Assembly (NCBI GenBank): GCA_947175535.1
Contig: CAMWNF010000004.1
Span: 1 to 56,083 of the forward strand
Direction: 5' to 3'
DNA length: 56,083 bases
Source: an uncultured Bacteroidales bacterium
GTDB taxonomy: Bacteria; Bacteroidota; Bacteroidia; Bacteroidales; Muribaculaceae
This document shows, piece by piece, positions 1 through 56,083 of the stretch. The translations under genes and the position numbers were made by a program. The stretch's first letter is position 1, and each line of letters starts with the position of its first letter. The notes beneath the pieces were generated by a model, which worked only from the letters and a program-made list of their open reading frames with translations, searched no databases and had not been told where the DNA came from.

Positions 1-4
1 ATAT

Positions 5-880
5 ATGAAAAAAATACTCATGGCTGCCATGTTATGCAGTGCGGTTATTGCAAATGGTGCTAATCCTCCTGTTGAAATTCCTCTTTGGGCTGACGGTGCT
101 CCCAATGATAATGGGTTGCCTGCCACTGCGGAAGTGGAAGGAGACAACTCGTTCGTAATGGAAGTATCGCAACCTGTTCTATATGTTTTTCCGGCATCTA
201 ACCCCAACGGCACGGCAATTGTCATGTTGCCCGGAGGTGCTTATCTTGGTCTCGCTATGGGGCACGAAGGTTTTGATATGGCTGAGTGGTTTAATGATAT
301 GGGTGTGACTTATGCCGTGCTGAAATATCGCATGCCTGTAGGACACTCCGACATCCCTCTCAGTGATGCGGAAGAAGCTATGCGAATAGTCCGTTCGAGA
401 GCGCAGGAGTGGGGTGTTAATCCGACTTCGGTCGGTGTAATGGGAGCATCGGCAGGCGGTCATCTCGCTACAACATTGGCTACTCAATATAGCTCGGCAG
501 CCACACGTCCAGATTTTCAGATACTGTTTTATCCGGTGGTCAGCATGAGCGACGAAATAACTCATTTCGGTTCGCGCGAAGCACTTTTAGGAAAGAATAT
601 TACAAAAGCAGATATTGAAAAGTTCTCAAACGAAAAGAATGTGACAGCCGATACTCCCAAAGCATTTATTATGGTGTCGGCGGATGATGATGCCGTGCCA
701 TTGGCAAATACTCTCCGTTATTATGAGGCGTTGACTAATGCGGGGGTAATGTCAGCATTACATATTTATCCTTTTGGTGGACATGGCTGGGGTTTTCATG
801 ATAATTTTCCTTATAAAGCTGACTGGACCAAAGAGTTACATGATTGGATGCGGCTTGAAATCTTTAAGCCGACAGAATAA
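5..880 (+). CDS. Secreted alpha/beta-hydrolase, esterase-like (BD-FAE/acetyl-esterase type)
   Basis: The 291-residue protein starts with a Lys-Lys n-region and a hydrophobic stretch (about residues 3-18) that looks like a signal peptide, so it is probably periplasmic or exported. The core is an alpha/beta-hydrolase: an oxyanion-type Pro-Gly-Gly near 76-78, the nucleophile elbow GASAGG with Ser149, an acidic residue in the SADDDAVP motif (227-229) and His260 in GGHGWGF. These form a recognisable Ser-Asp-His triad. Relatives act on acetyl or feruloyl esters of plant polysaccharides and other small esters; the substrate here cannot be read from sequence. Only four bases precede the ATG, so promoter and upstream neighbour are outside the window. 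A roughly 100 bp gap containing a promoter separates it from the next gene, so it probably ends its own unit. Confidence 0.85.
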   Translation: MKKILMAAMLCSAVIANGANPPVEIPLWADGAPNDNGLPATAEVEGDNSFVMEVSQPVLYVFPASNPNGTAIVMLPGGAYLGLAMGHEGFDMAEWFNDMGVTYAVLKYRMPVGHSDIPLSDAEEAMRIVRSRAQEWGVNPTSVGVMGASAGGHLATTLATQYSSAATRPDFQILFYPVVSMSDEITHFGSREALLGKNITKADIEKFSNEKNVTADTPKAFIMVSADDDAVPLANTLRYYEALTNAGVMSALHIYPFGGHGWGFHDNFPYKADWTKELHDWMRLEIFKPTE

Positions 881-949
881 TACAGTTTACGTAAATTGCC
901 GTTTTCGCATATTTAACAGCATGATAGATGAAAAGCTCAAAAAAATGTC

Positions 950-957
950 TAATTTTG
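950..957 (+). promoter_or_regulatory. Bacteroidota -7 promoter element for the DUF5106-mnmA-surE run
   Basis: TAATTTTG matches the Bacteroidota sigma-ABfr -7 consensus TAnnTTTG exactly and lies 19 bp before the next start codon. I see no clear -33 TTG at the usual distance. Confidence 0.55.
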
Positions 958-976
958 TAGAATAAACTGACATTTT

Positions 977-1861
977 ATGAAACGTATTTTTCTGATAATA
1001 TCTACATTTTTAATGTTTTCAGGCGCGTTGAAAGCGCAGTCTGATGATAAACTTTTCCCATATCCGCAACCGCCCGAGGACATGACGAATCTTTATGAGC
1101 GGTGCAATTTTCTTGTGTATAAGTTTTGGGACCAGTGTGATATAAAATCCGCATTTTCAACCAGAGCCAAACTTAATTCAGCATTCGGTGATTGGCTGGC
1201 ATTTATGCCATACGCGTCTGCCGATACGGTTTATATGGCAATAGATAACTTTCATAAGTCTTTCCGCAAATCAGGCGAGCATTCTTATGAAATCGCTAAG
1301 ATGGCTGAAAACTGGTTATATTCCGATTCAGCTACTTACCGTTCGGACGAACTGTATAGTATATTTGTTGACGCGGCGGTTGCAAACAAAAAAATTCCGG
1401 CAGATAAGAGACGTTATTTTGAAGCACAGAAAAAAATACTCGATAACAGCTCTGTAGGTAAGATTGTTCCCGATATAGAGTTGACTAAGGCTGACGGAAG
1501 TAAAACAAGTTTTTTTGCAGACTCTTCGAGTTACACGATTGTGTTTATTTATGAAAACGATTGTCTTGACTGTACATTCGCACGTGTACGACTGTCAGCA
1601 GATATGGTTCTCAATCAGTTAAATGATGCGGGCATTGTCCGCGTTGTAAGTCTGTATGCCGGAGAGCCGGATGCAGCTTTCTCTACGGCTGTAACAGCGT
1701 TTCCTGAATCATGGATAAATGTGGCGTCACCGGAGACAGCAGATTATTTCGACATGCGTCTGAAACCAGCAATATATTATCTTGATAATGAGCATAAAAT
1801 AGTCGGGAAAGAACTTTCGGTTGATAATATCCTTAATGCATTCGGTAAGCTGATAAAATAG
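977..1861 (+). CDS. DUF5106 / thioredoxin-like secreted protein
   Basis: The 294-residue protein has a signal peptide (about 1-20, ending at LKAQS). A helical N-terminal part of DUF5106 type (about 25-155) is followed by a thioredoxin-like C-terminal half beginning at GKIVPDIEL. The pair Cys196-x2-Cys199 (NDCLDCTF) sits where the thioredoxin CxxC would be. In Bacteroidota such proteins are thought to be periplasmic thiol-disulfide proteins; the partner is unknown. It is followed by mnmA after 7 bp, so the two are probably co-transcribed. The family assignment rests on overall resemblance and is good but not certain; the CxxC is directly visible. Confidence 0.75.
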
Positions 1862-1868
1862 TTTTTCA

Positions 1869-2969
1869 ATGAAGATTGCGGTATTAATCTCCGGTGGGGT
1901 TGACAGTGCGGTAGCGGTTGAAAGACTGTTGGCGCAGGGTCATGATTTACACCTGTTCTATATCAGAATCGGTTTGGATACGGACGAAGGCGATTGTTCG
2001 GCAGAAGAAGATATAGAGATGTGCAGCTTTATCGCACGTCGGTATGGACTGCCATTCGATGTTGTATCTTTACACGAGGAATACTGGGAGAATGTGATGG
2101 AATATGCTCTCCGTACAGTGCGTTCAGGACTGACTCCGAATCCGGATATCATGTGTAACAAGATGATAAAATTCGGATACTTTGAACAGCGATGGGGACA
2201 CGAATTTGACCGTACGGCTACAGGACACTATGCTACGACCCGCATAATTGGAGACAAAGTTTGGCTGGCAACTGCTGTTGATGCGGTCAAAGACCAGACA
2301 GACTTTCTCGCTCGCATCTCTTATGAGCAGTTGAAACATCTTATGTTTCCTATCGGCGACTTGCCTAAGGCTGAAGTAAGAGCGATGGCGATAGCAGCTA
2401 ATTTGCCTAATGCAAAACGTAAGGACTCACAGGGAATATGTTTCCTTGGTAAAATCAACTATAACGATTTTATCCGCCGGCATCTTGGAGAAAAGCCTGG
2501 TCCGATAATTGAAATAGAGACCGGTCGGAAACTCGGTGAACATCGCGGTTTCTGGTTTCACACTATCGGTCAGCGTAAAGGTCTTGGGCTGAGTGGTGGT
2601 CCATGGTATGTTGTGAAAAAAAATGTGGATGATAACGTAATATATGTGTCAAATGGTTATGATACTGACAAGCAGTATGGCAAGGTCATCCACATAGATG
2701 AGATGCACTATATTACTGAAAATCCATGGAGTAATGGTTGTGAGTCGGTGCAGATATGTTTCAAGAACAGACATATGCCTGAATTCCTGCCGGCAACATT
2801 AACAAAAGCTCCTGATGGAAGTTACGTCATAGAATCGGAGCGTAAAGTGCAGGGAATAGCTCCCGGTCAGTTTGCGGTTATCTATGACAGAGCTGCTGAA
2901 CTTTGCATCGGTTCAGGAATTATCACCGGCAGACCTGTGACTGATATTGTGAATATCACTAATAACTGA
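1869..2969 (+). CDS. mnmA: tRNA-specific 2-thiouridylase MnmA
   Basis: The 366-residue protein is cytoplasmic and installs the 2-thio group on wobble uridine-34 of Lys, Glu and Gln tRNAs. It has the N-type ATP pyrophosphatase PP-loop SGGVDSA (residues 8-14), the nucleophilic Cys96 in NPDIMCN and the persulfide-forming Cys191 in GICFLGK. The central TIGQRKGLG motif is near residues 231-239 and a beta-barrel follows. Length matches the family. It lies between DUF5106 (7 bp) and the bifunctional nuclease (8 bp). Many Bacteroidales carry two MnmA-like paralogues, so which copy this represents would need the genome. Confidence 0.95.
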
Positions 2970-2977
2970 TTGTAGAA

Positions 2978-3619
2978 ATGGAAGAGCGCATCAGATTAAA
3001 AGTAATGGGAATATCCTACAGCCAGCTTCAGTCTGGGGCATACGCGTTGTTGCTCAGCGAAGAGAACGGACCGCATAAAATTCCTATTGTTATCGGCAGT
3101 TCCGAAGCTCAATCGATAGCGATAAAGCTGGAAGGAATTATACCTCCACGTCCGCTTACCCATGACCTTTTTGTGAGTTTCGCGCACGCTTTTGGCGTAA
3201 AATTAGTGGAAGTTTTCATATATAAATTTGAAGACGGTATTTTTTATTCGGAATTGTCATTCAGCGACGGTACACGTACCGTTCAGCTTGATGCAAGAAC
3301 TTCCGATGCGATAGCGATAGCCATGCGCACGCATACTCCGATTTTCACCACACGCGAAGTGGTGAGTGAAACAGGCTTTATAATCAATGACAGTGAACTC
3401 GCCGACAGTGCGGCTGAATCTCAGGATGCGGATGCTGTAGTAGACTCGGATCTTCCCGGAGCGGACTATTTTGCGGAGCCCAAACTTGAGAATTATGCTA
3501 TCGAAGAGTTGGAGCGGACGCTAATGCAACTTATCGAAGACGAAAACTATGAGGAGGCTGCGCGTGTTAATGAAATACTGCAGCGCAAGAAAAAAGAACG
3601 CGACAATGCAGATGAGTAA
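2978..3619 (+). CDS. Bifunctional nuclease (BFN/DUF151) with C-terminal UVR motif
   Basis: The 213-residue protein has a BFN/DUF151 domain (about 5-125) with the family hallmarks LLLSEENG, KIPIVIGSSEAQSI and DARTSDAIAIAMR. An acidic linker (about 140-165) leads to a C-terminal UvrB/UvrC-type helical hairpin (ENYAIEELE to ARVNEILQRK, about 171-204). DUF151 proteins are described as bifunctional DNase/RNase enzymes; the UVR motif in UvrB and UvrC mediates protein contact. The BFN-UVR fusion is usual in Bacteroidota. The ATG lies 8 bp after mnmA and surE follows 33 bp later, consistent with one transcript. Confidence 0.85.
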   Translation: MEERIRLKVMGISYSQLQSGAYALLLSEENGPHKIPIVIGSSEAQSIAIKLEGIIPPRPLTHDLFVSFAHAFGVKLVEVFIYKFEDGIFYSELSFSDGTRTVQLDARTSDAIAIAMRTHTPIFTTREVVSETGFIINDSELADSAAESQDADAVVDSDLPGADYFAEPKLENYAIEELERTLMQLIEDENYEEAARVNEILQRKKKERDNADE

Positions 3620-3652
3620 AGAGATGTATTCACACTCCCAAAATAATGACTA

Positions 3653-4429
3653 ATGAAACGACCGTTGATTTTTATCAGTAATGATGATAGTGTTGCCGCT
3701 CCCGGACTGCATAAGCTAATTGATTTTGTAAAAGATTTAGGCGATATAATAGCCGTTGCTCCCGAAGAACCTCAGTCAGGAATGTCTTCGGCGTTCACAG
3801 TTGATAAGGCTTTGCGAATCCATGAATGCGAGGATTATAACGGTGCAAGGGTTTTCACGGTCAACGGAACTCCGGTAGACTGCGTCAAACTCGGGCTATA
3901 TGCAATAACCCCGCGTAAACCTGATATTATGTTGGCGGGTATTAATCACGGTTCTAATTCAGGTAATTCAATAATCTATTCTGGAACAATGGGTGCCGTT
4001 CTCGAAGCTTGTATGGAGGGTATACCCTCTGTGGGCTTTTCGTTGTTGCACCATTCAATTAAAGCAGACTTTGATTTGTCGGCGTCGTATGTTAAAGAAA
4101 TTGTTGAGAAGGTATTAGAAGAAGGCTTACCTAAAGACATTTGCCTTAATGTAAACATACCCGCAAAGGTCATACCGGTGGGTGTCAGGGTATGTCGTGC
4201 AGCGAAAGGTCATTGGTCAGACGGATATTGCCGTTACCTTGACCCTCAGGGTAATCCGTTTTATTTGGTGAAGGGTAAATTTATCAATGAAGACGCGGAT
4301 GCCACGGACACGGATGAATATTGGCTTGCACGCAATTATATCTCCGTCGTTCTGGTAAATCCTGATATGTCTTCTACGCCTGACATCAAAGAGATGTCTC
4401 GTCGTTTGGATACAAAAGACATGCTATAA
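3653..4429 (+). CDS. surE: 5'/3'-nucleotidase SurE
   Basis: The 258-residue protein is a cytoplasmic, divalent-metal-dependent nucleoside 5'/3'-monophosphate phosphatase. Visible metal ligands are Asp11-Asp12 in ISNDDS, Ser42 in the PQSGMSS loop and Asn98 in GINHGSNSG. The IIYSGTMGAVLEA motif after them is standard for SurE. Length is normal (about 250). It closes the run DUF5106-mnmA-BFN-surE. Its stop codon is only 7 bp from the stop of the convergent flavodoxin/ferredoxin gene, with no terminator hairpin between them. Confidence 0.95.
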   Translation: MKRPLIFISNDDSVAAPGLHKLIDFVKDLGDIIAVAPEEPQSGMSSAFTVDKALRIHECEDYNGARVFTVNGTPVDCVKLGLYAITPRKPDIMLAGINHGSNSGNSIIYSGTMGAVLEACMEGIPSVGFSLLHHSIKADFDLSASYVKEIVEKVLEEGLPKDICLNVNIPAKVIPVGVRVCRAAKGHWSDGYCRYLDPQGNPFYLVKGKFINEDADATDTDEYWLARNYISVVLVNPDMSSTPDIKEMSRRLDTKDML

Positions 4430-4436
4430 GCAGTTA

Positions 4437-5201
4437 TTATTCAAGAAAGTATTGACCTTTGTCATTTGTAGCGTTGCCATATTCAACTGCGTCGCAAGGA
4501 CATATATGGTAACATCTCAGGCATAATGCACAACGGTCATGCCATTTTGGGCGGTCTCCATCCATCGTGATATTATGCATAGGACAGGATTTTGAACATT
4601 TCCCGCATCCGATGCATCGTCCGTTGGAGCGAAAAGGTTTGGGCGACATGCAGAAACGTACAAACCAAGGATATATAATTTTTGATTTTATTTTAGCCCA
4701 AGAACCTTTAGTCAGTATATCACCAGGTACTTCGTTTTTAATCCGACGTGCTATTTCCGCAATTCTCTCTGGGGCAAGCTCAAGTTTTTCTTTAGAAATA
4801 TTGACAGGGTCTACATCGAAGCCTTTCATCAGCACATATGTGTTGGGCATAATAACGGAGTAGGCGGTGGCGGTGTGCCAACTCTTTTTATTTGCAATCT
4901 TTCGCCATTGTGAGGCTGTTTCCCCTATATCGTCTCCGCAGGTTGTCACCATGTAATGTATGGCGGACTCTGCTCCTTTGATGGTAGCTTCATTCATAAA
5001 CCGCTTTATTACCGGGGGAACACCCCACGAATATGTCGGAAATACCCAAATGATACGTTTATCTGTTGTCGACAATCGGCTTTTCAATGGGTCAAAGAGC
5101 AATTCTCCTTTTAGATGTACGAGCTGATTTTCTCCGAGTGCTTTTGCAAGTTCCCGGGCAACGAAATGACTGTTACCTGTGCCGCTGAAAAAGATTATCA
5201 T
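4437..5201 (-). CDS. EFR1-type flavodoxin fused to two [4Fe-4S] ferredoxin clusters
   Basis: The product, 254 residues from the chosen start, begins with a flavodoxin-like fold (MIIFFSGTGNSHF, FMN phosphate loop at 6-10, and FPTYSWGVPP at 54-63). It ends with a bacterial 2x[4Fe-4S] ferredoxin domain: Cys196, 199, 202, 206 and Cys224, 227, 230, 234, each as CxxCxxCxxxC. It is probably a cytoplasmic electron-transfer protein using FMN and Fe-S; its partner is unknown. I chose the ATG at 5201 because the flavodoxin motif starts there and because it overlaps the upstream stop as ATGA. An in-frame ATG 72 bp upstream would add an unrelated leader lying inside the upstream gene. Confidence 0.85.
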   Translation of the reverse strand: MIIFFSGTGNSHFVARELAKALGENQLVHLKGELLFDPLKSRLSTTDKRIIWVFPTYSWGVPPVIKRFMNEATIKGAESAIHYMVTTCGDDIGETASQWRKIANKKSWHTATAYSVIMPNTYVLMKGFDVDPVNISKEKLELAPERIAEIARRIKNEVPGDILTKGSWAKIKSKIIYPWFVRFCMSPKPFRSNGRCIGCGKCSKSCPMHNITMDGDRPKWHDRCALCLRCYHICPCDAVEYGNATNDKGQYFLE

Positions 5202-6292
5202 GATTTTGATGATATTGTGACTTGGGTTGCCCCATATCCATATTTTCTGAAAGATGCGTCTTGTACTCGACATCCTTTATAGCGGTAATTCAATTCCTTT
5301 AATAAAGCCTGACGCAAAATCCCTTCACCTTTACCGTGAATGAATATTATTCGCCGACCTCCATAACGAAGATTTTCATCCATGACTTCTCTGAATTTAT
5401 CAATCTGGTAATTCAGAATATCGGCGTTCGACATTCCGGCAGTAGTGTCCAATAATTCATTAGCATGCAAATCTACGACAACAGGCTCATTGTTTTTCTG
5501 TGCTCTTGCACTGAATACATGTCGTTTGACGGGTTTTGCTTTGGCTTTTTCATTATGTTTTCGCGTTTGTTCCGGGGACTCTGTTTCTGTTGGCGTCAGT
5601 ATTACCGCACCTCGCTGAGGAACATCATCCTTAACAATTTCATATGCTATGACCGGTTGCTCGAAATAGATGTTTTCATGGAAACAATGCAGACGCGCGA
5701 ATTTAGTGGAATCTATTCTCGTTTCATAAGCTACCGGAGCTTTTAGAGCGAATCCCTTGTCACGTTTGAACGCGATGAATTGCACTGCCATACGGTCGAT
5801 ATTCGGTAAATCAGAGACTTCAAGTTCTGTAAGGAGAAGTTGAAAATTTGGTTCGACCACACCAGCATAACGGGCAGTCCAGCATTCACCATTATCACTT
5901 CTTGTCGAGAATGTGAAATAAAGATAGTAGTTTGAGTCATTAACAAGATATGCGTCGAAACCGCTATTCGACAAACGTTTAAGGTCATGAGCCTCAAATG
6001 CTACAACGACATTGAGTGAATCTCCGCCCTCAATTTCCTCTATAGGTTCTTCTATTGGTTCGGGATCTTTCGCTTTGGTCGGAGTTTCCTGTTTGGGAGT
6101 CGGTTTAATGACAGCTTCAACTGGTTTTACAGCCTCAGAGTGGTGCGCAACAACAACGCACTCTCTGAGCAGCATTGGAGTCTCGAAGCCATCCTCATCG
6201 GCAACATATGCCATGTTATCTTTTATTCTTACCACGACGCCACCTCCTACATCGTTGAGAAAACGCACGGTATCACCTATTTTTGCAGCCAT
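5198..6292 (-). CDS. DUF2027 / Smr-domain protein
   Basis: The 364-residue protein starts with a small beta-barrel (about 1-50, IGDTVRFLNDVGGGVV). A Pro/Glu-rich linker (about 60-90) leads to a central DUF2027 beta domain (about 92-225), and a basic linker to a C-terminal Smr domain (about 270-362). The Smr signatures are VDLHA (273-277) and HGKGEG (319-324). Smr domains are endonucleases or nucleic-acid-binding modules, implicated in resolving DNA structures or, in other families, cleaving mRNA at collided ribosomes. This architecture is typical of Bacteroidota and its role is not established. The gene's stop overlaps the downstream flavodoxin-ferredoxin start, implying coupled translation. 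Confidence 0.85.
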   Translation of the reverse strand: MAAKIGDTVRFLNDVGGGVVVRIKDNMAYVADEDGFETPMLLRECVVVAHHSEAVKPVEAVIKPTPKQETPTKAKDPEPIEEPIEEIEGGDSLNVVVAFEAHDLKRLSNSGFDAYLVNDSNYYLYFTFSTRSDNGECWTARYAGVVEPNFQLLLTELEVSDLPNIDRMAVQFIAFKRDKGFALKAPVAYETRIDSTKFARLHCFHENIYFEQPVIAYEIVKDDVPQRGAVILTPTETESPEQTRKHNEKAKAKPVKRHVFSARAQKNNEPVVVDLHANELLDTTAGMSNADILNYQIDKFREVMDENLRYGGRRIIFIHGKGEGILRQALLKELNYRYKGCRVQDASFRKYGYGATQVTISSKS

Positions 6293-6330
6293 ATTATAAT
6301 TGTAGATTGCGTTAAGAGTCAGTTATACCA

Positions 6331-6338
6331 CAAAATTA
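6331..6338 (-). promoter_or_regulatory. -7 promoter element for the DUF2027-Smr gene
   Basis: CAAAATTA on the plus strand reads TAATTTTG on the minus strand, an exact TAnnTTTG match 38 bp before the ATG. No convincing -33 element was found. Confidence 0.5.
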
Positions 6339-6402
6339 ATAAAAACGCAGATAATTATGTGTGTTTTGAAGCCTTCGTTTTGCGTCTGTAAGATTATTTA
6401 AT

Positions 6403-6410
6403 TAAATTTG
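6403..6410 (+). promoter_or_regulatory. Promoter of the GT2-DUF4286-ruvC operon
   Basis: TAAATTTG fits the -7 consensus TAnnTTTG, and TTGC at 6380-6383 sits 19 bp upstream as a plausible -33 element. The start codon is 26 bp downstream. Confidence 0.55.
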
Positions 6411-6436
6411 CATATTCACGAGCAATTAAGATTTAT

Positions 6437-7198
6437 ATGCAGCAACCGCTTTTTTCTATCGTTACTATCTGTAGAGATGCAGCAGCCAACCTTGCACGTA
6501 CCATTGCAAGTGTTGACTCTCAGACTTTCGGAGATTACGAGCATATAATTATAGATGGTGCATCTACAGATGATACATCCGTCATCCTCGAAGTTGCAGC
6601 TAAAGATTCGAAACGTATCATTATCTCAGAACCAGACAAAGGAATATACGATGCGATGAATAAAGGACTGGGGTATGCTTCGGGGGAATATCTCATTTTC
6701 ATGAATGCCGGAGATACGTTCCATTCCGAAGATTCCCTGCAGTTGTATGCCGAATGTGCAAATGATTATGATCGACCGGGAATCATTTATGGACAAACAT
6801 TACTTGTCGACCAAGATGGCAATACCGTTGGCGAACGCCATTTATGTGCACCCGAACATCTTACGTATCGCAGTTTCTCACAAGGCATGCTCGTGTGTCA
6901 TCAAGCTATGGCAGTGTTAAAACGTATAGCACCATTATATAATACAAAGTATAGATTTTCCGCGGATTACGATTGGGTTATCAAATGTCTCCAACATTCA
7001 CGATTGAACGTCTATACTGGACACATAATGTGTAATTACCTTAGCGAAGGAATGACAACAGCCAATCGGCGTGCTTCACTTATGGAGCGTTTCCGCATTA
7101 TGACCTATTATTACGGTTTCCTACCTACAGCTTTGCGGCATCTGGGCTTTGCCCGCCGCTTCATGCGTTATAAATCCAAGACCTCTAAAAAGAAATGA
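6437..7198 (+). CDS. Family 2 glycosyltransferase (WcaE-like)
   Basis: The 253-residue protein has a GT-A fold. FSIVTICRDAAANLARTI (6-23) is the nucleotide-sugar binding start, IIIDGASTDDT (37-47) the first acidic motif, and FMNAGDTF (88-95) holds the DxD-equivalent with Asp93. EPDKGIYDAMNKGL (65-78) is characteristic of WcaE-type GT2 enzymes. It should transfer a sugar from a nucleotide donor to a cell-envelope glycan at the cytoplasmic face; donor and acceptor cannot be inferred. No membrane segment is seen and the C-terminus is basic. The stop overlaps the DUF4286 start by 4 bp. Confidence 0.9.
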   Translation: MQQPLFSIVTICRDAAANLARTIASVDSQTFGDYEHIIIDGASTDDTSVILEVAAKDSKRIIISEPDKGIYDAMNKGLGYASGEYLIFMNAGDTFHSEDSLQLYAECANDYDRPGIIYGQTLLVDQDGNTVGERHLCAPEHLTYRSFSQGMLVCHQAMAVLKRIAPLYNTKYRFSADYDWVIKCLQHSRLNVYTGHIMCNYLSEGMTTANRRASLMERFRIMTYYYGFLPTALRHLGFARRFMRYKSKTSKKK

Positions 7199-7500
7199 TA
7201 CTCTATAATACCTCCTTTCATGTTATTACCTCTATTGAGGTGGAATTTCTTGAATGGATAAAAGATAAAGTTATTCCTCCATCAGTCGGGTTTGGTTTCA
7301 AGCAACCGTTATTAACACGTTTGCTAACGTCTGTTGATGACGGCTGCTCGGCATTTGCATTGCAATTTATGGCAGACGACATTTCATATGTAGAACATTG
7401 GGAAGCAGAGAGCCGACATATTGTTATGGCTGATATGTATAAACGATGGGGTGAAAATGCACTGGCTTTCTCTACAATAATGGAGGTGATTGAAGTATGA
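7195..7500 (+). CDS. DUF4286 family small protein
   Basis: The 101-residue protein starts [10 protein letters not shown] and has a two-layer alpha/beta character: a long central helix with WIKDKVIP, then [16 protein letters not shown], and a C-terminal [20 protein letters not shown]. This fits DUF4286, a short Bacteroidota family of unknown function. I see no catalytic motif. It overlaps the GT2 stop by 4 bp upstream and the ruvC start by 4 bp downstream (ATGA in both cases), so it is translationally coupled to both. Confidence 0.75.
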
Positions 7501-8093
7501 ATCTGACTGTCGACCGCGCAAATCTGAAAGAATGGGATAAGATTATCATGGGGATAGACCCGGGTACGAATGTCATGGGCTATGGCATTCTCGGTGTTAA
7601 GGGACGAAAGCCCGCGATGATTGCTATGGGTGTGATAGAACTGCATCGCACTGACAGTCATTATCTCCGTCTTCGCCATATTTTTGAAAGGGTACTCGGA
7701 CTTGTCGAAAGCTTCCTTCCAGATGAAATGGCAATTGAAGCTCCGTTCTTCGGCAAAAATGTCCAGTCTATGCTGAAACTCGGACGTGCTCAGGGTGTAG
7801 CCATGGCCGCAGCTCTGTCACGTGATATTCCTATCACAGAATATGAGCCGCGCAAAATCAAGCAGGCAATTACAGGCTCGGGCGCGGCATCGAAAGAACA
7901 GGTCAGGGAAATGTTGCGTCGTCAGTTGGCGATAGCTTCTGAAAATATGCTGCCACAACTGGATGCTACAGATGCTTTAGGCGCGGCATTATGCCATTTT
8001 TATGAGTCAAACCGTCCTGCTGCATCTTTGAAATCCTGTAAATCGTGGAAGGAATTCGTAGCTAAGAATCCGGATAAGATAAAAGGACTATAG
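7497..8093 (+). CDS. ruvC: Holliday-junction resolvase RuvC
   Basis: RuvC is the endonuclease that cuts four-way junctions together with RuvAB. The 198-residue product shows all four catalytic acidic residues: Asp21 in [12 protein letters not shown], Glu81 in [10 protein letters not shown], and Asp156 and Asp159 in LDATDA. The basic stretch KLGRAQG and the [10 protein letters not shown] helix are also typical. A later ATG (residue 18, MGIDPG) is possible, since many RuvC proteins start just before this motif, but the ATGA overlap with DUF4286 favours the upstream one. Its stop is 15 bp from the stop of the convergent TonB-dependent receptor. Confidence 0.95.
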
Positions 8094-8108
8094 CCAGACT
8101 GAGTGGTT

Positions 8109-10559
8109 TTAGAATTCCACACTCAATCTTACGTTTATTTGTCGGCGGGTCAGATAATTCGGCACGGCATATTGGATGTCGTTGACGTCAGTGACCCAAT
8201 AATAACCGCTGACATTTGAAATGTCAAGCAGATTGAAAACATCCAGGCCAAGCCATACGCTCTTGAATGTTTTTGCAAGCCCTCGCCGTGTTTCATTGTC
8301 TTTGGGTGGAGTTATAAGACCATAGGCAAGTCCGATGTCAACGCGTTTATAAGCCGGTGCCCGGAAATACCCTTTGTCGCGTGTGCTGCGTGGTGCTGTA
8401 ACCGGTAGCCCGTCAGAAAATATACCGCGAAGATTGAATTTCAGACGTGGAAATTTTGGGAAATAATCAGTAAAGAATAACGCGAAACTGTATCGACGGT
8501 CGGAAGGCAGCGGAACTTTCACTCCATTAAGAGTCTGAGAGGTCTTCATAAGAGAAAAGCTTATCCAGGAATCACTGCCGGGTACAAATTGACCGAATAG
8601 TTTCATGTCAAGTCCCGTTGCAAAGCCGTTTGAATTGTTTGTGCCTGAATAAACCAGTTTCAAATTCTCTATTTCATAGGGAATGAGGTTGCCGAGAATT
8701 TTGTAATATGCTTCACCTGACAACTTAAACGGACGATTAAAGGCTCTGAATGTATAGTCCGTTCCTGCAATGAATTGAAAACTTCGCTGCGATTTAATGT
8801 CTGAATTCAAGGTTATCAGCGTATTACCATTCTCGTCTGTTACAGGTACACGGAATTCCCGGTAGAAAGGAGACTGATAATAAAGACCTGTCGCAAATCT
8901 GAATGACCAGTTGGGAGACTTATCTGGAACAAATCCCACACTTATACGCGGACTGAAAAGAAATTCTTTATTGAAATCAGTGTAGGACATTCTCACACCT
9001 CCGTTGACATTGAAAAATCCTTGAGAGGCACTGATTCGCCATGCATCCTGAACATACATCGAAAAATTATTGACTGTGATATCATGACGGGAATCAAGAT
9101 TGTAAATAACCTTGAGTGCATCAGGGTCTGCCGGTAATGAATAGCCGGCAGAATCACGCAGCTCCCATTCTCTTGTTCGGTCGAAAATAGAACGGTGTTT
9201 TAGTGATATCCCATAATTAAGATTATGGTTATTTATACCGCTTGCACCACGAAGGTCAAGACCCAGAACAGAAGCGCGCAGACGGTTACGGGCATGTTCA
9301 TGATAGCGACCTACACCTAATTCGCCTCCGATGGCACCACTTCCTGACGCATCGCCTGAAGTCCCTGCCTGATCAAGCCAATATTCGCCACTTATATCAT
9401 AAGTTACAAGTTCATTAGTCATGAAGCCGGATGCAAGAAGAGCAAACTCATGAGCTTTGTTAGGTTTGAAAGTCAGAGATAACGCACCTGACCATGTTTC
9501 AAATTTATCTTTTTCTTGACCGTCGAAATAAACTTTGAACTGCTTGGCATCTGTTGAAGTACCGAAATTGGTCGTTCGTGTAGCCGGTACAAACTTATAA
9601 TTATTTATGGCAACATTCCCGAGAAAGTTTACTTTCCATTTATCGGTCAGTTTCAAACTCATGGAGGTTTGGTAGTCGAAGAAACGAGGGTCATATTCAC
9701 CTTTATCGTCCATTGAACTTAATAATGAACTGTTGCTTTTATAACGGAGACCATGTAGTTGGGAAAATCGTTTCGAAGAACTGCCGATGGCAAGACTTCC
9801 TCCCATAAGGCTTATGGCTGCTGAACCTTCGAAACTCTCTGGCTCGCGATAAGTAATATCAAGAACACTTGACATTCTATCGTCATAACGTGCCGGGAAT
9901 CCGCCTGTAGAGAAACTTACGGCTCCAACCATGTCGGGATTGATAACACTCAGTCCCTCTTGTTGTCCTGAAGTGACGAGTTGCGGTCGATATACTTCAA
10001 TACCGTTGATGTATACACTGTTTTCATCATAAGAGCCACCTCTGACATTATATTGCGACGACATTTCGTTACCTGAAGTGACACCTGCCATAGTTGTAAT
10101 CATTGATTCAATGCCATTTCCGCTTGCGTCCGGGGCAAGTTTATATGACGAAGCGTCAATCTTCTGAATCGCTCCTGTCTGTTTTTGAATATCCGTAACT
10201 TCTATTCCACCAAGTGTATAGCTTGCCGGAGTCATTTTTATATTGAGAGTTACGTTGCCTTTCGGTTCAATCAGACGTCTTCGCGCTTCTTCATATCCAA
10301 GACAGGTAACAGATACTCTTATAGTGTCAGCTTCAGGAGCAGAAAGGGTGAAACGTCCGTCAAGTCCGCTTGTAGCACCAATTGCAGTGCCTTGAATTTT
10401 AACTGTCGCAAACTCAAGCGGCTCATTGTTTTCATCAGTAATAAGCCCGGTGATCTTTACAGCGGCATTTACCGACAAAAAGCTGATTAAAAGGATTATC
10501 GATAGTGAAACTAATCTATATATATTGTACATGTCGTCTTTCCGGAAAATTCGATACAT
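8109..10559 (-). CDS. TonB-dependent outer-membrane receptor with CarboxypepD_reg-like N-domain
   Basis: The product is 816 residues. After a signal sequence (hydrophobic about 14-32) comes a carboxypeptidase-regulatory-like beta-sandwich (about 34-118, ITGLITDENNEPLEFATVKI). The plug domain (about 145-240) contains YNVRGGSYDENSVYINGIEV, and a 22-stranded-type barrel ends in Phe (RLSVEF). It is too short and lacks the features of a SusC; it resembles Bacteroidota receptors for siderophore, cobalamin or peptide-type ligands. The ligand is unknown. Translation could also begin at Met10 (position 10532), which gives a more classical signal peptide. It is a single-gene unit, and no exact -7 element was found upstream. 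Confidence 0.9.
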   Translation of the reverse strand: MYRIFRKDDMYNIYRLVSLSIILLISFLSVNAAVKITGLITDENNEPLEFATVKIQGTAIGATSGLDGRFTLSAPEADTIRVSVTCLGYEEARRRLIEPKGNVTLNIKMTPASYTLGGIEVTDIQKQTGAIQKIDASSYKLAPDASGNGIESMITTMAGVTSGNEMSSQYNVRGGSYDENSVYINGIEVYRPQLVTSGQQEGLSVINPDMVGAVSFSTGGFPARYDDRMSSVLDITYREPESFEGSAAISLMGGSLAIGSSSKRFSQLHGLRYKSNSSLLSSMDDKGEYDPRFFDYQTSMSLKLTDKWKVNFLGNVAINNYKFVPATRTTNFGTSTDAKQFKVYFDGQEKDKFETWSGALSLTFKPNKAHEFALLASGFMTNELVTYDISGEYWLDQAGTSGDASGSGAIGGELGVGRYHEHARNRLRASVLGLDLRGASGINNHNLNYGISLKHRSIFDRTREWELRDSAGYSLPADPDALKVIYNLDSRHDITVNNFSMYVQDAWRISASQGFFNVNGGVRMSYTDFNKEFLFSPRISVGFVPDKSPNWSFRFATGLYYQSPFYREFRVPVTDENGNTLITLNSDIKSQRSFQFIAGTDYTFRAFNRPFKLSGEAYYKILGNLIPYEIENLKLVYSGTNNSNGFATGLDMKLFGQFVPGSDSWISFSLMKTSQTLNGVKVPLPSDRRYSFALFFTDYFPKFPRLKFNLRGIFSDGLPVTAPRSTRDKGYFRAPAYKRVDIGLAYGLITPPKDNETRRGLAKTFKSVWLGLDVFNLLDISNVSGYYWVTDVNDIQYAVPNYLTRRQINVRLSVEF

Positions 10560-10674
10560 TTAATTAACGTCACTATTTTTAGAAAATTATTCATTATATC
10601 AGATTATTGGCTACTATTTGCGCTTTCTTCATAAAATAGTCCGGTCACACTTAGTTAAGTCCCGAAAAAAACAG

Positions 10675-10682
10675 TAATTTTG
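10675..10682 (+). promoter_or_regulatory. -7 promoter element for ugd and the nucleotide-sugar genes
   Basis: TAATTTTG is an exact match to TAnnTTTG and lies 29 bp before the ugd ATG. No exact TTG was found at the -33 distance. Confidence 0.5.
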
Positions 10683-10711
10683 TATGATAATAACATTGCA
10701 ACCACTTACAG

Positions 10712-12034
10712 ATGAATATTGCGATTGTTGGCACCGGTTATGTTGGACTTGTTTCGGGAGCATGTTTTGCCGAAGTAGGAGCGAACGTGACATGTGTCGA
10801 TATTGATAAAGATAAAATAGACCTTCTTGTAAAAGGAGAAATACCTATTTATGAACCTGGACTTGACGAACTTGTCAAACGTAATATCAAAGCCGGGAGA
10901 TTACATTTTACCACTGATTTGGCAAAAGTAATTGACGATGTTGAAGTTGTTTTTTGTGCCGTCGGTACTCCTCCTGATGAAGATGGTTCAGCCGATCTTA
11001 GTCATGTGATTGAAGTTGCCCGCTCGTTCGGTCGGCTTATCAATAAATACTCAATTTTTGTCACAAAATCAACTGTACCGGTAGGCACCGCGGTTGTTAT
11101 AAAGGAAGTAATTGAAGAGGAGCTCCAAAGGCGTGGTGTCAGTGTTGATTTTGAAGTTGCATCCAATCCGGAATTTTTGAAAGAAGGTGCTGCAATCAAG
11201 GATTTTATGTCTCCGGACCGAGTTGTTATCGGTATAGAGTCTCAACGGGCACGTAAAGTCATGGAGCGGCTCTACCGTCCGTTCCTGCTCAATAATTTCC
11301 GGGTGCTTTTCATGGATATTCCTTCTGCGGAAATGACAAAGTATGCCGCAAATGCCATGCTTGCAACCCGAATTTCCTTTATGAACGAGATTGCGGCGTT
11401 ATGTGAACTAACAGGAGCTGACGTTAATATGGTTCGTAAAGGAATCGGAAGTGATGTTCGCATAGGCAGTAAATTTCTATATCCCGGTTGTGGCTATGGC
11501 GGCTCATGCTTTCCAAAAGACGTGAGGGCGTTGGTAGCAGCCGGTACGCAACGGGGCTATGACATGCGCATAATCCGTGCTGTCGAAGAGGTGAACGAAG
11601 CCCAGAAATCAATTGTATTTGAGAAATTATCCCATGCATTGGGAAATCTTGAAAATAAAAAAATAGCGGTCTGGGGATTGGCATTCAAACCTGAGACCGA
11701 CGATATGCGCTGTGCGCCCTCTCTTGTTGTAATCGACAGACTTCTTGCAGCAGGTGCAAATGTAATTGTCTTCGACCCGGTTGCGATGGAAGAGTGCCGA
11801 CGGAGATTGGGCGACAGAGTAAAATATGCCACTGATATGTACGATGCGCTTGTTGACGCTGATGCCCTTTCTCTCATGACGGAATGGAAGCAGTTCCGAC
11901 TCCCTTCTTGGAAAGTGGTCAGGAAAGCTATGAAAGGAAATGTCGTAGTGGATGGCAGAAATATATATGATCCGACAGAAATGGTAGAGGAGGGCTTCCG
12001 GTACTATTGTATCGGTAGAACTTTCACGGAATAG
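10712..12034 (+). CDS. ugd: UDP-glucose 6-dehydrogenase
   Basis: The 440-residue enzyme oxidises UDP-glucose to UDP-glucuronate with two NAD+ in the cytoplasm. Rossmann motif GTGYVG lies at residues 7-12, STVPVGT at 120-126 and NPEFLKEG at 152-159. The catalytic Cys266 lies in GYGGSCFPKD. The C-terminal UDP-binding half has WGLAFKPETDDMR. Length is normal. DegT follows 11 bp after the stop. UDP-glucuronate feeds acidic surface polysaccharides and other UDP-uronic sugars. Confidence 0.97.
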   Translation: MNIAIVGTGYVGLVSGACFAEVGANVTCVDIDKDKIDLLVKGEIPIYEPGLDELVKRNIKAGRLHFTTDLAKVIDDVEVVFCAVGTPPDEDGSADLSHVIEVARSFGRLINKYSIFVTKSTVPVGTAVVIKEVIEEELQRRGVSVDFEVASNPEFLKEGAAIKDFMSPDRVVIGIESQRARKVMERLYRPFLLNNFRVLFMDIPSAEMTKYAANAMLATRISFMNEIAALCELTGADVNMVRKGIGSDVRIGSKFLYPGCGYGGSCFPKDVRALVAAGTQRGYDMRIIRAVEEVNEAQKSIVFEKLSHALGNLENKKIAVWGLAFKPETDDMRCAPSLVVIDRLLAAGANVIVFDPVAMEECRRRLGDRVKYATDMYDALVDADALSLMTEWKQFRLPSWKVVRKAMKGNVVVDGRNIYDPTEMVEEGFRYYCIGRTFTE

Positions 12035-12045
12035 ATATTGAAAAT

Positions 12046-13182
12046 ATGGATTCAGAACGTATAATGCTTTCAAGAGTACACCTGAGCGGTACTGAGCAGA
12101 AATATATTGATGAGGCGTTTGCCGATGATTGGGTCGTGCCTCTCGGTCCTCATGTAGACCAGTTTGAACATCGACTTGAGAAATATCTTGATGCCCCGGC
12201 AGTTGTGGCATTATCCGCCGGGACAGCGGCAATCCACCTTGGGCTTGTGCTTCTCGGCGTGGGGCGCGGAGACGAGGTGATTTGTCAATCGATGACTTTT
12301 GCAGCGTCGTGTAATCCAATCGTTTATCAAGGTGCTTCACCTGTCTTTGTTGATAGCGAGCGTGACACGATGAATATGTCGCCAGAAATGCTTGAAAGAG
12401 CTATCGTTGAAAGGCATCGAATTACCGGAAAGTATCCGAAAGCAATAGTTCCGGTTGATTTGTACGGAATGCCCGCGCGTCTTGATGAAATTATCGAAAT
12501 CGCATCAACGTTCGGCATCCCGGTTCTTGAAGATGCTGCCGAAGCCCTTGGTTCAGAATATGAAGGTCGTCGATGTGGAACTTTCGGTGCATTCGGAGCC
12601 CTGAGTTTCAATGGGAACAAGATTATTACTACTTCCGGCGGCGGAGCGTTAGTATGCCATGATGCCGAGACTGCCGGCAGGGTTAAATTTTATGCGACGC
12701 AGGCTCGCGAAAACCGCCCGTACTATTATCATGAAACTATAGGTTATAATTACCGCCTGAGTAATATTTCAGCAGCAATCGGATGCGGACAGATGGATGT
12801 CTTAGACAACCGTGTTAACCGACGTCGCGGAATAAGGGAACTTTATGCTGCTTTGCTAGCTGACTGTCCTCAGGTTAGAGTCCAGGATAATCCCGATAAT
12901 AGGTTTAACTCGAATTTCTGGCTAACAACTATTTCTTTTGATGAAGGAGTTTCGCAGTCGGTTGAGGATTTGCGTCAATACCTTGCGGCTGATAATATCG
13001 AGTCTCGTCGTTTATGGCGTCCGATGCATATGCAGCCGGTATTTGCATATGCTCCGTTCTATGGAGAAGGAAGCTCAGAAGAGTTATTTGAAAATGGATT
13101 GTGTCTGCCGAGCGGTTCATCATTGACCGATAATGATATCGCGAGAGTCGCAGACCGGATAAAGCAATTTTTCAAGTCGTAG
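12046..13182 (+). CDS. DegT/DnrJ/EryC1/StrS sugar aminotransferase (EpsN/PglE-like)
   Basis: The 378-residue PLP enzyme has WVVPLGPHVDQFE near residues 29-41 and SAGTAAIHL (57-65). The cofactor Asp is in LEDAAEALGSEYEG (Asp163), the Schiff-base lysine is Lys192 in FNGNKIITTSGGG, and GYNYRLSN lies near 234-241. These enzymes transaminate 4-keto (sometimes 3-keto) nucleotide sugars. N-terminal wording resembles EpsN/PglE enzymes acting on UDP-4-keto-6-deoxy-GlcNAc, but no UDP-GlcNAc 4,6-dehydratase is nearby. The nearby Gmd makes GDP-4-keto-6-deoxymannose, the substrate of perosamine synthases of the same superfamily. The substrate is therefore undecided. Confidence 0.9.
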   Translation: MDSERIMLSRVHLSGTEQKYIDEAFADDWVVPLGPHVDQFEHRLEKYLDAPAVVALSAGTAAIHLGLVLLGVGRGDEVICQSMTFAASCNPIVYQGASPVFVDSERDTMNMSPEMLERAIVERHRITGKYPKAIVPVDLYGMPARLDEIIEIASTFGIPVLEDAAEALGSEYEGRRCGTFGAFGALSFNGNKIITTSGGGALVCHDAETAGRVKFYATQARENRPYYYHETIGYNYRLSNISAAIGCGQMDVLDNRVNRRRGIRELYAALLADCPQVRVQDNPDNRFNSNFWLTTISFDEGVSQSVEDLRQYLAADNIESRRLWRPMHMQPVFAYAPFYGEGSSEELFENGLCLPSGSSLTDNDIARVADRIKQFFKS

Positions 13183-13193
13183 TTATAATTCTT

Positions 13194-13880
13194 ATGACCC
13201 GGCGATTGTGTGTGGCTTTTGACTTGGACGACACTCTGTACAAAGAGCGTGATTTCGTCATGTCAGGTCGTTCGGCGGTGGCTGAAGCATTTTCATCAAA
13301 AGCAGGAAAATCATCAGAAGAACTGAATATGATAATGAATGCTGCCGACAATGCTTTTAACTCACTGCTTGCATTACCCGGAATAAAAACTAACAATATC
13401 GGGATTCAGGAAATACTACAGGTTTACCGTTGTCATGAACCTGAACTGACTTTACCGGAGGAGAGTAGGGACGTGCTACACCGGCTATGTAAAGACAATG
13501 TTTATATAGGAATTATTACGGATGGACGTAGGCTGACCCAGTGGAACAAGATAAAAGCACTCGGGTTGGACAAAATTGTTGCGCAGCAAAATATCGTTGT
13601 GAGTGAAGAGTTCGGCGCAGATAAGAAAAGTCCGAAACCTTTTGGATATATGATGGAGCATTGTCCTGCTGAGAAATATGTTTATGTCGGAGATAATCCA
13701 GCCAAAGATTTCTTTCAAGCGCGTAAACTTGGTTGGACTACGGTTATGCTTCGCGATGATGACGGAGTCAACGTTCATTCCCAGAATCTTAACGATATCA
13801 GTGTTGAATTTCAGCCTGATTACATAATTGATAATATTAGCGACTTAACAAACAAAATTATACCATGCCTACAGCATTAA
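13194..13880 (+). CDS. HAD-superfamily hydrolase
   Basis: The 228-residue protein has HAD motif [10 protein letters not shown] (nucleophile Asp10, acid/base Asp12), motif II in GIITDGR, a conserved Lys in [11 protein letters not shown], and motif [12 protein letters not shown]. It is a HAD-IA-type phosphatase. Its position between a sugar aminotransferase and GDP-mannose dehydratase suggests a sugar-phosphate or nucleotide-sugar-related dephosphorylation, but that is inference. Its 3' end overlaps the gmd start by 16 bp in another frame. Confidence 0.85.
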
Positions 13881-14932
13881 TTACTGGCGTAACAGGTCAG
13901 GACGGCTCTTTTCTCGCTGAGTTTCTCATAGATAAAGGCTATGATGTTCACGGCATAATACGCCGTAGTTCATCCTTTAACACCGAGCGCATTGAACATC
14001 TGTATCTTGACGAATGGGTCCGGGACATGCATCGTAAACGTAAACTTCATCTCCATTACGGTGATATGACGGATTCGTCTTCATTGGTTAGAATAATTGC
14101 AGAGGTCCAACCGGATGAAATATATAATCTTGCGGCGCAGAGTCATGTTAAAGTTTCATTTGATGTTCCGGAATATACAGCTGACGTAGATGCCGTAGGA
14201 ACATTACGTTTGCTTGAAGCCGTCAGGATACTCCATATGGAGAAAAAATGCCGTATCTACCAGGCGTCGACATCTGAACTTTATGGAAAGGTGCAGCAAG
14301 TGCCACAGGATGAGCAGACACCCTTTTATCCGCGTTCGCCTTATGGCGTAGCCAAGCTCTACAGTTACTGGATTATGAAGAACTATCGCGAGAGCTATGG
14401 TATGTTCACAGCTAATGGCATCCTGTTCAATCATGAATCGGAACGTCGCGGCGAGACTTTCGTAACCAGAAAAATTACCCTTGCGGCTGCTCGAATAGCT
14501 GGCGGAGTCCAGGATAAACTTTATCTTGGAAATCTTAATGCGCTGCGCGACTGGGGCTACGCACGTGATTATGTAGAATGTATGTGGTTGATATTACAGC
14601 AACCGGAGCCGGATGATTACGTTATTGCAACCGGAGAATATCATTCTGTAAGGGAATTCGCTACGCTCGCATTCGAGCGCGTAGGAATAACTCTAAGATG
14701 GCAAGGAGATGGTGTGGATGAAAAAGGAATAGATGCTGCGACAGGAAAAGTTCTTGTTGAAGTTGACCCTCGCTTCTTTCGTCCGGCTGAAGTTGAGCAA
14801 TTGCTCGGAAATCCTGCCAAGGCGCGTGAACGACTTGGTTGGAATCCAACCAAAACTCCTTTTGACAAACTCGTCAGACTCATGGTAGATGCAGATGTTG
14901 AATTAGTGAAACGTGAGACGGCGATAAAATGA
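13865..14932 (+). CDS. gmd: GDP-mannose 4,6-dehydratase
   Basis: The 355-residue extended short-chain dehydrogenase converts GDP-D-mannose to GDP-4-keto-6-deoxy-D-mannose. NADP-binding [10 protein letters not shown] lies at 8-17 with the following [13 protein letters not shown], a Gmd hallmark. Catalytic residues are in STSELYG (Thr136, Glu138) and SPYGVAK (Tyr160, Lys164). Also visible are [16 protein letters not shown] and [11 protein letters not shown]. It overlaps the HAD gene by 16 bp and fcl by 4 bp (ATGA), so the three are translated together. The product is the immediate substrate of Fcl. Confidence 0.96.
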
Positions 14933-16014
14933 CGGTAGATAAAAATTGTAAGATTTACGTGGCAGGTCATCGTGGTCTGGTGGGGTCTGCTATTTGGAAA
15001 AATCTCAAGGAAAGAGGTTTTAATAATCTCATAGGTAGAACACATGCCGAATTGGATTTGCTTGACGGTGCCGCTGTAAAAGAATTCTTTGACAATGAAC
15101 GTCCCGATATGGTCGTGTTGGCGGCTGCTCATGTCGGAGGGATTATGGCAAATTCAATCTACAGGGCTGATTTTATTTACGAAAATCTTCAGATACAACA
15201 GAATGTAATCGGTGAGGCATTCCGCCACGGGGTAAAACGTCTGCTTTTTCTCGGTTCAACCTGTATATATCCTCGGGAGGCACCGCAGCCGATTAAAGAA
15301 GAGGCTTTGCTGACGTCACCGCTCGAATATACCAATGAGCCATATGCTATTGCAAAAATAGCAGGAATGAAGATGTGTGAGTCATTTAACTTGCAGTATG
15401 GAACGGAATATCTTGCGGTGATGCCTGCCAATCTCTACGGTCCCAATGATAATTTCCATCTTGAGAACTCACATGTTCTTCCTGCAATGATTCGGAAGAT
15501 GCATCTGGCGAAATTATTATCGGAACAGAGTTTTGATTCTATACGACGGGATTTGGATGCACGTCCGATAAAAGATTTCAATCATAATACGGCGAGTGAC
15601 AGTGATATAGAAAAACGACTTGCAGAATTTGGAATATATTCCGATAGGCTTGAACTTTGGGGCTCAGGACAGCCCCTTCGTGAATTTTTATGGAGTGAGG
15701 ATATGGCTGATGCATCCGTGCATGTACTGCTGAATGTTTCTTTCAGCGACCTTATGAAACAGGCAGGGCGTGATGTGAGAAATACACATATCAATGTCGG
15801 AACCGGCAAAGAGCTGACTATCGCCGAACTTGCTGAAAAGATACGTAAGGAAGTTGGTTTTAGTGGCAAAATACAATGGGATACTACAAAACCCGACGGA
15901 ACGATGCGAAAACTTTGTGATGTCTCTCGACTGCATTCTCTCGGTTGGAAGCATAAGGTTGAACTTGATGAAGGGATTGCAAGGTTGTATAAGTGGTATT
16001 CTTCATCTATCTAA
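14929..16014 (+). CDS. fcl: GDP-L-fucose synthase
   Basis: The 361-residue epimerase-reductase converts GDP-4-keto-6-deoxymannose to GDP-L-fucose. [11 protein letters not shown] (11-21) is the NADP loop. The catalytic triad is Ser110 in LGSTCIYP with Tyr139 and Lys143 in PYAIAKIAG. It is about 40 residues longer than E. coli Fcl because of an insertion around residues 190-225 ([19 protein letters not shown] region), a form common in Bacteroidales. It completes the de novo GDP-fucose route with gmd. GDP-fucose is used for capsule and glycoprotein glycans in these bacteria. Confidence 0.96.
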
Positions 16015-16063
16015 TAATTCTTCCACTTGATAGCCACAGATATCACGACCACAGATAAGCAGG

Positions 16064-18547
16064 ATGGAACACGGTAATATTGAAATTAGGGGAGCTAAAG
16101 TACATAATTTGAAGAATATCGATGTCGATATCCCCTTGGGCAAGATTGTCGGTATAGCAGGTGTGTCAGGCTCCGGAAAGTCATCATTGGCATTGGGTGT
16201 CTTATATGCTGAAGGCTCGAGACGTTATCTTGAAGCCTTATCTACTTATACGCGTAGGCGCATATCTCAGGCAAGTAGAGCTGATGTTGAAGATATACGC
16301 TATGTACCGGCTGCAGTGGCACTTCATCAGCGTCCGGGTGTGCCGGGAGTCCGAAGCACTTTCGGAACAGGGACCGAATTGCTAAATAGTCTGAGGCTTA
16401 TGTTTTCCCGTCTGGCAAGTCATCGTTGTCCTAACTGCGGTCACTATCACAAACCATCTCTTGATGTCGCCGCGGAAAAAGAACTGGTATGTGAGAATTG
16501 TGGAACTGAATTCTTTGGTCCAGGTGCGGAAGACTTGGCATTCAACAGTACGGGAGCATGTGAGAAATGTGGCGGGACCGGCGTTGTGATGACGGTCGAT
16601 TTATCTACACTTGTGCCTGACGAATCCCTGACGATAGACGAAGGAGCGGTAGCCCCGTGGAATAGCCTTATGTGGTCATTGATGACAGACGTGTGTCGCG
16701 CCATGGGAGTAAGAACGGACGTACCGTTTAATCAACTTACTCCGAGAGAACGTGATATTGTGTTCAATGGACCGGCAGTTAAAAAGACGATTCTATATAA
16801 GGCAAAGAAAAGTGAAACTGCCGGAGAACTTGATTTCACTTATTATAACGCTGTCTATACGGTAGAGAACGCTTTGGCGAAAGTAACCGATGAAAAGGGC
16901 ATGAAACGAGTTGAGAAATTTCTCAAAAGCGAAGTCTGCCCATGTTGTCATGGTACACGTTTGTCCGAGGCGGCACGCGCCCCGCGTATCGCCGGAATCG
17001 GTCTTGATGATGCGACTTCAATGACATTATCGGATGCAATCGAATGGGTAAAAGCTGTTCCCGATACTTTGCCGGATGAGATGCGGAAGATGGCATTAAA
17101 TATCGGAGAAGCATTTTTATTGACAGCCAGGCGGTTGGTGGATCTCGGTTTGGGATATCTAAGTCTTGACCGAGCGTCATCAACTCTTTCTACCGGCGAA
17201 CGCCAGCGAATGCAGTTGGCAAGAGTTGTCCGTAATCGGACGACCGGTATTCTTTATGTACTTGATGAACCGTCGATTGGTCTCCATCCTGCTAATATAG
17301 ACGGATTGAAAGGTGTTATGCACGATTTGATTGATGACGGAAATTCGATTGTGCTTGTCGACCATGATGCACAGATTTTACGTTATGCAGACTGGATGGT
17401 CGAGCTCGGACCGGGAGCGGGAGCCAATGGCGGCAGAATTATCGCAGAAGGTACTATAAAAGAGATTATAGAAAATCCGGATTCGAAAATCGGGACATTT
17501 CTTTCTTGCGGCAAAAAACAGCGATATCGCCCGACTTTATCTTCGGAGCAACTTTTCGAAGAAGGGTGTATAGAGGTTTTCACCTCATCAATTCATACAG
17601 TCAAACCGCTTGAGATAAGAATCCCTAAAGGTCGTCTGACGGTGGTTACCGGAGTTTCAGGCTCCGGAAAGACGACTATGGTATTGGAAAGTGTTATTCC
17701 GGGATTGCAGGCTATGCTTGATGATAAAACTTTGCCTGAGCATGTTCTTAAAGTCTCTGCACCGGGTATTCGTCATGTCAAACTTATCGATTCAACTCCG
17801 ATAGGTGCGAATGTAAGGTCTACTGTCGCAACATACGCGAACATCCATGATGAACTGCGTAAGATATTCGGACGTTCGGAAGATGCAAAATCGCTGGATC
17901 TTAAAGCAGGAGATTTTTCTTATAATACTGGTAGTCTGCGATGTCCGGTTTGCGACGGCACCGGAACAGTGAGTCTGGATGTGCAATTTCTGCCGGATGT
18001 CGATATTCCGTGTCCGGAGTGCAAGGGTTCGCGCTATAGTAAAAAAGCTTGGACTGTAAGGATTCCTTCAGCTTCAGGTCATATGATATCGTTACCACAA
18101 TTGATGGATGATGATGTTGAACAGGCTATTGAGGATTGTGGAGCACATAAAACGGTCTCATCAAGATTGACCACTCTCTATAATCTCGGACTCGGTTATC
18201 TGACGCTGGGGGAAGCAACACCGAGTCTTTCTGGTGGCGAGGCTCAGCGACTTAAACTGGCAACTGAAATGGGACGCGAACAGAATGATACTCTTTTTGT
18301 TTTTGACGAGCCCACTATTGGATTGCATCCTCTCGATGTATTGAAACTTATTGAGGTTTTCCAACATCTTATAGAACATGGAGCCACTATAATTGTGATT
18401 GAACATGATATTGATGTAATCAGGAATGCCGACTATATCATAGACATGGGACCCGGAGGTGGTGAAAAAGGCGGAAGTATTGTCGGAGCCGGCACATTAG
18501 AGCAGATTAAAGCTAATCCGGAAAGTATTACAGGCCGTTTTGTTTAG
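16064..18547 (+). CDS. UvrA-like ABC ATPase lacking the UvrB-binding domain
   Basis: The 827-residue protein has two UvrA-type ABC modules: Walker A GVSGSGKSS (33-41) and GVSGSGKTT (530-538), signatures LSTGE (375-379) and LSGGE (722-726), and Walker B/D-loop LDEPSIGLHP and FDEPTIGLHP. Zinc cysteines are at 122/125 and 143/146, 166/169, 292/294/295, and 627/630 with 650/653. Between Cys125 and the ACEKCGGTGV motif there are only about 40 residues, where E. coli UvrA has roughly 150 carrying the UvrB-binding domain. It is therefore a UvrA paralogue of the short class that includes drug-tolerance proteins such as DrrC, not the canonical repair UvrA. Role in this organism is unknown. It stands alone, 49 bp after fcl. 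Confidence 0.9.
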   Translation: MEHGNIEIRGAKVHNLKNIDVDIPLGKIVGIAGVSGSGKSSLALGVLYAEGSRRYLEALSTYTRRRISQASRADVEDIRYVPAAVALHQRPGVPGVRSTFGTGTELLNSLRLMFSRLASHRCPNCGHYHKPSLDVAAEKELVCENCGTEFFGPGAEDLAFNSTGACEKCGGTGVVMTVDLSTLVPDESLTIDEGAVAPWNSLMWSLMTDVCRAMGVRTDVPFNQLTPRERDIVFNGPAVKKTILYKAKKSETAGELDFTYYNAVYTVENALAKVTDEKGMKRVEKFLKSEVCPCCHGTRLSEAARAPRIAGIGLDDATSMTLSDAIEWVKAVPDTLPDEMRKMALNIGEAFLLTARRLVDLGLGYLSLDRASSTLSTGERQRMQLARVVRNRTTGILYVLDEPSIGLHPANIDGLKGVMHDLIDDGNSIVLVDHDAQILRYADWMVELGPGAGANGGRIIAEGTIKEIIENPDSKIGTFLSCGKKQRYRPTLSSEQLFEEGCIEVFTSSIHTVKPLEIRIPKGRLTVVTGVSGSGKTTMVLESVIPGLQAMLDDKTLPEHVLKVSAPGIRHVKLIDSTPIGANVRSTVATYANIHDELRKIFGRSEDAKSLDLKAGDFSYNTGSLRCPVCDGTGTVSLDVQFLPDVDIPCPECKGSRYSKKAWTVRIPSASGHMISLPQLMDDDVEQAIEDCGAHKTVSSRLTTLYNLGLGYLTLGEATPSLSGGEAQRLKLATEMGREQNDTLFVFDEPTIGLHPLDVLKLIEVFQHLIEHGATIIVIEHDIDVIRNADYIIDMGPGGGEKGGSIVGAGTLEQIKANPESITGRFV

Positions 18548-18633
18548 TGGATAATACCCAAATCGTTGACTCGTTCTTCAAAGAAAAGAAATTTATTTGT
18601 TGTATAAAATTTGCGTATGACAAATTTTCGTTG

Positions 18634-18641
18634 TAATTTTG
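18634..18641 (+). promoter_or_regulatory. Promoter of the tRNA-Glu gene
   Basis: TAATTTTG fits TAnnTTTG, with TTGC at 18611-18614 as -33 element (19 bp spacing). The mature tRNA begins 12 bp after it. Confidence 0.6.
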
Positions 18642-18652
18642 TGGCACTGAAA

Positions 18653-18725
18653 GGCGATTTAGTGTAGTGGTCTAGCACGCCGCCCTCTCACGGCGGAAAC
18701 TCGGGTTCGAGTCCCGGATTCGCTA
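18653..18725 (+). tRNA. tRNA-Glu, anticodon CTC
   Basis: A cloverleaf of 73 nt can be folded by eye. The D arm is at 18662-18678. The anticodon stem is CCGCC/GGCGG with loop CTCTCAC, giving anticodon CTC, which reads GAG (Glu). The T arm is TCGGG-TTCGAGT-CCCGG. The acceptor stem GGCGATT/ATTCGCT contains a G-T pair at the end and one T-T mismatch at the sixth pair. The discriminator base is A and CCA is not encoded. It has its own promoter and a Rho-independent terminator directly after it. No integrase or att repeat is seen beside it. Confidence 0.93.
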
Positions 18726-18734
18726 CACAAACTT

Positions 18735-18768
18735 AAGCTCCGAGTCATTTCGACTTGGAGCTTTTTTA
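18735..18768 (+). terminator. Terminator after tRNA-Glu
   Basis: An 11 bp stem (18736-18746 with 18752-18762, one G-T pair) and a 5 nt loop are followed by a T run ending at 18767. It lies just beyond the convergent DUF5131 stop and may serve both directions, though the T tract favours the plus strand. Confidence 0.85.
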
Positions 18769-18772
18769 TATG

Positions 18773-19516
18773 CTATTTACCGATAATTTGGTGGGTTAGA
18801 GTGTTTAATCCTGCTTTTTTTGCTTGTGAATGCTGATGTTCACGCGGGATATAATATTGTCTGCCATTTTTAACAAGGTAGGAACCTGTCTGATGGAAAC
18901 AAAATGGGATTTTTTTATCAATACATTGTCTATGAATATCCGTAACCCAATCAAAATCTAAAGGACGCGCATACCTGCCGGACTCCCCGCCTACCGATAC
19001 TTCTTGAATCAAATCACGGTCAAGATATTTTATAAGGTTGATTTTTTCAAGCATTGGTGCTACGATAATCATGCGGTGTACGCATGGCACAGATAGAAAT
19101 ACAGGTAGTCTTTTATCTGCTCTATCTTGATTTTCGACAGTGCATCCGATACCTACATTCTCATAACCGTTGCCCCAATCTGACGGAAGACACTCCAGGA
19201 GTCGTTCAATACGTTTTGTGAAGAAAAAGAATTTACAATCACTGCGCAGCTTTATTATCTCCCATATTTCATCACGCCATTCGTCTGCCTCTTCAATAAG
19301 GAAGTCGGATGTGAAGCATAAGGCAAATTCAGTTCCTGGAGGATATTTGAAATTTTTATATCTGTCTCGCTTCATAGGGAGTTTGAAAGACGCAGTTTTA
19401 CGTACTTCATCTGATGGCAAAGCTGACCCGAAAGCGGCGTCTTCGCGATACACATAGCAGTGTTTACATCCTGCGCTTATCTTGTGGCAACCATGCCACG
19501 GATTCCACATCGGCAT
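18773..19516 (-). CDS. DUF5131 (phage Gp37/Gp68-type) radical-SAM-like protein
   Basis: The 247-residue protein starts MPMWNPWHGCHKISAGC. Cysteines 10, 17 and 20 form a C-x6-C-x2-C cluster followed by Tyr21, the N-terminal mark of the Gp37/Gp68 family, which resembles radical-SAM Fe-S binding. Other family motifs are FALCFTSDF, FFFTKRIERL, NVGIGCTVENQ and VSVGGESG. The biochemical function is not established. The family is often found in phages and mobile regions, but here the gene is third in an apparent operon after the PH-domain protein and the aldo/keto reductase (8 bp gap). No other phage genes are present. Confidence 0.8.
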   Translation of the reverse strand: MPMWNPWHGCHKISAGCKHCYVYREDAAFGSALPSDEVRKTASFKLPMKRDRYKNFKYPPGTEFALCFTSDFLIEEADEWRDEIWEIIKLRSDCKFFFFTKRIERLLECLPSDWGNGYENVGIGCTVENQDRADKRLPVFLSVPCVHRMIIVAPMLEKINLIKYLDRDLIQEVSVGGESGRYARPLDFDWVTDIHRQCIDKKIPFCFHQTGSYLVKNGRQYYIPREHQHSQAKKAGLNTLTHQIIGK

Positions 19517-19524
19517 GTTAATGA

Positions 19525-20526
19525 TTATTTTATCGCACTATTGATTTGCTCAAGCTGTTCCTTGGTGAATGCAGGAGAGTCAAGAGCCGATATCGATTCA
19601 TCAAGTTGCGAAGTTGCACTACATCCTGCGATTATGGATGTTACTCCTCTTTGACTTAGAACCCATGCCGCCGACATCTGGGCAAGACTTTCTCCTCGTT
19701 CCGCAGCTATTATTCCGAGTTTTTTTACTTTTGCTATGATTTCAGGGGTAATATGATTTTTCGTAAGGTGAGAACCCTTATCAGCTCTCGAGCCGTGTGG
19801 AATACCATCTATATATTTTCCTGTCAGAAGACCTTCGGCAAGAGTTGAAAATGCCATGAAGCCTAAGCCATTGCTTTCAGTAAAATCTAATAAGCCATCG
19901 GTGATGACTGACTGGTCGAAGATATTAAGCCGGTTTTGAAACAGAAGGCAAGGCGTATCATGCGCTTCCAGATAATCGACAGCGTAGGATAGGGCATCTT
20001 TTCCCCAACGGGAAATCCCTACATAAAGCGCTTTACCCTGTCGGACAATATCAACAAGTGCTTGTAATGTTTCCTGAAGAGGTGTCTCAGGGTCATAACG
20101 ATGAATGTAGAAAACATCCACATAGTCAAGGTTCATGCGCCTGAGGCTCTGATTAAGTGATGCGATTAGATATTTTCTCGACCCCCAATTCCCATAAGGA
20201 CCATCCCACATATCATATCCAGCTTTGGTCGCAATGAACAATTCGTCGCGATAAGGATGCAAATCACTCCTCATCAGTCTTCCGAGGGTTTCTTCTGCGC
20301 TTCCGTATGGTACGCCATAATTGTTTGCAAGGTCAAACGATACAATGCCCTTATCAAAGGCGTGCAGAATAATTTCACGACTTTTCGCAAACGGTGTTTC
20401 CGCTCCGAAATTTTGCCAAAGTCCAAGCGAAATGCGTGGAAGTATAATACCGCTTCTACCTGCACGCTTATATTGCATCACACCGTTATATCTGTTTTCC
20501 GATGCCTGATAGCTTTTCTGTATCAT
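19525..20526 (-). CDS. Aldo/keto reductase, YghZ-like
   Basis: The 333-residue NADPH-dependent oxidoreductase has a TIM-barrel fold. The catalytic tetrad is visible: Asp65 and Tyr70 in FDLANNYG, Lys101 in ATKAGYDMWDG, and His142 in YIHRYDP. The N-terminal ASENRYNGVMQYKRAGRSG and SLGLWQNFG match the YghZ (L-glyceraldehyde-3-phosphate reductase) branch, which supports the upstream ATG rather than Met17. The physiological substrate is probably a small aldehyde such as a glycolytic by-product; that is inference from family. It lies 14 bp after the PH-domain gene and 8 bp before the DUF5131 gene. Confidence 0.9.
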   Translation of the reverse strand: MIQKSYQASENRYNGVMQYKRAGRSGIILPRISLGLWQNFGAETPFAKSREIILHAFDKGIVSFDLANNYGVPYGSAEETLGRLMRSDLHPYRDELFIATKAGYDMWDGPYGNWGSRKYLIASLNQSLRRMNLDYVDVFYIHRYDPETPLQETLQALVDIVRQGKALYVGISRWGKDALSYAVDYLEAHDTPCLLFQNRLNIFDQSVITDGLLDFTESNGLGFMAFSTLAEGLLTGKYIDGIPHGSRADKGSHLTKNHITPEIIAKVKKLGIIAAERGESLAQMSAAWVLSQRGVTSIIAGCSATSQLDESISALDSPAFTKEQLEQINSAIK

Positions 20527-20540
20527 ATTGTAGCAGTTGC

Positions 20541-20966
20541 TTAACCGATGATAATTTCGGGATTTATTTCTTTTAATTGAGACATGAAGCCGTCGCGGTT
20601 TTTGGGTGAAATTTCGAGAGGCATCGCACTTTTCATAACCGAACGGTCAACGAATGATATTGAAACTCGTTTTGACGACATACCTGCAGTAGCCAAATAT
20701 CCAGTAGTCTTTTTTATGCTTTTAATTTTTGAAATCGGGAAACGATGCGGTTTGAAAAACTGATATATTATTAATGTATCTCCATCGATTTCATACCGGC
20801 ATCCCAGTATAAGAAGAAACAGTAGAAGGGTGGGGGCTATGCAGAAAATAAGAGTCAACCACCAAGGAGAACTGATACCAACCGCAATAATTGCCCCGAA
20901 CCAGATGATAAGCACCAACACAACCCACCAATCAATTTTTGATTTATAAACCGTTTTAGTTGCCAT
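20541..20966 (-). CDS. Small membrane protein with PH-like domain
   Basis: The 141-residue protein has a short basic N-terminus, two adjacent membrane helices (about 14-33 and 36-55) and a cytoplasmic C-terminal domain (about 56-138). That domain has the alternating beta pattern of bacterial pleckstrin-homology (DUF304-like) domains: YEIDGDTLIIYQFFKPHRFPI, then ISKIKSIKKT. No catalytic residues are seen. Such proteins are widespread and uncharacterised. It is first of three minus-strand genes with the aldo/keto reductase and DUF5131 gene. Confidence 0.75.
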   Translation of the reverse strand: MATKTVYKSKIDWWVVLVLIIWFGAIIAVGISSPWWLTLIFCIAPTLLLFLLILGCRYEIDGDTLIIYQFFKPHRFPISKIKSIKKTTGYLATAGMSSKRVSISFVDRSVMKSAMPLEISPKNRDGFMSQLKEINPEIIIG

Positions 20967-20991
20967 TGCAGATTACATTCATTTCAATGCA

Positions 20992-20999
20992 CAAATATA
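20992..20999 (-). promoter_or_regulatory. -7 promoter element for the PH-domain/AKR/DUF5131 run
   Basis: CAAATATA on the plus strand is TATATTTG on the minus strand, fitting TAnnTTTG, 25 bp before the ATG. No -33 element at good spacing. Confidence 0.5.
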
Positions 21000-21058
21000 A
21001 TTAAATTTACCCAAATGCAGAATAAGACGCAATGTAAATACGATTATATGAGAATAAA

Positions 21059-21086
21059 GTCGGCCTCGTCTCACGACGAAGCCGAC
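21059..21086 (-). terminator. Distal terminator of the mutA-mutB operon
   Basis: A 12 bp stem (21059-21070 with 21075-21086, one G-T pair) closes a 4 nt loop. On the minus strand it is followed by TTTATTCT. It is the second of two hairpins after mutB. Confidence 0.8.
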
Positions 21087-21096
21087 CGTTGGGGAT

Positions 21097-21122
21097 GATC
21101 CCTTCAAGGGGGTGAAGGGATC
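21097..21122 (-). repeat. Perfect inverted repeat directly after mutB
   Basis: A perfect 10 bp stem, GATCCCTTCA (21097-21106) with its complement (21113-21122), and a 6 nt purine-rich loop lie 19 bp after the mutB stop. It lacks a T tract of its own, so it may stabilise the mRNA 3' end ahead of the true terminator. Confidence 0.7.
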
Positions 21123-21141
21123 TGGGATTTGGGGAATATTT

Positions 21142-23280
21142 TTATTCGGCGCTCTCGTTGAGCAATTCAAGCATCTTGATTGCCGAAACAGGAATACGTG
21201 TGCCGGGACCGAAGATTGCAGCCACACCGGCTTTGTAAAGGAAGTCATAGTCCTGTGCGGGTATTACGCCACCTGCTGTTACCATGATATCCTCGCGACC
21301 GAGTTTCTTAAGTTCTTCGATAACCTGAGGTACAAGAGTCTTGTGTCCTGCGGCCAGAGACGATACACCGAGAATGTGTACGTCATTTTCTACAGCCTGA
21401 CGGGCAGCTTCAGCCGGAGTCTGGAAGAGGGGACCCATGTCTACGTCGAAACCGCAATCAGCGTAACCTGTTGCAACTACTTTAGCACCGCGGTCGTGAC
21501 CGTCCTGACCCATTTTTGCTATCATGATACGGGGTTGACGACCTTCGCGTTTTGCAAATTCCTCGCACATCTGCTGAGCGCGCTGGAAATCGGGGTCTTG
21601 TTTTGTTTCGCTTGAGTACACGCCTGAAATTGTTCTGATGATTGCTTTATAACGACCGACAACTTCTTCGCAAGCGTCGGAGATTTCACCAAGAGTGGCA
21701 CGGAGACCGGCTGCCTTAACGGCGAGGTCAAGAAGATTGCCTTTCTTGGTGCGCACACATTCTGTGATTGCAGCAAGAGCTTCCTTGACTTTTGCTTCGT
21801 CGCGCTCAGCCTTGACTTCGTTGAGACGTTCAATCTGTTCCTTACGAACTTCAGTATTGTCGATTTCAAGAATATCGATGGGGTCTTCGTGGTCGAGACG
21901 ATATTTATTGATACCGACGATTGTCTGACGACCTGAGTCGATACGAGCCTGAGTGCGTGCGGCAGCTTCTTCGATACGAAGTTTGGGCAGACCGGTTTCG
22001 ATAGCTTTCGCCATACCGCCGAGTTTCTCGATTTCCTGAATGTGAGCCCACGCACGCTGAGCTATCTCATTTGTGAGAGCCTCAACATAGTATGAACCTG
22101 CCCAGGGGTCGATTTGCTTGGTGACCATTGTCTCTTCCTGAATGTAAATCTGAGTATTGCGGGCAATACGAGCAGAGAAGTCTGTCGGAAGGGCGATTGC
22201 TTCGTCAAGCGCGTTTGTATGAAGCGACTGAGTGTGACCGAGAGCCGCGCCCATAGCCTCAATACATGTACGACCTACGTTGTTGAAGGGGTCCTGTTCG
22301 GTAAGAGACCAGCCTGAAGTCTGAGAGTGGGTACGGAGAGCGAGTGATTTGGGATTCTTCGGATTGAACTGTTTTACAATCTTAGCCCAAAGCATACGAG
22401 CTGCACGCATCTTCGCAATTTCCATGAAGAAGTTCATGCCGATAGCCCAGAAGAACGACAGACGAGGAGCAAAAGCGTCGATGTCCATGCCTGCGTTCAC
22501 ACCTGCGCGGAGATATTCAAGACCGTCTGCGAGGGTATATGCAAGTTCGATGTCGCATGTAGCACCGGCTTCCTGCATATGATAGCCTGAGATTGAGATG
22601 GAGTTGAACTTGGGCATGTTCTGCGAAGTATATTCGAAGATATCGGCGATTATTCGCATCGAGAATTCAGGCGGATATATATAGGTGTTACGCACCATAA
22701 ATTCCTTGAGGATATCATTCTGGATTGTACCCGCCATTTCTTCGAGTTTGGCACCCTGTTCGAGACCTGCATTGATATAGAATGCGAGAACCGGAAGCAC
22801 TGCACCGTTCATTGTCATCGAAACAGACATCTTATTCAAGGGAATACCATCGAAAAGCACCTTCATGTCTTCGATTGAGCAAATCGATACACCTGCTTTA
22901 CCAACGTCACCTACAACGCGCTCATGGTCAGCGTCATATCCGCGGTGTGTCGCAAGGTCGAACGCCACTGAAAGACCTTTCTGACCTGATGCAAGGTTAC
23001 GACGGTAGAAAGCATTTGATTCAGCAGCTGTAGAGAAACCTGCATACTGACGGATTGTCCAGGGACGAAGAGGGTACATTGCACTGTACGGACCACGAAG
23101 GAACGGAGGAATACCGGAAACATAGTTGAGGTGTTCGAGACCTTCGAGATCATCCTTTGTATAGATGGGTTTTACGGGGATAAGTTCGGGTGTGAGCCAA
23201 TCTTCTCCACCTGCAACGGGTGCATGCTGCACACCGAATGCGTCTTTTGCGATATCTATGTTTTTAAAATCGGGTTTCAT
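21142..23280 (-). CDS. mutB: Methylmalonyl-CoA mutase, large (catalytic) subunit
   Basis: The 712-residue adenosylcobalamin enzyme interconverts succinyl-CoA and (R)-methylmalonyl-CoA, the key carbon rearrangement in propionate production by Bacteroidales. The N-terminal substrate barrel has [19 protein letters not shown] (66-84) and [14 protein letters not shown]. The C-terminal B12-binding domain has the base-off DxHxxG motif GQDGHDRG with cobalt ligand His595, followed by GVSSLAAGH and TAGGVIP. Length is as expected. The ATG is 8 bp after mutA. No epimerase or MeaB-type chaperone gene is in the window. Confidence 0.97.
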
Positions 23281-23288
23281 TGTCGATA

Positions 23289-25133
23289 TTATTTGAGAAG
23301 TTTGGCATTGAAAGCTTTGAGAGTATCAAGAACGTTGCAGCGAACATGGATGAACTCGTTGATGCCTGCTGCTTTGAGGTCTTCCATGCATGCGGGTGCA
23401 CCTGCTACAACAAATTCCGCACGACCATCGAGATATTTGAACGCTTCGGGAGCGAGTGTAGCATATTCGTCGTCGCTTGAGCAAAGGACGATAACATCAG
23501 CACCTTTTTCAAGAGCTGCGTCAACACCTTCCTGAACAGTTTCGAAGCCAAGGTTATCGATAATCTCGTAACCGGCGCAACCGAAGAAGTTTGTAGAGAA
23601 CTGAGCGCGGGCAAGACGCATTGCGAGGTTGCCGATAGTAAGCATGAATACTTTCGGACGCTTTGTTGCGGCTTCAGTTGCAAGACGCAGTTCCTCAAAA
23701 TCTGTAGCCGCACGTTTCATAGTCAAGCCACCTTCGTTTTCAGCCTTGTCACGGCAGCAGCAATGGCATGCCTTGGTTTCAATCTTATCAGCTGCTTTTT
23801 CGTTGATATTAGGATACTGGTTGGTTCCGAGAAGTATTTCTTTGCGACGTGCAACATCGGTGTGACGTTTTTCGCAAGATTCGTTGACCGCTTTCTGAAC
23901 GTTGCCGTTTGAAACTTCAGCAAAGAAGCCACCTCTCTCAACGACATCAAGGAAGAGTTTCCATGCTTCGTTTGCGATAGAGAGGGTAAGGGTCTCTACA
24001 TAGTAGCTGCCGCCTGCAGGGTCAACAACTTTGTCGAGATGGCTTTCTTCTTTAAGAAGGAACTGCTGGTTGCGTGCGATACGTTCTGAGAATGCGTCCG
24101 GAGTTTTGTAAGGAGTGTCGAACGGAACAACTGTAATTGAGTCAACACCGGCAAGAGCAGCTGACATCGCTTCAGTCTGACTGCGGAGCAGATTGACATG
24201 AGCGTCATAGATTGTCTGGTTGAACTTCGAAGTCGCAGCATGAACGTGCATCTTGGCTGCATCAACAGATGCGGGCTTGTATTGCTCAACAATCTGAGCC
24301 CAAAGCATGCGTGCGGCACGGAATTTGGCGAGTTCCATGAAGTAATTCGAAGAAACACCCATGTTGAACTTGATGCGGTCTGCAACTTCATCTGCATTGA
24401 GACCTGCATCTGTGAGGGATGTCATCCACTGAGCTCCCCATGCAAGTGCATAACCGAGTTCCTGGAAGATATATGCGCCGCCATCGCAGAAAAGAACTGA
24501 GTCAACAGCAAGAACGCGAAGTGCGGGAATTTCTTTTACAGTCTCGATAAGTTTTTTTGCATTCTCAACGATGTCAGCGGGAAGTTCTCCGCTATGACGG
24601 AGTGATCTGCGGAGCGGATTATAGTTAATGGAGCCGTGGAATTTCTTTTCGGCACCGTTAGTTTTGAGATATTTTACGAGTGCCTCAGCGAGAGTCTGAG
24701 CCTTACGCTGGCAGCAGTTGAAGTTAATTTCAACTTTTTCGAGGTCGATACCATCGAGAAGTGCTTCGATAGCAGCTTCTGAGGGCTCAGGAACTTTGAA
24801 ACCAAGTGAATTTACACCTTTACCAAGAACTTCAACGGCTGTTTTATTTGCTTCGGCGGGATCTTCCGATAGAATTTCCTGACGGGTCAGCCATTCATTG
24901 TTAGTTTTGGTCCCGCGGATGAAAGGATATTCGCCGGGGAGCGATTCTGTTGTCTTGAAGTCTGCGATGTCTTCAGCACGATAAATGGGCTGGACATTGA
25001 AGCCTTCGTTTGTTCTCCAAACCAATTTCTTGTTGAAATCGGCTCCCTTGAGGTCAGTCTCAACCTTAGCACGCCATTCTTCATAGCTGATGCCGGGGAA
25101 CTGGTCGAACAATTTTTCTTTTTTTTCTGCCAT
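23289..25133 (-). CDS. mutA: Methylmalonyl-CoA mutase, small (non-catalytic) subunit
   Basis: The 614-residue protein pairs with MutB as a heterodimer. It follows the mutase fold (barrel about 35-435, B12-like domain about 495-614), but the DxHxxG cobalt-binding motif is absent from the latter, so it is structural. [16 protein letters not shown] replaces part of the substrate-site sequence. An unusual linker near 453-471 carries a Cys-rich CHCCC stretch (Cys456, 458, 459, 460), which I would not expect in a purely structural linker. It is first gene of the two-gene operon and has an exact -7 element about 95 bp upstream. No cobalamin riboswitch-sized leader is present. Confidence 0.95.
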
Positions 25134-25228
25134 AACTTTAAGTTAGTGATTGTTCTATAGTGAGATTTAAGTCAATACAAAATGTATGGTCATAAGCTTC
25201 AGATATCTTCTTAAACTTTAAGCCACGA

Positions 25229-25236
25229 CAAAATTA
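25229..25236 (-). promoter_or_regulatory. Promoter of mutA-mutB
   Basis: CAAAATTA reads TAATTTTG on the minus strand, an exact TAnnTTTG. CAAA at 25255-25258 (TTTG on the minus strand) is a -33 candidate at 18 bp spacing. Confidence 0.6.
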
Positions 25237-25386
25237 ATAAACTTTGGAGAATCTGCAAACCAAACTACTTAAAATAAAGAAATTTTTCTGTTATTTTTAA
25301 TCATTTGGGAAAATGGGTAAGTGTTAAATATTCAATAGAAGATAATTAATTCCTGATAAAAATTGCTTGGATATTAAAAAAATTAA

Positions 25387-25394
25387 TACTTTTG
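25387..25394 (+). promoter_or_regulatory. Promoter of the polysaccharide-utilisation-like locus
   Basis: TACTTTTG fits TAnnTTTG, with TTGC at 25363-25366 giving a 20 bp spacing. The first start codon is 103 bp downstream. Confidence 0.6.
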
Positions 25395-25497
25395 TAAAAA
25401 TCAATTAACGATAAATCTGTCCAAAAAGGCTGTTTCTTTATTTAAGAGTACATTGTTAATAAATAACTTAATTAATATATAACTTTATTCTAACTCC

Positions 25498-26805
25498 ATG
25501 TTAAAAAAGTATCTGCTCCCGTTAGCAGCGTTTGCTCTACTGAGTTGCTCAGACAACAATGGCGGTTTTGTAGACGACAGTCCAATGCCACCACTACCTC
25601 CATCCCAATCCACAGTCAAAGATCCCAAGCCTAAGGCAATGTGGATAAGTGGTGCTTTCAATCTTCCAATGCTCAAGAACCGAGACCAGGTGGATAAATA
25701 TCTGGCTATGACCAAAGAGACCGGCATCACAATTCTGTATATGGATGCGAAGATTGCCGAAGGCACCACATTATGCCAGATTGAATCGCTCAAACAAAAC
25801 GCGGATATAGGCTACGATGTGGTTGAATATATCATGAGCAGATGTGACGAACTCGATATGCAGGTGATTATGGGCATGGATCCTCTGTGCGTAGGCAGTA
25901 CACAGCGACGCGTCGGTCCGGCTTACGAATCTGACCGCTGGGACGGCTACACTCAGTATAAGAAAGTGATGAGCGAAGATAGATCGAGCTATACAATCGT
26001 CGATATCCGCGACGATATCAATGCCGATGCCGCAGTGCTTGACCCTGCATTTCCGAAAGTAAGGGAATACTGCGCCGATATATGCGCTGAAGTCGTCGCA
26101 AAGTATAAGCACCACAAATCATTCCGCGGCATGAGCCTCGACTATGTGCGCTACTCCAACTCCGACCTTGCCGGGAATTGGTATGGCTACGGCGACAACT
26201 TCGTCAAGCAGTTTGAAACAGAAACAGGACTCAAAATAAAAGATCAAAACGACTTTATAAACGCCGACGGTGGTTTCGGCCAGTATTTTTCCGAATGGGT
26301 TTATTTCCGTACTAACGCCGTTTCGGAGACTATCCGTGCCATTAGCCGCAAGGTAAAGGAGATTGCTCCCGAATGTGAAATACATCTATGGGCATCGGCA
26401 CAATGGACATCACGCTACTCTGTCGGTCAGAATTGGGCGACGAAAAATTATGTACCCACCGGAATGCAGTATATCAAGGGATATGAAAATACAGGTTTTG
26501 CCGAAGATATCGACGTCTTTGTGCTCGGCGCCTACGCCTCTGATATTTTCATCGTTGACAATCCTAACAGTGATTGGACAGTCGAAAACTTCGTGACTAC
26601 CTACGCGCAATATATACCCAAGAACAGCTCGACAAAAGTATGGGGGTCGCTTCCTGCCTACGCTTATGACACAGCAAAGATGCGCGACGCCACCATTTTG
26701 TGTCTGGTTCATACCGACGGTCTGATGGTATTCGATCTCGGTCACGTGCGCAACCGCAATCTTTGGAGTGGCATCAAGGCTGGAATAACCACAAGCGGCT
26801 ATTGA
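25498..26805 (+). CDS. GHL10-type (family-10-like) glycosyl hydrolase lipoprotein
   Basis: The 435-residue protein begins with a lipoprotein signal (LLSCSD, Cys17), then a Pro-rich spacer (30-45). The catalytic-like TIM-barrel starts at KAMWISGAFN (46-55). GMSLDYVRYS (211-220) is the recognisable GHL10/DUF187 strand with its Asp-Tyr-x-Arg-Tyr, and IHLWASAQW follows. The SusC/SusD-adjacent position suggests a surface enzyme acting on a glycan, but GHL10 proteins lack a settled substrate. It is placed first in the locus, before SusC, 70 bp upstream. The enzyme class is moderately certain; the substrate is unknown. Confidence 0.75.
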   Translation: MLKKYLLPLAAFALLSCSDNNGGFVDDSPMPPLPPSQSTVKDPKPKAMWISGAFNLPMLKNRDQVDKYLAMTKETGITILYMDAKIAEGTTLCQIESLKQNADIGYDVVEYIMSRCDELDMQVIMGMDPLCVGSTQRRVGPAYESDRWDGYTQYKKVMSEDRSSYTIVDIRDDINADAAVLDPAFPKVREYCADICAEVVAKYKHHKSFRGMSLDYVRYSNSDLAGNWYGYGDNFVKQFETETGLKIKDQNDFINADGGFGQYFSEWVYFRTNAVSETIRAISRKVKEIAPECEIHLWASAQWTSRYSVGQNWATKNYVPTGMQYIKGYENTGFAEDIDVFVLGAYASDIFIVDNPNSDWTVENFVTTYAQYIPKNSSTKVWGSLPAYAYDTAKMRDATILCLVHTDGLMVFDLGHVRNRNLWSGIKAGITTSGY

Positions 26806-26875
26806 TTACCCGCAGTGCGAACGTGTAATCATACCGCTCATATATTTTATACCCTAAACATCTAATCCATATAAT

Positions 26876-29800
26876 ATGATAAATAAATTTGCAAGTGCAT
26901 TAAGGCTGCTCTCATTCGTGATAATGGCTGCGTTAGCCTTGGATGTATCAGCCCAAACGATAGTCACCGGTACAGTGTGCGACAGCTCCGGCGAGACTAT
27001 GCCGGGAGTGAGTGTAGTGCTTAAGGGCAATCCGTCAGTGGCGACAGCCACAAATATTGATGGCAGATTTATGCTCAGAGTGCCTGACCTAAATTCAACA
27101 CTTCATGTTAGTTTTATAGGATACAAATCCCAGGATGTGAAACTCGATGGTCACTCAGACGTCGAGATAGTTCTCCACGAGGATTCGCAAATGCTCGACG
27201 AAGTCGTGGCTATCGGCTACGGTACAACAAAAAAGGTTTCATTGACCGGCTCTGTGTCGACAGTTACTTCTAAAGAGCTTGTTTCAGCACCGATGACCAA
27301 CACCTCGAATATGCTTACCGGTAAAATCGCTGGTCTCACCGCAGTCCAGTCGACCGGTCGTCCTGGTTCTGACCATTCGACAATCCACGTCCGCGGTCTC
27401 AATGACTTCGCCGCCAGCGGTCCGCTGTGTATCGTCGACGGTGTGCCTTCTTCAATGGACAATGTCAACCCGAACGATATCGAGAGTGTATCGGTGCTGA
27501 AAGACGCAGCCGCTGCCATCTATGGTGTGCAAGGTGCCAACGGTGTCATCCTGATAACCACGAAGAAAGGTTCTGAAGGCAAAGCCAAAATCAGCTACGA
27601 TGGTTCGTTCTCTTTTGTCAATAACACAGCTATGCCTGAATTGATGAACGCCCGTGAGTATATGTACTGGCACAACCGCGCAAGCGAAATGGATGGTTAT
27701 ACACCTCGTTATACAGCTGACATCCAGCAGCAGGTGATGGAAAACGCCCCGGGTACCATATACGGTGAAACCAATTGGCAGGATAAGCTCTGGCGTACGG
27801 CTTTCACCCAGAAACACAACATCAGCGCATCAGGTGGTACACAAAGGGCTACTTATTATGTAAGTCTTGGTATCCTTGACCAGGAAGGTACGATGCGGCG
27901 CACCGAATACCGCCGCTACAACCTGCGCGCCAACATCGATATGTCAGTTGCCAAAGGTCTCCGATTTACAGCCAATATTTCCGGCTACAAAGCTGAAAAC
28001 TATGGACCAGGCTTCGACCTCGGTAATACTTACGCATGGAATCCGGCTTTCGAAGCTACCCATGCATTGCCTATATATAAATCGACATATGATGGCTATC
28101 CTCTTGCCCAGACCACAGGCGGCGACGGACAATTCAATGTCGGCGCATCAATCGAAAATTCCGGTTGGCAACGCAACTATAACAATCAGGTAACATCCAA
28201 TCTCAAACTCGAATACAGTTTCGGGGAACTCACACCTGTCCTCAAAGGGTTGAAGGTCAGTGTATGGGGTTCATACTACTACGGAAACACAAAAATCCGC
28301 AACTTTATGAACTCCTATGAACAGATGGTCATCAACAGCATCACGCCGGGAGAGCCTGTGCTTACACGCAAATCCGGTACTACCGAAGGAGGAGCATTCC
28401 TTAAATTCCTTCAGGTGAACGACGGTTGGATCTTGCGCCCGCAGATTGACTACAGCCGCAAATTCGGCAAACACACTGTTTCGGCGTTATATGTCTACGA
28501 AGCTCAAAAAAATAGCAGCGACGGAATGCAAGGCGAGGCAAACCAATTTGCTGCGACCGATCCTATCGACCTCAGTCTTGGTGTAGAGATACCCGGTCGT
28601 CTCGTCGGCAAATATGGATATTCCTCAATTGTTTAGCATATCGGTCGGCTGAGCGATGATTTAGATAATAAATATCTTATTGACCTCTCGTTCCGCTACG
28701 ATGGTTCTTACAAGTTCGCGCCCGAAAACCGTTGGGGCTTCTTCCCCTCTGTATCGGCGGGGTGGGTGATAAGTTCCGAATCATTCCTGTCAGAGAACGC
28801 CCCCTGGATTGACTTCCTTAAGTTGCGTGCGAGCTGGGGTAAATCAGGCAAGGACAATATCGAAGCATTCCTCTACAACGCCACCTTTAAGACGGCCCAG
28901 AACAGCATCATCTTCGGCGACACGGTTTATAAGAACTACTACACCGACTCCTATCTCCAGCGCAACCTGAAATGGAGTACGACTGAGTCCTACAACATTG
29001 GTCTTGATTTCGATATATTAAGACGTAAATTCGGAGCCGAAATAGATGTATTCTATCAATACACCGCCAATCTGCTGGAAAGCGTCGGTGGCGAATACGC
29101 CCCATCACTCGGCGGTACGCACCCTAAACAAGGCAACACCGGCAGTATGGATAACCGTGGTATCGATTTCACCCTCAAACATCAGCTCACCGTCAACAAG
29201 GATTTCAGTTACCGTCTGCGAGGCACCTTCGGCTTTGCCCGTAACAAGGTGCTGAAACGCAATCTCACCCCAAGCTATCCAACATCACTTCAGCCTCGTA
29301 TCGGACAACCTTTGGGCGTGCGCTACGGTCTCAAATCTGACGGTTTATATCGCACGGAAGAGCAACTTATCAACGCTCCGCGTCTCGACGGCACGTCCTG
29401 GCACGCAAGTTCGACAGGACCGCGTTTGGGCGACATCCGTTATGTCGATATCAACGGCGACGGTCGTATCAATTTCGTAGACAATAACAATGAGGTGCTC
29501 GATATGATACGCATCGGTTATGGCACAATGCCCGAAATATCCTTCTCTCTTAATGCCGATTTCTACTATAAGAACTTCTATCTCAACATGCTTTGGCAAG
29601 GTGTAAGCCACTGCGACTATATGCTCGGCGGCAACGATAGTTACAAGTGGGTTGTCGGCACGATGCTCAACACAGCCTTTGATCAAAACGGTAACGGCGT
29701 GAAATATGTTGCCGAAAACAGCTGGACACCCGAGAATCCCAATGCCAAATACCCGCGTCTTACCACAGGCTCTGGAGGTAACAACATTCTCATTTCTGAC

Positions 29801-30034
29801 TTCTGGATGGTCAACGGCGAGTATCTACGTCTCAAAAATCTGACCTTCGGCTACAATGTCCCCGAAACAGTGCTCCGCAAGACCCCGTTCACAGGCATAA
29901 ATGTCTATGTTGCAGGTGCCAACTTGCTGACATTCAGCCATCATAAATATGTTGACCCTGAGACTCCATCAGCGACCTTCAACCTATATCCGCAACAACG
30001 CACATGGACGCTTGGTCTTAATGTTTCATTCTAA
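26876..30034 (+). pseudogene. SusC/RagA-family TonB-linked outer-membrane transporter interrupted by an in-frame TAG
   Basis: Read through position 28634-28636, the frame gives about 1,051 residues, a normal SusC length. It has a signal peptide (ending VSAQ), a CarboxypepD_reg-like domain (TGTVCDSSGETMPGVSVVLKG), a TonB-box-like LDEVVAIGYGTTKK, and a plug with IHVRGLNDF, then PLCIVDGVP and ITTKKGS. The barrel ends TLGLNVSF. A TAG codon after YGYSSIV truncates it at 586 residues. The same frame then continues HIGRLSDDLDNKY and FRYDGSYKFAPENRWGFFPSVSAGW, standard SusC sequence, with no other stop to 30034. It could be a fresh nonsense allele, a sequence error or a readthrough site. A GTG at 28766 is not a credible independent start because the fragment would begin inside the barrel. 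Six other genes here end in TAG, so the codon is a normal stop. Confidence 0.85.
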
Positions 30035-30051
30035 TCAACCGGATTCAAAAT

Positions 30052-31722
30052 ATGAACAAGACAATCAAATATATCGCAGCAGCAACCGCCATAGTCATGG
30101 CTACAAGCTCATGCAATGATGTCCTCGACATCAATGACACCTCGACGTTCGGTGATCTCGCTGTCTGGAGTAGCCAGGACAACGCCGACGCATACGTCAC
30201 GGCAGCCTACAAGTCATTCAACGACCAGTCGATTGTCGCAAACCGCGACAAATTCTATGACAACTACAGCGACATTATGAAAAGTCCGTATTGGTGGATT
30301 GGCACCTATAACCGCGCACTTTTCGAGCAAAGCCGATTCGGTAAAGGCAATGCCGACCTCTTCGACTGTTGGACGGCTGTTTATGGTCGCATCAAACGCA
30401 CCAACGCGATGCTCAACGACCTTGAGCGTTACGGTCACAAATGGGGCGACGAATGGTATGATATCCGTCGTGCCGAAGGTCGTTTCTGCAATGCCATAAA
30501 CTATTTTTACTTGGCAAGAGTCTATGGCGGCGTCGTGCTCCGCACCGACCATTCGGGTGGCGGCGGATGGCTCGATGATGGTGCCTACGAGCAGGACCGC
30601 AATCGCGCCCGCATCTCTGAAGAAGCCACCTACGAGTATATACTCAACGAACTTAAGGATGTAGCGAAAGTTCTCCCCGAGAAATGGCCGGCAGCTTGGA
30701 CCGGACGCGCCACAAAAGGGATGGCATATGCTTTCATCTCACGTATCGCATTATATGCCAAAAATTGGGAACTCGCCGTATCGGCAGCCGACGAATGCGC
30801 TAAGTACTATTCACTCGTCCCTGACTATGCCAAGCTCTTCGATGTCAGCTCCGATCAGGACAACAGTAAGGAGATTATTTTTGGTATTCGTTTCCAGAAA
30901 AATGTCCTCACAAATGGTTTCGATACCGATTACCGTCCATTTGGCGACCGATCTGTCTACGGAAACCAGGTGCTTGCCAACTCACAGCCGACAGCAGAAC
31001 TTGTCGATATGTATGAATTCAAAGACGGCACGGAGTTTGACTGGAATACTTACTCAACCAATCACGCTGACCCATACACCGACCGTGAACCACGCTTCCA
31101 TGCTACCGTACTCTACAACGGTGCGAAATGGGAAGGTCGTACTATTGAGACTTTTGAAGGCGGCTCTGATTCATTCCGCTCGTTCTCAATCTCCGAGGAT
31201 GCCGATGGTCATACTGTGACAGGCTACTATCTCCGCAAATATCTTCAGGAAGGCAACTCGACATTCCCCACCGAGGGCAGCTACAACACCGATATAATCA
31301 TCCGCTATGCCGAGGTTCTTTTGAATAAGGCAGAAGCCCTTGCGCAGCTCAATAAGTTATCTGATGCGATGGAGCCGTTGAACGAAGTGCGACGACGGGT
31401 CAATCTTCCCGCCCGTACCTTCACTGCCGCCATGTCGCTTGACGATTTTATGACCATTCTCCGTAAGGAACGTTGTGTCGAACTCGCCGGCGAAGGCCAT
31501 CGCATTTGGGATCTCCGCCGCTGGCGCATGGCTGAAGGCGTGATTAACGGAAAGAACGTACATGGCCATAAAGCCACACGCAACGGAACTTCCTTTGAAT
31601 ACACCACTGTCGATGCCGATGGAGGTCGTCAACGCATCTTCCTTCCTCACTATTATTATCTGTCTCTGCCATCCGGCGAAGTATCGCAAAATTCGCTTTG
31701 CGTTGATAACCCAGGTTGGTAA
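30052..31722 (+). CDS. SusD/RagB-family surface glycan-binding lipoprotein
   Basis: The 556-residue lipoprotein (lipobox ATSSCND, Cys21) forms the lid over the SusC barrel at the cell surface. N-terminal LDINDTSTFGD, TPR-like helices with YKSFNDQSI, IKRTNAMLND and AEGRFCNAINYFYLARVYGGV (a conserved SusD segment), and a C-terminal EVLLNKAEALAQL, LNEVRRRVNLP and IRKERCVELAGEGHR-like stretch (here LRKERCVELAGEGHRIWDL) are diagnostic. It starts 17 bp after the SusC stop. The gene is intact although its SusC partner is interrupted. Confidence 0.93.
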   Translation: MNKTIKYIAAATAIVMATSSCNDVLDINDTSTFGDLAVWSSQDNADAYVTAAYKSFNDQSIVANRDKFYDNYSDIMKSPYWWIGTYNRALFEQSRFGKGNADLFDCWTAVYGRIKRTNAMLNDLERYGHKWGDEWYDIRRAEGRFCNAINYFYLARVYGGVVLRTDHSGGGGWLDDGAYEQDRNRARISEEATYEYILNELKDVAKVLPEKWPAAWTGRATKGMAYAFISRIALYAKNWELAVSAADECAKYYSLVPDYAKLFDVSSDQDNSKEIIFGIRFQKNVLTNGFDTDYRPFGDRSVYGNQVLANSQPTAELVDMYEFKDGTEFDWNTYSTNHADPYTDREPRFHATVLYNGAKWEGRTIETFEGGSDSFRSFSISEDADGHTVTGYYLRKYLQEGNSTFPTEGSYNTDIIIRYAEVLLNKAEALAQLNKLSDAMEPLNEVRRRVNLPARTFTAAMSLDDFMTILRKERCVELAGEGHRIWDLRRWRMAEGVINGKNVHGHKATRNGTSFEYTTVDADGGRQRIFLPHYYYLSLPSGEVSQNSLCVDNPGW

Positions 31723-31757
31723 TAGCAATTCTAAATAACTGTGAAAGTTAAATAGCA

Positions 31758-32204
31758 ATGAAAAATATAATCAAAATAACTCTTAAAGCGGCTGCGGTGT
31801 TGTTAGTCAACTCAGTGTTAGGTTCTTGTCACGAAGCTGATCTCGAGTTTGCCCATAATGACAATCTCATCCACCAGTTGTCGATGATGAAATCCGCCCA
31901 GCAGGACACTCCCATATATTTCACTATCACCGAATATGATGGCGATGGTAATGAAATCACAGGCGATATCACACCCGAGAATGTGGCGGGCGGCTACGGT
32001 ATGGCGTGCGTTCACGTTCCCTTCAATCTGTACGACGAAGTAGACCTGCATAAGGTATATCTCTCGGCACAAGTGACCTATGATGCTATAATCACACCCG
32101 GTCTCACCGGTCTGCACGATATAACGGGTGAAGGCATTGTAGTCAGTGTCCGCGCCGGCAACGGTAAAACGCGTAAATATAGAATCTACGGTCAATTTGA
32201 TTAA
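31758..32204 (+). CDS. Small lipoprotein of the polysaccharide locus, SusE/F-like position
   Basis: The 148-residue protein has a lipoprotein signal (VLGSCHE, Cys24) and a single predicted beta-rich domain (about 50-148) ending VSVRAGNGKTRKYRIYG. Its end resembles the N-terminal domain end of the next gene (TITSGDGKHQQVYTVNLG), which suggests both share a fold of immunoglobulin-like type. I do not recognise the family firmly. Position after SusD suggests a surface glycan-binding or assembly role. The next gene follows 11 bp later. Confidence 0.6.
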   Translation: MKNIIKITLKAAAVLLVNSVLGSCHEADLEFAHNDNLIHQLSMMKSAQQDTPIYFTITEYDGDGNEITGDITPENVAGGYGMACVHVPFNLYDEVDLHKVYLSAQVTYDAIITPGLTGLHDITGEGIVVSVRAGNGKTRKYRIYGQFD

Positions 32205-32215
32205 ATCTGTCGTTT

Positions 32216-33742
32216 ATGAAATACTATAAATATTTAGCTTCGATTATAGTCTTGGCGGCGGCCACACAGTTTATTGCCTGTGATGACTACGACTATGACA
32301 AAGAGATGGCTCGTACGGATCTCACCGGCAGTTTCTCGGTCAAGGGTGCGACCGGCAACATATACAAAGCCGGTATCAACGGTAATGAAATAACAGTCAA
32401 GGTCAATCCTTTTGCCGACGTGCAAAACGAACTTTCATGTGCTTATCCCATATTCTATCTCCCTATGGGTGCAACATGCTCACCATCTCCTCTTGAACCT
32501 CAGGATTTCACCAAGGAAGTGAAATACACCATCACTTCAGGCGATGGCAAACATCAGCAGGTCTATACGGTCAATCTTGGCGCAAGTGACCTGCTTCCGG
32601 AGGGTGAAGGTTACTCGCTGTCACGTCTTCAAGCCGAAAAATTATACTTCGAACTCGGCTATCCAGGCAAGGCGGCAACCGGTGAGATTGACAATGACCC
32701 CAACGGTGACTTACTCTTCTTCCCGGCATTCTGTGATGACCGTCTGGTTGGTTTCTCACGAGTATATGCTTGGGGCAATACCAACGGTCGCAATATAGTG
32801 CCTGACCACAGCCTCGCATTCAAAATATGGGATGCTGCCACTCTTGAGCCCACTGGCGAGACCCTTAATCTCGGTTCTCTCAGTCCTTCGGACATCGTCA
32901 ATATAACTAACGACTGGAAAGGTCACCTCATAGCAGCGACAGGCGGTCTATCAGGAAAGACCAGCGATATATATTACTGGACTTCACTCTCATCTGCTCC
33001 TGTCAAGGTTGGCACATTGCCTCAACCGGTCTACACAAATAGCCATGAGGTTGATGCCAGCATGTTTATTCAGGTCGCCGGTGATATCACAGCCGATGCA
33101 GTCGTCACCTATATGCCGACCAAAACATCAACAGGCGAACATGTAGCAGTCAGCATCACTGCCGGCAGTATCACGGACTCACGCATCATCTCTACCGGCT
33201 ATCCGTCTAATGACAAGGCTTGGTTCCAGATGATATCGCTTTTCGGTACTGACAACAACGCGCCTATCCTTGTTGGAGACACGGAGGGCGAGGGCAACGG
33301 CTCAATACATGCATATCTTCTTAATGGTTCAGGTTCACTGCTGTCAGTAATGCCGGCTCATCTCAACGGTCGCGAAATGAGTGATGGAATCACATGGTGG
33401 TCGGGCACAGGTAACTCGTCGCTCCGTGGAGGCGCACGCCTGCCTTTTGTCATGGCAATGATGATTAACGGCAAGCCATACAGTCTCGTGCTCACCGGCT
33501 ATCACTGGCGTGCAAAAGCATCGATGATGAGCCAGGATTTGGTGACATATATCGACGATGATCTCAGCTACGACTTCTGTCGCTATGAGATGAGTCTACT
33601 TGGTGCCTCCGGTGGGGACTTCCAGATGACATACGGAGGTGCCGGATGTTGGTATTGGGACGAAGAGAACCACATAGGACGCATTGCTATCTGGTATGGA
33701 CGTGAGGGTCTCGCCACATTCATGGTCAGCAACTACGAATAG
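32216..33742 (+). CDS. DUF5018-like surface lipoprotein of the polysaccharide locus
   Basis: The 508-residue protein has lipobox QFIACDD (Cys22). An N-terminal beta domain (about 35-125, ending TSGDGKHQQVYTVNLG) and a long C-terminal region (about 130-508) rich in Gly, Asp and aromatic residues follow, reading like a beta-propeller or similar repeat fold (FFPAFCDDRLVGFSRVYAW, KGHLIAATGGLSG). This resembles DUF5018 proteins of Bacteroidales; no catalytic motif is apparent. As last gene of the locus it probably acts as a surface glycan-binding protein. It is followed by a strong hairpin. Confidence 0.6.
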   Translation: MKYYKYLASIIVLAAATQFIACDDYDYDKEMARTDLTGSFSVKGATGNIYKAGINGNEITVKVNPFADVQNELSCAYPIFYLPMGATCSPSPLEPQDFTKEVKYTITSGDGKHQQVYTVNLGASDLLPEGEGYSLSRLQAEKLYFELGYPGKAATGEIDNDPNGDLLFFPAFCDDRLVGFSRVYAWGNTNGRNIVPDHSLAFKIWDAATLEPTGETLNLGSLSPSDIVNITNDWKGHLIAATGGLSGKTSDIYYWTSLSSAPVKVGTLPQPVYTNSHEVDASMFIQVAGDITADAVVTYMPTKTSTGEHVAVSITAGSITDSRIISTGYPSNDKAWFQMISLFGTDNNAPILVGDTEGEGNGSIHAYLLNGSGSLLSVMPAHLNGREMSDGITWWSGTGNSSLRGGARLPFVMAMMINGKPYSLVLTGYHWRAKASMMSQDLVTYIDDDLSYDFCRYEMSLLGASGGDFQMTYGGAGCWYWDEENHIGRIAIWYGREGLATFMVSNYE

Positions 33743-33773
33743 GAAGCATCGGATGTGTTAAGAGCAAAATATG

Positions 33774-33818
33774 ACTGCACCCCAAAAGTTACATTCAATA
33801 CTTTTGGGGTGCAGTTTA
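33774..33818. terminator. Bidirectional terminator between the polysaccharide locus and bcp
   Basis: A perfect 15 bp stem (33774-33788 with 33801-33815) with a 12 nt loop lies between convergent genes. TTATATA follows on the plus strand. On the minus strand the sequence after the stem is CATATTTTGC, so termination is most convincing for the plus direction. Confidence 0.8.
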
Positions 33819-33852
33819 TATACAGACCCAGTGTTAACGGATATTATTATAC

Positions 33853-34305
33853 CTATCCTAAGATTTGGGCGGCGTGGTCTTTGGTTTTGATTTCTTTGGG
33901 GGTGATGACGCGGGTGATGATACCTTCGGGTGAGATGATGAAGGTGGTGCGGAATGTTCCCATATATTTGCGACCATACATAGATTTTTCGCCCCATACA
34001 CCGAATTTTTCGACAAGTTTGTGGTCTGTGTCAGAGATGAGCGGGAAGGGTAGATTATTCTTGGCTATAAATTTCTTATGGGAGTCAGCAGAGTCGACAC
34101 TCACTCCTATTACCTGATAGCCGGCATCAATAAGCTGATGATAGTTGTCACGCAGATTACATGCTTCGGCAGTACATCCTGATGTCATATCCTTAGGATA
34201 AAAATAGAGCGCAATTGTTTTACCGGGATAGTCACTCAAACGTACTTCCTTCCCATTTTGGTCGAGACCTAACAGGTCTTCAACTTTGTCACCTATGTTC
34301 ATCAT
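33853..34305 (-). CDS. bcp: Thioredoxin-dependent peroxiredoxin, Bcp/PrxQ type
   Basis: The 150-residue (or 149 from the second ATG at 34302) peroxiredoxin reduces hydroperoxides with thioredoxin as donor. Peroxidatic Cys44 and resolving Cys49 lie in TSGCTAEAC, the spacing typical of PrxQ. YFYPKDMT precedes it and DHKLVEKFGVWGEKSMYGRKYMG supplies the conserved C-terminal half. It starts 27 bp after the NlpC/P60 gene and ends near the strong hairpin at 33774. Confidence 0.95.
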   Translation of the reverse strand: MMNIGDKVEDLLGLDQNGKEVRLSDYPGKTIALYFYPKDMTSGCTAEACNLRDNYHQLIDAGYQVIGVSVDSADSHKKFIAKNNLPFPLISDTDHKLVEKFGVWGEKSMYGRKYMGTFRTTFIISPEGIITRVITPKEIKTKDHAAQILG

Positions 34306-34332
34306 GATTGGAGATATTTTGAAAGTTAGAAA

Positions 34333-34893
34333 TCAAATAACACGGCGTGCTCCGATGTATCGGCGTGAATAATATCCGCCATCTTGCACTTTGTCGATGC
34401 GTATACCACCTGTGTTAGCGGCATGAATGAACGAAATATTACCCTTATCATCTATGTCAACAGCGATACCGACGTGTCCAACTGTTTTTCCTGCACGCCG
34501 ACCGCTGAAAAAGAGTAGGTCGCCGGGACGAACGTCCTCGGTCTCTACGGCTTCACCCTGAAGATACTGAGCACGGGATGAAGCCCCCAGTCTGGTGTTG
34601 AACTGTCGGAAAACGTAGCTGGTAAAACCTGAGCAATCGAAAGCCTTCGGACCTTTTGCCCCGCGACGATATGGCTTACCCAAAAATGAGTTGGCAAAAT
34701 TGATTATATCTTCAGTCAATGCCTCGCGGCGGGAAAGTTCCTCTAACTGTAAAGTCTTTTCTACCGCAGATAAAAACACATCAAAGTCATCAGTCGCAAA
34801 CGGGTCGGAAACATCGGATGCTACCGTGGCTAAAGGACATAAAGCCAATGCTACAGCTGAAAAATAATATTTAATATGTTTATTGGTTGACAT
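34333..34893 (-). CDS. Exported NlpC/P60 cell-wall hydrolase
   Basis: The 186-residue protein has a signal peptide (about 1-25) and a C-terminal NlpC/P60 domain (about 62-185). The catalytic residues are Cys87 in FDCSGF, His140 in VGHVGI and His157 in FIHAAN. Family enzymes cleave peptide bonds in peptidoglycan stems, often gamma-D-Glu-diaminopimelate. It is in line with the AGCS transporter (57 bp upstream) and bcp (27 bp downstream). A near-match -7 element (TAATTTCG on the minus strand at 34903-34910) may give it its own start. Confidence 0.9.
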   Translation of the reverse strand: MSTNKHIKYYFSAVALALCPLATVASDVSDPFATDDFDVFLSAVEKTLQLEELSRREALTEDIINFANSFLGKPYRRGAKGPKAFDCSGFTSYVFRQFNTRLGASSRAQYLQGEAVETEDVRPGDLLFFSGRRAGKTVGHVGIAVDIDDKGNISFIHAANTGGIRIDKVQDGGYYSRRYIGARRVI

Positions 34894-34949
34894 AATTTCA
34901 ATGCGAAATTAGCCAATACCGAGCGGTTTAACAAATATTTATTAATTTC

Positions 34950-36419
34950 TTATGATTTGTTTGCATTGGTTTGCATGTCAGAACCGGCATTTTCATCCTG
35001 AATAGGATTCCAACAAGGAGTGTCTTCTGCGATTTCCGGGATTATTCCGGAGGTGTAGACAGGGTCTAATCCACGCCTGCGCTGTGAACAATAGTCATTA
35101 AGACACTTAACTGCATATTTCCCAAGTAAGACTATTGCAGCCAGATTGCAAAGTGTCATCAGTGCCATAGTTATGTCGGCAAAACTCCATACGAAATCAA
35201 GAGTAGCAATAGAACCGACGAACACCATAGCGGCCACCAGTACCCGGTATATGGCTATGAGCGGGTATGACTTCCTGATAAAGCGCAGATTTGTCTCGCC
35301 GTAATAATAATTGGCTACAATCGAACTGAAAGCGAAGAAAAATATCGCTATGCTTACGAACAGCGACCCAATTCCTTCGTGCCCGAGACCCATGTCGACA
35401 GCTGTTTGGGTCAATACTATACCATCGGCATTTCCGAGGTAAGCACCACTGATAAGGATTATAAATGCAGTGCAAGAGCATACAAGCAGAGTGTCTGTCA
35501 GCACGCCGAGCGATTGAATCAGACCTTGTTTGACAGGGTGGGAGACTGAAGCGGTGGCTGCTACATTCGGGGCAGAGCCTTCGCCTGCCTCGTTACTGAA
35601 AAGCCCCCTTTTAGTACCCATTATAACAGCCATGCCGAAGGTTCCACCCATTGCCTGATCAAAACCAAAGGCATTGCTGATGATAAGTTTCAGTACAGCC
35701 GGCAATTCATTTATATGAAGTGCAACGATTACAATCGCAAGAGTCAGATATGCTATAGCCATTACCGGTACTATTATCTCGCTGAATCTGGCAATGCTCT
35801 GAATACCTCCCCATATAATAATTAATGTGAGAATTGAAAGAGTAATTGCTGTTGCAAGGGGAGGTACGGAAAATGTATTGCCGAATGCCTCTGCGATAGT
35901 ATTCGCCTGGACGGAATTGAATGCCAGACCAAATGTCAGCGTTATCAGAATCGCGAAGCATATAGCCCATGCACGGTTACGTAAACCTTTGGAGATATAA
36001 TAAGCCGGTCCTCCGACAAACGATTTCTCACCACGGATTTTATATAACTGGGCAAGGGTTGATTCTATGAATGCGGAGGCTGCTCCAAGAAGGGCAATAA
36101 TCCACATCCAGAACACCGCTCCCGGTCCACCTAAGGCTATTGCAGTCGCTACACCCGCGAGATTACCTGTGCCGACACGGCTCGCAATTGAAACCATGAA
36201 TGCCTGAAAAGAGCTGATAGTGTGATGTCCGTCGGTTTCACGGGAACGAGCGTCATTATCGCTCTTTCCTGACTTGAGCAGGAGTCTTATCATTTCGCCG
36301 AATAGGCGGAACTGAACGCCGCGGGTTACATATGTAAAATATATTGCAGCTGCAAGCAGAACGACTATCAGTATATTGTCGGAGATAAAAGAACTTATTG
36401 AGTTGATTATATCAAGCAT
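34950..36419 (-). CDS. AGCS-family amino acid:Na+/H+ symporter
   Basis: The 489-residue inner-membrane protein has about 10-11 hydrophobic helices and the AGCS signatures SIASRVGTGNLAGVATAI, GGPGAVFWMW and GLFSNEAGEGSAPNVAA. The family imports alanine or glycine with sodium. The C-terminal tail (from about 450) is hydrophilic and unremarkable. It begins 4 bp after tamB ends, so it is very probably co-transcribed with tamB, an unusual pairing. Confidence 0.92.
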   Translation of the reverse strand: MLDIINSISSFISDNILIVVLLAAAIYFTYVTRGVQFRLFGEMIRLLLKSGKSDNDARSRETDGHHTISSFQAFMVSIASRVGTGNLAGVATAIALGGPGAVFWMWIIALLGAASAFIESTLAQLYKIRGEKSFVGGPAYYISKGLRNRAWAICFAILITLTFGLAFNSVQANTIAEAFGNTFSVPPLATAITLSILTLIIIWGGIQSIARFSEIIVPVMAIAYLTLAIVIVALHINELPAVLKLIISNAFGFDQAMGGTFGMAVIMGTKRGLFSNEAGEGSAPNVAATASVSHPVKQGLIQSLGVLTDTLLVCSCTAFIILISGAYLGNADGIVLTQTAVDMGLGHEGIGSLFVSIAIFFFAFSSIVANYYYGETNLRFIRKSYPLIAIYRVLVAAMVFVGSIATLDFVWSFADITMALMTLCNLAAIVLLGKYAVKCLNDYCSQRRRGLDPVYTSGIIPEIAEDTPCWNPIQDENAGSDMQTNANKS

Positions 36420-36423
36420 TATA

Positions 36424-39400
36424 TTACTGTATTAGCGGGTTGGATGGGTGTGCGATGGAATCTGGAATAACTATTGCGTTTTGCGGGGAAACTGAATCCG
36501 GATTGATTGTGACCGTATGATGTTTTTTTCGACGAAGAAAGCCGAAGAAATCGTCGAAGTCTTTCTTGAATACAAGTCCTACACCCTGAGTGGTCTGCGC
36601 CGTACGCACATAATAATTTTGGTCGTTATACCTGTTATAAGCTTTCAGACGCCATGAGCCTTTAGGGTTAAGTAAGTATTCAACATCAAAATCCCCGATA
36701 AACTGATTGGTGTTAAGGGTCTTATCTCGATATCCGAAGTTTCCGTTAAATAATAGACGGTTATTAAGCAGTCGGCTTGACAACGCTACATCAACTTCCA
36801 CATCTGAAAAATCGCCACGGTCACTTCTGAGGTTAGGCGCAATGCTCCAGTCGTCGCTCAATTTTCCGAGCATGCTGCTCAACTGGCTTGAAATGGTAGA
36901 TGAGGCTACGGAGAAGAGCTCATTACCTTTAGTGGTCGACGCCATATAATCAGGAGTGTAGAATCTGTTAAGTGCAAGAAGATAGATTATCTGACGGTTC
37001 ATCATCTCCTTTGTGCTGACTATACTGCGAACCTTTCTATATGTGTCCTGGGTAAGGGTCGGGAATTCAAGGTCAAAATCAATATCAGGCTGTCGCATAT
37101 CTCCGGTTACTTTCAGAAGTGCGTGCACAGGAACATTAGTTCGGTTAAGGTCTTTGTCGAGGAGAAATGATTCATCAAGGTCACTAAGATTCGCGTTTAC
37201 AGCATATATGGCTTCGATATCGAGCTGAGCAGAATATGGGTCGCCATGAAAAGCGATACTACTTCCTTCTTTAATAGTGAAGTCCTTGATGATGATATCC
37301 TGAAGCGTGAAATTATAGCTGCCATGATTGAGCGTGTATGTACCATACATCTTCAAATCATTGTTGAGAGAACCGTAGGTCATGCGTAGGTTGCCCGCGC
37401 CTGTAGCCTTGATTTCATCGCCGCTTACAGGGTCCATAACCAAAGTTATACGGGCTTCGGGTGTAACTCCTATCTGTAAATCCATGTTGTATGCGGAAGT
37501 GGAGTTGTTATTTTCAACACCAAGCCGTTCACGTAATAGTCTGACAACAGTCGGAACATTGTCTGCTTTCATCAGTGAATCACGTCTTGCTTCCGCCCGG
37601 CTGTCCTTAAATGTTATGAATGAGTATTCATCTGCGTCAAGACGATCAGACAACACAAATGTAAAAGACGATTTAGGTGCGGTCGACATATTCACTCCAA
37701 TGTTCACCACTCCGGGTTCACCCGTGATGGTAGCACCGCCATTCCCATATATAGTTCCGTACCAGTCAGGACTTAAACGGGAGTCGACATCATAGCTTAG
37801 GAAATCATGTGCATCTGAAACAGTAAAATTAAATGATGGTTCTTTGAAAAAAGTATGGCGGACTACACCGTTAAGCATAGCCGTATTGCCATTAATATCT
37901 CTGATTGTAACGTTGTCAACATCAATAATGCCAGGTCTTAATCTTATACTATCCGAGGCTGAATACCATGTATTTGTAAATGCTATCTTGATATTTAGAT
38001 TATCGGCGAAGACATCACCTTCAAGGTCTATATACTTGAAGGTTCCGAACAGTCGGGCTTTACCGGATGCAAAACCATTAAGGTCGGATGCAAATGCTTC
38101 CATGAAAGGTTTCATAAATCCGACAGGAATATGATTGGCATCGAAATTAATATCCAGAGCTTCTCCTGCAGGATATATATCACCTTTAATATACGAATGG
38201 AGCCCGCCATTTCCGATGACATCTGCATCGAGATAAAACGATTTTTTATCGTTATCCCATTTGGCTTTTATGTCTGCATCTCCAAGTACACAACGGTTAT
38301 AGCTGATATTGTCGACATGAAGATTGTCAGAATATATCATCGGTTGAGAAGAGAGTAGGGCATTTCCTGAGAAATCGCCGGTAGCAATTCCACCGATTAG
38401 AGCCTTGTCTATTTCAAGAGTCTCGAATATATCGAGTAACGCTATTTTTGATAGACTTATATGTATCGAGTCATCGGGAGAATCAGAGACAACACCGTTG
38501 ATTGCAATTGCTTTGTCTTCAGATGTCAATGCAAAATTCTGTATTTCATATTTATTTTGTGATAGACTGATTGTTGACGGATTTATCGACCAAATATCAT
38601 TGCCGAAATTGATAGTGCCCGGATGGAACGTTATAGACGTGGTCAGGGTATTATCGAAATTTCGGAAAAGATTGGTAGTGAAGTTAAACGAACCGTTAAT
38701 CGGAATTTTACGGTCAATATTCCATTTGATATTGTTATCAATTCTATTAGAAGAAGCAGTAAGTTCGGCGAAAGCGGTCATCGGTCCTTTTTTTGTCGGC
38801 ATTTTTGTGGTGAAGTTTACCGATGCGCTATTACGACTGCCTTTCATCTCCGCATTCAAAGTCGTGTTTTCGATTATCTTATCACCCTGTAAAATATATG
38901 GTGCGTTGAGTGTAAGCGACGCCGAACTATTTATTTCCGATATATGTCCGTCTAATTCTATAGGATAGATTACAGATATGGGAAGATTGAAAAACTTGCA
39001 TAAATTCTCACACTCATTGATATCGATGTGGTAAGTGAAATTATTAGTTAAAAGTTTGGAGCGAGTTTGTATTGGTTGTTGCCGTACAGAAGATTTTATA
39101 GAAGGAAAAATCATCTCTGCCATATCCTTTAAGTCGGAATATAGGCTGGTGAAGCGGTAGTTGCCATCTAATGTGGCATTTATAAAATCGGATTGAATGG
39201 TAAGAGCGGGGGCATCATCAACCGGCGCGCTTTCTATAGTGAAAGATTTAATTGTTAAATCGGGAGTTGCCGGTTTGTCATCGATAAAATCTAAATCAGT
39301 CAAAGTAAGATAACCGGTGATATCGTCAAGTGAAGAAAATTCTATATTTGAGGATAGGACTGCTTTTAGATTATAGTCCCGGTAGTTATCGATGAGCAAT

Positions 39401-41022
39401 AGTTTTTCCGGAGAGAAATTTTCAACATCTACAGATGCCGAGATGTGTTTCATTTCGGGTGTCAACTCAGCATTCCACTCTGATATAATAGTCGCCATCG
39501 GGTCAAGAACACATAGATCAAGCTCAAGCGTTTTATCCACCATCTCCAATGTGGCGGTAATAGGGCTATAGCGGTGTCCCATGAAATCGACTGAAGCAGA
39601 ATCTACGCTCAGCGTTAGCATGGGTTTTATATTTCCATAACGACCTTCGGCTCGTAGGTTTGCTTCCAAAGCAGAAGGTCCTTTATCCCCAAGCAATGAT
39701 TTTAAGTTCTTACACTCAATCTTACTTTCGGCTGAAAAGTTGACAATATGAAATGTGTCGTCAGTATTATAATGAGCGGTAAGTTGGACTGCATTATCAG
39801 CCAATGATATACGTGCATCAATTTTGGATTCGTTAATTTTTCCTGCTGCAGTTATGGAGGTAGAGAACGTATCGTTATCCCGCATCTTTGCTATTATATT
39901 TTCAACCGTTTTGTCATCTGTACCGCCAAAAAGGGAGCATAGTGAACTAATGCCACATTTATCAGATGAAAATCTAAGGTAATCGAGAGTGTAAGACGCA
40001 TCCACGCCTTTTTTCAGGTCACTTACCGAACCTGCTAAAGTCACTACAAAATTTCCTTTTGTCTGAGTGAGTGTCAAAGGTGATATTGTGGCATTTTCAC
40101 TTGAAATTGAACCTGCTAAAATTACGTCTATTGAATCCTTCACCCCAGTCAATGGAGGAAAAAAAGCTGAAAAATCAGGTGGATATATTACACTGCCCTG
40201 ATTTATACCAATACTTATTCCTTCGTTTTTGTATATATCCTCTAATCCTGAAAATCCTTGATTTTCAAGTGATATAGGAGCAAGTGAAACTTCAGAATGC
40301 GGTAATCTTATGTTTAGATATTCAAGTTCCGACCCCTGCGGTGTGATATGAGCTGCCGCTGTTAAATCAGAGAGGGTAAAACCATTTTGCTCGGTCAACG
40401 AAAAACGGTCAATTTCCACTCTGTATTCGTCATTAGAAATGCGAGGAATATATGCGTGCAACAATACATCATGAACATAAATATGAGAGGGGTCGAATAT
40501 ACTGTCGCGATAAGGCTTATCAAGGACATCGAAACGCATGCATCCTTTTCTGATTATAACCGTGTTGACCATTAGGTCATAATGCGACTGCGGACGTGTA
40601 GGACGGTCTGATTTGAGATTGTCAATTATATTTGCAATGTTGAGTGGTGAATCGGAATTTGTTTTGTACAAAATTAAATCAGGTCCTTCGACCAAAGCAT
40701 AATTTACAACGAGCCTCCCTGTGCGTAAAAGATAAAAAAGCTCAAAACCGACACTTATCCTGTCTATACGCAATGCTGTGCGTCCGAAGTCATCAAGAGC
40801 TTCGACATCATGAATTGATAATTCGTGAAAAGGATGGATTTCTATACGGCCAAGGGTGACATCGGTTCCTAATAGAGCTGAAAGTTCGCTTGATGCAACA
40901 CGTCGGATATCATTCTGCGCCCATTCGGTAGAGAGTATAATATAGAGACTGACCGGAACTGCGATCAGTACAAAAACCAACGCCAAAACGAAGGTACGGA
41001 ATATTTTCCATGCCTTTTTCAT
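36424..41022 (-). CDS. tamB: TamB-family (AsmA-like) intermembrane protein
   Basis: The 1,532-residue protein has one N-terminal membrane anchor (about 10-30) and a very long beta-rich periplasmic region of AsmA-like/TamB type. The C-terminal TamB/DUF490 domain (about 1150-1490) includes FTLQDIIIKDFTIKEGS, MRQPDIDFDLEFP and YLLALNRF. TamB-like proteins bridge inner and outer membranes for phospholipid transport and outer-membrane protein assembly. No tamA (Omp85) gene adjoins it. Only a near-match -7 element (TAACTTCG, minus strand 41033-41040) is seen upstream. Confidence 0.9.
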   Translation of the reverse strand: MKKAWKIFRTFVLALVFVLIAVPVSLYIILSTEWAQNDIRRVASSELSALLGTDVTLGRIEIHPFHELSIHDVEALDDFGRTALRIDRISVGFELFYLLRTGRLVVNYALVEGPDLILYKTNSDSPLNIANIIDNLKSDRPTRPQSHYDLMVNTVIIRKGCMRFDVLDKPYRDSIFDPSHIYVHDVLLHAYIPRISNDEYRVEIDRFSLTEQNGFTLSDLTAAAHITPQGSELEYLNIRLPHSEVSLAPISLENQGFSGLEDIYKNEGISIGINQGSVIYPPDFSAFFPPLTGVKDSIDVILAGSISSENATISPLTLTQTKGNFVVTLAGSVSDLKKGVDASYTLDYLRFSSDKCGISSLCSLFGGTDDKTVENIIAKMRDNDTFSTSITAAGKINESKIDARISLADNAVQLTAHYNTDDTFHIVNFSAESKIECKNLKSLLGDKGPSALEANLRAEGRYGNIKPMLTLSVDSASVDFMGHRYSPITATLEMVDKTLELDLCVLDPMATIISEWNAELTPEMKHISASVDVENFSPEKLLLIDNYRDYNLKAVLSSNIEFSSLDDITGYLTLTDLDFIDDKPATPDLTIKSFTIESAPVDDAPALTIQSDFINATLDGNYRFTSLYSDLKDMAEMIFPSIKSSVRQQPIQTRSKLLTNNFTYHIDINECENLCKFFNLPISVIYPIELDGHISEINSSASLTLNAPYILQGDKIIENTTLNAEMKGSRNSASVNFTTKMPTKKGPMTAFAELTASSNRIDNNIKWNIDRKIPINGSFNFTTNLFRNFDNTLTTSITFHPGTINFGNDIWSINPSTISLSQNKYEIQNFALTSEDKAIAINGVVSDSPDDSIHISLSKIALLDIFETLEIDKALIGGIATGDFSGNALLSSQPMIYSDNLHVDNISYNRCVLGDADIKAKWDNDKKSFYLDADVIGNGGLHSYIKGDIYPAGEALDINFDANHIPVGFMKPFMEAFASDLNGFASGKARLFGTFKYIDLEGDVFADNLNIKIAFTNTWYSASDSIRLRPGIIDVDNVTIRDINGNTAMLNGVVRHTFFKEPSFNFTVSDAHDFLSYDVDSRLSPDWYGTIYGNGGATITGEPGVVNIGVNMSTAPKSSFTFVLSDRLDADEYSFITFKDSRAEARRDSLMKADNVPTVVRLLRERLGVENNNSTSAYNMDLQIGVTPEARITLVMDPVSGDEIKATGAGNLRMTYGSLNNDLKMYGTYTLNHGSYNFTLQDIIIKDFTIKEGSSIAFHGDPYSAQLDIEAIYAVNANLSDLDESFLLDKDLNRTNVPVHALLKVTGDMRQPDIDFDLEFPTLTQDTYRKVRSIVSTKEMMNRQIIYLLALNRFYTPDYMASTTKGNELFSVASSTISSQLSSMLGKLSDDWSIAPNLRSDRGDFSDVEVDVALSSRLLNNRLLFNGNFGYRDKTLNTNQFIGDFDVEYLLNPKGSWRLKAYNRYNDQNYYVRTAQTTQGVGLVFKKDFDDFFGFLRRKKHHTVTINPDSVSPQNAIVIPDSIAHPSNPLIQ

Positions 41023-41091
41023 AAAGGTATTGCGAAGTTAGCGAATCTTTTCATAATAAGCATGGTGACGCAGGATATTATTATAATAAAA

Positions 41092-41118
41092 AAGAAGCCG
41101 ACTGTAAGTCGGCTTCTT
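41092..41118 (-). terminator. Terminator of the exbB-exbD-exbD-tonB operon
   Basis: A 12 bp perfect stem with 3 nt loop lies 33 bp after the tonB stop. On the minus strand it is followed by a T run (TTTTTTATTA). The core GAAGCCGAC also occurs in the mutB terminator. Confidence 0.88.
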
Positions 41119-41150
41119 CATGTGGAAGGGATATGGAATTCAAAAGCGAA

Positions 41151-42008
41151 TTACTGCTGGAGTTTGAATGTAACGGGGAGGGTGTAAGTAACCTTTACAG
41201 GATTACTGTTGTTACGTCCCGGATTCCATTTCGGCATTGCTTTGACAACGCGAACAGCTTCTTTATCAAGAGCGGGGTGACGACCGCGGAGCACGCGTAC
41301 GTTTTCAACCGCACCGGTCTTAGAAACGATGAATTCCACGATAACTTTACCCTGTACACCTTCTTCTGCTGCAACTGCGGGATAGTTGATGTGGTCGCTG
41401 AGCCATTTGTACATGGCCTGTGTACCACCGGGGAATTCAGGCTGCTGTTCAATCATAGCCATGTTGTAGACTTTGTCGTCTTCAACCGGTTTTTCTTCAG
41501 CGATAACCTGGTCGATAATACGAGTCTTATTCAAGTCGTCAACACCTTCTGTCACGTCAACAGTACCAAGCATAGCTTCGTTGTTCATGACATCTTCCTG
41601 GTTCTTAACCTGCTTGTCTTCTTCGAAGTTTTCATCCTCAGTTACAAGGATGGCAGTAACCTGCTGCTCGTTAGCGACTTCTTCGGGAGCTATGATTTCT
41701 TCGGGTTCGGGAGGAAGTTCAAACTGTTCTTCTTCCTCGATTTCCTCTTCATATTCGTCCTCAATAGCCGTGAGTTCGACTTCTGTGTTGACAAATATCT
41801 GCTCTTCTTCAGGTGAGCCGAATGCTCCGTTATAGAAAAGAGCGAGAAGTACAAGTCCTACGATTGCTACTGCAAGTACGATTACAATAGCTTTTGTGTG
41901 GCGTCGAACAGAATCGGCGCGGAGTGTGTAAGCACCGAATTCTTTATTCTTACCTTCGAATACTATATCGCGCCACTCTTTTGATGAAAGATCTACGTCT
42001 TTTGCCAT
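41151..42008 (-). CDS. tonB: TonB energy-transducing protein
   Basis: The 285-residue protein has a 39-residue cytoplasmic N-terminus, a membrane helix (about 40-60) and an acid/Pro-rich periplasmic region (about 66-112, EEIEEEEQFELPPEPEE). The C-terminal TonB fold (about 195-285) includes PEFPGGTQAMYKWL, YPAVAAEEGVQGKVIV and MPKWNPGR. It couples proton flow through ExbB/ExbD to outer-membrane receptors, including the TonB-dependent receptors in this window. The PEFPGG start is characteristic of Bacteroidota TonB. It is last in the operon, 20 bp after exbD. Confidence 0.93.
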   Translation of the reverse strand: MAKDVDLSSKEWRDIVFEGKNKEFGAYTLRADSVRRHTKAIVIVLAVAIVGLVLLALFYNGAFGSPEEEQIFVNTEVELTAIEDEYEEEIEEEEQFELPPEPEEIIAPEEVANEQQVTAILVTEDENFEEDKQVKNQEDVMNNEAMLGTVDVTEGVDDLNKTRIIDQVIAEEKPVEDDKVYNMAMIEQQPEFPGGTQAMYKWLSDHINYPAVAAEEGVQGKVIVEFIVSKTGAVENVRVLRGRHPALDKEAVRVVKAMPKWNPGRNNSNPVKVTYTLPVTFKLQQ

Positions 42009-42028
42009 TTTAATTAACTTTTAATGGG

Positions 42029-42778
42029 TTACTGATTTGAAGTCTTTCGCACCAATGGGCGGATGATAGTCTCGTTATTAGTCTGTTCGTAGTGACGAAG
42101 CAGAACAGTGTCTGTGTGGGTCGGAAGCTCGATGCTGTAACGTGAAATCTGGTTGATGTTCATTTCGTCGATAGCATTGATAAGACCTTCGTATGTGGTG
42201 TTGGGACCGGGTTTGATCACAACTACAGGACGGACTTTGTTAGAGTCAGCAGCATTTTTCTTAGCTGCTTTGTCAAACTCGTCTTTTGTAATCTCCTTGT
42301 TTTTCCACTGAGTCTTGAGCTTCTCGTATTCAGCCATAACGGCTTCGTTCTTTCCACGAAGGATTTTACGGATACCTTGAGGCTGACGGTTCTGATTGCC
42401 GATGAACTGTTCCTTTGTGAGGTATTTGCTCGTTGAGAAAGTAGTGTCCGCCACACCTTCATAATAGTAGATGTTGTGGATAGTCTTTCCGGTTTCGGCA
42501 TCAACTGCGGGTTTATCACCGTTATACTCTGTATCAAGAATCATTGTGAGTGCTTCAGAAGCCTTAGCCTGATTCTGCTGCTCTTTCTTGACATCTTCGT
42601 TAGTCGGGAGGACAATCTGAAGAGTCTGAGACTTAATCATTGTTGTACAGAGCATGAAGAAGGTGATCAGAAGCATGTTCATATCCACCATGGGGGTAAA
42701 GTCCACATGGATAGACATCTTCTTTTGGGCGCCTTTTTTCTTTTTGCCGCCTTTGTCGGATTGTTCTATTTGTGCCAT
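42029..42778 (-). CDS. exbD: ExbD-family biopolymer transporter (proximal to tonB)
   Basis: The 249-residue protein has a Lys-rich N-terminus and one membrane helix with the proton-carrying Asp32 in VDFTPMVDMNMLLITFF. The periplasmic C-terminal domain ends IDEMNINQISRYSIE. It is much longer than E. coli ExbD (141) because of a charged insertion of about 100 residues (roughly 75-185) between helix and the conserved C-terminal part. It works with ExbB as TonB's motor. It lies 13 bp after the other exbD gene. Confidence 0.92.
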   Translation of the reverse strand: MAQIEQSDKGGKKKKGAQKKMSIHVDFTPMVDMNMLLITFFMLCTTMIKSQTLQIVLPTNEDVKKEQQNQAKASEALTMILDTEYNGDKPAVDAETGKTIHNIYYYEGVADTTFSTSKYLTKEQFIGNQNRQPQGIRKILRGKNEAVMAEYEKLKTQWKNKEITKDEFDKAAKKNAADSNKVRPVVVIKPGPNTTYEGLINAIDEMNINQISRYSIELPTHTDTVLLRHYEQTNNETIIRPLVRKTSNQ

Positions 42779-42791
42779 ATTACTTTACCAA

Positions 42792-43604
42792 TTATTGAGT
42801 GGGTTCATCTTCTGATTTAAGCGCAGTCATAAGACTGAACTTGTTGAGTTTCATTGTCTGGAGGTTATCAAAGACACGCTGCACGGTTGTGAAAGGAGTG
42901 TCTTTATCCGCCTTAATGGCAATACCCTGACCTTTACGCATAAGAGCCGTGTAAAGGTTAGAGAGGTTAGCGCGCTCTTCCGCTGTAAGCTTTTCGCCCT
43001 GTTCGCGGTTAATTGTCTGAGCTACGTTGTAAATAGCCTTAAGCCAAACCTGAAAATCATTATAGTTACCGTTGTAATCCTTGTTGTCGTTGATAGGTAT
43101 ACCAACTTTAGGATTTGCCATATCACCCTGGAATTTGTCGCGTTCGTTAGGCGTCATCGAGAGAAGATTAGGCAATTCGGTGAACGGTACGCCAAACATG
43201 TTAGTCTGACCAAACACAGCTTTTTGAGCCGGGGTCAAATGGACTTGAGCGTTCTTATGCTGTTCGTTGTAGATGTTAAGTGCTTCATCGAGCATCATAA
43301 GGCGAATTTTTTCGCTTGACAGAGTCGAGTCGGCATCACCCGTAAACGAGATGAAGATTTTACCTTCGAGCAGACTGGGGTCCTCATATTTGCCTGACTT
43401 GTCGGCAGACGAGACGAGAACTGTAACGACGTTGTTCATCGGCACTTTTTCTTCTGATACAGAAGACGGAGTGTAGACAATTGTCGGTTCCTTCTGAAGG
43501 AAGGTTGAAGTCAACATGAAGAAAGTAAGCAAAAGAACGGTCACGTCACTCATCGCGGTCATGTCGATGAGCGTACTCTTTCTTTTAATTTTTACTTTTC
43601 CCAT
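42792..43604 (-). CDS. exbD: ExbD-family biopolymer transporter (proximal to exbB)
   Basis: The 270-residue protein resembles the neighbouring ExbD. Its basic N-terminus is KVKIKRKSTLIDMTAMSD with Asp20 as the conserved acidic residue at the start of the membrane helix (TVLLLTFFML), and a large periplasmic region follows. The C-terminal KADKDTPFTTVQRVFDNLQTMKLNKF is the ExbD beta domain. Two unequal ExbD genes in tandem are usual in Bacteroidota, perhaps forming a heterodimer in the ExbB pore. Gap to exbB is 49 bp. Confidence 0.9.
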   Translation of the reverse strand: MGKVKIKRKSTLIDMTAMSDVTVLLLTFFMLTSTFLQKEPTIVYTPSSVSEEKVPMNNVVTVLVSSADKSGKYEDPSLLEGKIFISFTGDADSTLSSEKIRLMMLDEALNIYNEQHKNAQVHLTPAQKAVFGQTNMFGVPFTELPNLLSMTPNERDKFQGDMANPKVGIPINDNKDYNGNYNDFQVWLKAIYNVAQTINREQGEKLTAEERANLSNLYTALMRKGQGIAIKADKDTPFTTVQRVFDNLQTMKLNKFSLMTALKSEDEPTQ

Positions 43605-43653
43605 ATTTACCTGTTGTTAATTGTTGATAATTATAACTCTGGAAAATAAGGGA

Positions 43654-44478
43654 TTAGTGAGTTGCTGCAAATGTCTGCACGATAGAGAAACCGATTTCGT
43701 CGATTGCGTAAGTGAGGTTGTCGATTTTGTTAGTGTAGAAGTTGTAGAAAATTACAGCGAATGCACCGGTTGCGATACCGAAGGCGGTGTTGATAAGTGC
43801 CTCGGAAATACCGGTAGAAAGTTCGGTTGAGTCGGGAGCACCTGACTGAGCAAGAGCCTGGAATGATTTGATCATACCCATCACAGTACCGAGAAGACCA
43901 ACGAGAGTACCGAGGGTTGTCATTGTAGCGACGATGGGGAGGTTCTGCTGAAGAGCAGGCATTTCGAGAGCGGTAGCTTCTTCAACTTCTTTCTGAAGAG
44001 TAGCGATTTTCTGTTCTTTGGTGAGGACTGTGTTAGCGTCCATTTCCTGGTAACGAACGAGAGCTGCAGCTACAACGGCAGCAACAGAACCTTTCTGCTG
44101 TTTGCAGAGAGCCTGCGCACCTGCGATGTCGTTTTTAGCAAGGCAAGCCTTAACACCGCTGACAAATTTAGCGATATTGCCTTTACCTTTAGCAGCACTG
44201 AGGGCGATACCACGTTCGATAGCGAGGACGATTACAGTGAGGAAGAGGGTTTGAAGAACAGGCACGATGAAACCACCTTTGTAGATAGTACCCCAGAGGT
44301 TCTGCGGATGACCGTCTTCGTCGAAGTGCATGTCATTACCGAACCAGAAGATGAAGAGGAGGATAGCGACGCAAGCGCACACTATAATCACCCAAGATGC
44401 ATTCTTGATACCGGGAACATTTTTCTTGTTGTCCTTGGCTGCGGGAGCGGCCTGAACGTTTGGCTTTTGAGCTTCCAT
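43654..44478 (-). CDS. exbB: MotA/TolQ/ExbB proton-channel protein
   Basis: The 274-residue inner-membrane protein is the stator of the TonB motor. Hydrophobic helices are at about 28-48 and 70-93, and two conserved ones cover TMTTLGTLVGLLGTVMGMI and ISEALINTAFGIATGAFAVIFYNF, the ExbB/TolQ core. It is first gene in the operon and has an exact -7 element about 210 bp upstream, leaving a leader of about 200 nt. N-terminal Pro/Ala-rich cytosolic tail is short. Confidence 0.93.
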   Translation of the reverse strand: MEAQKPNVQAAPAAKDNKKNVPGIKNASWVIIVCACVAILLFIFWFGNDMHFDEDGHPQNLWGTIYKGGFIVPVLQTLFLTVIVLAIERGIALSAAKGKGNIAKFVSGVKACLAKNDIAGAQALCKQQKGSVAAVVAAALVRYQEMDANTVLTKEQKIATLQKEVEEATALEMPALQQNLPIVATMTTLGTLVGLLGTVMGMIKSFQALAQSGAPDSTELSTGISEALINTAFGIATGAFAVIFYNFYTNKIDNLTYAIDEIGFSIVQTFAATH

Positions 44479-44687
44479 GATTTGAAAAACTAAATTAAAA
44501 TTAATTGTTTGATTAATTGATTGATTTTAAGATGTTTGTTATATTATGAGTTTGTTTAGTCAATATTATGGTATTACCTATTTGATGATAAAATGGTATT
44601 GAAATTAAGTTAAAGTGACACTCTTGTCACATTTTGAAATCGGTCACAATTCCTGATAACACGCATGAACATGCCGATTCCTTTTGG

Positions 44688-44695
44688 CAAATTTA
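44688..44695 (-). promoter_or_regulatory. Promoter of the exbB-exbD-exbD-tonB operon
   Basis: CAAATTTA reads TAAATTTG on the minus strand (TAnnTTTG). CAAA at 44715-44718 supplies a TTTG -33 element at 19 bp spacing. Confidence 0.6.
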
Positions 44696-44936
44696 CAACC
44701 TTGTTCCCATACGTCAAAATATTTTGTCAGGTTTTTGCCGTTTTTTGTCCGGCGTTACTTATTTTTGTGTGAAATATAGTTAAAATTCACTCGGTTGATA
44801 TTAACGAATCTTTATTCATCGTTTCTTTTCATAGCTATAATTAGATTTTATTGCTCGGAAAGACTTCATTACAAAAAATCCTCTCTATAATATAATAATG
44901 TGTATTGAAATTATATGTTATTCCGAGCGAATTTAG

Positions 44937-44944
44937 TAATTTTG
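44937..44944 (+). promoter_or_regulatory. -7 promoter element for ftsY and the following genes
   Basis: TAATTTTG is an exact TAnnTTTG, 27 bp before the ftsY ATG. No good -33 candidate at the usual distance. Confidence 0.55.
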
Positions 44945-44971
44945 CATCTGTATTAATACAATGAATATTCA

Positions 44972-45931
44972 ATGGGACTTTTCAGTTTTTTTACCAAAGA
45001 AAAAAAAGAGACTCTCGACAAGGGATTGGAGAAAACCAAGTCGGGGGTATTTGATAAAATAAAGCGTGCATTTGTCGGTCGAAGAACGATTGACGACGAC
45101 TTTCTTGATGAACTTGAAGAGATTTTTATCACTTCTGATGTCGGTGCGGAAACCACGCTTAAGATTATCGACCGCATTCAGGACCGTGTTTCCCGCGACA
45201 AATATGTCGGAATAGAGGAGCTCAACGAGATGCTCTGCGAGGAAATCACCGATTTGCTTACTGAAAACAACAACGGCGATGAAATGGCGGATTTTGCTAC
45301 TCCAGAAGGTCGTAAGCCATATGTAATAATGGTTGTCGGCGTCAACGGAGTGGGGAAAACCACGACAATCGGTAAACTGGCTTATCAATACAAGTCTGCG
45401 GGTAAAAAAGTAATGCTTGGTGCCGCAGACACATTCCGAGCCGCCGCAGTCGAACAACTTGATGAATGGGGACGCAGAGCTGATGTTCCTGTCGTCAAGC
45501 AGCAGCTTGGTTCTGACGCGGCTGCAGTTGCATTCGATACTTTGTCATCTGCAGTGGCAAATGATATAGATGTCGTGATTATCGATACAGCCGGTCGTCT
45601 CCACAATAAAAAGGGGCTGATGGACGAGCTTTCGAAAATCAAACGAGTAATGGAGAAGGTCGTTCCCGGTGCTCCTGACGAGGTGCTTCTTGTTCTTGAC
45701 GGCTCTACGGGACAGAACGCTTTCGAACAGGCGCGTCAGTTTTCGGCAGCTACACAAGTGACGGATCTTGCCATAACCAAACTTGACGGAACCGCCAAGG
45801 GAGGAGTGGTCATTGGTATAAGCGACCAGTTTAAGATACCCGTAAAATATATAGGTCTGGGAGAAGGAATCACCGATCTTCAGGTATTCAATAAACGCGA
45901 GTTTGTCGAGTCACTTTTCGGTAACAGGTAA
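44972..45931 (+). CDS. ftsY: Signal-recognition-particle receptor FtsY
   Basis: The 319-residue SRP GTPase receives SRP-bound ribosomes at the inner membrane. N-domain helices (about 10-100) precede the G domain: P-loop GVNGVGKT (123-130), DTFRAAA, DTAGR, TKLDGTAKGG, and GLGEGITDLQVFN at the C-terminus. A short basic, hydrophobic N-terminus (MGLFSFFTKEKKE) replaces the long acidic A-domain of E. coli FtsY. rimO follows 8 bp later. Confidence 0.97.
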   Translation: MGLFSFFTKEKKETLDKGLEKTKSGVFDKIKRAFVGRRTIDDDFLDELEEIFITSDVGAETTLKIIDRIQDRVSRDKYVGIEELNEMLCEEITDLLTENNNGDEMADFATPEGRKPYVIMVVGVNGVGKTTTIGKLAYQYKSAGKKVMLGAADTFRAAAVEQLDEWGRRADVPVVKQQLGSDAAAVAFDTLSSAVANDIDVVIIDTAGRLHNKKGLMDELSKIKRVMEKVVPGAPDEVLLVLDGSTGQNAFEQARQFSAATQVTDLAITKLDGTAKGGVVIGISDQFKIPVKYIGLGEGITDLQVFNKREFVESLFGNR

Positions 45932-45939
45932 ATCTGTAT

Positions 45940-47241
45940 ATGAGTAAGACTATCGATGTGGTCACGATGGGATGTTCGAAAAATCTCGTCGATTCAGAAC
46001 GTGTGATTAAAATGCTTGAAGATACCGGGTTTTCGGTAACTCATAATTCTGAAGCATTCACTGGTGATATTGCCGTCATAAACACCTGTGGTTTTATCGG
46101 TGATGCCAAAGAAGAATCCATCGAGATGATTCTTAATGCGATAGCTGCTAAGAATGAAGGCTCAATCAAAGAATTATATGTCATGGGCTGTCTCTCCGAG
46201 CGCTATCGTCAGGAACTTATCGAAGAAATGCCGGAAGTAGATGGCTGGTACGGTAAGTTCGACTGGGTGAAACTCGCTTCCGATCTCAGCAAGCGTCATC
46301 CCGGTTGTGCGACATGGGACAGAGTGCTGACGACTCCCCGCCATCACGCGTATATCAAGATTGCAGAAGGTTGTAACCGCTTTTGTTCATTTTGCGCAAT
46401 ACCACTGATAACCGGACGTTTCAAATCACGTCCGATAGAGGAAATTCTCGACGAGGTTACAGAACTTGTATCGAGAGGTGTGAAGGAATTCAATGTTATT
46501 GCTCAGGATTTGTCAAGCTATGGCACGGATATATACGGCAAGCACCATCTTGCCGAACTGATAGACAGGATGTCTCGTATTGAAGGCGTAGAGTGGATTC
46601 GTCTGCATTATGCTTATCCGGCTGATTTCCCATGGGAGGTTCTTGATGTAATGAATGAACGACCGAATGTCTGCAAGTACATTGACGTGGCATTGCAGCA
46701 TGTCAGCAATCCGGTTCTTGCGAACATGCGCCGCCATATCGATGGAAAAGGGACAAGAGAGTTTCTTGAAAAACTCAGGGCTGCAGTTCCCGGAATACAT
46801 ATCCGCACAACCTTGATGGTCGGTTTCCCGGGCGAAGGCGAGATGGAATTTGAGGAGCTGAAGCAATTTGTAAAGGAGCAACGTTTTGAGAGAATGGGTG
46901 CTTTCGCTTATTGCGAAGAAGAAGACACCTATGGAGCGAAGCATTTTAACGACGATATTCCGCAAGAAGTTAAAGAACGTCGTCTCGACGAAATTATGTC
47001 GATACAGGAGGATATAGCCTATGAGCATAACAGGTCGAAAGTCGGACAACAAATGCGTGTAATCATTGATACGGTTACTACTGAACATTATATCGGTCGC
47101 ACAGAATTCGATTCTCCGGATGTCGACCCAGAAGTTCTCGTAGAGAAAACAGTTGAACTGCACCCTGGTGACTTTGTTGAAGTCGAAATCACGGATGCAT
47201 TGCCTTTTGAATTAATGGCAAGACCAATAACTAAAGAGTAA
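45940..47241 (+). CDS. rimO: Ribosomal protein S12 methylthiotransferase RimO
   Basis: The 433-residue radical-SAM enzyme adds a methylthio group to a conserved aspartate of ribosomal protein S12. The N-terminal MTTase domain binds one [4Fe-4S] via Cys12, Cys50 and Cys84. The radical-SAM cluster is Cys145, Cys149, Cys152 in GCNRFCSFC, and a C-terminal TRAM domain follows (about 370-433). GCSKNLVDSE is the RimO, not MiaB, start. Stop and the next start share one base (TAATG). Confidence 0.97.
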   Translation: MSKTIDVVTMGCSKNLVDSERVIKMLEDTGFSVTHNSEAFTGDIAVINTCGFIGDAKEESIEMILNAIAAKNEGSIKELYVMGCLSERYRQELIEEMPEVDGWYGKFDWVKLASDLSKRHPGCATWDRVLTTPRHHAYIKIAEGCNRFCSFCAIPLITGRFKSRPIEEILDEVTELVSRGVKEFNVIAQDLSSYGTDIYGKHHLAELIDRMSRIEGVEWIRLHYAYPADFPWEVLDVMNERPNVCKYIDVALQHVSNPVLANMRRHIDGKGTREFLEKLRAAVPGIHIRTTLMVGFPGEGEMEFEELKQFVKEQRFERMGAFAYCEEEDTYGAKHFNDDIPQEVKERRLDEIMSIQEDIAYEHNRSKVGQQMRVIIDTVTTEHYIGRTEFDSPDVDPEVLVEKTVELHPGDFVEVEITDALPFELMARPITKE

Positions 47242-48314
47242 TGTTTTTCTCTGAAGAAATACGCAAAGCTGTGTCGGAATGTATGCGTCATTACATTCCA
47301 TTCGTGACGTTTGTATATCCGCGTCAGGAATCATTATGCTTTTTTGCAGACCCGGAGTGGCTGACGGATTGTAAATCAGATTGCCGCTTTGTGGTCAGTG
47401 GTTGGTGTGGCGGAACAAACGATGAATATGTGATTAACGACAAAGCGGATGCAAAGATGATTATCGATATGTCGTATCCGCTTATCGCTAATAAAAAAAA
47501 TCCCAGTCCTTGGCAACATACAACACATAGCACAGAATATAACGATAGCCTGGATTTGGCGATTGAGCATCTTTGTGATTATGGCGGTAAGGTCGTCATA
47601 TCCCGAACTATTTGCAACGAAGACGCTAATACTGACTGGATTGCTGTTGCCGAACATTATTTCAGCCTTCATCCTGAAGCATTCAGATATCTATATTTCA
47701 CGCCTCGTCATGGTTTCTGGCTGGGGGCATCTCCCGAATTACTGCTGCATGTAAAAGAAGGTCGTTTCATGACCATGGCACTTGCCGGAACTCGCGATGT
47801 CTGTTCCGCCGGAGAGCCTTGGTCTGCGAAAAACATCGCGGAGCAGGCAGTTGTAAGGAATTACATCGTTGATAGACTTTATGATATCGGAGTTAATCCG
47901 ATTTGTGAGCCTACGGAAACGATTACCACAGGCAATATTCAACACCTTTCAACCGTTATAAGAGGTGAAATTGCTTCATGCACGTCGCGTGAAATCCTGC
48001 AGGCGATAAATCCTACACCCGCTCTCGCCGGTTATCCCTTGGCGGCTGCCCTTGAGCAGATTGTCAGGCTTGAGAGACATCCCCGCAGATGTTACGGTGG
48101 ATATGTAGCGGTTGAAAACGGCGATGAAATATCCGCTTATGTTAATCTAAGGTGTGTCAATTTCGATGCGGAACGATGGTGTATGTATGTCGGAAGCGGC
48201 ATAATGCCGGATTCAGACATTGATGACGAATGGAACGAGACAGAAGCGAAATCACTTATATTGAAACAACTAATCAAAGATTCACAAAAAAATGAAAGGT
48301 CAGATATCAGGTAA
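47241..48314 (+). CDS. menF: Isochorismate synthase (chorismate-binding enzyme)
   Basis: The 357-residue cytoplasmic enzyme would convert chorismate to isochorismate, the entry step of menaquinone synthesis. The C-terminal chorismate-binding fold shows FWLGASPELLL, MALAGTR, EQAVVRNYI, HLSTVIRGEI, NPTPALAGYPL, RRCYGGYVAV and AYVNLRCV, in the expected order. The family includes other chorismate enzymes; the ALAGTR and GYPL wording and absence of a partner amidotransferase favour isochorismate synthase. menD and later genes do not follow, which is unusual. Its 3' end overlaps the next gene by 23 bp. Confidence 0.85.
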   Translation: MFFSEEIRKAVSECMRHYIPFVTFVYPRQESLCFFADPEWLTDCKSDCRFVVSGWCGGTNDEYVINDKADAKMIIDMSYPLIANKKNPSPWQHTTHSTEYNDSLDLAIEHLCDYGGKVVISRTICNEDANTDWIAVAEHYFSLHPEAFRYLYFTPRHGFWLGASPELLLHVKEGRFMTMALAGTRDVCSAGEPWSAKNIAEQAVVRNYIVDRLYDIGVNPICEPTETITTGNIQHLSTVIRGEIASCTSREILQAINPTPALAGYPLAAALEQIVRLERHPRRCYGGYVAVENGDEISAYVNLRCVNFDAERWCMYVGSGIMPDSDIDDEWNETEAKSLILKQLIKDSQKNERSDIR

Positions 48315-49782
48315 TGCTTTGACGGTGCCATTGATTGCCGTCTGCCTGTTGTTCGGGCTTTCTGTTGTTGATTGGAAGGCGGTGAGTGGCGGCGCATTGA
48401 GCAATTTCAATCTTATCGAGGATATTGTCGAGATCTCCCATATTGCTTCAGAAGACGCCCCTGATGCTACGGACGACTTGATTGATCCTGCGCTTGAAGC
48501 TGCGATAGCGGAAGTTACAAGCGAAGCTGAATTGCCTGTCCATGACTTTATCGTTGACAATAATCAAGAGGTTGTCCCTGCACCCGCACCGGATGCAACC
48601 CGGACTGATGAGCCAGACGCCATTGAAAAAACAGTAGATATTGAAGAACCTATTGTCGCAAAAAAAATCGCACAGCCTTCACAGCGTGTCAACGGCATCC
48701 TTCCCATTGAAGATTACACATTCGACCAATCTGGTCTCAGACACTTGAAGAACGCATTGACACGACGTGATTCCCGTCGAGTCAGAATCGCAGTCATTGG
48801 TGATTCTTATATAGAAGGTGATATTTTCGCTCAGGATATAAGACGATTGCTGCAGCAGGAATACGGAGGTCGGGGAGTAGGGTATATGTCGATGCACAGC
48901 GACTTCCCGGGTTTTCGTCAGTCCGTAAACCAAAGTGATCAGGGCTGGACTGTCCGCGATATGAGAAATCATTCATCTGATAAGGTCAAGCCTCTTTCGG
49001 GTGAATATTGTATTGGGAATATAGGCTCTGTCACAACATTCAAAGGTTCAAAAATGGATTATGCCCATGACTGGAGTTCCTCAAAATTATTATTTATAGC
49101 CGAAAACGATGGTTCGATTACCGTTAAGACAGACAGTCTGACCCAGGAATTTCCTATAAAAGCCGGAGAACAGGTGCAGATGATAAATATTGATGATGAA
49201 ACATCAAAAGCTGTTTTTAGATTGAATTCCAATGGTGTAAAGGTATTGGGCGCATGGCTGGAAGATAATCGCGGAGTAGGGGTTGACTGTATGTCTCTGC
49301 GAGGGAATTCGGGAGCCACTCATAAATCTATTTCAATGCAACTGGCAGAGCAGATGAGACAACATGTGCAATATGATTTGATTATTATCGAATACGGACT
49401 CAATGTCCTTTCTCATCAACAATCCAAGTACGATTCTTACGGTAAACTGATGTCACAGGTTGTCAGTCATCTCAAGAAATGCTATCCAGATTGTGATATC
49501 ATGATGCTGGGGGTTGGTGATAGAGGGCGTAAGAACGGTTCATCTGTAAGTTCTGTTTCCACTATAGAATCTCTTATTTCAGCTCAAAGAAATTGCGCTG
49601 CCGAATGTGGCATTCTGTTTTGGGACACTCGTTCAGCCATGGGAGGGGAGGATGCCATTGTCGACTGGCGCGAACGTCGCCTTGTCAATGCCGATTATAT
49701 CCACCTTAATCATAAAGGTGGCAAGGAGTTAGCTAATGAATTTGTTAATTCTCTGAAATTTATGATAAATGGCTCGAATTAA
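48292..49782 (+). CDS. Membrane-anchored SGNH/GDSL-fold protein (envelope O-acylation module)
   Basis: The 496-residue protein has a short cytoplasmic end, one membrane helix (about 8-27) and a long acidic, Pro/Ala-rich linker (about 50-130). An SGNH-hydrolase-like periplasmic domain follows: VIGDSYIEGD with Ser172 as presumed nucleophile, IIEYGLNVL in the Asn block, and DYIHLNHKG with Asp468/His471 as the C-terminal pair. Such domains act as esterases or acyltransferases on sugars. Gene order with a second SGNH protein and MBOAT suggests acetyl transfer to an envelope glycan. The start lies inside menF, and the ATG choice is based on the membrane helix. Confidence 0.75.
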   Translation: MKGQISGNALTVPLIAVCLLFGLSVVDWKAVSGGALSNFNLIEDIVEISHIASEDAPDATDDLIDPALEAAIAEVTSEAELPVHDFIVDNNQEVVPAPAPDATRTDEPDAIEKTVDIEEPIVAKKIAQPSQRVNGILPIEDYTFDQSGLRHLKNALTRRDSRRVRIAVIGDSYIEGDIFAQDIRRLLQQEYGGRGVGYMSMHSDFPGFRQSVNQSDQGWTVRDMRNHSSDKVKPLSGEYCIGNIGSVTTFKGSKMDYAHDWSSSKLLFIAENDGSITVKTDSLTQEFPIKAGEQVQMINIDDETSKAVFRLNSNGVKVLGAWLEDNRGVGVDCMSLRGNSGATHKSISMQLAEQMRQHVQYDLIIIEYGLNVLSHQQSKYDSYGKLMSQVVSHLKKCYPDCDIMMLGVGDRGRKNGSSVSSVSTIESLISAQRNCAAECGILFWDTRSAMGGEDAIVDWRERRLVNADYIHLNHKGGKELANEFVNSLKFMINGSN

Positions 49783-51037
49783 ACGCTGCATACCTGTCGT
49801 TCTGGCATTGCTGCTGTCCACTTTGGCCTTCAGTCGGGAAGAGACAGATGATAAAACTATCAGAGAAAATCCCGAGATTGAAACCGGTAATTTCTCAGAT
49901 GATGAACTGACTATAGTAACTCTCTCTGAATATCCATTCTTGAATACAGGTGCGAATGTCGTATCGTTAAACGGTGCAGACTGGACAAATCTATCTTTGG
50001 CACTTGCAGACACTGAAGATAAAGTTTTGCGTATTGTCCATATCGGAGATTCCCATATTCAGGCTGATATGGGTACAGGTTACACGCGACGCATGATGCA
50101 GCATCGTTTCGGCTCTGCGGGAAGAGGACTTGTCGTACCATTGAAACTGGCAGGGACTAATGAACCACGTGATTACATAATCAGTTCGACATCGTCTTTT
50201 GACTGTGAGAAACTCCTTGCCAATCCCTGGACATTGCCAATGGGATTTACCGGTGTCTCTGTTTCACCTAAAGAAAAAGAATTTGATTTCACGCTTTCCA
50301 CCCATGAAGCTTTTGAACGTATATACATATATTATACGGGCAGCGTGCTTAACGTCATGTCTGTAGAATACGATGGTAAGTCACTCGTGTATGCTGTCAA
50401 CGATGAAATCGGTTGTGTATGTGTCGGTTTGCCTTTCCCATGCGAGGAAGTGACGGTAAAGCTTTCTGCGTTCGGCGATATCGCGATACACGGCATGGAA
50501 CTTGTAAGTGACATGATTGGGGTTGCTTATCATGCAATTGGCATAAATGGAGCGACTTACTCATGTTATAACCGGATTGCAGATTTTGGTCGTGCAATCG
50601 CAATGCTCGAACCTCAGTTGATAATAGTAAGTCTTGGCACGAATGAAGCTTTTGGTAGGCTTGACAGCAATGAGTTTGTCAGACAGGTTGATACATTGGT
50701 CTCGGAATTACGGACAAATAATCCGGAGGCGTGCCTCCTGCTTACAACCCCGGCTGAATGTCAGCGACGCATACGACAACGTCGAAAGGCATCGTATTCT
50801 GTCAATCAGAATGTGGCTGAGGTCAGAAACCTGATTATGGATTATGGTTCTGCAAATGGTATCCCGGTCTATGATTGGTATGCTGCTGCTGGTGGTACCG
50901 GTTCTTCTGATAAATGGGTAAATGCCGGATTATTCAGTCATGACAGGATTCATTGCAGTGTCAACGGCTATGAAGTTGCCGGTCAAATGTTTTATGATGC
51001 ATTGATGAATACACTCGTGCTTAACGATATTGAATGA
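49769..51037 (+). CDS. Exported SGNH/GDSL-fold hydrolase or acyltransferase
   Basis: The 422-residue protein has a signal peptide (about 5-22, ending LAFS). The SGNH domain starts at VLRIVHIGDSHIQAD (Ser95, then His96), with GINGATYS for the Gly block, IIVSLGTNEAFG for the Asn block and HDRIHCSVNGYE with Asp392/His395. It is distinct from the preceding SGNH protein in being exported rather than membrane-tethered. It overlaps the preceding gene by 14 bp and the MBOAT gene by 4 bp. Its substrate is unknown; glycan acetyl esters are likely given the neighbours. Confidence 0.8.
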   Translation: MARIKRCIPVVLALLLSTLAFSREETDDKTIRENPEIETGNFSDDELTIVTLSEYPFLNTGANVVSLNGADWTNLSLALADTEDKVLRIVHIGDSHIQADMGTGYTRRMMQHRFGSAGRGLVVPLKLAGTNEPRDYIISSTSSFDCEKLLANPWTLPMGFTGVSVSPKEKEFDFTLSTHEAFERIYIYYTGSVLNVMSVEYDGKSLVYAVNDEIGCVCVGLPFPCEEVTVKLSAFGDIAIHGMELVSDMIGVAYHAIGINGATYSCYNRIADFGRAIAMLEPQLIIVSLGTNEAFGRLDSNEFVRQVDTLVSELRTNNPEACLLLTTPAECQRRIRQRRKASYSVNQNVAEVRNLIMDYGSANGIPVYDWYAAAGGTGSSDKWVNAGLFSHDRIHCSVNGYEVAGQMFYDALMNTLVLNDIE

Positions 51038-52599
51038 TGGATACTCTCTATGATATATTTTCACGATTGATTTCTAATATTTCGCGCTTCCTGTCTGAAT
51101 TGGACTTTTCACGGTTCTTTTCGGGATTTGACTTATCGCGTTTCCGGGAAGTCCTTCTTTACGACGCGCGTTCGCCCCTGTTATTCAATACCGGGTTGTT
51201 TCTGATACTTTTCGTGTTATTTATGTTGATTTATAAAGCGATGCGTGGGCATAACCGTTTGCGCATGGTCTTTGTAATACTCTTCTCGTTATATTTTTAT
51301 TATAAGTCGAGCGCATGGTGTTGTTTCATATTGCTTGGCATTTGTATAAGCGACTATCTGCTCGGTCGATGGCTTGGAAATGTTAAAACGAATTGGAAAC
51401 GACGGGCAATAGTGTTCCTTAATGTCTCTATAAACATAGGGATGCTGGTCTATTTCAAATACCTTAATCTCCTGCTTGAAGCATTTAGCAATTTTACATC
51501 AAGAGATTTTGATGTGCTTGATATCGTACTTCCGGCGGGTATTTCATTTTTCACGTTCCGTTCAATAAGCTATATCGTCGATATATATCGTCGTGACATG
51601 GAGCCTGCCCGTAATTTTATCGACTATTGTTTCTTCCTGACATTCTTTCCGCCGTTACTTGCCGGTCCGGTGGTAAGAGCAAAGGATATGTTGCCGCAGA
51701 TTTATGCTCGTCCTGAGGCAACAAGAGAGCAGATTAGTCGAGGTCTGATGCTAATAATGTTCGGGCTTGTAAAAAAAGTTATTGTCGCGGACTATATCAG
51801 TGGAAATTTTGTCGACCGAATTTTCGATAATCCATCCTTATACTCCGGCTTTGAAAACCTTATGGGGTGCATAGGTTTCACCTTGCAGCTTTATTGTGAT
51901 TTTTCGGGATATTCCGATATGGCGATAGGCATAGCGTTATTGCTCGGCTACGAATTCAAGGATAATTTCAATGCTCCGTTTAAGGCACAGAACCCCTCGG
52001 ATTTCTGGCGCAGATGGCATATTTCACTTTCGACATGGCTGCGTGACTATCTTTACATTCCTTTGGGCGGTAATCGCAAAGGTAAATTCCGCACATATAT
52101 CAATAATTTCATAACAATGGTTATCGGCGGACTCTGGCATGGTGCATCATGGATGTATATAATATGGGGGGCTTACCATGGATTGCTGTTGGCAATCCAT
52201 AAGATGTTCAAGCGTGTATGGCGTCTCCCGGAAGCATTGAAAGGAAATTTTGTCATACGGTTTGTCAATATGGCAGTTACTTTTGCATTGATTGTGGCAG
52301 GTTTCGCTTTATTCCGGGCTCCATCCCTTTCAACTATCGGAGCGATGGCAACCCAGATTTGGAATGATTTCCATATCGACGTTGCTCCTCAATTCATTAA
52401 AAGCTATCTCCTTATTGTGGCAGCTATTGCCGCCGGATATTTCATGCATTTCACGCCTAAAGCTTGGACCACCGGAACCATACGCTTCTATAATGCCATG
52501 CCTGCGATAATACAGTCTATCTTCCTTGCAGCATTATTATTTATTGTAATTCAGTCAAGACAAAGCGAACTCGTTCCCTTCGTTTATCTCCAATATTGA
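51034..52599 (+). CDS. MBOAT-family membrane O-acyltransferase (AlgI/PatA-like)
   Basis: The 521-residue inner-membrane protein has about 10-12 hydrophobic helices. MBOAT signatures are AGISFFTFRSISYIVDIY, DFSGYSDMAIGIALLLGY, NPSDFWRRWHISLSTWLRDYLYIPLGGNR and GGLWHGASW, with catalytic His369 and a second His382. AlgI/PatA/DltB-type members move acetyl or other acyl groups across the membrane. The preceding SGNH proteins would be the periplasmic transferase or esterase partners. The first codon could also be the second ATG (one codon later). It ends the gene series and is followed by a terminator. Confidence 0.93.
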   Translation: MMDTLYDIFSRLISNISRFLSELDFSRFFSGFDLSRFREVLLYDARSPLLFNTGLFLILFVLFMLIYKAMRGHNRLRMVFVILFSLYFYYKSSAWCCFILLGICISDYLLGRWLGNVKTNWKRRAIVFLNVSINIGMLVYFKYLNLLLEAFSNFTSRDFDVLDIVLPAGISFFTFRSISYIVDIYRRDMEPARNFIDYCFFLTFFPPLLAGPVVRAKDMLPQIYARPEATREQISRGLMLIMFGLVKKVIVADYISGNFVDRIFDNPSLYSGFENLMGCIGFTLQLYCDFSGYSDMAIGIALLLGYEFKDNFNAPFKAQNPSDFWRRWHISLSTWLRDYLYIPLGGNRKGKFRTYINNFITMVIGGLWHGASWMYIIWGAYHGLLLAIHKMFKRVWRLPEALKGNFVIRFVNMAVTFALIVAGFALFRAPSLSTIGAMATQIWNDFHIDVAPQFIKSYLLIVAAIAAGYFMHFTPKAWTTGTIRFYNAMPAIIQSIFLAALLFIVIQSRQSELVPFVYLQY

Positions 52600-52619
52600 T
52601 AATATTTGCTAATAAAATT

Positions 52620-52648
52620 AGGCGTGCCTGAATTTTGGCACGCCTTTT
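52620..52648 (+). terminator. Terminator after the MBOAT gene
   Basis: A 9 bp stem (AGGCGTGCC with GGCACGCCT) and an 8 nt loop are followed by TTTT. It ends the ftsY-rimO-menF-SGNH-SGNH-MBOAT series. Confidence 0.85.
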
Positions 52649-52775
52649 GCATATTTATATGCGGTTTGTGAAACAAAAGCACACAACGATTGTTAATATT
52701 TTAAATTCAGTTTTTCACAAACTGGCAAACTAACCGATTATTCAAGATATATAAAAATATTTCATCTACAACATT

Positions 52776-55373
52776 ATGAATTTCAACAATTTTACCATCA
52801 AGTCTCAGGAAGCCATTCAGAAGGCTGTGGAGATTACTCGTGGTGCAGGTCAGCAGTCTATAGAGCCTGTTCATCTGCTTAAAGGAGTGATTGAAGAAGG
52901 CGAATCGCTTGTGAAGTTCATTTTCCAAAAGATAGGAGCTAATATCGCTTCTGTGAATATGCAGATCGATCGTGCTATCGATTCTCTTCCGAAAGTGTCA
53001 GGCAGCGAGCCTTATTTGAGTCGCAGTTCTAACGATGTGCTTCAGAAAGCATTGGATATCGCCAAGAAACAGGGCGATGAATATGTCACTCTCGAAGCTA
53101 TCTTGCTTGCGTTGTTCGATATCAACTCACAGGCATCAACAATCCTTAAAGATGCCGGACTAAGTGATAAAGAACTTAAAGCTGCTATCGATGAACTCCG
53201 CAAAGGCAAAAAGGCGACAGATCAGAGTGCAGAAGAAACATATAATGCATTATCGAAATACGCTATAAATCTTAACGAACGCGCCCGTTCGGGTAAATTG
53301 GACCCTGTTATCGGTCGTGATGAAGAGATTCGTCGTGTACTTCAGATACTTAGCCGCAGAACGAAGAACAATCCTATGCTTATAGGTGAACCGGGTACTG
53401 GTAAAACCGCCATTGCAGAAGGACTTGCTCATCGTATCGTGCGTGGTGATGTTCCTGAAAATCTACGCACAAAGCAGATTTATTCTCTTGACATGGGTGC
53501 GCTTGTCGCAGGTGCAAAATATAAAGGTGAATTTGAAGAACGCCTGAAAGCCATCGTTAATGAAGTCACTTCAGCAGATGGCGAAATAATCCTTTTCATC
53601 GATGAGATTCACACTCTTGTCGGCGCAGGAAAAGGAGAGGGAGCGATGGATGCTGCCAATATCCTTAAACCGGCTCTCGCACGTGGTGAACTCAGGAGTA
53701 TTGGAGCGACAACTCTTGACGAATATCAGAAATATTTTGAGAAAGATAAAGCCCTCGAGCGTCGTTTCCAGAAGGTGATGGTCAACGAACCTGACGAAGC
53801 GAGTGCGATTGCTATCCTTCGCGGACTGAAAGAGCGTTATGAAAATCACCATAAAGTTCGTATCCGCGACGAGGCTATTATTGCTGCCGTGCAGTTGTCT
53901 GAACGTTACATAACTGACCGTTTCCTTCCTGATAAAGCTATTGACCTTATCGATGAAGCAGCATCTAAATTGAAACTCGAGATTGATTCTGTGCCGCAGG
54001 CTCTTGATGATATCTCCCGCAGGATTGCTCAGAAAGAAATCGAGCGCGAGGCTATCAAACGTGAAGGCGATGATGCAAAGGTCCGTGATATCGAAAAGGA
54101 ACTTGCCACAATGCGCGAGGAAGAAAAAGAATATGCTGCAAAGTGGAAAGCTGAAAAAGACCTTATCAACCGCATTCAGCAGAATAAGATTGATATCGAA
54201 CAGTTAAGCTTTGATGCTGAGAAAGCAGAACGCGAAGGTGATTATGCAAAAGTCGCCGAAATCCGTTATTCGCGCATTCAGGAAAAGGAAAAAGAAAATG
54301 AGACCATCCAGGAGCAGCTTCGCTCGATGCAAGGCGAAAAGGCTTTGATTAAGGAAGAGGTAGACTCGGAAGACATTGCTGATGTCGTTTCGCGTTGGAC
54401 CGGAATCCCTGTCAATAAAATGGTGCAGTCTGAAAAAGAAAAACTTCTCCACCTCGAAGCTGAACTTCACTCCCGCGTGGTCGGTCAGGACGAAGCTATC
54501 AGTGCGATTGCCGATGCAGTTCGCCGTAGTCGTGCCGGTCTTAACGACCCGAAACGTCCAATCGGTTCATTTATCTTCCTCGGCACTACCGGTGTCGGTA
54601 AGACTGAGCTTGCGAAGGCACTTGCCGAATATCTGTTTGACGATGAGAACATGATGACTCGTATCGACATGAGTGAATATCAGGAGAAACATGCGGTATC
54701 CCGTCTCGTCGGAGCGCCTCCGGGATACGTCGGATATGATGAAGGCGGTCAATTGACCGAAGCGGTTCGTCGTAAACCTTACTCGGTTGTCTTGTTTGAC
54801 GAAATAGAAAAGGCTCATCCTGATGTGTTCAATATTCTTCTTCAGGTTCTTGATGATGGTCACCTTACCGATAATAAGGGACGCAATGTTAACTTCAAGA
54901 ATACTATCATCATTATGACCTCCAACATGGGTTCTCATCTTATCCGTGATAATTTCGCGGCTATGAAAGATGATAATAAGGAGGAGACTATTGAAAAGAC
55001 CAAACAGCAGGTGCTTGACATGCTCAAGCAGACAATACGTCCTGAGTTCATCAACCGTATCGATGAAATTATAATGTTCACACCTCTTAATCGCGTTGAG
55101 ATTGAAGAAATCGTCGGTCTGCAGATTAAAGGAATTCAGAAAATGCTTGACTACAACAGTGGCATCAAACTTGAGGTAACGCCCAAGGCTTTGAGCTATC
55201 TTGCAGATGAAGGATTTGACCCAGAATTCGGTGCCCGTCCTGTCAAACGTGTAATCCACCGCCAGGTGCTTAACCGTCTGTCGAAAGACATACTTGCCCA
55301 GGCAGTCGACAAGACGAAACCGATTATAATCGACGTCGACGACAAAGGTGAACAATTAGTGTTCAGGAACTGA
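52776..55373 (+). CDS. clpB: ATP-dependent disaggregase ClpB
   Basis: The 865-residue HSP100 chaperone solubilises protein aggregates with DnaK. Domain order: N-domain with [14 protein letters not shown] (about 3-145), NBD1 with Walker A GEPGTGKT (204-211), the ClpB-specific coiled-coil middle domain (about 400-530, charged heptad-like [19 protein letters not shown]), and NBD2 with GTTGVGKTE near 605. C-terminal [13 protein letters not shown] is typical. Its own promoter was not resolved in the 176 bp upstream, and I see no CIRCE element. Confidence 0.97.
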
Positions 55374-55394
55374 CAACACTTACTTCAATAATGA

Positions 55395-55430
55395 AACAGG
55401 ACCTTGATTTTTAAGGTTCTGTTTTATTTT
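55395..55430 (+). terminator. Terminator after clpB
   Basis: An 11 bp stem (55395-55405 with 55413-55423, one G-T pair) and a 7 nt loop are followed by a T-rich run. Confidence 0.85.
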
Positions 55431-55527
55431 TATATCGAACTAAAAATCATCAGTATTGTTATAAATATAACTAAGTTAAATTTATAAAGATTTAAGTGTT
55501 TGATTAAATTATTTAAGTTGTTTGATT

Positions 55528-55998
55528 ATGAAAAAATTTTATTACTTTCTTTTAATGGCATTGCCGATGTTCTTCTTCGCATCTTGTGATGACGAAAAGA
55601 ACCTTCCCGATGTTGAAGTATCAATTCAGATTGATGGCGGTGTTAGAGTCGACGGAATCATCTACGTAGTTCAAGGCGAGACTTTCTCGGTTGAAGCAAT
55701 TAACGTCGAAAACCTCGAAAAAGGCAAAAACGCGCTCATTACATCAGCCACCTATTCTTGGGATTATCGTTATGTAGGTGTTTCTGTGACACCTCCTTTC
55801 GGTGCTGAATTCAATACAGAAAACATGGAACTCGGCGAACACCTTCTTCAGATTGAATGTCCGTTATATGCAGTTGACAAGTCACCTGCCAACCTCTACA
55901 TGGCATATAAAGTACAAATCGTAGAAAGTGTCGATGATATACCTGCAGGAGAAGCAACTACTCAGTTTATTGCTGATCCCGGTATCAAAGAGAGCTGA
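55528..55998 (+). CDS. Small putative lipoprotein of unknown function
   Basis: The 156-residue protein has a lipoprotein signal (MKKFYYFLLMALPMFFFASCDD, Cys20) and a compact beta-rich remainder (about 30-140) with alternating hydrophobic stretches (VSIQIDGGVRVDGIIYVVQG, AEFNTENMELGEHLLQIE). I do not recognise the family. I chose the ATG at 55528 over a TTG two codons upstream because of the clean Met-Lys-Lys signal. It is a single gene between the clpB terminator and its own downstream hairpin. Confidence 0.75.
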   Translation: MKKFYYFLLMALPMFFFASCDDEKNLPDVEVSIQIDGGVRVDGIIYVVQGETFSVEAINVENLEKGKNALITSATYSWDYRYVGVSVTPPFGAEFNTENMELGEHLLQIECPLYAVDKSPANLYMAYKVQIVESVDDIPAGEATTQFIADPGIKES

Positions 55999-56028
55999 CC
56001 GCATCTCTAACCTATATTTTACCATTGC

Positions 56029-56069
56029 AGGGGCTGTCTAACAACAGAAGTTAGGCAGTCTCTGTTTTT
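56029..56069 (+). terminator. Terminator after the small lipoprotein gene
   Basis: A 14 bp stem (56029-56042 with 56050-56063, with G-T pairs) and a 7 nt loop are followed by GTTTTTG, ending just before the window edge. Confidence 0.78.
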
Positions 56070-56083
56070 GTGTAAAAATTAGA

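Follow-up and report, generated by a model that had tools for sequence, protein, structure and literature searches.

The closest described parallel to the gene studied here comes from Bacteroides fragilis evolving within people (data of Zhao et al. 2019, as treated in PMC11379459 and PMC9393564), where nonsense changes arise in long-conserved genes of a gut Bacteroidales. According to the excerpt of PMC11379459, 28 of 325 nonsynonymous within-host mutations are premature stops, which is above expectation (p = 0.015), and the same text proposes, as an illustration, that phages drive the loss of a receptor and that reversion follows later. In the excerpt of PMC9393564, 16 genes show parallel evolution and 6 of these belong to the SusC/D family; the pressure in that set reaches SusC/D importers, and our gene too is a SusC. 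However, the B. fragilis set consists of many isolates sampled within people, with a stop in SusC itself unstated in these excerpts, whereas our gene comes from one assembly. A second parallel is genetic code 15 of crAss-like phages, in which TAG is read as glutamine (PMC9523058, in excerpt), and which shares with our case a TAG lying within a reading frame of gut metagenome sequence. Unlike those phages, our sequence has an isolated TAG, in a bacterial gene and at a serine column, together with TAG-ended genes and prfA. The excerpted part of PMC11633381 treats engineered stops only. In a literature search on nonsense mutation, readthrough and within-host change in SusC, Bacteroides and Muribaculaceae, no listed title or abstract opening concerned this locus.

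The window, that is the whole stretch of 56,083 nucleotides that was analysed, is one entire contig (C4) of a 2.56 Mb assembly in 184 contigs that is 91.26% complete, and among its named relatives the closest are MAGs that go under the labels Muribaculaceae and uncultured Bacteroidales. Retranslation of its susC-like gene (Table 1) bore out the preliminary description, which had reported a single in-frame TAG followed by about 465 further codons in the same frame: the frame runs for 586 codons, meets the TAG at codon 587, where the continuous frame expected for a whole barrel is broken, and then extends for 465 codons to a terminal TAA at 30032-30034. The 5' and 3' pieces match positions 3-515 and 541-981 of the TIGR04056 (SusC/RagA) model, each scoring above the curated cut-off, and the earlier statement that SusC barrel sequence follows directly after the TAG agrees with this match of the 3' piece to the adjoining part of the model. 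Given that SusC homology continues across it, the 465-codon extension is not a chance open frame. When the product is read with X at the stop, carboxypeptidase-regulatory-like and plug domains are present, and the closest solved chains in a sequence search are SusC homologs (for example 8aa4_A, E = 7e-120). Judged by score and domains, the predicted product is a SusC/RagA TonB-linked outer membrane protein. The genes of the locus are arranged in the order GHL10, susC, susD, 148-aa gene and 508-aa gene, with susC alone lacking an open frame; the frames of GHL10, of SusD and of the next two genes downstream were found open, consistent with the description of these neighbors as intact.

Table 1. 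Positions of the susC-like gene, its in-frame stop and the neighboring genes in the window
Feature	Positions	Strand	Basis
GHL10 family protein gene, open frame, upstream of susC	25498..26805	+	domain match
susC-like gene (SusC/RagA TonB-dependent transporter), split by one in-frame TAG	26876..30034	+	translation, TIGR04056
5' piece, 586 aa: carboxypeptidase-regulatory-like domain, plug, first part of barrel	26876..28633	+	domain matches, TIGR04056
In-frame TAG, residue 587; serine (TCN) in 13 aligned relatives	28634..28636	+	translation, alignment
3' piece, 465 aa: remaining barrel, open to normal end	28637..30034	+	translation, TIGR04056
susD-like gene, open frame	30052..31722	+	domain match
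148-aa locus protein; beside susCD in L039, L040, L041 and the C23 locus	31758..32204	+	
508-aa locus protein, partial DUF5018 match	32216..33742	+	domain match, neighborhood comparison

The codon found at this place in close relatives, a comparison that the preliminary description had proposed, is a serine codon (TCN) in every one of the 13 that were aligned. These relatives are 48-80% identical to the window gene and comprise 12 distinct sequences (L010 and L040 share their coding sequence), the nearest being L039 (79.9%) and L010 (79.6%). In a wider alignment of 42 SusC proteins, which takes in paralogs, this column holds S in 23, G in 16, N in 2 and A in 1, and a stop was seen in none of the 13 relatives and none of the 42 proteins. 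One base change from a serine codon would suffice to give TAG, and the codon of L039 is itself one base away from it. An indel at the TAG was rejected: the alignment to the 13 relatives is ungapped over the 44 columns that follow it, and the earlier gaps are confined to a variable loop. Viral contigs were also searched for the sequence around the TAG, allowing any letter at one base of the stop codon, and gave 0 matches. Among the sequences compared, the TAG is private to the window's assembly.

Apart from the TAG, the gene bears no mark of decay, as neither a second stop nor a frameshift was found in it. Nei-Gojobori dN/dS ratios, which are rough with synonymous sites near saturation, stand at 0.069 before the TAG and 0.068 after it for the window against L039, at 0.065 and 0.040 against L040, and at 0.124 and 0.090 for the open pair L039-L040. 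The window protein has 42 lineage-unique residues (26 before the TAG, 15 after, plus the stop itself) against 43 in L039 and 34 in L040, with no clear excess of lineage-specific changes over these two. A gene long free of constraint should show such an excess; the TAG is therefore either young relative to the split from these relatives or an error.

Our leading reading, held at even odds, is that an ordinary SusC/SusD polysaccharide-utilisation locus has recently acquired a nonsense allele by a change of one base. The stop falls where homologs have sense codons and the rest of the gene is intact, which is the pattern expected of such an allele. Within the part that encodes the barrel, a single base change would have turned a serine codon into TAG; RF1 should terminate there, and the truncated product, which has the plug but an incomplete barrel, should not form a working outer-membrane transporter. 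Provided that the base is real and termination efficient, function would be lost, import by this locus would be off in the sampled strain, and drift or selection (by diet, phage or immunity) could have raised the TAG. The codon itself most likely does nothing beyond ending translation inside the barrel. The genome keeps a relative of this locus in which the frames, susCD included, are open: contig C23 (L098, 2445-9472) carries it with the same gene order, its products being 53-55% (SusC), 49% (SusD), 36% (small protein) and 30% (last protein) identical to those of the window locus, and it is a possible partial substitute for the interrupted one. If the base is real, the gene is a further example of a SusC importer lost recently in a gut Bacteroidales. 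What stands against a real allele is that the TAG is known as one base in the consensus of one assembly.

The strongest competing account, which we place somewhat short of even, is that the true codon is sense and that the TAG was introduced by a wrong base call or by the mixing of strains in an assembly of metagenome type. The TAG being the sole fault of an otherwise intact and conserved gene is in keeping with this, as is the division of the assembly into its 184 contigs, while the other 11 SusC genes above the cut-off in the window genome, as well as its gyrA, are free of stops and count against it. To place the stop rate in context, TIGR04056 was searched over 49 genomes of the genus, and one stop was found in 3 of the 150 matches listed, these being the best-scoring ones: the window TAG, a TGA in G300 and a TGA in G128. 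Within the window genome a stop is present in 1 of the 12 SusC genes above the cut-off. In the same 49 genomes, the complete lists for three control genes, whose rows include fragments, gave stops in 0 of 36 rows for rpoB, 1 of 34 for rpoC and 0 of 46 for gyrA. In rpoC the stop is an interior TAA of G140 (L099, contig C36), flanked in the same frame by 1158 codons upstream and 281 downstream; given that rpoC should be essential, it is most simply an assembly error, and it documents that such faults occur in this group of genomes. The point estimate is higher in SusC (3/150 matches listed) than in the three controls together (1/116), which would count against error, but the difference is not significant (Fisher P = 0.63), and this comparison weakened the case for an excess of stops in SusC over the controls. 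An rpoB family control with 0 stops among its best 150 rows looked clean, but it was set aside as biased, as it spans a narrow score range and other genomes. With 1 of 116 control rows affected, assembly error alone may give stops at a similar rate, and a sizeable share of the single stops in SusC can be put down to error. As the SusC rate is not clearly above that of the control genes, the real allele and the consensus error come out nearly even. If error is the answer, the case is a caution to anyone who would take single stops in metagenome assemblies for switches, given that even the rpoC of a related assembly has one.

A protein search over 297 genomes drew in two further SusC stops, an interior TGA in G155 and a TAA in G076 (L097), the latter sitting upstream of the likely start and hence excluded from the interior stops. 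We noted that the genes of G300 (L094), G128 (L095) and G155 (L096), all SusC genes of the genus or family, each have a single interior TGA in a frame that is open otherwise. These three stops align to window residues 898, 412 and 775, respectively, and a conserved or hot-spot stop was rejected, as they fall at positions unrelated to that of the TAG.

The residues just downstream of the stop also bear on the quality of the consensus. Over 28655-28687 (SusC residues 594-604), three changes, all less than 18 residues past the stop, are seen at columns conserved in other SusC proteins: residue 594 is D in the window (Y in 34 of the others, F in 5 and L in 3), residue 596 is L (Y in 20, F in 12, W in 9 and L in 1) and residue 604 is L (F in 28, V in 10, A in 3 and G in 1). 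Five lineage-unique changes lie within 20 residues of the stop (P = 0.018), a post hoc test that serves as a lead only. In a sliding profile score the region of the TAG was unremarkable, the interval at 577 scoring 1.9 where permutation puts the 95% level at 6.9, and the maximum (9.5) lay at the N-terminus. The cluster may reflect poor local consensus or relaxed constraint; the former could explain it, given that relaxed constraint is not expected to act only there, and to that extent this post hoc cluster of unusual changes favors an error.

As a special case of the nonsense allele, the loss could be adaptive and reversible, for instance with a phage that uses SusC selecting the stop and reversion following later. 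We consider this unlikely. The model and the B. fragilis data in the excerpt of PMC11379459, the within-person parallel evolution of the SusC/D family reported in that of PMC9393564 and the lack of decay in susC itself are all in its favor. However, the TTA+TCA excess by which the excerpted PMC11379459 recognizes past reversions is missing from the SusC genes here: these codons make up 13.5% in 12 SusC genes versus 16.9% in 39 other genes of the window, a deficit rather than an excess (P = 0.002). Selection and reversion are thus unproven for the window susC. Less probable again is the fuller version, in which the TAG would be a genuine, segregating off-state, gaining ground under local pressure (from a phage, for example) and reverting by mutation; were it true, Muribaculaceae importers would switch by point mutation and reversion, and not by DNA inversion or readthrough.

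We give very little credence to a transporter kept in two forms by readthrough of the TAG, whether low-level or regulated, or by its suppression. The frame and its conservation are kept after the TAG, though this is equally expected of a young stop. The base following the TAG is C, and termination before such a +4 C is inefficient, especially for UGA, according to the excerpt of PMC5289835; yet TAG followed by C ends 3 of the 9 TAG-ended ORFs of the window (susC included). Programmed readthrough would call for a conserved stop and a stimulatory element after it. The stop is absent from every aligned relative and every SusC protein compared, and the 100 nt after the TAG fold no better than shuffled sequences (z = -0.09). 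A CTA anticodon was found in 0 of the 27 tRNA genes detected in the incomplete genome, for which tRNA genes for Asp, Ile, Trp, Tyr and Val were also not found. At the threshold applied, the window genome (G000) matched neither rpoB nor rpoC either, so absences from it weigh little. Of the three options in the preliminary description, the recent nonsense allele and the sequence error both fit, and the readthrough or suppression switch lacks specific support, given the unconserved and structureless stop, the lack of a suppressor among the tRNA genes found and the placement of other interior SusC stops elsewhere. Recoding of the whole genome, which had been called unlikely from TAG ending at least six other genes, is indeed unlikely and was set aside, given that the 43 ORFs of the window (a greedy set, of which a few may not be genes) end in TAA 24 times, TGA 10 times and TAG 9 times, susC included, and that prfA is present in the genome with a match above the cut-off.

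The surroundings of susC are those of a recurrent gene cluster. The order susC, susD, 148-aa gene and 508-aa homolog is common to L039, L040 and Bacteroides bouchesdurhonensis (L041). L039 (Muribaculaceae bacterium RGIG8639, water deer caecum) and L040 (uncultured Bacteroidales bacterium SRR15730559_bin.35) resemble the window in having the susC-susD-148-aa order, a downstream homolog of the 508-aa protein and a SusC 80% identical to that of the window; in L040 the closest such homolog sits past a second copy and a GHL10 gene. Both differ from the window in their serine codon at the TAG column and in having no GHL10 match upstream within 8 kb. In L011 (G019) a GHL10 gene precedes susC, as in the window. 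GHL10-like genes occupy varying places around the susCD core, being upstream in the window and L011 (5049-6158), downstream in L040 (14894-16165) and on both sides in L041 (6766-7923 and 14965-16245). Elsewhere in the window, a TamB-like gene lies on the minus strand at 36424-44478, with an ExbB-like gene and two ExbD-like genes not far off.
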